From: Chitinophagaceae bacterium
Lineage (GTDB): Bacteria > Bacteroidota > Bacteroidia > Chitinophagales > Chitinophagaceae
DNA: 38,527 nucleotides
Direction of reading: 5' to 3'
Assembly: GCA_028288585.1 (NCBI GenBank)
Contig: JAQBNL010000063.1
Coordinates: 1 to 38,527, forward strand
In this document: positions 1 to 38,527 of the stretch, in pieces
Layout: every line of letters begins with the position of its first letter
Numbering within the stretch: the stretch's first letter is position 1
Translations under genes and position numbers: made by a program
Notes under the pieces: model-generated
What the model was told of the DNA's origin: nothing
What the model saw: the letters and a program-made list of their open reading frames with translations, nothing else
Databases searched by the model: none

Positions 1-1493
1 AATGAAGTCAGGGTGATGGTATCTAATTTGCTTTGGTCTGCCACTATTTTACCTTCATCAATAAGCCCGTATGATGTAAGAAGATAGGTAAGGATCGGTT
101 TTCTAAAAAGTAATGAATCGTTTGCAAAATTTTTTACAACGATCTCTGAATGATTTATGAAAAGCCCATTCCTCGCCGTGGTTGTATAATATGCAACAGT
201 TTTTTGATCAGGGCTCATTACAAAACTGCGGATAGTGGCAGAGTCTTTTATCACCGGCTTTTTTTCAAACGATTGCGTATTGAATTTGTACAGTTGTGAA
301 TCGCTTGATAATTTTATAACCGCATCAGTAGAATTTACCAGCGGTGTAAAAGAAGATATATGATCTCTGCCTTCAGATTGATGAATGATCCGGTATGAGT
401 TGTCGGTTACTGATAATTCTTTTATCGGTCCATCTTCCCCGATCAACATGAACTTTCCCGGCTCCCTTTCAACTACAATATTGATGATCGTACTGCCAGA
501 CTTCAACACGGTTCCAAAATGCAATGGCTGCGTTTCTATAGTTGCGAGTCTTGCGCTCCTGTAAAGAAAGAGCAGTTCATTTGTGCCGGGGGAGAATTCG
601 ATCTTTGGTGTGTAATAACTTTCTGTTTTGGTAACCGTTGAGTCAAGACATTTACCTGATTGAAAGTTCCATTTTTTCACTTCAATGTAAGAAGTGTCTT
701 TGATGGAAAAATTACTGCTCGTATACATGGTGCTGTCATCATCACCTAAAACGATGTGTTCAGGATAATGGTTATAGCTATTTAATTTTTTATACGACTT
801 CCAGTTTTTGAGATCGAAGATGCGTATCCCGGAATCCGCAATCACTGCAGAAATTACGTACTGACCATTTCTTGATAATGCAAAATCACTTACGCGGCCA
901 TTACGATAAGAGATGTACTTCAGCACGCTGTCTCCTTTTATATCCCACATATTATAAGTGGTATCCGAAGCAATGTAGGAAACGATGTTATTACTACCGG
1001 GTATGAACTGAACTTTGAGCCCCTGTTCCGTCATTTTGTAAAAAGTGAGTAAAGCTCTGGATTTGAGGTCACGTGTGTTGAATAGCCGGTAATCACCAAA
1101 AGTTGCAATACGGCTATCATCATCCGAGAAAGCGATTGTGCGGATCTTGCTGTAATGGTTAAAGGTATCCAGCAATTTGCCTGTACTTACATCCCAAAGA
1201 AAAACAAAACCGCCGGCATCTCCCGATGCGATCATTTTATTGTCGTGTGAAAAAACAACTTTGCTAACCCAGTCTTTGTGCCCCCTGAAAGTGCGGATCT
1301 CTTTTTTAGAGCGCATGTCCCATAGTTTCACCGTCATATCTGCACTGGCTGTAGCCATGTATTTATGATCCGGGGAAACGGTGAAATCCTGTATCCATGC
1401 AGTATGGCCCGACTGGATTACGAGTTCGGGGGTTTGTGCAAATAATATGCAGGTAAATTGAGGAAGCAGGAAAAGTAATAATGTTTTTTTCAT
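1..1493 (-). CDS. Exported WD40-repeat protein, 3' end outside window
   Basis: I read an open frame without stops from the ATG at 1491-1493 to the window edge, about 497 codons, so the C-terminus is missing. The first ~20 residues (MKKTLLLFLLPQF...) form a signal peptide ending near LFAQ. Residues about 25-120 show two clear WD40 units: a GH-like start (SGHTAW), then ATASADMTVKLWD, then FRGHKDWVSKV and ASGDAGGFVFLWD. Later blades (NMWDIKGD, IRIFDLKNW) are more degenerate, as is usual in Bacteroidota WD40 proteins. WD40 propellers are protein-binding scaffolds; the partner cannot be told. Related proteins often carry a C-terminal caspase-like or other effector domain, which would lie beyond the edge. 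DUF711 lies 114 bp upstream on the same strand. Confidence 0.85.
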   Translation of the reverse strand, partial: MKKTLLLFLLPQFTCILFAQTPELVIQSGHTAWIQDFTVSPDHKYMATASADMTVKLWDMRSKKEIRTFRGHKDWVSKVVFSHDNKMIASGDAGGFVFLWDVSTGKLLDTFNHYSKIRTIAFSDDDSRIATFGDYRLFNTRDLKSRALLTFYKMTEQGLKVQFIPGSNNIVSYIASDTTYNMWDIKGDSVLKYISYRNGRVSDFALSRNGQYVISAVIADSGIRIFDLKNWKSYKKLNSYNHYPEHIVLGDDDSTMYTSSNFSIKDTSYIEVKKWNFQSGKCLDSTVTKTESYYTPKIEFSPGTNELLFLYRSARLATIETQPLHFGTVLKSGSTIINIVVEREPGKFMLIGEDGPIKELSVTDNSYRIIHQSEGRDHISSFTPLVNSTDAVIKLSSDSQLYKFNTQSFEKKPVIKDSATIRSFVMSPDQKTVAYYTTTARNGLFINHSEIVVKNFANDSLLFRKPILTYLLTSYGLIDEGKIVADQSKLDTITLTS

Positions 1494-1607
1494 AGGAAAA
1501 ACAGCAGAACTGTAAGATACAGATATTGTGGAATTGAGCATGGGATTCTAACTCTTACAGCCATTCATTTCTCGTTCATGGTGGACACTTGTCCATGTAA
1601 ATTATTT

Positions 1608-2840
1608 TTAGTCAGCTTTCATTACCACAGATGACGTTAAATATGGGTTTTCAAATTTTACTATATCACCTGTTTTTTTTCCGGGTATTAAAAATAATCG
1701 TACAGAAAGAGCTTTGGCGGTATATTTAAGAGATAGCGCAGCTACATCAGTAAATATGTTTTCTATAACTTGTTTTGATGTGTTGCCTGGTATGGGTACA
1801 ACATCCAACCCCGTACCTGACACGGATGAAAATAAAAGCAGTTCCTGTATTGTGAACCTTTTTTCCATTGCTCTTTTAGCCAATACTGTGTCTTCAATAA
1901 CAGGTAGCATTAAACCGGAATAGCCACATTTTTTAATATTCAAACCTTTAAGCACATCAGTAATTAAGGCACATGCACTTAAAGTAGCTGCACTTCCAAA
2001 AGGTTGTTTGGTATAGGTTTCTATTGCCTGCCCAATACTGGCATCTAAGCCTGGCGCAGGTGAAGCATCAATTCCATCGTATTGCCAGTGCAGTGTTTTA
2101 GAAATATTCTCTGCAATATCCTGTATAGGTATTAAGTTCTTTTCGAGGTGCGATTTTAGGCTTTGCCTTGCATTGAGCGGATTATTGTTTTGTTTGAATG
2201 CCTGCGTAATAAGGTTAGCCGATTCCAGCCCGACAGCAAAGCTGTTTACTCCTTCATGGAATGCTGCCGGAAAAAATGGAATACCTGCCGGGCAATTTGC
2301 AGATGCCGTGAAACGAAAACATGCCTCTCCTCCTTTTGATCCTGAAATAGCTGTTACAATTTCTGAAGATGCTTTGATAGAATTAAAATGAATACCTGTT
2401 TCATGGGACGATATTGCTAAGCTGAAACTAATATTCGAAGTAGTTTGTACCAGCTTTTGTGCCCAGGTTCCAATGCCCGCCTGGTATGTATCCGGCAGCA
2501 GTACCTGGCCGATAGCAAGAGAGATGCTGTTTCGTTGTGCTATTTTATCTAACCGTACAAGAAATGGTAAAGCATCGTTGTATGAATACTGCTCCAGGTA
2601 TTTATAAAAATTCTGAGTACTGATCCTTAAAGTTTGTACCTCATAACCTTTATCAATGTATGCCTGTTTAGCTTTTTTTAAAAATTCTATTGCTGTATTA
2701 AATGTTGCAGTGTCAGTAAGACTATTCAATGTAATACCGGCTGTAACTGTTCTTACCCGGAATGAGTGCGTTGTTTGCTGGCTATATAAAACATTACTTA
2801 GGAAAAATAGTACACAGAGTATAAAAAATTTTTTAGTCAT
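1608..2840 (-). CDS. DUF711 (UPF0210-like) family protein with signal peptide
   Basis: The protein has 410 residues when started at the ATG at 2838-2840. An upstream in-frame ATG at 2906 would add 22 residues, but the internal start gives a textbook signal peptide (MTKKFFILCVLFFLSNVLYSQ), so I prefer it. The mature part begins with FRVRTVTAGITL and a helix following DTATFNTAIEFLKKA, and near the end has GSAATLSACALITDVLKGL, CGYSGLMLPVIEDT and SSVSGTGLDVVPIPG. These fit the DUF711/UPF0210 family, which resembles glycyl-radical-type folds but has no assigned reaction. Most family members I know of are cytoplasmic, so export is unusual. The neighbouring genes do not suggest a role. Family call fairly sure, function unknown. 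Confidence 0.75.
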   Translation of the reverse strand: MTKKFFILCVLFFLSNVLYSQQTTHSFRVRTVTAGITLNSLTDTATFNTAIEFLKKAKQAYIDKGYEVQTLRISTQNFYKYLEQYSYNDALPFLVRLDKIAQRNSISLAIGQVLLPDTYQAGIGTWAQKLVQTTSNISFSLAISSHETGIHFNSIKASSEIVTAISGSKGGEACFRFTASANCPAGIPFFPAAFHEGVNSFAVGLESANLITQAFKQNNNPLNARQSLKSHLEKNLIPIQDIAENISKTLHWQYDGIDASPAPGLDASIGQAIETYTKQPFGSAATLSACALITDVLKGLNIKKCGYSGLMLPVIEDTVLAKRAMEKRFTIQELLLFSSVSGTGLDVVPIPGNTSKQVIENIFTDVAALSLKYTAKALSVRLFLIPGKKTGDIVKFENPYLTSSVVMKAD

Positions 2841-2913
2841 CGTTTCAATTGAAGTTATAGTTGATTGCGATTTAGTAAATCTAATCAATTGCGCAAAGGC
2901 AGACAAATTGAGA

Positions 2914-3040
2914 TGATTTGGAAGTATGATTTATAAAACTTGCGGTTATGTTATAAGGCATCCCGATTTTATCGGGACGCCATGAAAATTATTTTTATTG
3001 AAGAGAGAGGCAGCAACCTTGCGCCATAACAGGGAGAAAC
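2914..3040. repeat. Dispersed repeat family R1, copy A
   Basis: This stretch shares a long, gapped match with 5331-5450 in the same orientation: TGATTTGGA, ATATGATTTATAAAA, TTATAAGGCA, GCGCCATGAAA, TTGAAGAGA and ACCTTGCGC recur in the same order. It contains a small hairpin TCCCGA-N5-TCGGGA at 2961-2977. It lies just downstream of the SCO gene's stop, so it is the right-hand border of the YHYH/YwqK/SCO cassette as transcribed. Confidence 0.75.
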
Positions 3041-3053
3041 CCTCCACCAAGCA

Positions 3054-3701
3054 TTATTTTTCTTTCTTCAAAGTTTTAATATCATCTATTAATTGTTGCA
3101 TTTCCAAAGTGAGAGTTCCGTTATAAATCCCACGAATTCGTTGAGTTTTATCTACCAAAATAAAATGTTCTGTATGCAAAAACTCTGTGCTGTCTTTGCT
3201 GTAACCTATGTCCTCTTCTGCAAAATAAGATTGCCGGGCTAATTGATAAATATCGCCCTTTGCACCTGTTAAAAAATGCCAGTTAGTATTTGTTATTTCG
3301 TTGACCTGCTTATATTTTTTCAATACATCAGGCTTGTCTATCCAGGGTGTAACAGAATAGGATAAAAAAACAAGATCCTTCAAATTCATTAAACTATCAC
3401 TCACAATTTTCATATTTCTTGTCATAGCAGGACAAATGCTTCCACAAGAAGTAAAAATAAAATTAGCGATATGTATTTTGTCTTCTACAAATTTTTGATT
3501 TACCCAAACGCTGTCCTGATCTAAAAATGAGAAAGCGCCTATTGTATGGGTAATTTCAGTTTTTATATCTGTATTATTTTTTACAAATATTGGGGTAAAT
3601 GAAGGTTCATTATAGTATGGCAATACCATCGCATCAGTATTTTTCTGAGTACAACTAAAAAGTAACAAACTACTTAACAATAAAAATGCTATCCGATACA
3701 T
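3054..3701 (-). CDS. SCO1/SenC family lipoprotein (copper chaperone/thioredoxin-like)
   Basis: This 215-residue lipoprotein has a signal sequence with lipobox LLFSC (Cys17). The thioredoxin-like SCO fold shows the copper-binding CxxxC as C86-GSI-C90 (FTSCGSICP) and the third-ligand histidine, most likely H176 eight residues before VD in HTEHFILVDKTQRIRG. SCO proteins deliver copper to the CuA site of cytochrome oxidase or act as periplasmic thiol-disulfide reductases. The start overlaps the end of the YwqK-like gene by 32 bp, and the two lie downstream of the YHYH lipoprotein on one transcript. I recall this gene order from other Bacteroidota. Target oxidase genes are not nearby. Confidence 0.9.
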   Translation of the reverse strand: MYRIAFLLLSSLLLFSCTQKNTDAMVLPYYNEPSFTPIFVKNNTDIKTEITHTIGAFSFLDQDSVWVNQKFVEDKIHIANFIFTSCGSICPAMTRNMKIVSDSLMNLKDLVFLSYSVTPWIDKPDVLKKYKQVNEITNTNWHFLTGAKGDIYQLARQSYFAEEDIGYSKDSTEFLHTEHFILVDKTQRIRGIYNGTLTLEMQQLIDDIKTLKKEK

Positions 3702-4257
3702 TTCTGCAATTTTTGGTTCCTAATAACCCATATCTTTTGCCTTTTATGATAACATAATTGGCCCTTATTTTTCCATTGTCGTACCAAAGCTTTTGAGTTC
3801 CTTCTTCCTGTCCATTTTTAAAATTGGCAACATGAATTAATCTTCCATCAACGTTCCATTCTTTCATTTCTCCTTCATATGTATCATTATTGGCTATAAA
3901 CTCAAATCTTTTATTCCCGTTTTCCCAAAAGGCAATTTGCTTTCCATTCTTTTTACCATCATAATAATAACGTTCTTCCATCAGTTTTTTACCGGCATAC
4001 CATTTTTTTGTAACACCGCTTTGCAAGCCATTATAGTATCCTTCTAAAAATGCAGTGTCTGTATTATCTGAATGTAATTGAAATAGAAAGCCGGAGTATT
4101 TTTTACCACTCATAAAAACAGTATCGTTCTTAATTGTTGAGGCAGATTTTAAAACATACGTTTTGATTACCTGGTTTGAAAACACAGTCTGTCTCGATCT
4201 GTTTTGAGAACAGGAACAAATCAGCAAAAGCGCAGCAGCTAAATTAAAAAATTTCAT
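3670..4257 (-). CDS. YwqK-like MORN-variant repeat lipoprotein
   Basis: The 195-residue product begins with a lipoprotein signal (lipobox near LICSC). From about residue 55 to 165 it consists of repeats of the type G-x-x-x-G-x-x-K/x-W/Y-Y-x-x-G-K/x-L: NGLQSGVTKKWYAGKKLMEE, GKKNGKQIAFWENGNKRFE, EGEMKEWNVDGRLIHV and GQEEGTQKLWYDNGKIRANY. Databases often name this repeat 'toxin-antitoxin YwqK antitoxin', but in Bacteroidota it is simply a surface or periplasmic MORN-like beta repeat with no toxin beside it here. The start codon overlaps the stop of the YHYH gene (TAATG) and its end overlaps the SCO gene, so the three are almost certainly co-translated. Confidence 0.85.
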   Translation of the reverse strand: MKFFNLAAALLLICSCSQNRSRQTVFSNQVIKTYVLKSASTIKNDTVFMSGKKYSGFLFQLHSDNTDTAFLEGYYNGLQSGVTKKWYAGKKLMEERYYYDGKKNGKQIAFWENGNKRFEFIANNDTYEGEMKEWNVDGRLIHVANFKNGQEEGTQKLWYDNGKIRANYVIIKGKRYGLLGTKNCRNVSDSIFIVK

Positions 4258-5027
4258 TATTGCGTTACAGTTCCTGGTGTGCCATAATAGCCATTCCCAT
4301 TCATATAAGGTGAATCGGCAGTAAAATGATAATGATAAATACCATTTGGAAAATCAATGGTAGAATGAGTGTGTCCATGATAAACATCCAATCCACTGCT
4401 TGTAACCACCGCTCCATTTTCTTCCTGCGGCCCATAAACAGGAAAGCCATCTAATAAGAAACCCATCAAACCCGATTTAGTAGATTTTACTGTTGTTAGA
4501 TATAAAGGCTCAACATGATAATGGTATTGCCCTGTTTGTTGTGGATGTCCATAATATTTATCAAAACTCGCAATTTCTCCTGCCAAGGCCTGGTTATTTG
4601 GGCCTGCATATTGGTTATACAATGCAACGCCATTTAAAGCTACTCCAATTGCTCCTAATGGTGTAGCAGCGTGGTTTGTTGCAACAGCAGGATTTACCGG
4701 GATCTTAAATGTAAAAGATTGCGTGGCAATTGTATTGGGATTTTTTACAAAAGTGTTTCCACCAAACGTAGTGCCGCCATAGGCTTCATACAAGGCATTG
4801 GTTGTAGGGTAGTAGGCACTTTTATGGTCGGGAACACCATTTGTTTTTATGGTAATGAATGTACCATCATTAGTAATACTTGTTGCACCATAAATTTTTG
4901 AGTAAACTGCCGGTACTGTAGTATTGTTTGAAGTAGTCGGGTTATTGTTCTTACTGCAGCTAACAATGCTTGAAATTGCAATTATTGCTAACACGTATTT
5001 GCTTATGACTGATTTTTTATTATTCAT
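4257..5027 (-). CDS. YHYH domain lipoprotein
   Basis: This 256-residue protein has a lipoprotein signal ending at SIVSC, a low-complexity Asn/Thr linker (NNNPTTSNNTT), and the YHYH domain. The name-giving motif occurs twice, at residues 168-171 (GQYHYHVEP) and 231-234 (GIYHYHFTAD), together with further His-rich segments (DVYHGHTHST). Clustered His-x-His pairs suggest metal binding, possibly copper given the SCO gene in the same operon; that is inference, as no activity is established for this domain to my knowledge. It is the first gene of the three-gene overlapping operon. The upstream region holds copies of two dispersed repeats. Confidence 0.88.
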   Translation of the reverse strand: MNNKKSVISKYVLAIIAISSIVSCSKNNNPTTSNNTTVPAVYSKIYGATSITNDGTFITIKTNGVPDHKSAYYPTTNALYEAYGGTTFGGNTFVKNPNTIATQSFTFKIPVNPAVATNHAATPLGAIGVALNGVALYNQYAGPNNQALAGEIASFDKYYGHPQQTGQYHYHVEPLYLTTVKSTKSGLMGFLLDGFPVYGPQEENGAVVTSSGLDVYHGHTHSTIDFPNGIYHYHFTADSPYMNGNGYYGTPGTVTQ

Positions 5028-5100
5028 CGTTGTTGAAATTTTGGGTAAGACCCTTTAATTTAGTTTTGGTTTAAAGAGATTATGCAGTGTGTTAATTCCT

Positions 5101-5232
5101 CAACACATAAATATATGAAGGCATAAATGAAAATACGAAACTTATGGAATGGGTTTATTGTTGCCTGGCTTCGGTTGTTGGTCACAAGACCAAACAACGG
5201 CTGGGCTTGGGGAACACCAACGAGGGCGGGAA
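5101..5232. repeat. Dispersed hairpin repeat R2, copy 1
   Basis: The core is a hairpin at 5174-5198 with arms GTTGTTGGTC and GACCAAACAAC (one bulged A) around an ACAA loop, followed by GGCTGGGC and ACCAACGAGGGCGGGA. Upstream flanks also match copy 3: CAACACATAAATATA, then ATAAATGAAAATAC and AAACTTAT. In both cases the element sits upstream of a minus-strand gene start. Other copies are at 8532-8600 and 9178-9335. Confidence 0.8.
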
Positions 5233-5330
5233 TACTAACTGGCGTGCCGATAATCTTCGTGATGCCGTGAGAAGAATTACAATGATTTGAAAGTTAGCGT
5301 TACCTGCTTTTTTGTTTTTGATGAACTAAA

Positions 5331-5450
5331 TGATTTGGAAAATATGATTTATAAAAGTTACGGTTCTGTTATAAGGCACAAGCGGACGCTTGCGCCATGA
5401 AATTTATTTTCACTGAAGAGAATAAATATAACCTTGCGCTATTACAAGAG
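5331..5450. repeat. Dispersed repeat family R1, copy B
   Basis: Same orientation and order of blocks as copy A at 2914-3040 (TGATTTGGA, ATATGATTTATAAAA, TTATAAGGCA, GCGCCATGAAA, TGAAGAGA, ACCTTGCGC). Here the small hairpin in the middle is GCGGACGCTTGCGC-like instead of TCCCGA...TCGGGA. The two copies bracket the YHYH-YwqK-SCO cassette as direct repeats about 2.4 kb apart. Confidence 0.75.
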
Positions 5451-5531
5451 GCACCCACAGGGGCTACAGAGAATTGAAAAAATATAGGTTACCAAAAATG
5501 TTTATATTGTAAATTCTAATTGTAAAATACA

Positions 5532-7169
5532 TTGAAAAGAAAAGAATTTATTCAGCTATCATCAATGAGCTTAGGAGGCTTGATGCTTCCGGATTTTTTA
5601 CATAGCACTGCGGTGGATCCTTTACATTTTTTAAATGAGAATAAGGATGTTGCTACCAAAAAAGCTCTTGCAAATATTGCATTAGATGCAGCCCGTGCAA
5701 AAGGGGCAAGTTTTGCAGATGTTAGAATTGCCCGTTATCTGCGGCAACAAATAGGTACCCGGGAAACTAAGGTGCAGAATATTTCGAATATCGGCTCTTA
5801 TGGTATTGGGATAAGAGTAATAGTAAATGGAACATGGGGCTTTGCAGCTACAAACAATGTTACTAAAGAAGGTATAATTAAATGTGCAGAAAATGCAGTG
5901 GCTATCGGAAAAGCAAATTCAAAATTACAGACAGAGCCTGTTAAGTTAGCTCCACAAAAAGGATTGGGAGATAAGGAATGGAATACACCTATCGAGAAAA
6001 ATGCATTTAAAATACCGGTTAAAGAAAAAGTTGATTTATTGATGAGGGTTAATAATGAAGCATTAAATGCCGGAGCAGGTTTCATATCATCATCTTTGAG
6101 TTTTGTTAATGAGCAAAAATATTATGCCTCAAGTGAAGGCTCTTATCTTGATCAGGATATACACCGGATGTTGCCAGCGTTTACAGTAACTGTTGTAGAT
6201 AAACAAACCGGGAAATTTAAAACACGTGATGCTTTAGGTGCAGCAATGGGAAGAGGGTATGAATACCTTGATGGAAGATCAGCTGATAAAATTTATGGTC
6301 CACATGGTATTATCCTTTACAGCAATACATATGATATGGTTGAAGATGCTGTACAGGCAACAAAACATGCAAAAGAAAAGCATTCAGCAAAATCTGTTAC
6401 GGCTGGTAAATATGATCTTGTTTTAGAACCAAGCCATTTAGGACTTACAATACATGAGTCCATAGGTCACTCTACAGAGTTGGATAGGGTGTTAGGTTAT
6501 GAGGCAAATTATTCAGGAACTTCTTTTGCAACTTTGGATAAATGGAAATCGGGAAATTTTCATTTCGGTAGTGATATTGTAAATATTGTTGCAGATAGAA
6601 AACAAAAATATTTTTTAAATACAATTGGGTTTGATGATGATGGAGTTCCTGCAAAGGAATGGGATCTTATTAAAGATGGTGTCTTGGTAAATTACCAGGC
6701 AACACGTGACCAGGTACATATCCTGGGACAAAATGAAGGACAGGGGTGTTGCCACGCTGATAGCTGGGGATCTATGCAATTTCAGCGTATGCCAAACGTA
6801 TCATTACGTCCCGGGAAAGAAACATTATCTGTAAAGGATATGATTAAGAATGTAGAGAATGGAATTTACATTTTAGGACGTGGATCGTATTCTATAGATC
6901 AACAGCGATATAACTTTCAATTTGGCGGCCAGGTATTTTATGAAATTAAAAACGGTGAGATAACAGGAATGCTGGATGATGTGGCATATCAAAGCAGCAC
7001 TAAGGAATTTTGGAATTCATGTGTACAGATATGTGATAAAAATGATTATCATTCTTTTGGAACTTTTAATGATGGTAAAGGCCAGCCGGGACAGCTAAGT
7101 GCAGTTTCTCATGGATGTTCCACATCTCGTTTTAATGGAATTACTGTTTTAAATACAAGGAGCACTTAA
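5532..7169 (+). CDS. tldD: TldD-type metalloprotease subunit with Tat-like leader
   Basis: The 545-residue protein matches the TldD half of the TldD/TldE family. The zinc motif HExxxH is seen as H308-E309-SIG-H313 followed by STELD, and the family's C-terminal regions are present (GFDDDGVPAKEWDLIKDGVLVNYQ, GQVFYEIKNGEITGMLDDVAYQ, DGKGQPGQLSAVSHGC). TldD/E heterodimers trim unfolded peptides and, in E. coli, mature microcin B17 and the CcdA antitoxin. The start is TTG at 5532-5534: a stop lies three codons upstream, and starting there keeps the leader KRKEFIQLSSMSLGGLMLP, which resembles a twin-arginine signal with KR. Exported TldD homologues are common in Bacteroidota. tldE follows after 18 bp, clearly one operon. 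Confidence 0.93.
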   Translation: MKRKEFIQLSSMSLGGLMLPDFLHSTAVDPLHFLNENKDVATKKALANIALDAARAKGASFADVRIARYLRQQIGTRETKVQNISNIGSYGIGIRVIVNGTWGFAATNNVTKEGIIKCAENAVAIGKANSKLQTEPVKLAPQKGLGDKEWNTPIEKNAFKIPVKEKVDLLMRVNNEALNAGAGFISSSLSFVNEQKYYASSEGSYLDQDIHRMLPAFTVTVVDKQTGKFKTRDALGAAMGRGYEYLDGRSADKIYGPHGIILYSNTYDMVEDAVQATKHAKEKHSAKSVTAGKYDLVLEPSHLGLTIHESIGHSTELDRVLGYEANYSGTSFATLDKWKSGNFHFGSDIVNIVADRKQKYFLNTIGFDDDGVPAKEWDLIKDGVLVNYQATRDQVHILGQNEGQGCCHADSWGSMQFQRMPNVSLRPGKETLSVKDMIKNVENGIYILGRGSYSIDQQRYNFQFGGQVFYEIKNGEITGMLDDVAYQSSTKEFWNSCVQICDKNDYHSFGTFNDGKGQPGQLSAVSHGCSTSRFNGITVLNTRST

Positions 7170-7187
7170 ATAAAATAGATAAAAATT

Positions 7188-8504
7188 ATGCTAACAGAAC
7201 AGGAAGCAAAAAAATTAATTAATAAGATTCTGTCATATTCTACAGCAGATGAAACAAGTGTTATAATTAATGGAGGCCGTAGTGGAAATATCAGGTATGC
7301 CCGCAATACAGTATCAACCAGTGGTGAAACAGATGATATGACTTTTTTGGTAACCACTAATTTTGGAAAAAGAAGTGGCAATGCAACCGGCAATGAATTT
7401 AATAGCCAGGCTCTTGAGAAAACTGTAAGAAATGCAGAAGAGGTTGCAAGACTGGCACCTGAGAATCCTGAATATGTTTCACTACCAGGTCCACAACAAT
7501 ATTTAAAAACAAATACTTTTTCTCAAAATACAGCTGATATAACTGCGCAATTCAGAGCCAATGCTGCAATGAAAAGTATTCAACCCTGCATCAATAAAAA
7601 CTTAGTAGCTGCGGGTTATCTTGAAGATAGCACGGGATTTACAGCCATCGGTAACAATAAAGGGTTGTTTGGGTACAACAAAGAAACATCGGTTAGTTTT
7701 TCAGTTTCAGTGAGAACAAAAGATGATAAAGGTTCCGGATTAGGAACGCAATCGCTTACAGATGCTTCTAAGTTAGATACAAAATCGCCAACAGAAATAG
7801 CAATGCAAAAAGCTATTGCATCTGCTAGTACTATTGAAATGCCACCGGGAAAATATACAGTTATACTGGAACCGGCAGCTTTGGGATTTAGTAGTTTTCT
7901 AAATTTTTTTATGGCCTCACTTGATGCCCGCAATGCAGATGAAGGCCGAAGCTATTTCAGTAATAAAGGAGGTGGTACAAAATCAGGAGAACAATTATTT
8001 GATAAAAAACTAACTATCTATTCTGATCCAACTTTTGCTGAACTTCCTGGTGCTCCATTTTCTAATGATGGGCAACCGCAGCAAAAAGTAGTTTGGGTTG
8101 AAAATGGTGTTCTGAAAAATCTTACCTATAGCAGGTATTGGGCAGAAAAAAAAGGTGTAAAAGCTATTCCATTTCCCAATGGAGTTATTATAGAAGGAGG
8201 GAATCAATCGCTTGAGGAGATGATAAAAAATTCTGATAAAACTATTTTAATTACTTCAACCCATTACATGCGTATGGTTAATCCTCAGAATATTTTAATA
8301 ACAGGATTAACACGTGATGGATTATTTTATATTGAGAACGGAAAGATAACACGTGCTTTAAAAAACTTCCGATTCAATGAAAGTCCAATAAATATGTTTA
8401 GGAATCTTGAAGCTCTTGGTAATCCTGTCAGGATTGGAAATAGTTTTATACCTCCAATGAAAATTAAGGATTTTAATTTCACATCTATTTCCGATGCGGT
8501 TTAA
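7188..8504 (+). CDS. tldE: TldE/PmbA-type metalloprotease partner subunit
   Basis: The 438-residue protein belongs to the TldE/PmbA branch: it has the N-terminal NARNTVSTSGETDDMTF-like region, the central PGKYTVILEPAALGFSSFLNFF segment, and DGQPQQKVVWVENGVLKNL, with the C-terminal INPQNILITGLTRDGLFYIENGKI-like block. As expected for TldE it lacks the HExxxH zinc motif, which is supplied by TldD upstream. There is no signal peptide, unlike the partner, which leaves open whether the pair assembles before export. The start ATG at 7188 has no Shine-Dalgarno sequence. A copy of hairpin repeat R2 begins shortly after the stop and may act as the transcript's 3' structure. Confidence 0.92.
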   Translation: MLTEQEAKKLINKILSYSTADETSVIINGGRSGNIRYARNTVSTSGETDDMTFLVTTNFGKRSGNATGNEFNSQALEKTVRNAEEVARLAPENPEYVSLPGPQQYLKTNTFSQNTADITAQFRANAAMKSIQPCINKNLVAAGYLEDSTGFTAIGNNKGLFGYNKETSVSFSVSVRTKDDKGSGLGTQSLTDASKLDTKSPTEIAMQKAIASASTIEMPPGKYTVILEPAALGFSSFLNFFMASLDARNADEGRSYFSNKGGGTKSGEQLFDKKLTIYSDPTFAELPGAPFSNDGQPQQKVVWVENGVLKNLTYSRYWAEKKGVKAIPFPNGVIIEGGNQSLEEMIKNSDKTILITSTHYMRMVNPQNILITGLTRDGLFYIENGKITRALKNFRFNESPINMFRNLEALGNPVRIGNSFIPPMKIKDFNFTSISDAV

Positions 8505-8531
8505 TTTATAGCTTCCCTGGTGGCTTTGCTG

Positions 8532-8600
8532 TTGCTTTGCTTCGGTTGTTGGTCACAAGACCAAACAACGGCTGGGCTAAGGAAGACCAACGAGGACGGA
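8532..8600. repeat. Dispersed hairpin repeat R2, copy 2
   Basis: The core hairpin (GTTGTTGGTC / GACCAAACAAC) is identical to copy 1 and is followed by GGCTGGGC and GAAGACCAACGAGGACGGA. It lacks the longer upstream flank shared by copies 1 and 3. It lies between the convergent tldE and NTF2-like genes. Confidence 0.8.
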
Positions 8601-8621
8601 AAGAAAACACTTCTTATGAAC

Positions 8622-9098
8622 TTACTTCGTTTGCATATTTACTGGCGGTCCGGGACGAGTTGAATGTCTCTCAGCTATGAGCCAACCTTTATTTCCCTTA
8701 TACCAAATATCTGTAAGTACGAATTGTCCGCTTCTATCTTGTCCACGCACAGTTGCCTTTTGTGTAAACATCAACATGGCTATTGCAGTGTTGCCATACA
8801 CATTCACTTTTATATCATCAATGGTAAATGATTCTGTCACATAATCTTTTAACATATTTAGCCAGCCTTGTTTAGGAACAATTTGAATAGTAGGCACGCC
8901 TTGCACTGCGTAAGCCAAAAAGTAAGTGTCAGCCTGGAACATTTTTGTTTGCATGGTATCCTGAGTTTTGATTGCAGCAGCAAATGATTTCTCCAGATCT
9001 ATAATTTGTTCCTGCGGAGTTTTGGAAGACTGTTGTTGACCATTGGTTATTGTCGCAAATCCTATTAACGCCAGCATCAGGCTGATAAAGTGTCTCAT
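8622..9098 (-). CDS. Exported NTF2-like (SnoaL/DUF4440) protein
   Basis: The 158-residue product has a signal peptide (MRHFISLMLALIGFATITNGQ) and a single NTF2-like domain: an N-terminal helix with IIDLEKSFAAAIKTQD, a conical beta-sheet, and the closing DIWYKGNKGWLIAERHST strand typical of DUF4440. Such proteins form small-molecule pockets; no substrate can be proposed. A second NTF2-like gene of about the same size (9384-9836) lies upstream on the same strand, separated by repeat R2 copy 3; the two are distant paralogues rather than a recent duplication. Confidence 0.82.
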   Translation of the reverse strand: MRHFISLMLALIGFATITNGQQQSSKTPQEQIIDLEKSFAAAIKTQDTMQTKMFQADTYFLAYAVQGVPTIQIVPKQGWLNMLKDYVTESFTIDDIKVNVYGNTAIAMLMFTQKATVRGQDRSGQFVLTDIWYKGNKGWLIAERHSTRPGPPVNMQTK

Positions 9099-9177
9099 AT
9101 AAATTTGTGTTTTGTGTTTTTAAAATTTTGATAGTTGTTGACTCTGATAAAACTTGTTGTTTAAAAGCATATCCGGC

Positions 9178-9335
9178 AACACATAAATATAGGATACAAA
9201 AGGTATGGTACTCAAAATTTATTGAAGACATAAATGAAAATACAAAACTTATAAGATGGGTTACTGTTGCTTTCCTTCGGTTGTTGGTCACAAGAGCAAA
9301 CAACGGCTGGGCTGGGGAAGACCAACTAGGGCGGG
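9178..9335. repeat. Dispersed hairpin repeat R2, copy 3
   Basis: The core is the same hairpin with one change in the right arm (GAGCAAACAAC), then GGCTGGGC and GAAGACCAACTAGGGCGGGA. It shares with copy 1 the upstream blocks CAACACATAAATATA and CATAAATGAAAATAC, here separated by about 30 extra bases. It lies upstream of the NTF2-like gene at 8622-9098. Confidence 0.78.
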
Positions 9336-9383
9336 AGAGAGAGACACGGCAGTGGAGGAAATGGAAACTACCTTAATGTGTGC

Positions 9384-9836
9384 TTACTCTTTAATTAGTG
9401 TTGCCTGAAATATTATTCTTTTCCATTGCCCATTGTAATTTCTAAGTAATTGAGTAAACCTAAGCGCCTGTTTTATCTTTTCCGGTCCAAACAGGTAGTA
9501 CATACTGCCTGTAATAGCAGCAATATCAGAAGGATAAATTAAAATTTCGATGTCAGAAATTTTTAGGTCTGTTACTTCTCTCTTAATAGAAGCAAAAGCT
9601 AACCATTCTTTTTTGTGTTGAATTTTTCCAAATATATCACTATGCCGGTATTCAGATGATAAAAGCCTTGCGAGTGTTATGGTATCACTTTTTCCCCAGG
9701 CATTCGAAAAATCATACATGGTTTGGATCAATATCTTTTCAACTTCAGCAGATGGTTTATGAACTGTTGGCTTTGTGGATTGTGCATCAGTTGTAAATTG
9801 AATGAAAGTGAAGATGATAATGATAAAGTATTTCAT
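9384..9836 (-). CDS. Exported NTF2-like (DUF4440-type) protein
   Basis: The 150-residue protein has a signal peptide (MKYFIIIIFTFIQFTTDAQ) and an NTF2-like fold: helix IQTMYDFSNAWGKSDTITLARLLSSEYRHSD, then sheet strands ending in FTQLLRNYNGQWKRIIFQATLI, the usual 'x-G-x-W-k-i' closing strand. Function is unknown. It lies upstream of another gene of the same family, with R2 between them, so co-transcription is possible but not certain. Confidence 0.78.
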   Translation of the reverse strand: MKYFIIIIFTFIQFTTDAQSTKPTVHKPSAEVEKILIQTMYDFSNAWGKSDTITLARLLSSEYRHSDIFGKIQHKKEWLAFASIKREVTDLKISDIEILIYPSDIAAITGSMYYLFGPEKIKQALRFTQLLRNYNGQWKRIIFQATLIKE

Positions 9837-9921
9837 AAATAATATTTAAGATGAACCTTTCTGATTTTTACTGATTACTTTTTTGCTTTAATATAAAACC
9901 TTTAACTGGGGCTCGGAAATT

Positions 9922-10505
9922 TTATAATAAAAATTCAATTTGAAGTAAACCTATTTGTTTGCCATAATAATAATCTCTTGCGCTGCTGTAAATATATTCT
10001 TCCGCTTTTTCAACAATGCCAGCTTCAACAGGATTGTTATGTATGTAGTTTAATTTCTGAGCCGCAAAATCAGGCGTTAATATTATCTTAGGTTGATTAT
10101 CCTGTTGCCAAAACTGGTAATCAGTATTTCTGCTGTTTGCATTTCCTGCTTCTTTAAAAATTTGTATCATCCCCGCCTGAATGACCGGTCGGGCAGGCAT
10201 TCTTTACGGCTTTCTGCAGGATGGGTTTGTATGGCTTTTATAATTTGCTTGCTGGTATATTTTTTAAGATCACCCAGCACATCACTAACATTATTTTGTT
10301 TTGCAGATATAATTAAATGCACATGGTTGCTCATAATGCACCAGGCATATATAACCAACCCTTTTTCTGCCTGGCAATATTTTAAACTATCTATTACTAT
10401 ATCACGATATTCTTTTCTGCTGAATACATCTACCCAACCCACAACAGCAAAGCTTACAAAATAGGTAGCACCCTGGTCTGTAATTTTATATCCTCCGGCA
10501 GACAT
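9922..10505 (-). pseudogene. REP-associated tyrosine transposase (RAYT), frame broken by 26-bp insertion
   Basis: Two overlapping frames together make one Y1/HUH transposase of the RAYT (TnpA-REP) type. The N-terminal part (10167-10505) carries the HUH motif as H61-V-H63 in CIMSNHVHLIIS and the likely catalytic tyrosine Y83 in LKKYTSKQI. The C-terminal part (9922-10200) carries the family's FWQQDNQPK and KLNYIHNNPVEAG blocks and SSARDYY. Removing the 26 bases at 10172-10197 restores one frame reading ESRKEWMIQIFKEAG, the expected joining sequence. The insertion creates both a premature TGA and a new ATG, so two polypeptides might still be made. RAYTs are single-copy, domesticated transposases that act on REP hairpins; a matching pair of hairpins lies just upstream of the gene. 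Confidence 0.9.
10172..10197. mobile_element. 26-bp GC-rich palindromic mini-insertion inside RAYT
   Basis: The insert is an imperfect palindrome: on the minus strand it begins CCTGCC and ends GGCGGG, with ACCGGT at its centre. It is far richer in G+C than its surroundings. Its ends are inferred from the open frame recovered when it is removed; they could shift by a base or two because of neighbouring G residues. No transposase could fit in it, so it must have been placed by another factor. Confidence 0.7.
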
Positions 10506-10572
10506 AATATTTTTTTACAAGATAGTTTATAAGCTCAAATTATAAATGGAGCGCTAATTATAATGGAGCGCT

Positions 10573-10595
10573 GTCCTGAGTTTGTAACTCAGGAC
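10573..10595 (+). repeat. REP hairpin next to RAYT
   Basis: A perfect 10-bp inverted repeat, GTCCTGAGTT and AACTCAGGAC, around a TGT loop. It is preceded by GCT and lies 68 bp upstream of the RAYT start. The same hairpin in inverted orientation is at 10689-10711. This is the arrangement expected for the substrate of the adjacent RAYT. Confidence 0.85.
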
Positions 10596-10688
10596 TTATA
10601 AACTTTAATGTTCGAATATATGTTTGAAGTTGCATAAATCTTATGGTTTTTTTTATTTAAATAGTATAGAGCGAAGATTATGGAGAAT

Positions 10689-10711
10689 GTCCTGAGTTAC
10701 AAACTCAGGAC
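10689..10711 (-). repeat. Inverted REP hairpin (iREP)
   Basis: This is the exact reverse complement of the hairpin at 10573-10595 (arms GTCCTGAGTT / AACTCAGGAC, loop ACA) and is followed by AGC, the complement of the GCT preceding the first copy. The two form a head-to-head pair about 93 bp apart, resembling a BIME unit. Confidence 0.85.
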
Positions 10712-10754
10712 AGCAATACTTTTATTATTTTAAGATACTACGGATAGCATGGGG

Positions 10755-10815
10755 GCTTGCGCCATGAAACTTATTTTTATTGAAGAGAAATAAAACAAGC
10801 TAGCGCCAAAATAGG
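10755..10815. repeat. Dispersed repeat family R1, partial copy C
   Basis: It retains GCTTGCGCCATGAAA, TTATTTTTATTGAAGAGA and a final AGCGCCA..ATAG block, in the same orientation as copies A and B, but lacks the left part of the repeat. Confidence 0.65.
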
Positions 10816-10868
10816 GGAGGACACCGACCAGGAGAGGGGGAACATGCCAACATGAAATAAACAAAAGG

Positions 10869-11738
10869 TTATAAAATAAGACTTTTAAATAGTTGTAAAT
10901 TTTCAATCATTGGTGTCTCTACAGTTAGAAAAAGGGTCCTGTCAAAATTCTCTTCTTTATACTTTGAAGTGTTTTTTATTTTGTTTATATAAAGAAAGAA
11001 AATACTTAAAAAATCATGGCCGTGAATATGGTGTCTAATTTCCAGTGTAAGCTTTTGCTTCAGCTCGTTATATGCTTCCATAATTTTTTGACTGTCTTTA
11101 GTAAAGTCATTTTTACTAATAAATTTTTCTAAGTATTCAATTTCATTAAAGTTTATTTTAGCATCCAGCTTGTTAATTTTAAGGTTTCTATCAAAATCTA
11201 CTAATTGGGCTGAACGAAAGTTTAATTCTCTTAAAAGCCTTACGCAAAAAAGGGATTTTAATACTTTTGATAATTGTGAAAGAACAAAAGCGCCATTTAC
11301 AGGAAAATTTCTAATTCCTATTTTTAGAAATTTATCAATTACTTGTTCACAGAATAAATACGATTCCAAACAGCTAAAATCTGTCTTTAACAGTTTGCTG
11401 TTATTAATCGATTTGATATAATCATCGAAATCTTTGTCAACAATGCACTTAACTTCTGTTTGTGGTAGATTTTCATTTAATAATTTTGAAAGGACAATTA
11501 CTTTATTCCTATTAGAATTTACATCAAGACCTTCAAAATAATCGATAGGCAACTCAGAAAAATCAATTATGGAAATTGGAATAACTTTTTTATTACATCC
11601 TTTATTTTTGAGATAATTATCGATGAATACTTTATCGGAATTACCTTCCACATAAATATCTCGTATTCCTTTTTCTAGCTTGTAGAGCGCAAGTATTTCT
11701 CGGTGTTTTTTTCTAAGCTCATCCATTGAAATCTTCAA
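10869..11738 (-). CDS. DUF4435/TOPRIM-like effector, PARIS AriB-like
   Basis: The 289-residue protein shows the acidic signature of the DUF4435 TOPRIM-like nuclease fold: E31 in DIYVEGNSDKVFI, D101/D103/D105 in CIVDKDFDDY, and the TDFSCLESYLF block (E125) typical of DUF4435. In PARIS anti-phage systems the DUF4435 protein AriB is held by the ATPase AriA and, when an anti-restriction protein such as phage Ocr is sensed, is released to cleave host tRNA. The start overlaps the end of the ATPase gene by 20 bp, indicating coupled translation. An internal ATG at codon 5 is an alternative start. The PARIS assignment rests on the domain pair and order; OLD-like or other ATPase/TOPRIM pairs are the alternatives. 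Translation was not checked against known AriB sequences. Confidence 0.8.
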   Translation of the reverse strand: MKISMDELRKKHREILALYKLEKGIRDIYVEGNSDKVFIDNYLKNKGCNKKVIPISIIDFSELPIDYFEGLDVNSNRNKVIVLSKLLNENLPQTEVKCIVDKDFDDYIKSINNSKLLKTDFSCLESYLFCEQVIDKFLKIGIRNFPVNGAFVLSQLSKVLKSLFCVRLLRELNFRSAQLVDFDRNLKINKLDAKINFNEIEYLEKFISKNDFTKDSQKIMEAYNELKQKLTLEIRHHIHGHDFLSIFFLYINKIKNTSKYKEENFDRTLFLTVETPMIENLQLFKSLIL

Positions 11739-13065
11739 GTTTAGTCACTTTATCAAGGTTAGAGGCAAGAAGTTCTAAGGAGTGTGTTGACAATATATAT
11801 TGTATATTTTTTTCATTGCTAAATCTTAGAAGTGTATCTATAAGATTTCTTTGCCACTTTATATTAAGCGAAATTTCAGGCTCATCAATAATAAATATAG
11901 TTGCAACTTCTGCTGAAGTTATTGTGTTAATAAATAATAGTAGCAATTGCTTTTCTCCAGAAGAAAGTAAATTAAAATCAATTCCATCACCTCCTTTTTG
12001 TTTTAATGTAAATCCTTTGTTCAAACTGAATGAGATTTCCTTATTAGAAAAGTATTCATTAATTGAATTGATGAAAAGATAGAGAGTGTCCATTAACTGT
12101 TGTAGTGCTTCTAACTTTGCATTAATACTTTCAATATATGGCGCAATTATCGTCCGTAAATTCTTAAGTTGAGAATTAGTTTTAGATTGATTAATACTTT
12201 TTTTAATTGTATTAGAATCAAAAGATTCGATAAGGCCTAGTTTGACATAAGGAGTCACTTTTTGTTCTACAATTTCAATTTCTAAGATTAATTCTTGTTT
12301 TGTTTTCGTTTTTTTAATTGATTCGTTTGGCTTAAAAACATTCTTGATTAGGTCTGTGTAAATTACTTGGGAATTTTTCTCTCCAGTTCGTGAACCTGAA
12401 ATTACCTTCGTTCTAATCCAGTCAAATAGTCTTTCAATCGCTGGTTCCAATGCAAGTTTTTTTTCATCAAGCATTTTCTTCATGCCCACTCTCTCATAAT
12501 CTTGTGCAAGAATTAAATCAGATTCATTTAGAAATACACGACCGTAGGATTCTGGTTCATGGATCGAAGAGGTTATACTATTTAGTATTTTTCTGTCGTC
12601 AGATAAGTAAAAGACTGAAATATTTAAATCACGAATGAAGAAAAGTATTTGTTTGAAGATCCTATCTTCTTTACTTCCTTCTTCTAAACTAATTGCGTTA
12701 TCTGGGGTTGTTTTTAAAGATACTGTATACAGAAGTTTTGATTTTTCTAATACATAATATGTATAGCTGCCAATACGATTTTGCCCTTCTCTTACCGCTC
12801 CTATTTCGATACCGTTTTCAAAAGTGATCGAGAACTTCTTGAATTTAGTTTCTGCAATTTTTGTTTTATATCCACTTCTGTCTCTTGAAGAGAGTAACCA
12901 AAAAATAAGTTTAAGGAGTGTGGTTTTTCCTGATCCATTATCACCATAAATGATCAGAAGTTGGGAAATGTCTGTAGCGTTTTCGAAGGGAATATCATAT
13001 GTATAGTAGCCAAATAGCTTATCAACTTTTATTTCTTTAATGGATAAAGGATTTGTTTTTTTCAT
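11719..13065 (-). CDS. AAA/ABC-type ATPase, PARIS AriA-like
   Basis: The 448-residue protein is an SMC/ABC-like AAA ATPase. The Walker A is G41-DNGSGKT (residues 41-48), the ABC signature is LLSSGEKQLLLLF around 367-377, Walker B with catalytic glutamate is IFIIDEPEIS (D394, E395), and the H-loop is ILSTHS. Between them lie about 250 residues of helical, charged sequence. It has no nuclease domain of its own, which separates it from full-length OLD proteins; the TOPRIM-like part is supplied by the overlapping downstream gene. This is the domain make-up of PARIS AriA, the sensor and scaffold of the system. The operon lies between a RAYT and a peptidase gene, with dispersed repeats at both flanks, consistent with a mobile defence cassette. 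Confidence 0.82.
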   Translation of the reverse strand: MKKTNPLSIKEIKVDKLFGYYTYDIPFENATDISQLLIIYGDNGSGKTTLLKLIFWLLSSRDRSGYKTKIAETKFKKFSITFENGIEIGAVREGQNRIGSYTYYVLEKSKLLYTVSLKTTPDNAISLEEGSKEDRIFKQILFFIRDLNISVFYLSDDRKILNSITSSIHEPESYGRVFLNESDLILAQDYERVGMKKMLDEKKLALEPAIERLFDWIRTKVISGSRTGEKNSQVIYTDLIKNVFKPNESIKKTKTKQELILEIEIVEQKVTPYVKLGLIESFDSNTIKKSINQSKTNSQLKNLRTIIAPYIESINAKLEALQQLMDTLYLFINSINEYFSNKEISFSLNKGFTLKQKGGDGIDFNLLSSGEKQLLLLFINTITSAEVATIFIIDEPEISLNIKWQRNLIDTLLRFSNEKNIQYILSTHSLELLASNLDKVTKLEDFNG

Positions 13066-13366
13066 ACTAAATAATATTTAATGTAATTAATGTTATGCTA
13101 ACTATCGCCACATGCCTGAATAATGGTAACGTTACAGATAATAGTGTTTGGTAGCTTCAAAGTACAACGTTTTGTAATCCTACCCAAAAAGTTGATTGTA
13201 GTAAAAAACGCCTACATGGGCTGGCGGATAGAAGTGGAAAGCCCGGTGAAGATTTTGTGCTTTGGTTTTGTGCCGGATCCCGAAAAAAATCGGGACAGGC
13301 ATTGTAACGTATAGCCGCAACAAATGTTGAGCAAAGTACTACTGTCAACAGCCCCTATATTTTCAG

Positions 13367-13400
13367 GGGATTGCTTCGACGTTCCTCCTCGCAATGACGG
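13367..13400. repeat. 'CGTCATTGCGAGGAGG...GCAATCC' type dispersed repeat
   Basis: On the minus strand this reads CCGTCATTGCGAGGAGGAA then CGTCGAAGCAATCCCC. Elements of this wording are recalled from intergenic regions of many Bacteroidota genomes. Only one copy is in the window. Confidence 0.5.
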
Positions 13401-13416
13401 AACTTATGGGCAACAA

Positions 13417-13444
13417 AAAACCCATCTCTTACGAAATGGGTTTT
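13417..13444 (-). terminator. Terminator of the M3 peptidase gene
   Basis: AAAACCCAT and ATGGGTTTT form a hairpin around a 10-base loop, with A/T runs on both sides. It lies about 20 bp after the peptidase stop on the minus strand and has the form of an intrinsic terminator that could work in both directions. Confidence 0.75.
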
Positions 13445-13462
13445 AAAATCTTTCATTATAAT

Positions 13463-15586
13463 TTAATATGGTAGCCCTAGTGCTTTTTGATAAGCCTTAA
13501 TATCAGGGGCACTGCCGGTAAAGCTTTTATACATTGTATTATAATCAAGCGAACTGCCACGAGACAATACCATGTCGCGGAAACGCTGGCCATTGGCTCT
13601 TGTTAACCCTCCATTTTTTTCAAACCATGCATATGCATCTTCGGAGATCATTTTTGTCCATTGATAAGAATAATATCCTGCAGCATAACCACCGGCCCAA
13701 ATATGTGAGAAATAAGTAGAACGGTAGCGTGGCGGGGCTTGTGGCAGGTAGAGGCCTGTTGTCAGCAACGCATCTTTTTCAAACTGGTCAACATCTTTAA
13801 CCATACTTGACGGCGCAAGTTTATGCCATTGCATATCAAGTAATGAACCGGCCATTGCTTCGGTTGTTGCATAACCGGAATTAAAATCACCGGCTTTTTT
13901 AATTTTATCGATAAGCTTTTGTGGTATGGGCTCACCGGTTTTATAATGAACTGCATAATGTTTTAAAATTATAGGATCAAGCGCCCAATGTTCATTGAAC
14001 TGTGATGGGAACTCCACAAAATCCCGTGCTACATTGCCGGCCAGGCTAGGGTAGGTAAGGTTTGTAAACATTGCATGTAAGGCATGCCCAAACTCATGGA
14101 ACATTGTTATTACATTAGTAAAACTTATTAATGTCGGTTGCCCCGGTGCGGGCTTTGTAAAATTGCAAACATTATAAACTGTTGGCTTTGTACCCAGCAG
14201 TTTTGATTGCGAAACAATACTACTGCACCATGCGCCACCATTCTTGTTATCACGTTTAAAATAATCGCAATAAAATAAAGCCATGGATCTTTGATCTTTA
14301 TCAAAAACTTCAAACACTCTTACATCCTCCTGGTAAACAGGTATGTCTTTTCGCTCTTTAAATGTGATGCCATACAATTGATTGGCTGCATAAAAAACAC
14401 CATTCTCCAATACTTTACTAATTTCAAAATAGGGTTTTGTTTCATTGTCATCAAGATCATATTTTTCTTTACGCACCTGCTCAGAATAATAATCCCAATC
14501 CCATGGTTCTAATTTAAATCCGCCATGTTGTTTATCTATCAGCGCCTGTATGTCTGCAGCTTCCTGTTTGGTTTTAGCAGCAACTGAGGGTACTACCTTT
14601 GCAAAGAATTTGTCTACAACTTCCGGTGATTGCGCCATACGGTCCATTAATTTCCATTTGGCATAATTTTTAAATCCCATAATCTTTGCTTTTAATGCTC
14701 TTATTTCAGCAAGCCGAGATACAACCTGGCGGGTATCATTGGAGTCGTTATGTTCTGCTCTGTTCCATGATGCCTCAAAAAGTTTTTGTCGTGTTGCACG
14801 AACTGACAATGATTGAAGAGCCGGTTGCTGCGTAGTATTTTGCAATGGGATAACCCATTTTCCTGTTAAGCCACGGGCCTTTGCATTTTGTGCAAAAGCA
14901 TCTATATCACTTTGCGGAAGCCCGGCAAGTTCTGATACATCATTTATTATTACTGCCCCTGCTTTGCCTGCATTAATTATCATGTTCGCAAAGCGGGTTG
15001 TTAGCGTAGCCTCTTCGGTATTTAATTTCTTAAGTGTTTCCTTATCGGCATCAGCAACTCTTGCGCCTGCCAATACAAATTGCTGGTAATAATTTTCAAT
15101 TAACTTTTTGCCTTCTGCATCAAGCTTTAATGTAGAGCGGTTGTTGTACAATGTTTCAATACGCTTAAACAATTTAGGATTCAGGTTTACAGCATCTCTT
15201 AGTGCAGAGAGTTTGGGAGCCATTTGCTGCCTTACCTGCTGTAGGAAACTATTGGTATTTGCACCGGCAACCATACCGAATACTGCACTCACTCTTTGCA
15301 ATAATTCGCCACTTTTTTCCATTGCAATAATTGTATTTTCAAAAGTTGGTGGTGCAGGATTGTTGGCGATATTTTCTATTTCTGCTAATTGTTGTTTTAT
15401 ACCTTCTTCAATGGCGGGTTTGTAATCTGCATCCTTTATTTTATCAAAAACAGGAGCCCGGTAAGGCAATGTACTTACGTATTTAAAAGGATTAGAATTG
15501 GGAAGATCATTACCCGTATTCTGAGAATTGCTTACCAACGGCGAAACAAGAATGAAGAAAAGAATGGCTGAAATAAATGTTTTCAT
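13463..15586 (-). CDS. Exported M3 family peptidyl-dipeptidase (Dcp-like)
   Basis: The 707-residue protein has a signal peptide (MKTFISAILFFILVSPLVSNSQ) and the full length of an M3 oligopeptidase. The zinc site is HEFGH, H497-E498-...-H501, in ITMFHEFGHALHAMF, with the third ligand in the following EFPSQFNEHW segment. The N-terminal pattern (NPFKYVSTLPYRAPVFDKIKDADYKPAIEEGI) and C-terminal YFSHIWAGGYAAGYYSYQWTKM are those of Dcp, which removes C-terminal dipeptides; E. coli Dcp is cytoplasmic, whereas Bacteroidota often have exported forms. Single gene with its own terminator. Confidence 0.93.
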   Translation of the reverse strand: MKTFISAILFFILVSPLVSNSQNTGNDLPNSNPFKYVSTLPYRAPVFDKIKDADYKPAIEEGIKQQLAEIENIANNPAPPTFENTIIAMEKSGELLQRVSAVFGMVAGANTNSFLQQVRQQMAPKLSALRDAVNLNPKLFKRIETLYNNRSTLKLDAEGKKLIENYYQQFVLAGARVADADKETLKKLNTEEATLTTRFANMIINAGKAGAVIINDVSELAGLPQSDIDAFAQNAKARGLTGKWVIPLQNTTQQPALQSLSVRATRQKLFEASWNRAEHNDSNDTRQVVSRLAEIRALKAKIMGFKNYAKWKLMDRMAQSPEVVDKFFAKVVPSVAAKTKQEAADIQALIDKQHGGFKLEPWDWDYYSEQVRKEKYDLDDNETKPYFEISKVLENGVFYAANQLYGITFKERKDIPVYQEDVRVFEVFDKDQRSMALFYCDYFKRDNKNGGAWCSSIVSQSKLLGTKPTVYNVCNFTKPAPGQPTLISFTNVITMFHEFGHALHAMFTNLTYPSLAGNVARDFVEFPSQFNEHWALDPIILKHYAVHYKTGEPIPQKLIDKIKKAGDFNSGYATTEAMAGSLLDMQWHKLAPSSMVKDVDQFEKDALLTTGLYLPQAPPRYRSTYFSHIWAGGYAAGYYSYQWTKMISEDAYAWFEKNGGLTRANGQRFRDMVLSRGSSLDYNTMYKSFTGSAPDIKAYQKALGLPY

Positions 15587-15643
15587 ATTCTAGATTAATA
15601 TTAAAAAAATGATTTTGCGAAAGGTATATAAATTATAGGTAGC

Positions 15644-15676
15644 GGCCCCCTCTAAATCTCCCCCGGTAGGGGAGAC
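15644..15676. repeat. C-rich dispersed hairpin (R3), copy 1
   Basis: GGCCCCCTCTAAATCTCC followed by CCCGGTAGGGGAGA. It resembles the elements at 32496-32524 and 34003-34034, which have the same GGCCCCCTcTATCTCCCC wording and a short hairpin. Confidence 0.6.
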
Positions 15677-15696
15677 TTGCTAACGCACAAAAAAAA

Positions 15697-15716
15697 CCCA
15701 ACAAAAAATTGTTGGG
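15697..15716 (-). terminator. Terminator of ahcY
   Basis: CCCAACAA and TTGTTGGG pair around a short A-rich loop, with an A run on the plus strand (U run for the minus transcript), 24 bp beyond the ahcY stop. Confidence 0.8.
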
Positions 15717-15740
15717 CTAATAATTATTCGCATTTGAATA

Positions 15741-17069
15741 TTAATATCTGTAATGCTCCGGCTTAAACGGTCCTTCTTTTGGAAGACCTAAGTAAGCGCT
15801 TTGCTCCGGTGAAAGTTCATCTAACACCACACCAATTTTTTTAAGGTGAAGGCGTGCTACTTTTTCATCAAGAATTTTTGGAAGAACATATACTTTGTTC
15901 TCATACTTTTCATGATTTGTCCAAAGCTCAATTTGTGCAAGGGTTTGGTTAGTGAATGAATTACTCATTACAAAACTTGGATGGCCTGTGCCACAACCCA
16001 AATTCACCAAACGGCCTTCGGCAAGAACGATGACATCTTTACCATCGATGGTATACAGGTCAACCTGCGGCTTGATGGTATTTTTTGTAGAACCATAATT
16101 TTTATTCAACCATGCCATATCAATTTCAATATCAAAGTGACCGATGTTGCAAACGATGGCCTTATCTTTCATTGAACGGAAATGTACTTCTGTAATAAGG
16201 TCGCGGCAACCGGAAGCGGTAACAACAATATCGGCTTCTTTAACGGCGTCAACCATTTTCTTAACTTCAAAACCATCCATAGCTGCCTGCAAAGCACAGA
16301 TAGGATCTATCTCGGTAACGATAACCCTGCAGCCTGCACCTTTTAATGAAGCGGCAGAACCTTTACCCACATCACCATAACTGCCCACAACGGCAACTTT
16401 ACCTGCCATCATAACATCGGTGGCCCGGCGGATAGCATCTACCAAACTTTCTTTGCAACCATATTTGTTATCAAATTTACTTTTGGTAACTGAATCATTT
16501 ACATTAAAAGCGGGCATAGGCAATGTGCCTTTTTCCATACGCTCGTACAAGCGGTGTACTCCCGTTGTTGTTTCTTCGCTAAGGCCTCTTATATTTTGTA
16601 TCAGCTCAGGATATTTATCAAAAACAATGTTGGTAAGGTCGCCGCCATCATCGAGTATCATATTCAAAGGACGGTCTGCGCTGCCGAAGAACAATGTCTG
16701 CTCGATGCACCAGTCAGCTTCTTCAAGCGTTTCGCCTTTCCATGCAAAAACGGGAATGCCTGCGGCGGCGATAGCTGCTGCTGCATGATCCTGTGTTGAG
16801 AATATATTACATGAGCTCCAGGTAACTTCTGCACCCAGGGCAATTAATGTTTCGATAAGTACTGCAGTTTGTATCGTCATGTGAAGACAACCTGCAATGC
16901 GTGCGCCTTGTAATGGTTTTGTTTTTCCATACTCTTCACGTAATGCCATTAGGCCGGGCATTTCTGCTTCGGCTAATCTTATTTCTTTACGGCCCCATTC
17001 AGCAAGGGAGATGTCTGCGACTTTGTATTTCAGGTTGAAGTCGATTTGGTTTTTTGTGATGGTTGACAT
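15741..17069 (-). CDS. ahcY: Adenosylhomocysteinase
   Basis: The 442-residue enzyme hydrolyses S-adenosylhomocysteine to adenosine and homocysteine, keeping methylation reactions running. The substrate domain ([38 protein letters not shown]) is followed by the NAD-binding motif GSYGDVGKG at residues 229-237 and the closing [22 protein letters not shown] and the C-terminal KPEHYRY that ends the family. All expected blocks are present. The start ATG lies next to five tandem 7-bp repeats. An Lrp/AsnC-type regulator is transcribed divergently from the 194-bp spacer, which may control both. Confidence 0.97.
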
Positions 17070-17076
17070 ATTTAAA

Positions 17077-17111
17077 GTTTGTAGTTTATAGTTTATAGTT
17101 TATAGTTTGTA
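17077..17111. repeat. Five tandem heptamers in the ahcY leader
   Basis: Units are GTTTGTA, three GTTTATA, and GTTTGTA, on the plus strand; as ahcY leader they read TACAAAC/TATAAAC and end about 8 bp before the start codon. The copy number could vary by slippage. Confidence 0.9.
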
Positions 17112-17165
17112 GTTGTTTGTCTTTGCGAAGCTTTGCGGTTCTTAGCGTTCTTTGCGATACTATTG

Positions 17166-17173
17166 CAAAGATA
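17166..17173 (-). promoter_or_regulatory. Possible ahcY -7 element
   Basis: On the minus strand TATCTTTG fits the Bacteroidota -7 consensus TAnnTTTG, 95 bp upstream of ahcY. I see no good -33 TTTG at the right distance, so this is weak. Confidence 0.35.
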
Positions 17174-17205
17174 ACGTACATAGTGAAATATTCTTTTAGT
17201 TTGTA

Positions 17206-17213
17206 TAACTTTG
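17206..17213 (+). promoter_or_regulatory. Possible -7 element of the Lrp-type gene
   Basis: TAACTTTG fits TAnnTTTG. Transcription would begin at about 17220, immediately before the palindrome at 17222-17246. The -33 element is not clear. Confidence 0.4.
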
Positions 17214-17221
17214 GTAGAATA

Positions 17222-17246
17222 TCCTTTTAAACGTGCTTTAAAAGGA
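17222..17246 (+). promoter_or_regulatory. Perfect palindrome in the leader of the Lrp-type gene
   Basis: Arms TCCTTTTAAA and TTTAAAAGGA are perfect 10-bp complements around CGTGC. It lies 17 bp before the start codon and just after the putative -7 element, the place for an autoregulatory operator; a leader RNA hairpin is the alternative. Confidence 0.6.
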
Positions 17247-17263
17247 CAAATGACAAGTTTACT

Positions 17264-17767
17264 ATGACTACATCAACTAAAAAAGAAGAATCATCTACGC
17301 TTCAATTTGTACTTGACAGCAAGGACCTGGCGATACTGCACTTGCTGCAAAAGAATGCAAGGATTACTGTAAAAGAAATTAGCGATAAAATGCATTTGAG
17401 CACAACGCCTGTTCATGAAAGGATAAAGCGGATGGAGGCATCGGGTGTGATAAAACAATATGCAACATTGGTGGACCATACCAAAGTTGGTAAGAGTTTG
17501 ATGGTGATATGTTATGTTTCTTTAAAAGAGCATAGCAAAAATGCGGGAACAAAATTTATAAAACTTATTCATGCATTGAACGAAGTGATCGAGTGTTATT
17601 CTATTTCGGGTGAGTTTGATTTTATGCTTAAGGTTGTTTGCGAGGACATGAATGCATATTATGATTTTCATGTAAATAAATTAAGCTCGATTGAGAATAT
17701 GGGGCATGTGCAGAGTGTGTTTGTGATGGGGAGGATTAAGGAAACTACTGAAGTGGTACATGTTTAG
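17264..17767 (+). CDS. Lrp/AsnC family transcriptional regulator
   Basis: The 167-residue protein has the family architecture: an N-terminal winged helix-turn-helix (DSKDLAILHLLQKNARITVKEISDKMHLSTTPVHERIKRMEASGVIKQYAT, about residues 18-67) and a C-terminal RAM/effector domain (SLMVICYVSLKEH... CYSISGEFDFMLKVVCEDMNAYYDF). Such proteins assemble into octamers and respond to amino acids. Divergence from ahcY suggests, without proof, a response to methionine-cycle metabolites. A perfect palindrome in its own leader fits autoregulation. Confidence 0.93.
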   Translation: MTTSTKKEESSTLQFVLDSKDLAILHLLQKNARITVKEISDKMHLSTTPVHERIKRMEASGVIKQYATLVDHTKVGKSLMVICYVSLKEHSKNAGTKFIKLIHALNEVIECYSISGEFDFMLKVVCEDMNAYYDFHVNKLSSIENMGHVQSVFVMGRIKETTEVVHV

Positions 17768-18285
17768 TTTTTTGTAAGTCTTTATTTACTTGTTGGTTTG
17801 TAAATTTTGTTTGTCACTTTTTTTGCTTGTCCAAAAAAAGTAACCAAAAAAAGGACCCCGAAAACGATAACAGCCCGTTTTCGGAAGGTTCCCTGATTAG
17901 GCTTTTGTTCTACTGTAGCTTCAGCATTGGTTCCCTGATACCGAAACTCTTTGATCTTGTGAATTCTAAATCCCATTAATCCTCTAATCCCATAAATCCT
18001 GGTTCAGACAATTTTGCTTGTCCAAAAAAGTAACCAAAAAAGGACCCCCGAAAACGATAACAGCCCGTTTTCGGGATGGTTCCCTGATTAAGCTTTTGTG
18101 CTACTGTAGCTTCAACATTGGTTCCCTGATCCCGAAACTCTTTCGGATTTTGTGAATTCTAAATCCCAATAATCCTTTAATCTATAAATCCCAGTTCAGA
18201 CAATTTCCTTACCTTGTTGCTTCCACTCTGTTGAAAATCTTTAATTCCCGCCCATCATTATTTTTTCAAAACTAAAACCAGTATT
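17768..18285. other. 518-bp noncoding region containing a 191-bp tandem duplication
   Basis: Two imperfect copies of a 191-bp unit (17821-18011 and 18012-18206) fill the spacer between the Lrp-type gene and the small 94-residue protein gene. I find no convincing gene; a 64-codon minus-strand frame across copy 1 is not kept in copy 2. Confidence 0.85.
17821..18206. repeat. Two tandem 191-bp units, each with a hairpin
   Basis: Both units begin TTTTGCTTGTCCAAAAAA and continue with AAAGTAACCAAAAAA, a hairpin (CCGAAAACG...CGTTTTCGG at 17858-17884; extended by one pair at 18047-18075), GGTTCCCTGATTA, ACTGTAGCTTCA, a second GGTTCCCTGAT and GTGAATTCTAAATCCCA, ending GTTCAGACAATTT. They differ by scattered substitutions and short indels, so the duplication is not recent. 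Confidence 0.9.
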
Positions 18286-18570
18286 ATGTTAGTTATCGCA
18301 CACCATGATGTTAAGGATCCACAGGCTTTCTGGACAAAAGCCCAGGAAGTTACTTCTAATCTACCTCCAAATCTTAAGGTGCTCAGTGTCTTTCCATCAA
18401 AGGATATGAAGCTGGGCACATGTATATGGGAAGCGCCATCAGTAAATGATGTACAGCAATTCCTTGACGAGAACGCAGGTGATGTTAGTAAGAATACCTG
18501 CTACGAAGTAGATGAAGCAACAGCTATGGGATTGCCCAACAAAAAAGCGGAAGCAGCCACTGCTAATTAA
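18286..18570 (+). CDS. Small conserved-looking protein of unknown function, 94 aa
   Basis: The product starts MLVIAHHDVKDPQAFWTKAQ and contains LPPNLKVLSVFPSKDMKLGTCIWEAPSVNDVQQFLDENAGD followed by NTCYEVDEATAMGLP. The beta-alpha-beta pattern and 'IWEA.s.ddvq.fld' spacing resemble dimeric alpha/beta-barrel (ferredoxin-like) proteins. There is no signal peptide. It carries two cysteines and a His pair at residues 6-7, but I cannot assign a ligand. Transcribed in the same direction as the downstream SIMPL gene with an 85-bp gap. Confidence 0.75.
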   Translation: MLVIAHHDVKDPQAFWTKAQEVTSNLPPNLKVLSVFPSKDMKLGTCIWEAPSVNDVQQFLDENAGDVSKNTCYEVDEATAMGLPNKKAEAATAN

Positions 18571-18655
18571 GGCTTTTTATTCTTCACTGAAATAATTTTA
18601 ACCTCACCTGTTGGGAGAGGGCGGCTATTTATTATCTTTATTAAAACAAGTTTGT

Positions 18656-19387
18656 ATGCGAATTCTTTATGCCGCCATTGCCCTGGGTCTCTCCTTTATT
18701 ATCGCTTTCTGGATTGCAGGTTCTGCTTTTAAATACAAATTCAAAACAGATGAGACGATCGTGGTAACCGGTCTTGCAGAAAAAGATTTTGTAAGTGACC
18801 TTATTGTATGGAATGGTTCTTATTCCCGCAAGGCAATGGATCTTAAAAGCGCTTATGCTTCGGTGAAGCAGGATGAGAATGCGATCCGTCAGTACCTTGC
18901 CGGCAAAGGGATCGCTGCTAATGAATTGGTTTTTTCTTCTGTGGTTATCAATAAAGAATTTGATACACATACTGACATGAACGGAAGACAAACCAGCCAG
19001 GAATTTACCGGTTATAATCTTACACAAACCGTAAAGGTAGAATCAAAAGATATTGATAAAGTGGATAAGGTAGCAAGGGAGGTAACCGAATTGATACAAA
19101 GCGGTATTGAATTTAATTCTTCTGCACCATTATTTTACAACACCAAATTAGCCGAAGTAAAAATGGACCTGCTGGCACGTGCAAGCGCTGATGCAAAACT
19201 GAGAGCTGAAACCATCGCAAAGAATGCAGGTAACTCATTAGGTAAATTAAGAAAAGCAAGCATGGGTGTTTTCCAGATAACAGGAAAGAACAGTAATGAG
19301 GATTATAGTTATGGCGGGGCATTTAATACCAGCAGCAGGAATAAGACCGGGAGTATAACGATAAAGATGGAGTTTGCGGCGGAGTAA
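18656..19387 (+). CDS. SIMPL (DUF541) domain protein, membrane anchored
   Basis: I start the gene at ATG 18656, giving 243 residues with a strong N-terminal hydrophobic segment (MRILYAAIALGLSFIIAFWIAGSAF); a TTG-started frame 15 codons longer is possible but adds nothing hydrophobic. The rest is a SIMPL/DUF541 domain: TDETIVVTGLAEKDFVSDLIVW at the front, a central KVESKDIDKVDKVAREVTELIQSG helix, and the ARASADAKLRAETIAKNAGNSLGKL block. Family members are periplasmic oligomeric proteins (E. coli YggE, mouse SIMPL) linked to stress tolerance; the reaction is unknown. Confidence 0.88.
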   Translation: MRILYAAIALGLSFIIAFWIAGSAFKYKFKTDETIVVTGLAEKDFVSDLIVWNGSYSRKAMDLKSAYASVKQDENAIRQYLAGKGIAANELVFSSVVINKEFDTHTDMNGRQTSQEFTGYNLTQTVKVESKDIDKVDKVAREVTELIQSGIEFNSSAPLFYNTKLAEVKMDLLARASADAKLRAETIAKNAGNSLGKLRKASMGVFQITGKNSNEDYSYGGAFNTSSRNKTGSITIKMEFAAE

Positions 19388-19398
19388 GACCACCCTAA

Positions 19399-19890
19399 TC
19401 ATGGTTCAGATATTCTTTTTTGCATCACATAATCATTCATAAAATATCCTTCACCAATAGGTTGGTCTACTTCTTTTACAATTTCAAAACCAATCCTCTT
19501 ATAAAAATCAACAGCTTTATTTTGCCGGTTTACATTTAGTTCGATGATGTTTACATGAGGACTAACTTTTTCAATGATGTGATTCATCAATAATTTTCCA
19601 ATTCCTTTTTTATGCTGGTCAGGAAGCACATATAATTTTTCTACTCTTGCTTTACCAGGATGCATCTTGTAACATGCATATCCTTTGGCAACACCATATT
19701 CATAAGAAATAATAAACTGGTGACCATCATCAATTAGTTTTGTGAGGGCTTCAATGCTGTGCATTTTATCCAGCATGTACGCAAGTTGTTCTTTGGATAA
19801 AATATCTTTGTAGGCTACATTCCAGATGGTGTATGCCAGTTGCTGAATAAGGGGAACGTCAGTTTTGGAAGCAGTTTGTATCTCAATCAT
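19399..19890 (-). CDS. GNAT family N-acetyltransferase
   Basis: The 163-residue protein has the GNAT fold: acetyl-CoA binding motif A as KARVEKLYVLPDQHKKGIGKLLMNHII (about residues 79-105), then IIELNVNRQNKAVDFYKRIGFEIVKEV, the usual final strand-helix. The substrate cannot be read from sequence. Its ATG overlaps the stop of the upstream gene (19890-20369) in a TAATG, so the two are probably translated together, although their functions look unrelated. Confidence 0.92.
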   Translation of the reverse strand: MIEIQTASKTDVPLIQQLAYTIWNVAYKDILSKEQLAYMLDKMHSIEALTKLIDDGHQFIISYEYGVAKGYACYKMHPGKARVEKLYVLPDQHKKGIGKLLMNHIIEKVSPHVNIIELNVNRQNKAVDFYKRIGFEIVKEVDQPIGEGYFMNDYVMQKRISEP

Positions 19891-20369
19891 TATTTTACGA
19901 TGATCTTAATATTGGGCGCAAAAAATTTGCGGTTAAGTTTATCATTTACAATAACATCAAAAAAGAAAAGCTCTTCACCTTTTTGTATACCGCCGCTTAT
20001 ATTATCCTGCCATACTTTTGGGAGTGGTGTACTTTTAAAAAGACCGGCTGTTATACCAAATACAGTTTCTTTCCTGCCTGTTTCCTCATTCTCTACCACA
20101 CTTTTTTTCTTATACATGAATTGGTAAGAACTGATGGTGTAAACATTATTTTTATCATCAGTAATTTTTAATGGAAGATTTACCAATTGGTTGGCTTCAT
20201 CAACGGTAACCGTGGCTTCTTTTTCATTTCTTCCTAAAAATGTTTTTACAACCGGGGGTTTGAATTTAGTGACTGGCGTTATAGTTCCGTTCTTGAGAGG
20301 TTTTTTTGCAGGCTGTGCATGAGCATTTAAAGTAATTACGAATGCAACAAATAAACAAAGGAATTTCAT
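19890..20369 (-). CDS. Exported protein of unknown function, 159 aa
   Basis: A signal peptide (MKFLCLFVAFVITLNAHA) precedes a basic linker (KKPLKNGTITPVTKFKPP) and a beta-rich domain with YTISSYQFMYKKKSVVENEETGRKE and a C-terminal GEELFFFDVIVNDKLNRKF segment. The last part resembles the C-terminal Ig-like domains of GldM-type gliding proteins in wording, but the match is too short to name it. It is followed by the GNAT gene with overlapping stop and start. Confidence 0.75.
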   Translation of the reverse strand: MKFLCLFVAFVITLNAHAQPAKKPLKNGTITPVTKFKPPVVKTFLGRNEKEATVTVDEANQLVNLPLKITDDKNNVYTISSYQFMYKKKSVVENEETGRKETVFGITAGLFKSTPLPKVWQDNISGGIQKGEELFFFDVIVNDKLNRKFFAPNIKIIVK

Positions 20370-20421
20370 TGGGCTTAATTTTTAGTGAATTAAAATTACA
20401 ACGCTGTCAGGCGTTTGCCTG

Positions 20422-23187
20422 TTAAATAGTTGATAAACTCTCTTCGATAATCTTTATCCTGGTTTCAGCATCTGCCTTCTTTTTCCGTTCCAGCTCAATT
20501 ACTTCAGCTTTTGCATTTTGAACAAAGCGTTCGTTGGATAATTTCTTTTCTACTGAATTTAAAAAGCCTTTTAGATATTCAAGATCTTTTTCCAGTTGTT
20601 CTTTTTGAACGCCTGTATCTATTACCTGATCAGTTTCTATAAAGAATTTGTCTTTACCTACAAGAATTGATAAACTATTTTCAATTGGGTGGTGAGTATA
20701 TGAAATAGATTCTGCATTTACCTGCTTTGATAAAATATCTTCAATAGACGTATAATTATGTTTGTGTTCTGTTTGAATATGAAGCCTGATCTTTTCTTTT
20801 GGCTTTACCTGGTTCTTATTTTTTACATCACGGATTGCGGTGATGACTTCCTTTAAAATATTTCCCTGCTCCAGTATTGTATGCCCGGGCTTCTCAGGTT
20901 TTTCAAATTGTTTAACAGTAAGATCGTCTGTTTGCTCTTTTAATAAATGATAAATTTCTTCTGTAATAAATGGCATGAAAGGATGAAGCAATTGCATCAG
21001 CTGTTCAAAGAAATAAACAGTTTTATTATAAACGTTTTCATCGATTGGTTGTTCAAATCCCGGTTTAATCCATTCCAGGTACCAGCTGCAGAAATCATCC
21101 CATATCAATGAATAAATAATTTTTAAAGCCTCACTTAACCTGAATTGTTTATATAAGCTTTCTATCTCAATGGTTACTTCGTTCAGCCTGTTTTCAAACC
21201 ATTGCGTTGCAAAATTATCTTCAGATAACAGGCCTATGGGAACAACCGGCATCACACCTAAGTCAATGTTCATAGTCATTTGAGATAATATCATTGCCTC
21301 TGCACCCTCTGATAAATTGCTTTCAGATTTTCTGCCTTCCCATAATTTCACAAGCTTTAATGCATTCCATATTTTGTTATTAAAATTTCTTCCCTGCTCA
21401 AGACTTGCTTCATCAAACAATAGATCATTACCGGCAGGAGAGGAGATCATGATCCCGAAGCGAACGGCATCGGCGCCGTATTTATCTATCAGGTCCAACA
21501 GATCAGGAGAGTTGCCAAGTTGCTTGCTCATTTTTCTTCCCTGCTTATCTCTCACCATACCTGTAAAATATACATCGCTGAAAGGTTTTTCTTTTTTGTA
21601 TTCCATGCCCGCCATTATCATTCTTGCCACCCAGAAAAATATGATGTCCTGTCCGGTTACTAAAACTGAAGTTGGATAATAATAATTAATGTCTTTGTTA
21701 TCCGGCTCAGTAATTCCATTAAAAACTTCAATAGGCCAGAGCCAGGATGAGAACCAGGTGTCGAGAACATCTTCGTCCTGCTTTAATTGAGTATTGTTTG
21801 TTGAATATTGAGTGTTGAATATTTTCTTTGCTTCTCCTTCATTTTCCGCAACCACAAATCTTCCATCCTCATCATACCACGCAGGTATTTGCTGTCCCCA
21901 CCAAAGCTGGCGGCTGATGCACCAGTCTTTTACATTCTCCAGCCAGTATTTATACGTTGCTAAAAATTTTTCACCCGGGTGAATTTTTATCTCTCCATCT
22001 GTAACAGCTTTTAATGCAGGGTCAGCAAGCGCTTTCATTCTTACAAACCATTGGGTAGAAATTTTTGGTTCAGCTACTGAATTGGTGCGCTGACTGAATC
22101 CTAACCTTGTCTGGTATTCTTCTTCTTTTATTAAAAGACCTTTTTGTTTTAATTCTTCTACAATTTTTTTTCTTGCAACGAAGCGATCCTCGCCAACATA
22201 AATTTGTGCGGCTTCGCTTAACGTTCCATCATCATTTAATGTATCAACAATAGAAAGGTTATGTTTTAATCCAATGTTGTAATCATTGATATCATGCGCC
22301 GGGGTGATCTTTAAAATTCCGGTACCAAAATCTTTATCTACATATTCATCAAAAATTATAGGTACTTTTTTATTTATGAGAGGAACTAAAACATACTTGC
22401 CTAATAATTTGTTATAACGTTCATCACCGGGATTGGCACATACTGCAGTATCACCCATGATCGTTTCGGGGCGCTGGGTAGCGATAACGATGTAGTCAGT
22501 TGTGAGTGGTGAGTTGTGAGTAGTCTCTGCTAAATCGGGAGTTTCTTTACTCACTGCTGACAACTCACTATTCACAATTTTATACTTGATATAATACAAC
22601 TTCCCTGTTATCTCTTTATACTCTACCTCTTCATCACTCAAAGCTGTTTTTGCAACAGGATCCCAGTGTATCATTCTTGCGCCACGGTATACCAGGCCTT
22701 TATTATACAGGTCAACAAAAACTTTTATCACCGCTTTATAATAATGATCATCCATGGTGAATGTCGTCCTGTCCCAGTCAACACTGCATCCCAGTTTTTT
22801 TAGCTGGCTGTAAATTATATCGCCATATTTTTCCTTCCACTCAAAAGCATATTTCAAAAATTCTTCTCTTGATAAATTATTTTTATCAATTCCTTTTTCT
22901 TTCAGCATGCCAACCACTTTTGCTTCCGTGGCAATGGAAGCATGATCGCTGCCCGGCACCCAGCATGCATTATAGCCGCTCATTCTTGCTTTTCGCACTA
23001 AAATATCCTGCACTGTTTCGTTAAGGGTATGGCCCATATGTAATACGCCGGTCACGTTTGGCGGCGGAATTACAATGGTGAAAGGCTCACGGCTGTCGGG
23101 CTCGCTTTTAAAATATCCTTTTTGCAGCCAGTGTTCGTACCACTTATTTTCAATTTCGGCAGGGCTATAATTCTTGCTTAATTCCAT
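20422..23187 (-). CDS. valS: Valyl-tRNA synthetase with an in-frame repeat-derived insert
   Basis: The 921-residue class I synthetase charges tRNA-Val. The ATP motifs are HMGH at residues 50-53 (PPNVTGVLHMGHTL) and KMSKQ at 552-556; KMSKQ in place of KMSKS is a variant I recall from other Bacteroidota. The CP1 editing domain starts with IVIATQRPETIMGDTAV, the DEDVLDTWFSSWLWP block follows, and a C-terminal coiled-coil arm (LEKDLEYLKGFLNSVEKKLSN) ends the protein. Residues about 205-231 form an extra segment encoded by DNA that looks like an intergenic simple repeat (GTGAGTTGT/ACAACTCAC words in both orientations). The frame is intact throughout, so the enzyme is probably functional. Confidence 0.95.
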   Translation of the reverse strand: MELSKNYSPAEIENKWYEHWLQKGYFKSEPDSREPFTIVIPPPNVTGVLHMGHTLNETVQDILVRKARMSGYNACWVPGSDHASIATEAKVVGMLKEKGIDKNNLSREEFLKYAFEWKEKYGDIIYSQLKKLGCSVDWDRTTFTMDDHYYKAVIKVFVDLYNKGLVYRGARMIHWDPVAKTALSDEEVEYKEITGKLYYIKYKIVNSELSAVSKETPDLAETTHNSPLTTDYIVIATQRPETIMGDTAVCANPGDERYNKLLGKYVLVPLINKKVPIIFDEYVDKDFGTGILKITPAHDINDYNIGLKHNLSIVDTLNDDGTLSEAAQIYVGEDRFVARKKIVEELKQKGLLIKEEEYQTRLGFSQRTNSVAEPKISTQWFVRMKALADPALKAVTDGEIKIHPGEKFLATYKYWLENVKDWCISRQLWWGQQIPAWYDEDGRFVVAENEGEAKKIFNTQYSTNNTQLKQDEDVLDTWFSSWLWPIEVFNGITEPDNKDINYYYPTSVLVTGQDIIFFWVARMIMAGMEYKKEKPFSDVYFTGMVRDKQGRKMSKQLGNSPDLLDLIDKYGADAVRFGIMISSPAGNDLLFDEASLEQGRNFNNKIWNALKLVKLWEGRKSESNLSEGAEAMILSQMTMNIDLGVMPVVPIGLLSEDNFATQWFENRLNEVTIEIESLYKQFRLSEALKIIYSLIWDDFCSWYLEWIKPGFEQPIDENVYNKTVYFFEQLMQLLHPFMPFITEEIYHLLKEQTDDLTVKQFEKPEKPGHTILEQGNILKEVITAIRDVKNKNQVKPKEKIRLHIQTEHKHNYTSIEDILSKQVNAESISYTHHPIENSLSILVGKDKFFIETDQVIDTGVQKEQLEKDLEYLKGFLNSVEKKLSNERFVQNAKAEVIELERKKKADAETRIKIIEESLSTI

Positions 23188-23210
23188 GTCTGAATAAAAA
23201 AATTAAAGAA

Positions 23211-23230
23211 TCCCGAAGTTTCGGGACAGG
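23211..23230. repeat. TCCCGA/TCGGGA mini-hairpin followed by CAGG
   Basis: TCCCGAA and TTCGGGA pair around GT, followed by CAGG. The same arrangement is at 13278-13299, and the hairpin without CAGG at 2961-2977. It sits in the divergent spacer between valS and the exonuclease gene. Confidence 0.7.
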
Positions 23231-23305
23231 TTTGCAAAGGTACAAAAACAAAGATGCTTATTTACGCACGGAGATTTGTAAATTTACTTTCCTAAAACAT
23301 TTTGT

Positions 23306-24682
23306 TTGTTATACGCAATTGTTGATATTGAAACTACAGGAGGATATGCCGCTGCAGGCGGCATTACAGAAGTTGCCGTTGTTATTACGGATGGAGAAAA
23401 AATAATAGACAGGTTTGAGACTTTGATAAATCCTGTTTATACCATTCCCAGGTATGTAGAATCATTAACGGGCATTACCAATGCGATGGTAGAAGATGCC
23501 AGGCATTTTAAAATGGTAGCCGGTGAATTGTATGAATTGCTTTGCGATAAAATTTTTGTTGCACACAATGTAAATTTTGATTACTCCTATTTAAAATATC
23601 ATTTTAAAGAAGCAGGATATGAGCTTGATTGTAAAAAACTTTGTACAATAAGATTGGGCAGGCAAATTCTGCCGGGATATAAAAGTTATAGTCTGGGAAA
23701 TTTTTGCAGGGAGATTGGTATCCCGATTGAACAGCGTCACAGGGCGGGAGGCGATGCTGATGCTACGGTAAAATTGTTTCATCATCTTTTGCAGAAAGAT
23801 ACCAACAGCCACATTCAAAATATGCTGAAGGTAAAGAGCAAAGAACAACACCTTCCGCCGAATTTACCTGCAAAACAAATTAAGCAGTTGCCACAAAATC
23901 CGGGTGTATATTATTTTCATGATAACAAGGGGAAAGTTATTTACGTCGGAAAAGCGAAGAATTTATCAAAGCGTGTCAACAGTCATTTTGCAAATAATAA
24001 ACCGGGAAAACAAAAGCAGGAATTTCTCAGGAATATTCACAGCATAACTTATAAGACTACGGCAACGGAATTAATGGCCTTCATTCTTGAAAGCACAGAA
24101 ATAAAAAAGTTTTGGCCTGATCAAAACCGCAGCCTTAAAAGGTTTGAGCAGGCATACGCTTTATATTCTTTTGAAGACAGGAATGGTTACCTGCGGCTTG
24201 CGATTGAAAAAAAGAATAAAAATATTAAGCCCTTATACACTTTTAATTTATTGGTTGAAGGACATAATTTGTTGAGAAAACTTTCACACCAGTTTCAACT
24301 TTGTCCTAAGCTTTGTTTTTTGCAGCATGATAATATTGAATGCGAAGGAAGGAATGATGGAAGGTGTGTAGGAAGTTGTGATAAAAAAGAATCACCGGAA
24401 GAATATAACCGCCGGGTTACGGAATGCATTGAACAATTGCATAAAGAATTACCCACATTTGCTTTAGTAGATTATGGACTAAATGTAGAAGAGCAAAGCT
24501 GCATTTTAATGGAGAAAGGCAGATTTTATGGAATGGGTTATTTGCCTTCGCACGTGAGCATCAGCGGTATCGATGATCTTAAAAATTATATAACACCTTA
24601 TTCAGAGAACGATTATATAAGAGGCCTGGTTTACCAGCACGCAGTAAAATTTCCACACAAAAAAATTGCTTTGATAAATTGA
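23306..24682 (+). CDS. DnaQ-like exonuclease / GIY-YIG (UvrC-type) nuclease fusion
   Basis: The 458-residue protein joins two nuclease domains. Residues 1-165 form a DEDDh 3'-5' exonuclease: D7-I-E9 in YAIVDIETTG, the AHNVNFDYSYL block and H/D of HRAGGDADATVKL. Residues about 195-275 form a GIY-YIG nuclease as in UvrC/Cho: NPGVYYFHDNKGKVIYVGKAKNLSKRV. A Cys-bearing C-terminal region (CPKLCFL, CEGRNDGRCVGSCDKKE) follows. Similar fusions are known as DNA-repair nucleases, Cho-like incision plus trimming; the role here is inferred. The start is TTG at 23306: a TAA lies nine codons upstream in frame and no ATG is available before the exonuclease motif. Confidence 0.92.
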   Translation: MLYAIVDIETTGGYAAAGGITEVAVVITDGEKIIDRFETLINPVYTIPRYVESLTGITNAMVEDARHFKMVAGELYELLCDKIFVAHNVNFDYSYLKYHFKEAGYELDCKKLCTIRLGRQILPGYKSYSLGNFCREIGIPIEQRHRAGGDADATVKLFHHLLQKDTNSHIQNMLKVKSKEQHLPPNLPAKQIKQLPQNPGVYYFHDNKGKVIYVGKAKNLSKRVNSHFANNKPGKQKQEFLRNIHSITYKTTATELMAFILESTEIKKFWPDQNRSLKRFEQAYALYSFEDRNGYLRLAIEKKNKNIKPLYTFNLLVEGHNLLRKLSHQFQLCPKLCFLQHDNIECEGRNDGRCVGSCDKKESPEEYNRRVTECIEQLHKELPTFALVDYGLNVEEQSCILMEKGRFYGMGYLPSHVSISGIDDLKNYITPYSENDYIRGLVYQHAVKFPHKKIALIN

Positions 24683-24982
24683 TTAATGTTCAGACATTAC
24701 CTCTATTGTAGCGCCGATACCTCTTTCAGTAATAGCATTACACATGGGTTTTAAAAAGTCATAACCACCCTCCTTTACTGAATATTTTCCCTTGGTATGA
24801 ATTATCATGGCGCATTGTTCGGCCTGTTCAAAAGTATGGCCGCAAACTTCCATCAGCGTTTCTATAACCCAGTCAAAAGTGGTAACATCATCATTCCATA
24901 CAATTAGCTGGCAAGGGCTTTCAACACTTGTGAGCACATCGGTGTCGGGGGATTCTTTAGTATGTGTATTTGTTTCTAGCAT
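24683..24982 (-). CDS. clpS: ClpS, adaptor for the ClpAP protease
   Basis: This 99-residue protein hands N-degron substrates to Clp. The core begins at about residue 24: CQLIVWNDDVTTFDWVIETLMEVCGHTFEQAEQCAMIIHTKGKY, with the family's NDD-T-F motif and HTKGK, and ends in RGIGATIEV. A 22-residue Thr/Ser-rich extension precedes it. Its stop abuts the stop of the convergent nuclease gene with no spacer. Confidence 0.95.
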   Translation of the reverse strand: MLETNTHTKESPDTDVLTSVESPCQLIVWNDDVTTFDWVIETLMEVCGHTFEQAEQCAMIIHTKGKYSVKEGGYDFLKPMCNAITERGIGATIEVMSEH

Positions 24983-25051
24983 TATTCTTATATCAAAATT
25001 AATTTTTTTTTAGTAACCAGCTTTAGTTTTTCATGGGGTTATCGTTCCCAT

Positions 25052-25496
25052 ATGGCGGAGCTCACTTCAACCCCATACCTTTATGCCGCATTAAAAATTA
25101 CCGGTATTGGTGGAATGTTTATTAAAGCCAAACATGTTAAATCTTTAGCAGCATGGTATCAAAAGCAGTTAGGCATTGAATTTGGTAATAACAGCTATGT
25201 TGATTTTAAATGCCCGCCTGAAATCGGAACGGCAGGAATAAATAAAAATTTTGCTGTGCCCGGCCATACTGTATTCTCCCTCTTTAAAGAAAATACAATG
25301 TATTTTAGTCCTGCCGAAAAACCATTTATGATCAACTCCAGGGTAAATGACCTGGATGGATTATTAGATGAATTACAAAAAGACGGGTAGAAATAGTAGA
25401 AGAAAAAGAGGATATGAATATGGAAAATTTGGATGGATAATAGATCCGGAAGGAAATAAGATTGAGCTTTGGCAACCCATAGATAACAAACTCTGA
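25052..25496 (+). pseudogene. VOC (glyoxalase-like) protein with two frameshifts
   Basis: Three frames read in turn give one VOC protein: 25052-25387 encodes LKITGIGGMFIKAKHVKSLAAWYQKQLGIEFG ... LLDELQKDG; the +1-shifted frame gives VEIVEEKED; the next shift gives EYGKFGWIIDPEGNKIELWQP to the TGA at 25494-25496. Each shift equals one missing base, one in the G run at 25385-25387 and one near 25412. Single-base losses in runs can be sequencing errors, so the gene may be intact in the organism. VOC proteins bind a metal and a small substrate; the EP/IELW end holds one ligand Glu. Confidence 0.8.
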
Positions 25497-25529
25497 TTTT
25501 GAATTTATAAATTGATTAAATATTTGCAT

Positions 25530-26393
25530 ATGAAAAGCTTCCGGATTATTCTGCCCTTAGTATTACTGTTTTTGTTTGCTGATGTGCAGGGACAAAAGAA
25601 AAAAGTAACAACAAAAAAGGCTGTCAGCAACAACACAGTTGTAATAAAAATGGCTGAAAGAAATTTCGGGTCTCCATCATCCATATCAGCAATCACTGAT
25701 GTTATTGAATCTGATGCCGCTTATGAAAGTCTTAAAAACCTGGTTGAAAATTACGGTGTTACCATTACTTATGCAGATAATACTTTCAGAGGGAAAGAAT
25801 CTTTAAAGCGGGGAGATTTTATAGTTGCGCTTAATGCAGCTTTAAATAATCTGAAAAGTAAAATGGATGCTGCAGGTGTAGTTGATACAACATTATTTAA
25901 TACTTACGACCGCAACAGGGGTGGAGCTTATCTAACAGGCGTTTCGCAGGTAAAAGATTTGCCGGAAACCAGCATTTATTTCCCCGCGGCAAAATCATTA
26001 ATTGAGCGCTGGGGTATTGCAGCACCGTTTGCACTTAATAAAACCTTGAATGCAAATTCCACCATACCTGAAAAAGAAGTGTATGATATACTGCGTGTAA
26101 CAATGGGTTATAATTCGGCGGGTGTTAATCCATATTCAACAGCTATTACCAGGGATAAATTTGCAATTGTTCTTAATAATGCCGTTACTCAAAAAATGAC
26201 AGAAATAAATTCTTTGCATACCATGCAACAGGCCAAAAGAGATGCGGAAAGAAGGCGCCAGCTTGATTCTCTTCAAAGAGTTGATATGCTTCGTAAAGAT
26301 TCCATTACCAAAGAAATTGAATTAAGAAAACAGGAAGCGGCACAAAAAGAAGAAGAAGCCAGGAAAAAATTACTGGAAAAAAAGAAAAACTAA
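25530..26393 (+). CDS. Exported SLH-like domain protein with C-terminal coiled coil
   Basis: Started at ATG 25530 (a TTG six codons upstream is possible), the 287-residue protein has a signal peptide (MKSFRIILPLVLLFLFADVQGQ). An S-layer-homology-like repeat follows: DAAYESLKNLVENYGVTITYADNTFRGKESLKRGDFIVALNAAL, with the 'F-R-G/-k-x-L-x-R-g-e-F' wording. A second, weaker unit spans YFPAAKSLIERWGIAAPF ... YSTAITRDKFAIVLNNAV. The last 70 residues are a charged coiled coil (KRDAERRRQLDSLQRVDMLRKD ... EEEARKKLLEKKKN). It may attach to the cell envelope; partners unknown. Confidence 0.78.
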   Translation: MKSFRIILPLVLLFLFADVQGQKKKVTTKKAVSNNTVVIKMAERNFGSPSSISAITDVIESDAAYESLKNLVENYGVTITYADNTFRGKESLKRGDFIVALNAALNNLKSKMDAAGVVDTTLFNTYDRNRGGAYLTGVSQVKDLPETSIYFPAAKSLIERWGIAAPFALNKTLNANSTIPEKEVYDILRVTMGYNSAGVNPYSTAITRDKFAIVLNNAVTQKMTEINSLHTMQQAKRDAERRRQLDSLQRVDMLRKDSITKEIELRKQEAAQKEEEARKKLLEKKKN

Positions 26394-26418
26394 TTCCCAT
26401 TTATATTGCCCTGTGGAT

Positions 26419-26919
26419 CTATACAGATGAGGTATTTTTTAAAAGCTCCCGGAATTCTTTTATAACCTGTGTTGTATAATCTATTTGTGCATCTACTCTT
26501 TCTTTATTTGTAGTGATTTTTTTAACCGATAAAATTTCTTTTTTATTGGCAATGGCAAAAAAAGCAAACAGGTCATTTAAACCTTTCTCAGGCATTTTTG
26601 TTGCATAGCCTGTTATGGCAATTCCATAATCACTTATAAAAAGTTTATTAACCTGCAAAGCCATTTCGCAGGCTACCTTTTCGGTAACACAATCATCTTC
26701 TAAAGCAGCAATCGGTTCAATATTTAAATGCTTTGTTTTTTGGCCTGCATTGTAAGCAGTAATACCTCCCTGGAAAAATTTAGCGGCATCAATAGCCGAG
26801 GAGAATGCTGCTTGTAAATGGCCTGCCGTTACACTTTCTGCCACTGATAAAGTCAGGTGTTTTGTGGTAAGTAATTCTTTAATGTTGTTTATAATATTCT
26901 GATCGTATAGCATATCCAA
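26419..26919 (-). CDS. CinA C-terminal domain protein (NMN deamidase PncC-like)
   Basis: The 166-residue protein is a stand-alone CinA C-terminal domain, the form of PncC that hydrolyses nicotinamide mononucleotide to nicotinate mononucleotide. Signature parts are LSVAESVTAGHLQAAFSS near the N-terminus, FFQGGITAYNAGQKTKHL and GIAITGYATKMPEKG. The common E-S-C-T-G-G is here ESVTAG, so the usual Cys is Val; activity should not be taken for granted. Translation could begin at either of two Met codons (residues 1 and 3). Confidence 0.85.
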   Translation of the reverse strand: MDMLYDQNIINNIKELLTTKHLTLSVAESVTAGHLQAAFSSAIDAAKFFQGGITAYNAGQKTKHLNIEPIAALEDDCVTEKVACEMALQVNKLFISDYGIAITGYATKMPEKGLNDLFAFFAIANKKEILSVKKITTNKERVDAQIDYTTQVIKEFRELLKNTSSV

Positions 26920-26955
26920 ATTTTTTCAAATTGCATAGCTAAAGCCTTGCCAAAC

Positions 26956-27831
26956 TTATCCTGTTTGTTTTTTACTCATAAACAGCCCCTGCATAATAGC
27001 CTTAAGGGTAGTGCCGAATTGTTTTGTGATTAAACCGTATTTTAAAATCCCTAAAACTGACTTCACATATATATATAAGTGGTTGGTTTTTCTTTTATCA
27101 AAAGGATATATATTTTTTCTTATAAAAAGATAATTTCTTATTCCTAAAAGTTCCTTTGGGTTTAGTCTTCTTCCTTTAGGCAAAAAATCAGGACCAATAT
27201 TTTTTACTGTTTTATGATATACAACACTATTGCCAATTAAATATCCTGGCCCATATTTTCTCAGCCGGATAGTATATTCGAGATCGTCATACCAGATAAA
27301 CATTTTCTTTAAAGGATAGCCGGCAGCCTTTACGGCCGCAGTATTTATCAGCACCGATACAAAAGAACAGTAAATAACTTCAGAAGATTTTAGTGAAGGA
27401 TATTCTTCTTCATTATAGCCGGCCTTACGTAAGGGTATGTTCATTTTATGAAGTGTATCATCTTGCCATAATACAGTACTGCATAAAAAAGAAGATGCAA
27501 CATTAAAATATTCGCTTGAGACAAATGCTTCTAAGGCGCCTGGCGTTGTAATGGTATCATCATCCATGCACCACACCCAATCAAAATTATTATCTACAGC
27601 ATATTTTACGCCGCTGTACTGCCCGCCTGAGCTGCCGGCATTAGGTTGGGTGATAACAGTAATATCATTTTGAGATGAGAGCCATTCCGCAGTTCCATCA
27701 GTACTCCCGTTATTAATAATAAATATCTTATCGGGCAACCTGCTTTGCATGCGTAGCGCTGTAATACATTCCTGCAATAACGCCAGGCGGTTATAGGTAA
27801 CTACAATTGCGGCTATCTTAGGATTTATCAT
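26956..27831 (-). CDS. Family 2 glycosyltransferase (galactofuranosyl/rhamnosyl type)
   Basis: The 291-residue inverting GT-A enzyme has AAIVVTYNRLALLQECI at the N-terminus, INNGSTDGTAEWL, and the metal-binding DDD motif in WVWCMDDDTITTPGALEAF near residue 92, followed by FIWYDDLEYTIRLRKYGPG. The wording is closest to the GlfT2/rhamnosyltransferase-like group of GT2. It has no strong membrane segments. It is divergent from the Gfo/Idh gene, with a putative operator between them; whether it belongs to the uronate functions is unclear. Confidence 0.9.
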   Translation of the reverse strand: MINPKIAAIVVTYNRLALLQECITALRMQSRLPDKIFIINNGSTDGTAEWLSSQNDITVITQPNAGSSGGQYSGVKYAVDNNFDWVWCMDDDTITTPGALEAFVSSEYFNVASSFLCSTVLWQDDTLHKMNIPLRKAGYNEEEYPSLKSSEVIYCSFVSVLINTAAVKAAGYPLKKMFIWYDDLEYTIRLRKYGPGYLIGNSVVYHKTVKNIGPDFLPKGRRLNPKELLGIRNYLFIRKNIYPFDKRKTNHLYIYVKSVLGILKYGLITKQFGTTLKAIMQGLFMSKKQTG

Positions 27832-27862
27832 GATATTAATTTCTGAATTCCGGGATTTTTAC

Positions 27863-27878
27863 AACGATTGCATAAATA
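27863..27878 (+). promoter_or_regulatory. Putative uronate-regulon operator, site 1
   Basis: AACGATTGCATAAATA matches AACGATTGCGTAAATA at 35153-35168 in 15 of 16 positions. It is bracketed by an AAC...GTT inverted pair. A TAATTTTG, fitting the -7 consensus, lies at 27894-27901, so a bound repressor would overlap the promoter of the Gfo/Idh operon. Confidence 0.5.
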
Positions 27879-27893
27879 TAGTTGGTTGACTTT

Positions 27894-27901
27894 TAATTTT
27901 G
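27894..27901 (+). promoter_or_regulatory. Possible -7 element of the Gfo/Idh operon
   Basis: TAATTTTG fits TAnnTTTG. A TTG at 27868-27870 is 23 bp upstream, slightly too far for a standard -33 element. Confidence 0.35.
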
Positions 27902-27986
27902 TTGAAATAATAGGTGTAGAATTGGAATACAGATATACCTGATCTTATAAAGTTAATTGGTGGAATAAAATATTTTTAAAATTATT

Positions 27987-29030
27987 ATGAAAGCTATTAA
28001 TACAGCACTATGTTCCTTTGGTATGAGCGGATGGGTTTTTCATGCGCCGTTTATTATAACTGATCCGCATTTTAAATTATATGCCGTTTGGGAGCGTTCT
28101 AAAAACCTGGCACAGGAAAAATATCCCGGTGTACTAACCTACAGAACACTGGAAGAAATGCTTGCAGATGATGAAGTTGAATTAATGATTGTGAATACGC
28201 CTAATTACACCCATCACGATTATACAAAAAAAGCACTCCTTGCAGGTAAACATGTAATTGTAGAAAAGCCTTTTACAGTTACAGTTGAAGAGGGACAAGA
28301 ACTGATCGGATTAGCTAAGAAACAAAATAAAAAACTTTCAGTATACCATAACCGGCGCTACGACAGCGATTATAAAACGATAAAGAAAATTTTGGATGAA
28401 AAATTATTGGGAGATCTTGTTGAAGCTGAATTTCATTTTGACCGGTATTCAGAAAATTTAAGTCCGAAAGTTCATAAAGAAATCCCGGGACCGGGTACAG
28501 GCACATTATATGATTTGGGGTCTCACTTAATTGACCAGGCTTTACAATTATTCGGAATGCCTCAGGCGGTTTTTGCCGATATCAGGATCATTCGTCCTAT
28601 TTCAAAAGTGGATGATTATTTTGACCTGTTGTTATATTATCCGCAATTAAGAGTACGAATCAAATCGAGTTACCAGGTGCGGGAACCATTACCAGGTTAC
28701 ATTCTTCATGGCGCTAAAGGTTCTTTTATCAAACCAAAAACAAATATCCAGGAGATACAATTGCAGGAAGGTAAAACACCGGGAAAAACAGGCTGGGGGT
28801 TAGAGCCTGAATCGGAAAGAGGTTTATTGCATACTGAAAAAGACGGAAAAATTATCAGGGAATATATCCAGTCAGAAACAGGAAATTACGGGGAATATTA
28901 TGATGGTATGTATGAAGCCATACGAAATAATAAAGCCGTACCTGTTACCCCGGAAGCCGGCCTTAATGTTATTAAAATAATTGAAGCGGCTTTTAAAAGC
29001 AATACATTAAAACATATTGTTGAAATATAA
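27987..29030 (+). CDS. Gfo/Idh/MocA family oxidoreductase
   Basis: The 347-residue NAD(P)-dependent sugar dehydrogenase-like protein has an N-terminal Rossmann fold (CSFGMSGWVFHAPFI), the family's EKP motif at residues 93-95 (VIVEKPFTV) and the C-terminal alpha/beta substrate domain with GPGTGTLYDLGSHLIDQAL, where D/H of the DLGSHLID act in catalysis. These enzymes oxidise sugars, polyols or uronates; the neighbouring uronate genes make such a substrate likely but unproven. First gene of the plus-strand run that leads to uxaC. Confidence 0.92.
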   Translation: MKAINTALCSFGMSGWVFHAPFIITDPHFKLYAVWERSKNLAQEKYPGVLTYRTLEEMLADDEVELMIVNTPNYTHHDYTKKALLAGKHVIVEKPFTVTVEEGQELIGLAKKQNKKLSVYHNRRYDSDYKTIKKILDEKLLGDLVEAEFHFDRYSENLSPKVHKEIPGPGTGTLYDLGSHLIDQALQLFGMPQAVFADIRIIRPISKVDDYFDLLLYYPQLRVRIKSSYQVREPLPGYILHGAKGSFIKPKTNIQEIQLQEGKTPGKTGWGLEPESERGLLHTEKDGKIIREYIQSETGNYGEYYDGMYEAIRNNKAVPVTPEAGLNVIKIIEAAFKSNTLKHIVEI

Positions 29031-29150
29031 TTACACGGGCAGGGTTTATTACGATTTATTTTATAATATCGTTTCGTGAATAAAAGTGAATTGATTAATG
29101 TGTGCTATAATTATATGGCTTAGGTGCAAAAAAAATAATAAAGAAAATAA

Positions 29151-29945
29151 ATGAAAAGAATCCCGGTTACATTCCTGTTAATGATTGCAGTACCAATTTG
29201 CATGTTAGCGCAAACAAGAACAAATAAAACCGTTTTACTGGATAATTATTTTAATCATGAGGTAAAGAAAGATGTAACAGGAAAAGATATTGTATGGCAT
29301 TATACATGGGATGAGCAGGACAATGGCGGTTATTCAACGTTTGGAACTATATTTCATAAGTATGGGGTACAAACAGAAACTTTATCCTTTGCGCCTGCGA
29401 TGGAAAATTTAAAAAATGCAGACATCTATATCATTGTAGATCCCGATACAACAAGTGAAAACAAAAAACCAAATTATATACAACCTAAAGATATAAATGC
29501 AATTTATAAGTGGGTGAAAAGGGGAGGAGTGCTGCTGCTGTTTGGCAATGATTCTCCCAATGTAGAATTTACTCATTTTAACCGGTTGGCTGCAAAATTT
29601 GGATTTCAATTCAACTATAACAGTTGTAACAAGGTTCCCGGGAATAAATATGAGATGGGAGCTTTAATTATTCCGGGGGATAATACTATTTTTAAAACTG
29701 CAAAAAAGATATTTATAAAAGAATATTCATCGCAAACGGTAACAACCGCAAAGCCTGTATTTACTGATGGAGATATTATTGTAATGTCTGTTGCTAAAAT
29801 TGGAAAGGGAACTGTGTTTGCGGTGGGTGACCCCTGGTTCTATAATGAATATGTAGATGGAAAAAAATTGCCTGCAGAATTTGAAAATTATAAAGCTGCA
29901 GAAGACCTGGTAAAGTGGGCTGTTGACCAAATAAAGAAAAAATAA
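29151..29945 (+). CDS. Exported DUF4350-like domain, free-standing
   Basis: The 264-residue protein has a signal peptide (to MLAQ) and one domain starting NKTVLLDNYFNHEVKKDVTGKDIVWHYTWDEQDNGGYSTFGTIF, with DIYIIVDPDTTSENKKPNYIQP, KWVKRGGVLLLFGNDSPN and a final GKGTVFAVGDPWFYNEYVDG. I recall this domain attached to GH88/GH105 unsaturated-uronyl hydrolases in Bacteroidota; here it stands alone, with no hydrolase fused. The fold resembles glutamine-amidotransferase-like (DUF4350) domains without a Cys nucleophile, so a binding role is as likely as catalysis. Between the Gfo/Idh gene and uxaC. Confidence 0.8.
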   Translation: MKRIPVTFLLMIAVPICMLAQTRTNKTVLLDNYFNHEVKKDVTGKDIVWHYTWDEQDNGGYSTFGTIFHKYGVQTETLSFAPAMENLKNADIYIIVDPDTTSENKKPNYIQPKDINAIYKWVKRGGVLLLFGNDSPNVEFTHFNRLAAKFGFQFNYNSCNKVPGNKYEMGALIIPGDNTIFKTAKKIFIKEYSSQTVTTAKPVFTDGDIIVMSVAKIGKGTVFAVGDPWFYNEYVDGKKLPAEFENYKAAEDLVKWAVDQIKKK

Positions 29946-29963
29946 TACGGAGGAAAATAAAAT

Positions 29964-30047
29964 ATGGATTACGTTGCAGATTTTTTACCTGTCTCATCTG
30001 TGGCAGAGGCAGATGATGTTGCCAATAAATTGCTGAAGTATGTTTAA
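29964..30047 (+). CDS. Possible 27-residue peptide or gene remnant before uxaC
   Basis: A frame of 27 codons plus stop (MDYVADFLPVSSVAEADD..., ending LLKYV) starts 18 bp after the previous stop. It has a good Shine-Dalgarno sequence (CGGAGGAAAATAAAATATG), which is rare in this window. It ends 9 bp before uxaC. It may be a leftover of a deleted gene, a leader peptide for uxaC, or chance. Confidence 0.4.
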   Translation: MDYVADFLPVSSVAEADDVANKLLKYV

Positions 30048-30056
30048 ATCAAGCTC

Positions 30057-31457
30057 ATGAAAAAATTCTTAGGAAAAAATTTTCTTCTGCAAAATGCAAC
30101 TGCAAAAAAGCTGTATCATGATTATGCAAAGGCAATGCCCGTGATAGATTATCATTGCCATTTATCGCCTGAACAAATAGCAAATGATATCAACTTTGAA
30201 AATATTACCCAGGCATGGTTATCCGGCGATCACTATAAGTGGCGGGCAATGCGTACCAATGGAGTTGAAGAAAGTTATATCACCGGCGATAAAAGTGATT
30301 ATGAAAAATTTGAGATGTGGGCTGAAACAGTTTCTTATACATTGCGTAACCCTCTTTACCACTGGACTCACCTGGAGTTGCAGCGCTATTTTGATATTGA
30401 TGAGATATTAAACGCCGGCAGTGCTAAAAAAATTTATGCAGAGTGCAGCAGTAAGCTCCAGACAAAAGAATATTCTATTCGCAACCTGTTGCGCAGGATG
30501 AATGTAAAAGTTGTATGCACTACGGATGACCCAACAGATACATTAGAACACCATCAGAAAATAAAAGATGACGGGTTTGAAATAAAAATATTCCCCGCTT
30601 TCCGCCCTGATAAAGCAATAAATGTTGATGATGTTGCAGGCTTTAATATTTATGTGGAAAAATTGCAGGCCGTAAGCAATATAAACATTAGTTCTTTTGA
30701 ATCATTTCTGGATGCATTAAAACAGCGTCATGATTTTTTTGCAACAATGGGCTGTACGGTTTCTGATCATGGGCTGGAACATATTTATGCTGAAGATTAT
30801 ACAGATGCAGAAATCGTGGTGGCATTTTATAAAATACGCGATGGCAGGGAGCTTACTTCGGACGAAAGGAACAAATTCAAATCTGCCATGCTGCACATTT
30901 TTGCCATTTGGGATTGGGAAAAAGGCTGGGTGCAGCAATATCATTTAGGCGCCTTAAGAAATAATAATACAAGATTGTTAGAGCAATTGGGGCCGGACAC
31001 AGGCTGGGATTCCATCAGCGATGTTCACCAGGGAAAAGCTTTGGCTAAATTTTTAGGAAGACTGGATTCTACAAATCAATTGGCAAAAACAATTTTGTAT
31101 AATCTTAACCCGGCTGACAATGAATTAATGGCAACCATGGCAGGTAATTTTAATGATGGCTCTGTTGTGGGAAAAGTTCAGTTGGGTTCAGCATGGTGGT
31201 TCTTAGATCAGAAAGATGGAATGACAAAACAAATAAACACCTTATCCAACATGGGATTGCTTAGCAAATTTGTAGGCATGCTAACAGATTCGAGGAGCTT
31301 TCTTTCCTATCCACGCCATGAATATTTCAGGAGGATACTATGTAATTTATTCGGAGAGGAAATTGAAAATGGCGAGCTACCTAACGATCTAAAATGGACA
31401 GGAAAAGTTATTGAAGACATCTGCTACAACAATGCAAAAAATTATTTTAACTGGTAA
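30057..31457 (+). CDS. uxaC: Glucuronate/galacturonate isomerase UxaC
   Basis: The 466-residue enzyme interconverts D-glucuronate and D-fructuronate, and D-galacturonate and D-tagaturonate, the first step of hexuronate breakdown. It belongs to the amidohydrolase-like UxaC family: metal-site H33-x-H35 in PVIDYHCHLSPEQIA, VCTTDDPTDTLEHH, ATMGCTVSDHGLEH, and the C-terminal MLTDSRSFLSYPRHEYFRRILCNLFG. Full family length. Its stop overlaps the start of the kinase gene (TAATG), so the two are co-translated. Confidence 0.97.
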   Translation: MKKFLGKNFLLQNATAKKLYHDYAKAMPVIDYHCHLSPEQIANDINFENITQAWLSGDHYKWRAMRTNGVEESYITGDKSDYEKFEMWAETVSYTLRNPLYHWTHLELQRYFDIDEILNAGSAKKIYAECSSKLQTKEYSIRNLLRRMNVKVVCTTDDPTDTLEHHQKIKDDGFEIKIFPAFRPDKAINVDDVAGFNIYVEKLQAVSNINISSFESFLDALKQRHDFFATMGCTVSDHGLEHIYAEDYTDAEIVVAFYKIRDGRELTSDERNKFKSAMLHIFAIWDWEKGWVQQYHLGALRNNNTRLLEQLGPDTGWDSISDVHQGKALAKFLGRLDSTNQLAKTILYNLNPADNELMATMAGNFNDGSVVGKVQLGSAWWFLDQKDGMTKQINTLSNMGLLSKFVGMLTDSRSFLSYPRHEYFRRILCNLFGEEIENGELPNDLKWTGKVIEDICYNNAKNYFNW

Positions 31458-32467
31458 TGCAAAAGGTTCTGTGCTTTGGCGAATTATTGTTACGTATTTC
31501 TCCTGCGCCTCATGAGAATGCAGCGGAAAAGCAACCTATGCTTTTATATATGGGCGGCGCAGAAGCCAATGTGGCAACCGCTTTGGCAGGATGGAATGTT
31601 CCCGTAAAATACTGTACCGTACTTCCGGATAATTTTATGAGCAGGCATGTAATTGATTACCTGGAATACAAAGGCATTTACACTTCATCCATTTTATTTT
31701 CAGGGAACAGGATAGGAGTTTATTATTTAGAGCGTGGTGCTGACCTGAAAAGTGGGGTAATATATGACAGGGAACGCTCTTCATTTTCCGAATTAAAACC
31801 CGGTATGATAGATTGGGATAAAGTGCTGAGAGATGTTGCATGGTTTGATTTTTCAGCTATCAGTCCTGCATTAAATCAAAATGTTGCTGATGCCTGTAAA
31901 GAAGCACTGGAAGCAGCATCCAGGAAAAATATTCCCATCTCTGTTGATCTGAATTATCGCTCAAGATTATGGAAGTATGGTAAAGAGCCTGTGGAAGTGA
32001 TGCCCGAACTTGTGCAGTATTGTGATGTGATAATGGGAAATATCTGGAGTGCAAACAGTTTACTGGGTATAGTATTGGATGAAAATATTCACGATAAAAA
32101 AAGCAAGCAGGCTTACCTGGATCATGCAGAGAAAACTTCTGAGGAAATAATAAAAATGTTTCCAAAATGTAAAACGGTTGCCAATACCTTTCGTTTTGAC
32201 AGTGCAGATGATATTTTGTATTACACCACTTTATTTCAGGGCGGCAAACAATTTGTCTCTCCTGAGTTTACCTGTCATGGTGTGATCGACAGGAGCGGCA
32301 GCGGCGATTGTTTTATGGCAGGATTAATATATGGCTTGTACAACAATCACAGCTCGGAAGAATTATTGAACTATGCTACAGCAGCAGCTTTCGGAAAATT
32401 ACAGGAGCATGGGGATTCTACTGAACAGGATGTTTTAAAGGTGACAACTGAAATTGCAAATAATTGA
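31457..32467 (+). CDS. PfkB-family sugar kinase, probable KDG kinase
   Basis: The 336-residue kinase has the PfkB N-terminal region (VLCFGELLLRISP, YMGGAEANVATALAGWN) and the ATP/catalytic signature with the base Asp in DRSGSGDCFMAGLIYG. SVDLNYRSRLWKYG is the substrate-domain block of 2-keto-3-deoxygluconate (KDG) kinases, which make KDPG for the aldolase encoded at 35220. It overlaps uxaC by one base. A second KDG-kinase-like gene lies 1.6 kb downstream; this one is the more divergent, so another 2-keto-sugar substrate is possible. Confidence 0.87.
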   Translation: MQKVLCFGELLLRISPAPHENAAEKQPMLLYMGGAEANVATALAGWNVPVKYCTVLPDNFMSRHVIDYLEYKGIYTSSILFSGNRIGVYYLERGADLKSGVIYDRERSSFSELKPGMIDWDKVLRDVAWFDFSAISPALNQNVADACKEALEAASRKNIPISVDLNYRSRLWKYGKEPVEVMPELVQYCDVIMGNIWSANSLLGIVLDENIHDKKSKQAYLDHAEKTSEEIIKMFPKCKTVANTFRFDSADDILYYTTLFQGGKQFVSPEFTCHGVIDRSGSGDCFMAGLIYGLYNNHSSEELLNYATAAAFGKLQEHGDSTEQDVLKVTTEIANN

Positions 32468-32495
32468 TGAAACTAAAAGTTTGCAACAATCCTCT

Positions 32496-32524
32496 CCCCT
32501 ATCTCCCCTTCGGGGAGATAGGGG
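32496..32524. terminator. Bidirectional terminator between kinase and DUF386 genes (R3, copy 2)
   Basis: Arms CCCCTATCTCCCC and GGGGAGATAGGGG form a 13-bp perfect stem with a TTC loop, followed by CTTTTA on the plus strand. It lies between two convergent stops and matches the C-rich R3 family. Confidence 0.85.
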
Positions 32525-32528
32525 GCTT

Positions 32529-32981
32529 TTATATCTTCACCTTTATAACCAGCTTCTTTATTTCTCCCTCACCAATCATCGGTGCATGTACATCTTCAGG
32601 AAAGAAGATGGCGAACTGGTTATCGGTTAAGTGGAAAAACATACCAGGAGCATCATTGTAAAACACAACATCTTTCTCTTCATTGTATTCACCTTTCTGT
32701 TCTTTGCATTCACTTCTTGGCTTCCATCCAAATTGCTCTTTACCTTTTATGCAAAGCTGTATATCTATGTGCTTATCATGGCATTCAAATTTTGCAATAG
32801 ACTCTGCAGCGGCCATTCCTTTTTTATTGGAGACGATGGCTCTTAAATTATCGCCATCAATTTCAAATTTGCCATCTTCAAGGGTTGCAAGATTTTGCGA
32901 TTTGATATACTCAAATGCTTTTGCAAACAAGGGGTGAATGCTATTGTATTTTTCTGAGTTGGAAAGAATGTCTATTACCAT
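32529..32981 (-). CDS. YhcH/YjgK/YiaL (DUF386) family protein, cytoplasmic
   Basis: The 150-residue protein is a DUF386 cupin-like protein. Metal-site blocks are FECHDKHIDIQ (around residues 70-80) and IFFPEDVHAPMIGEGEIKKLVIKVK at the end. Relatives include EbgC and the sialic-acid anomerase NanQ, so a sugar anomerase or mutarotase role for a uronate intermediate is reasonable but inferred. No signal peptide. The lipoprotein gene lies 5 bp upstream on the same strand, so the two form an operon. Confidence 0.9.
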   Translation of the reverse strand: MVIDILSNSEKYNSIHPLFAKAFEYIKSQNLATLEDGKFEIDGDNLRAIVSNKKGMAAAESIAKFECHDKHIDIQLCIKGKEQFGWKPRSECKEQKGEYNEEKDVVFYNDAPGMFFHLTDNQFAIFFPEDVHAPMIGEGEIKKLVIKVKI

Positions 32982-32986
32982 GAGTT

Positions 32987-33787
32987 TTATTTTTTGCTTT
33001 TTACTTTTATAAAAATTCCATCAACAGAAGCATTCAGACCAAAAAATCCATCACAGTCTCCATATCCTTTGGTATAATCGATAAATATAAAATCTCTTAA
33101 AAACTTCACCCTAAATTCACAACTATCTGAATTAGGTATTTTATAAATAAATTGATTATTATAAATAGCAACAGTGTCAGTATCAATAGAAGCAATATTT
33201 CTGGAAGGATCACTTGTAACTGATGAAATGTCAAATGAAATCTTATCATCTGTGATTTTTGTCACATTCAATCCTCCTTGATAACCTTTTTCTCCATAGG
33301 CATAAGAGTAATTACCTGCTATATCTTTTGGTTGAAAGCTTGTATCAATATTGGTTAATAGAGTGTCTTTAGCAGATAATTTAAACTTTAATTCTTTCTG
33401 ATTTTTAGTTGACGCCCATATTCCTTCAAATGCACTATCCAACTTAGAAAAATTAAATACACCAGTTATTGTTCCGTCCCTTTGATATTCACAGATTCGT
33501 ATATCTCCTTCCTTTGGAATGTTACCCAAAATTCTAATTGGAGTTGAACTTTTACTTTTTGTATAGAACAATTCGCCTTGTATCAAACTGTCTTTTACAA
33601 TTACCCATAAAAATATGGGTATGTTAGAATTGATATTACCAACCCAATAATGAATACTATTCTGACTTTGTGAATTATTAACTTCTGAATTGTTTAAAGT
33701 ACTGTCTTGATTGTTTGCTTGAGTAGAATTAATTTTTGTTTGACAACTAAAAATTAAAAGAGCTACAGCGAATAAACAAAATTTCAT
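32987..33787 (-). CDS. Lipoprotein of unknown function, 266 aa
   Basis: The signal ends in the lipobox LIFSC, followed by a Gln/Asn/Ser-rich linker (STQANNQDSTLNNSEVNNSQSQN) and two beta-rich parts: one with SIHYWVGNINSNIPIFLWVIVKDSLIQGELFY, the other starting IAGNYSYAYGEKGYQGGLNV. The pattern is of a surface or periplasmic lipocalin-like beta protein, but I do not recognise a family. Its stop is 5 bp from the downstream DUF386 start. Codon use is AT-rich like its neighbours. Confidence 0.8.
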   Translation of the reverse strand: MKFCLFAVALLIFSCQTKINSTQANNQDSTLNNSEVNNSQSQNSIHYWVGNINSNIPIFLWVIVKDSLIQGELFYTKSKSSTPIRILGNIPKEGDIRICEYQRDGTITGVFNFSKLDSAFEGIWASTKNQKELKFKLSAKDTLLTNIDTSFQPKDIAGNYSYAYGEKGYQGGLNVTKITDDKISFDISSVTSDPSRNIASIDTDTVAIYNNQFIYKIPNSDSCEFRVKFLRDFIFIDYTKGYGDCDGFFGLNASVDGIFIKVKSKK

Positions 33788-33894
33788 TATTAAAGGTTTC
33801 TAAATGTTGCCAATTGGTATGCCGATGAAGTGATTGCGACGCAACGATGATGCTATAAAAAATTATTGCTGGAATTCAAAGCCTCACCCTCATT

Positions 33895-34034
33895 CCCTCT
33901 CCCATAGAGAGGGACGGTGCCTTAGAATAAAGCCAAATATTTTATCTTCCACATCATCTTCAAAAAAATCCGGACCAATTAATTCCCAACGATCTCCTCC
34001 TTCTCCTCCCCCGTTGGGGGAGATAGAGGGGGCC
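33895..34034. repeat. C/G-rich hairpins downstream of kdgK (R3, copy 3 included)
   Basis: CCCTCTC...GAGAGGG (33895-33913) and CTCCCCC-GTT-GGGGGAG (34006-34022), followed on the plus strand by ATAGAGGGGGCC. The second is 15 bp from the kdgK stop and could serve as its terminator. Wording matches the elements at 15644 and 32496. Confidence 0.65.
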
Positions 34035-34037
34035 GTC

Positions 34038-35063
34038 TTACCTCTGCACCCTTCCGCTTGCATCACCCTTCATCAATTCTTTTACATCATTTAAAGTAGC
34101 ATGATTAAGATCGCCGGGAATAGTATGTTTTATTGCAGAAGCAGCAACACCAAATTCAGCAGCATCCTTCATTGCCATACCGGTAACCAATCCGTAAATG
34201 AAACCGCTTGCAAATGAATCACCGCTGCCAACTCGGTCAACGATACGAACTTCATATTGTTTGGTATGATAAAACTCATTGCCATCATACACCAAAGCAC
34301 TCCAGCCATTATCTGATGCACTGTGACTCTCCCGTAGTGTAGAAGCAATGTATTTAAAACCAAACTTATCTTTCATTTGTTTAAAAACATCTTTGTATCC
34401 TTCAAGATTTAATTCACCTTTTGTAATATCTGTGCCTGCGCTTTTAAAACCAAGTGTTGTATCCGCGTCTTCTTCATTGCCGATGCATACATCAACATGC
34501 TGGCAAAGCTTCGTCATCACTTCTCTTGCTTTTTCTTTGCTCCATAATTTTTTGCGGTAGTTAAGGTCGATGCTGGTTGTGATACCTTTTGCTTTGGCTG
34601 CTTTTAAAGCGGCTTCAGTTAATGCTGCAGACTTATCGCTTAGCGCAGGCGTTATGCCTGTTGTATGAAACCAATCTGCACCTTCTAATATTTTATCAAA
34701 ATCAAATTCAGAAATATCCACTTCAGAAATCGCAGCGTCGGCACGGTCATAAATTACCTGTGATGCTCTCATGGATGCACCGGTCTCTAAAAAATAAATG
34801 CCTAATCTTTTTCCGCCACGGGCAATAAATTGTGTGTCTACTCCATACCTGCGTAAATGATTTATCGCAGCCTGTCCAATTGCATTATCAGGAACTTTGG
34901 AAACAAACGTTCCCTGCAATCCATAATTACAAAGCGCAGCTGCAACATTGGCTTCGCCGCCGCCGTAGGTAACATCAAAGGTGTCAGCTTGTACAAATCT
35001 TTTAAAATCGGGGGTGGAGAGGCGGAGCATTATTTCGCCAAGGGTTACAACTTTTTTAGCCAT
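34038..35063 (-). CDS. kdgK: 2-dehydro-3-deoxygluconate (KDG) kinase
   Basis: Started at ATG 35061-35063 (341 residues); an in-frame ATG 16 codons upstream adds a polar stretch without family likeness. PfkB-family signs: VVTLGEIMLRLSTPDFKRF, TYGGGEANVAAALCNYG, SIDLNYRKKLW and the base Asp in DRVGSGDSFASGFIYG. It phosphorylates KDG to KDPG. It is transcribed divergently from the eda-kduI operon, with a putative operator in the 156-bp gap. Closest in wording to standard Bacteroidota KDG kinases, more than the other PfkB gene here. Confidence 0.93.
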   Translation of the reverse strand: MAKKVVTLGEIMLRLSTPDFKRFVQADTFDVTYGGGEANVAAALCNYGLQGTFVSKVPDNAIGQAAINHLRRYGVDTQFIARGGKRLGIYFLETGASMRASQVIYDRADAAISEVDISEFDFDKILEGADWFHTTGITPALSDKSAALTEAALKAAKAKGITTSIDLNYRKKLWSKEKAREVMTKLCQHVDVCIGNEEDADTTLGFKSAGTDITKGELNLEGYKDVFKQMKDKFGFKYIASTLRESHSASDNGWSALVYDGNEFYHTKQYEVRIVDRVGSGDSFASGFIYGLVTGMAMKDAAEFGVAASAIKHTIPGDLNHATLNDVKELMKGDASGRVQR

Positions 35064-35152
35064 GATGTTAATTTGTAAGTAAGTATTTTTGTTTGAACTC
35101 GATTGGTTCAAATATCTTTCATATTTGGTTAATGAGCAAGAATAAATGTGAT

Positions 35153-35168
35153 AACGATTGCGTAAATA
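35153..35168 (+). promoter_or_regulatory. Putative uronate-regulon operator, site 2
   Basis: AACGATTGCGTAAATA, extended by ATAAC...GTTAT ends, lies between divergent kdgK and eda. It matches site 1 at 27863 with one difference. Motifs with AACGATTGCG are typical of LacI-family regulators in Bacteroidota, as far as I recall. Confidence 0.55.
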
Positions 35169-35219
35169 GTTATTGTATTTCTGCTTAATTCCAATATCAT
35201 TGTTAATAAATAAAAATGT

Positions 35220-35885
35220 ATGGATAAGAAAGCTGAACTATTAAAATTAATACCTGAGCAAGGGATATTGCCGCTGTATTTTACTAAGGACTCAGAAGTA
35301 AGCGTAAACGTTTTAAAAGCATTATATAATGCCGGGATACGTGCAGTTGAATATACCAACCGTGGAGAGGCGGCATTGCAGAATTTTAAAAAGATGAGAG
35401 AGGTTTGTGATTCTGAATTGAAAGGGATGTACCTGGGCGTTGGAACAATTAAGGATGGAGCAATGGCACAAACATTTATTGATGCAGGCGCAGATTATAT
35501 CATTTCGCCGGGGCTTGTACAAAGCGTTGCTGAAGTGGCAGATAAAAATAATATGCTTTGGGTGCCGGGATGTATGACTCCTTCTGAAATAATTTTTGCA
35601 GAGACATTAGGCGCTAAAATGATAAAATTATTCCCGGGAAATATTTTAGGCCCTGCTTTTTTAAGTGCGATAAAAGAACTCTTTCCTAATTTATTGTTTA
35701 TGCCCACGGGTGGTGTTGATCTGGATAAAGAAAATATTGCAGGGTGGTTTAAAGCAGGTGTGTGTGCGGTTGGTATGGGGAGTAAATTGATAAGTAAGCA
35801 ATTACTTGAAGAAAAAAATTATGTAAAAATTGAAGAGCTTACCAGGCAGGCAATGGAAATTGTAAAATCAATAAAAGGAAACTAA
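35220..35885 (+). CDS. eda: KDPG/KHG aldolase
   Basis: The 221-residue class I aldolase cleaves KDPG to pyruvate and glyceraldehyde-3-phosphate. The Schiff-base lysine is K136 in AKMIKLFPGN, and the catalytic Glu is E44 in AVEYTNRG. LGVGTIKDG, ADYIISPGL, VPGCMTPSEI and MPTGGVD follow the family order. Its stop overlaps the start of kduI (TAATG), so they are translationally coupled. Confidence 0.96.
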   Translation: MDKKAELLKLIPEQGILPLYFTKDSEVSVNVLKALYNAGIRAVEYTNRGEAALQNFKKMREVCDSELKGMYLGVGTIKDGAMAQTFIDAGADYIISPGLVQSVAEVADKNNMLWVPGCMTPSEIIFAETLGAKMIKLFPGNILGPAFLSAIKELFPNLLFMPTGGVDLDKENIAGWFKAGVCAVGMGSKLISKQLLEEKNYVKIEELTRQAMEIVKSIKGN

Positions 35886-36715
35886 TGAAGATAATTAACA
35901 GTGTTCATCCTGATGATTTTAAAAGTTATAACACTTCAACTATTAGAGATAGATTTTTATTGGATGAACTGGCACAGCAGGGTAAAATAAATTTTGCATA
36001 CACACATTACGACAGGATGATGGCAGGACTTGCAATGCCTGCAGGAGAAGCACTTGAACTTCCTTTGTTTGATATTTTAAGAGCCGGGTATTTTTTGGAG
36101 AGAAGAGAAATGGGAATTATAAATGTGGGTGGAGATGGAATAATCTCTGCAGGCGGTGAAAATTTTTCTCTTAAGAAATTAGATTGTTTGTATATCGGTA
36201 GAGGAACAGAAAAAGTAACTTTTTCCAGTGCTGATGCCGCAAAGCCTGCCGTGTTTTATATTTTATCTGCACCTGCACATGCTGTGCATCCAACTAAATT
36301 ATTAAAGAAAGAAGAAGCACAGGGAGGTGCAATGGGCGCTGCAGAAACGGCCAACAAAAGGACTATCTACCGCTATATTCATAAAGATGGTTTGCAAAGC
36401 TGCCAGTTGGTGATGGGATTGACTATTTTAGAAACAGGAAACGTTTGGAATACGATTCCTGCGCATACACACGACAGGCGGATGGAAGTTTATTTTTATT
36501 TTGATGTGCCGGAGAACCAGGCTGTATTTCATTATATGGGCGAGCCGCAGGAAACGAGACATATGGTTGTGAAAAATTATAATGCAACAGTATCACCCCC
36601 ATGGAGCATACATGCAGGAAGCGGTACCAGTAATTATGGATTCATCTGGGGAATGGCAGGAGAGAATTTAGAGTACACAGATATGGATGTTATCCAGTTA
36701 AACGATTTAAGGTAA
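35885..36715 (+). CDS. kduI: 5-dehydro-4-deoxy-D-glucuronate isomerase KduI
   Basis: The 276-residue cupin isomerase converts 5-keto-4-deoxyuronate from unsaturated (lyase-made) uronates to 2,5-diketo-3-deoxygluconate. Metal ligands are seen as H194-x-H196 and E201 in PAHTHDRRMEVYFYFD, with the later His in the WSIHAGSGTSNY region. N-terminal HPDDFKSYNTSTIRDRFL is typical. Its presence shows that polymer-derived unsaturated uronates, and not only free hexuronates, are used. Confidence 0.96.
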   Translation: MKIINSVHPDDFKSYNTSTIRDRFLLDELAQQGKINFAYTHYDRMMAGLAMPAGEALELPLFDILRAGYFLERREMGIINVGGDGIISAGGENFSLKKLDCLYIGRGTEKVTFSSADAAKPAVFYILSAPAHAVHPTKLLKKEEAQGGAMGAAETANKRTIYRYIHKDGLQSCQLVMGLTILETGNVWNTIPAHTHDRRMEVYFYFDVPENQAVFHYMGEPQETRHMVVKNYNATVSPPWSIHAGSGTSNYGFIWGMAGENLEYTDMDVIQLNDLR

Positions 36716-36734
36716 AAATAAACTCTTTGTGCAG

Positions 36735-36787
36735 CTTAGAGGCTTTGTGTCTTAGTGGCAATTTTTTTGAGCCACAAAGACTCTAAG
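36735..36787. repeat. Inverted repeat between kduI and SDR genes
   Basis: CTTAGAGgCTTTGTG and CACAAAGaCTCTAAG pair (7 + mismatch + 7) around a 22-base loop with a T run. The CTTTGTG/CACAAAG wording is a common intergenic form in Bacteroidota. It may weaken transcription into the next gene. Confidence 0.7.
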
Positions 36788-36831
36788 ATAGAAAGTAACA
36801 AAAAGAAATTTAATATTAATAAATACATTTC

Positions 36832-37644
36832 ATGAACGAATTTTCATTGCAGGATAAAGTAATAATTGTAACCGGCGGCACAGGTATTTTAGGGAATGCA
36901 TTTGTTAATGCAATTGTGGACGCAGGTGGTGCTGTTGGCATCTTAGGCAGAAAAAAAGATGTTGCAGAGCAAAGAGCAGATACTATAAATAAAAAGGGCG
37001 GGAAGGCGCTTGCATTAGTTGCGGATGTTATGGATGAAAAACAATTGAAGGAAGCAAAAGAAAAAGCGCTAAAATATTTCGGTAAGATAGATGGCCTGGT
37101 AAATGCGGCAGGTGGTAATATGCCTGAGGGAGTGCTTAATCCCGATGAAGACATTTTTACAATGAACATTGATGGGATGAAGAAGGTCACTGACATCAAT
37201 CTTTGGGGAACAGTAATTCCAACGCAGGTTTTTGGAGATGCCATTGCACAAACAGGAAAAGGAAGTATTGTAAATATTTCTTCCATGAATTCCAAAAGAG
37301 CAATAACAAAAGTGCTGGGATATAATATGGGTAAAGCAGCTGTAGATTGCTATACCCAATGGTTTGCAGTGGAACTGGCTAACCGTTATGGAGATAAAAT
37401 AAGAATGAATGCATTAGCACCAGGTTTTTTTCTAACAGAACAAAACAGGAACCTTCTTACAAAGCCCGAAGGCGGTTATACCGAAAGAGGGGCATTGGTA
37501 ATTAAGCAAACTCCATTCAAACGCTTTGGTCATCCTGATGAATTAAAAGGCACATTGGTTTGGTTGCTGAGCGATGCATCACAATTTGTGACTGGTGCTA
37601 TGATATGCGTAGATGGTGGGTTTTCAATTTTTGGAGGAGTTTAA
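36832..37644 (+). CDS. SDR oxidoreductase, probable fructuronate reductase (UxuB-type)
   Basis: The 270-residue short-chain dehydrogenase has the cofactor motif TGGTGILG, NAAG in LVNAAGGNMPEG, and catalytic Ser (NISSMNS), Tyr164 and Lys168 (LGYNMGKAA). The C-terminal FVTGAMICVDGGFSIFGGV wording is that of SDR-type D-mannonate oxidoreductases (as in Bacillus UxuB) rather than KduD, which usually ends in VDGGW. This would reduce the fructuronate made by UxaC to mannonate. KduD-like activity on the KduI product cannot be excluded, and the operon needs one. Confidence 0.88.
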   Translation: MNEFSLQDKVIIVTGGTGILGNAFVNAIVDAGGAVGILGRKKDVAEQRADTINKKGGKALALVADVMDEKQLKEAKEKALKYFGKIDGLVNAAGGNMPEGVLNPDEDIFTMNIDGMKKVTDINLWGTVIPTQVFGDAIAQTGKGSIVNISSMNSKRAITKVLGYNMGKAAVDCYTQWFAVELANRYGDKIRMNALAPGFFLTEQNRNLLTKPEGGYTERGALVIKQTPFKRFGHPDELKGTLVWLLSDASQFVTGAMICVDGGFSIFGGV

Positions 37645-37661
37645 TTTTTAATCATCATTAT

Positions 37662-38270
37662 ATGAAGAAATTATTTTTATCAGCATTGTTCTTTGCAATG
37701 TCATTTTTATTTATAACAGCAGTTGCACAGGATACAAATGAATGGACAAAGAAGAAAGCAAAAAAATGGTTCAAGAAAAAAGAGTGGCTTGGCGGATTGG
37801 AATTAAAGCCTCATAAAACAATCAATGTGCAGGAATTTGCACGCCAGTATCATGCTAATAAAGCTTACTGGGATAAAGCATTTGCGTATTTAAAAAACAC
37901 TGACCTTAATAATATCCCCAAAGGAAAATATCCAATCGATGGCGATAATGTGTTTGCTTCTGTTACTGCAGATTCTTCCAAAGATTTTGATAAAACAAAC
38001 TGGGAATCTCACCGTAAATATATTGATATACAATACGTGATAAATGGGGAAGAAAAGATAGGTGTATATCCTGTTTCAGATGCGGCAGTCACTAAAGAAT
38101 ATGATGAGAAAAAAGATGTTGCCAATTATTCTGCTGATGGAAAATTGTATTCAGCAACCCCGGAAACATTTTTTGTTTTCTTTCCTACCGATGCTCACAG
38201 GCCAAATATAACCCCCGGCGATAATAAGGTAGTTAAGAAGATTGTAATAAAAGTGAGGTATACGGAATGA
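37662..38270 (+). CDS. Exported DUF386 (YhcH/YiaL) family protein
   Basis: Start ATG 37662, 17 bp after the SDR stop; a longer frame reaching back into the SDR gene is overlap. A signal peptide (MKKLFLSALFFAMSFLFITAVAQ) is followed by a basic segment and a DUF386 domain: FASVTADSS, WESHRKYIDIQYVINGEEKIG and FFVFFPTDAHRPNITPGDNKVVKKIVIKVRY. It is the second DUF386 protein of the locus, and the only exported one, which suggests action on sugars in the periplasm. Confidence 0.9.
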   Translation: MKKLFLSALFFAMSFLFITAVAQDTNEWTKKKAKKWFKKKEWLGGLELKPHKTINVQEFARQYHANKAYWDKAFAYLKNTDLNNIPKGKYPIDGDNVFASVTADSSKDFDKTNWESHRKYIDIQYVINGEEKIGVYPVSDAAVTKEYDEKKDVANYSADGKLYSATPETFFVFFPTDAHRPNITPGDNKVVKKIVIKVRYTE

Positions 38271-38305
38271 TTCCATTTAAATTTTTTAAAATTGATTTCG
38301 GGGCA

Positions 38306-38313
38306 TATATTTG
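38306..38313 (+). promoter_or_regulatory. -7 element of the tRNA-Val promoter
   Basis: TATATTTG, an exact TAnnTTTG match, 17 bp before the tRNA. A -33 element at the proper spacing is not obvious. Confidence 0.55.
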
Positions 38314-38329
38314 CACTCCCAAAATTTAA

Positions 38330-38404
38330 GGGAGCATAGCTCAGTTGGTTTAGAGCATCTGCCTTACAAGCAGAGGGTCCGCGGTTCGAACCCGTGTGCT
38401 CCCA
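38330..38404 (+). tRNA. tRNA-Val (anticodon UAC)
   Basis: GGGAGCA pairs with TGCTCCC; the D arm is AGCTCAGTTGG, the anticodon stem TCTGC/GCAGA holds loop CTTACAA with anticodon TAC, and the T arm has GGTTCGAACCC. Length 75; discriminator A is followed by CAAAG, so CCA is not encoded. Confidence 0.97.
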
Positions 38405-38411
38405 CAAAGTA

Positions 38412-38435
38412 AAAGAGATTCAACAGAATCTCTTT
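38412..38435 (+). terminator. Terminator of tRNA-Val
   Basis: AAAGAGATTC and GAATCTCTTT pair around AACA, followed by a T run, 8 bp past the tRNA. Confidence 0.85.
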
Positions 38436-38527
38436 TTTATTTTTTAGACTATTAACCATTGCGGATTCCGATCTAAGTTCTTGCATAAAATATTTTGCAG
38501 CATCTAATTCAGATTTTTAAAAATCTA

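Follow-up and report, generated by a model that had tools for sequence, protein, structure and literature searches.

A probable divergent PARIS-type (AriA-AriB) operon in a Chitinophagaceae bacterium

Two adjacent minus-strand genes of a Chitinophagaceae bacterium very probably form a PARIS-type (AriA-AriB) abortive-infection operon that is divergent from the system studied in E. coli. They lie in a stretch of 38,527 nucleotides (contig JAQBNL010000063.1), which is referred to here as the window. The initial annotation had already proposed a divergent PARIS, and this reading is supported by the PADLOC models for AriA and AriB, by profile matches to the PDB, by the predicted fold of AriB, by the acidic residues of the nuclease, and by the gene order. 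As sequence, fold, acidic residues, and gene order agree, membership in PARIS is well supported. The window pair consists of an AriA-type ABC ATPase and, directly beside it, an AriB-type TOPRIM nuclease with the acidic residues in place. PARIS has been reported in 5.2% of genomes, spread over diverse clades (PMC9122126). Another divergent member is therefore to be expected.

Operon layout and gene boundaries

The minus strand carries both open reading frames as annotated. The ariA-like gene (11719-13065) encodes an ABC/AAA_21 ATPase of 448 aa, recognized by PADLOC AriA, Pfam AAA_21, and a PDB profile match. The ariB-like gene (10869-11738) encodes a TOPRIM nuclease, recognized by PADLOC AriB, profile, and fold. 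The nuclease has 289 aa if translation begins at the TTG at 11738 and 285 aa from the ATG at 11726. The annotated overlap of 20 bp between the two genes holds with the TTG start and is reduced to 8 bp with the ATG start. The ATG (residue 5) may be the true start because the relative L024 begins within one residue of it in alignment A4 and residues 1-5 of the structural model have a pLDDT <50. Judged from the sequences, the pairing of the two genes is not due to chance, since homologues of both stand side by side in other genomes. By analogy with E. coli, ariA is the predicted sensor and scaffold and ariB the predicted effector.

The AriA ATPase

The ATPase motifs were all found at the residues annotated earlier. 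They comprise Walker A GDNGSGKT at residues 41-48 (12922-12945, minus strand), the ABC signature SSGEKQ at residues 368-373 (11947-11964, minus strand), Walker B DEPEIS at residues 394-399 (11869-11886, minus strand), and STHS at residues 426-429, read from the window sequence. Across 19 aligned rows, G41, N43, G44, G46, and K47 of Walker A, S368-E371 of the signature, and D394-E397 of Walker B are invariant.

In PADLOC, two AriA models rank first (3.1e-29 and 4.3e-24), and a third AriA model reaches 3.3e-21; in Pfam, AAA_21 matches at 3.8e-22. At E<=1e-10, AriA models match all 19 rows of alignment A6. The PtuA models of Septu do likewise (19/19) and also score on the window ATPase, so the ATPase by itself is not decisive for the family. 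A profile of 19 AriA rows found solved AriA (8ux9/8v45) as its top match in the PDB, with 3.8e-31 over profile positions 10-441, and the next non-AriA protein at 5.4e-11. Even the single window sequence retrieved AriA at 1.8e-13. The chains of 8ux9, 8v45, and 8v46 are presumably E. coli AriA-AriB, which fits the presence of E26 in the alignment.

The AriB nuclease

PADLOC AriB matches the nuclease at 1.8e-12, followed by a weak match to PDC-M38B (0.018). The best Pfam match, DUF3226 at 0.083, is not significant, and no NCBIfam model matches. Pfam DUF4435 gave no match at E<=1, so that the earlier label "DUF4435 gene" is correct in the broad sense only. Since fold and profile both point to AriB, this miss is read as a limit of the reach of the Pfam model. 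Among the 20 rows of A4, DUF4435 matches nine at E<=0.1 (best 1.6e-10), and PADLOC AriB matches 14 at E<=0.01. PADLOC AriB gave no match at E<=1 for L035, L037, and L039; these are therefore called AriB-like by alignment. The 2022 search rule for two-gene PARIS sets a DUF4435 score threshold of 27 (PMC9122126), which serves detection and is not a property of the system. The window AriB does not score >=27, and the rule would overlook the pair because DUF4435 is unmatched.

A PDB search with the single nuclease sequence did not find AriB. With a 16-row AriB profile, two distinct sequences were matched at E<=10, both of them AriB (8.2e-6 and 1.9e-5); the match to solved AriB spans positions 8-158 of 291 only. 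A structural model was built with AlphaFold2 from 20 rows (pLDDT 93.0, pTM 0.87), and an earlier model from a two-row alignment (pLDDT 49.3) was discarded. Foldseek returned 630 PDB matches to the model at E<=10. Two of them reach E<=0.001, 8ux9_A (2.6e-8) and 8v46_D (1.4e-7), and both are AriB. The superposition on solved AriB is moderate, with a TM to query of 0.58 and 0.59, an rmsd of 5.5-6.1, and 13-14% identity. None of the 494 Foldseek matches in a viral library reached 0.001.

The alignment of this 16-row profile, with hand-counted numbering, places V-E31-G of the window nuclease on V-E26-G of solved AriB, D101-K-D103 on D88-R-E90, and LESYLF on LENYFF. E31 is encoded at 11646-11648 and D101-K-D103 at 11430-11438, both on the minus strand. 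A separate alignment, A7 (20 rows, window included), shows no variation at E31, G32, D101, and D103. Alignment A4 also has 20 rows and contains two remoter proteins where A7 has two others; here, D103 is nearly invariant and is replaced in L053 by E, as in solved AriB. The initial annotation had listed E31 together with D101/D103/D105. E31, D101, and D103 stand, and D105 drops out as it is not conserved in A7. An acidic triad is thus found in a predicted structure whose fold matches solved AriB, with E31/D101/D103 as the set in place of D101/D103/D105. The E26A variant of E. coli AriB is inactive on tRNA (PMC12409363). We infer that D88 and E90 are the partners of E26 in solved AriB.

Relatives and phylogeny

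The AriB protein was searched in 298 genomes of the order, and three genomes matched; the PADLOC AriB model was searched in 395 genomes of the phylum, and 31 matched, the window's own genome being included in both counts. These searches gave a comparison set of 21 AriB and 13 AriA proteins, window included, in which the window has just two close relatives, L002 and L024 (about 50% identity for AriA and 36-37% for AriB). A contig scan of genomes with a three-row AriA alignment yielded at least 31 loci. Of the 31 listed, 16 (L034-L049, 28-74% identity) align with most of the ATPase, and L050 aligns with a large N-terminal part of it; the matches of the other 14 are weak or partial. Within these 14, the downstream gene of L052 and L053 is matched by PADLOC AriB.

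The 16 listed full-length loci are labelled as Bacteroidota, Ignavibacteriota, Pseudomonadota, Acidobacteriota, Planctomycetota, Elusimicrobiota, Actinomycetota, and Cyanobacteriota. Fifteen of these loci, from seven phyla, have room downstream of AriA, and each has an AriB-like frame there; the Elusimicrobiota locus (L042) ends at a contig edge and was left out of this count. The frames of L034 (173 aa) and L048 (214 aa) are short. The window, L002, and L024 carry an AriB-like frame after AriA as well. The label "AriB-like" is given by alignment for all frames and is backed by PADLOC AriB in 14 of the 20 A4 rows. In the class, the 16-row AriB profile matched four of 395 genomes, own included. 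The matches in the own genome and in G376 were strong and the other two weak (1.2e-6 and 8.5e-4), so close AriB relatives are rare in the class.

Among the matches listed, the closest is that of Flavisolibacter nicotianae (L034), with 74% identity for AriA and 63% for AriB over the part present. Its AriB frame (11340-11861) stops after 173 aa, and 118 bases of contig remain. Because the stop precedes the contig end, this AriB may be shortened, next to an AriA of full length.

A tree of the 19 relatives against 10 other AriA proteins and solved AriA required two changes, and a single origin was recovered in 3% of 200 bootstrap trees. L042 groups with the other AriA proteins (89/68), and several branches are long. 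The only firm group is a set of seven rows around the window (98/97). A monophyletic new subtype is not claimed, since the 19 relatives form no single firm group.

Of 98 pattern matches in viral contigs, none proved to be an AriB relative at 1e-3. A search of 50,697 phage records for AriB (at 0.01) and one of 72,556 plasmid records for AriA (at 1e-20) likewise gave no match. Given these searches, there is no sign of phage or plasmid carriage. Ten ORFs neighbouring the relatives at 10 loci were compared with PADLOC at 1e-5. Two matched, an AbiGi-like protein at L036 and an RtcR-type regulator at L037, and no restriction enzyme was present in this sample, which is small, picked by size, and perhaps includes spurious ORFs. 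The AbiGi-like protein (8105-9082, PADLOC 7.5e-29) is encoded upstream of the operon in Dyadobacter.

Genomic context and acquisition

The operon was probably acquired horizontally, because it is AT-rich (29.2% GC vs 36.8% for the window) and AriA was not found in the 19 other genomes of the genus, many of which are incomplete. At E<=1e-20, the window's own genome is the only one of 20 in the genus with AriA; counting it, 11 of these genomes are >=90% complete and <=5% contaminated. The genes upstream of the F. nicotianae operon differ from those at the window operon. Together with the GC content and the absence in the genus, this fits horizontal acquisition. The neighbouring peptidase gene (13463-15586), which we take to be M3-type, was found in two of 19 other related genomes. 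Apart from the peptidase gene, the 11 kb round each copy contain no ORF of >=90 aa that matches a window ORF at 1e-5, and the boundary of the insertion could therefore not be placed.

A REP-associated tyrosine transposase (RAYT) gene at 9922-10505 is split over the overlapping frames 10167-10505 and 9922-10200, which match NCBIfam NF047646 at 4.1e-18 and 2.1e-9. It is adjoined by two inverted copies of a 23-base element (10570-10714). The inverted pair recurs once in the assembly, on contig C95 (1780-1864), with no further copy within two mismatches. Inspection by eye of the ORFs (>=70 aa) beside the C95 copy revealed no recognizable transposase. Elsewhere in the window, a markedly AT-rich gene of 266 aa (32987-33787, 28.8% GC) has no PADLOC match at 1e-5.

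Comparison with other ATPase-nuclease systems

In OLD and in GajA of Gabija, the ATPase and TOPRIM domains are located in one protein. A system of this wider type, with a separate TOPRIM nuclease that acts on DNA and not on tRNA, is very unlikely here. The combination of an ABC ATPase with TOPRIM is also found in OLD and GajA (PMC12409363). The window ATPase matches GajA at 8.9e-10 and an ATPase-Toprim model at 2.7e-15, and Pfam OLD-like_TOPRIM weakly matches two of the 20 A4 rows (best 0.019). Against this, the window has the two domains in separate genes, neither PADLOC (E<=10) nor Pfam (E<=1) matches the nuclease to OLD or Gabija, and the predicted nuclease fold matches only AriB at E<=0.001. 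Best hits to OLD or Gabija had been named beforehand as grounds to abandon PARIS; the best models are those of AriA and AriB (AriA 3.1e-29 vs GajA 8.9e-10).

It is very unlikely that the pair descends from PARIS and serves another purpose, for example as a toxin-antitoxin that keeps a mobile element in place. The AT-richness of the operon and its occurrence in one of 20 genus genomes would suit such a role, and some PDB entries label solved AriA "antitoxin", but the split RAYT transposase is the only mobile-element gene seen adjacent, and deletion of ariA or ariB was not toxic in E. coli (PMC9122126). A Septu- or retron-like system, with PtuA and another effector, is hardly credible and close to refuted by the search with the modelled AriB fold: PtuA models reach 1.3e-21 on the ATPase, but two AriA models outscore every PtuA model, and where Septu (PtuAB) would have the PtuB HNH nuclease beside the ATPase, the second gene of the window is AriB-like by profile and fold.

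Proposed mechanism and tRNA specificity

The preferred PARIS reading rests on several similarities to the E. coli system. Both have two genes, an ABC ATPase and then a TOPRIM nuclease, with an ATPase homologous over nearly its whole length, the same predicted nuclease fold, and E31, D101, and D103 at the positions of E26, D88, and E90. In the PARIS structure, AriA forms a hexamer to which up to three AriB are bound (PMC11455837). AriB is released on sensing Ocr, T4 Arn is also answered, and the AriB dimer cuts tRNA-Lys (PMC11455837). By homology, the same scheme may be assigned to the window pair, under which the two proteins would associate and respond to a trigger, and the nuclease would bind metal, cleave tRNA, and protect against phage. 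The AriA ATPase ring would bind and silence the AriB nuclease. The probable trigger is an acidic DNA-mimic or anti-restriction protein of a phage, whose binding to AriA would set AriB free as a dimer. E31, D101, and D103 would hold two metal ions with which the dimer cleaves host tRNA, and translation would stop.

Some of the differences from E. coli AriB (13-14% identity) concern residues modelled in contact with the tRNA. In E. coli AriB, K60 and K64 lie on a small helix and, in the published model, grip the anticodon loop; their exchange for alanine abolishes the defence of E. coli PARIS against T7, and R28 is modelled at the D-loop (PMC12409363). The corresponding loop of the window nuclease (residues 59-75, before N76-R77; 11514-11564, minus strand) contains no K/R and five D/E, so K60 and K64 have no basic counterpart there. 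Among 18 proteins (window included, the remote A7 rows L003 and L013 left out), this loop has no K/R in eight, one in five, and two or three in five. The loss of basic residues is not uniform, as some relatives retain K/R. The position of R28 is N33 in the window and K or R in four of the 18. The pairing of residues in the loop is uncertain because loop length varies and the anchor N76-R77 reads NR in 12 of the 18.

These exchanges suggest that the tRNA contact differs from that of E. coli AriB. As the K60/K64 pair has no counterpart, the tRNA target may differ as well, and the window AriB perhaps cuts a different set of tRNAs. A broader proposal is held tentatively, at somewhat less than even confidence: the relatives would be PARIS systems with changed specificity. 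Since the anticodon-loop "tweezers" are gone, AriB would cut tRNAs different from the Lys(UUU)/Thr(UGU)/Asn(GUU) set, and AriA would sense a non-Ocr trigger from the phages of its own hosts. If so, the window system would withstand the phage tRNAs by which E. coli PARIS is overcome.

Restriction and other defence genes

The initial annotation had seen no restriction system in the window. This is borne out by PADLOC, which matched no restriction model among the 30 window proteins scanned, a set that leaves smaller ORFs aside. The same assembly encodes a type IIG restriction-methylation enzyme of 1311 aa on contig C84 (L072, 4284-8219; PADLOC 6e-260, Pfam Eco57I 4.8e-38). PARIS could therefore act as a second line behind restriction in this cell. 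A resolvase-domain gene follows the type IIG enzyme.

A PglZ match in the same genome belongs to a protein that combines a response regulator with PglZ and was not taken as BREX; it presumably resembles the PorX regulator. As for type I restriction, one of two N6_Mtase matches has a PrmC_N domain, the other is the type IIG enzyme, and HSDR_N has no match in the genome. E. coli PARIS works without a type I restriction or BREX system (PMC9122126).

Two further window genes have PADLOC matches. The gene at 23306-24682 (458 aa) matches the candidate PDC-S48 at 3.9e-42 and DEDDh at 2.1e-32 and is read as a DEDDh exonuclease domain. The gene at 17264-17767 has weak matches of the Csa3/CARF type (best 3.4e-7), read as a DNA-binding domain.

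Conclusion

Among the titles and abstract openings listed for the PARIS and DUF4435 literature, none describes these relatives. Current models detect them in part (14 of the 20 rows of A4 with PADLOC AriB, nine with Pfam DUF4435). They add diverse members, with AriA in at least eight phyla and the pair confirmed in at least seven, to a defence family for which the mechanism has been worked out mostly in E. coli. As natural variants, the relatives lend themselves to asking what residues of AriB select the tRNA and what part of the AriA surface recognizes the phage trigger.
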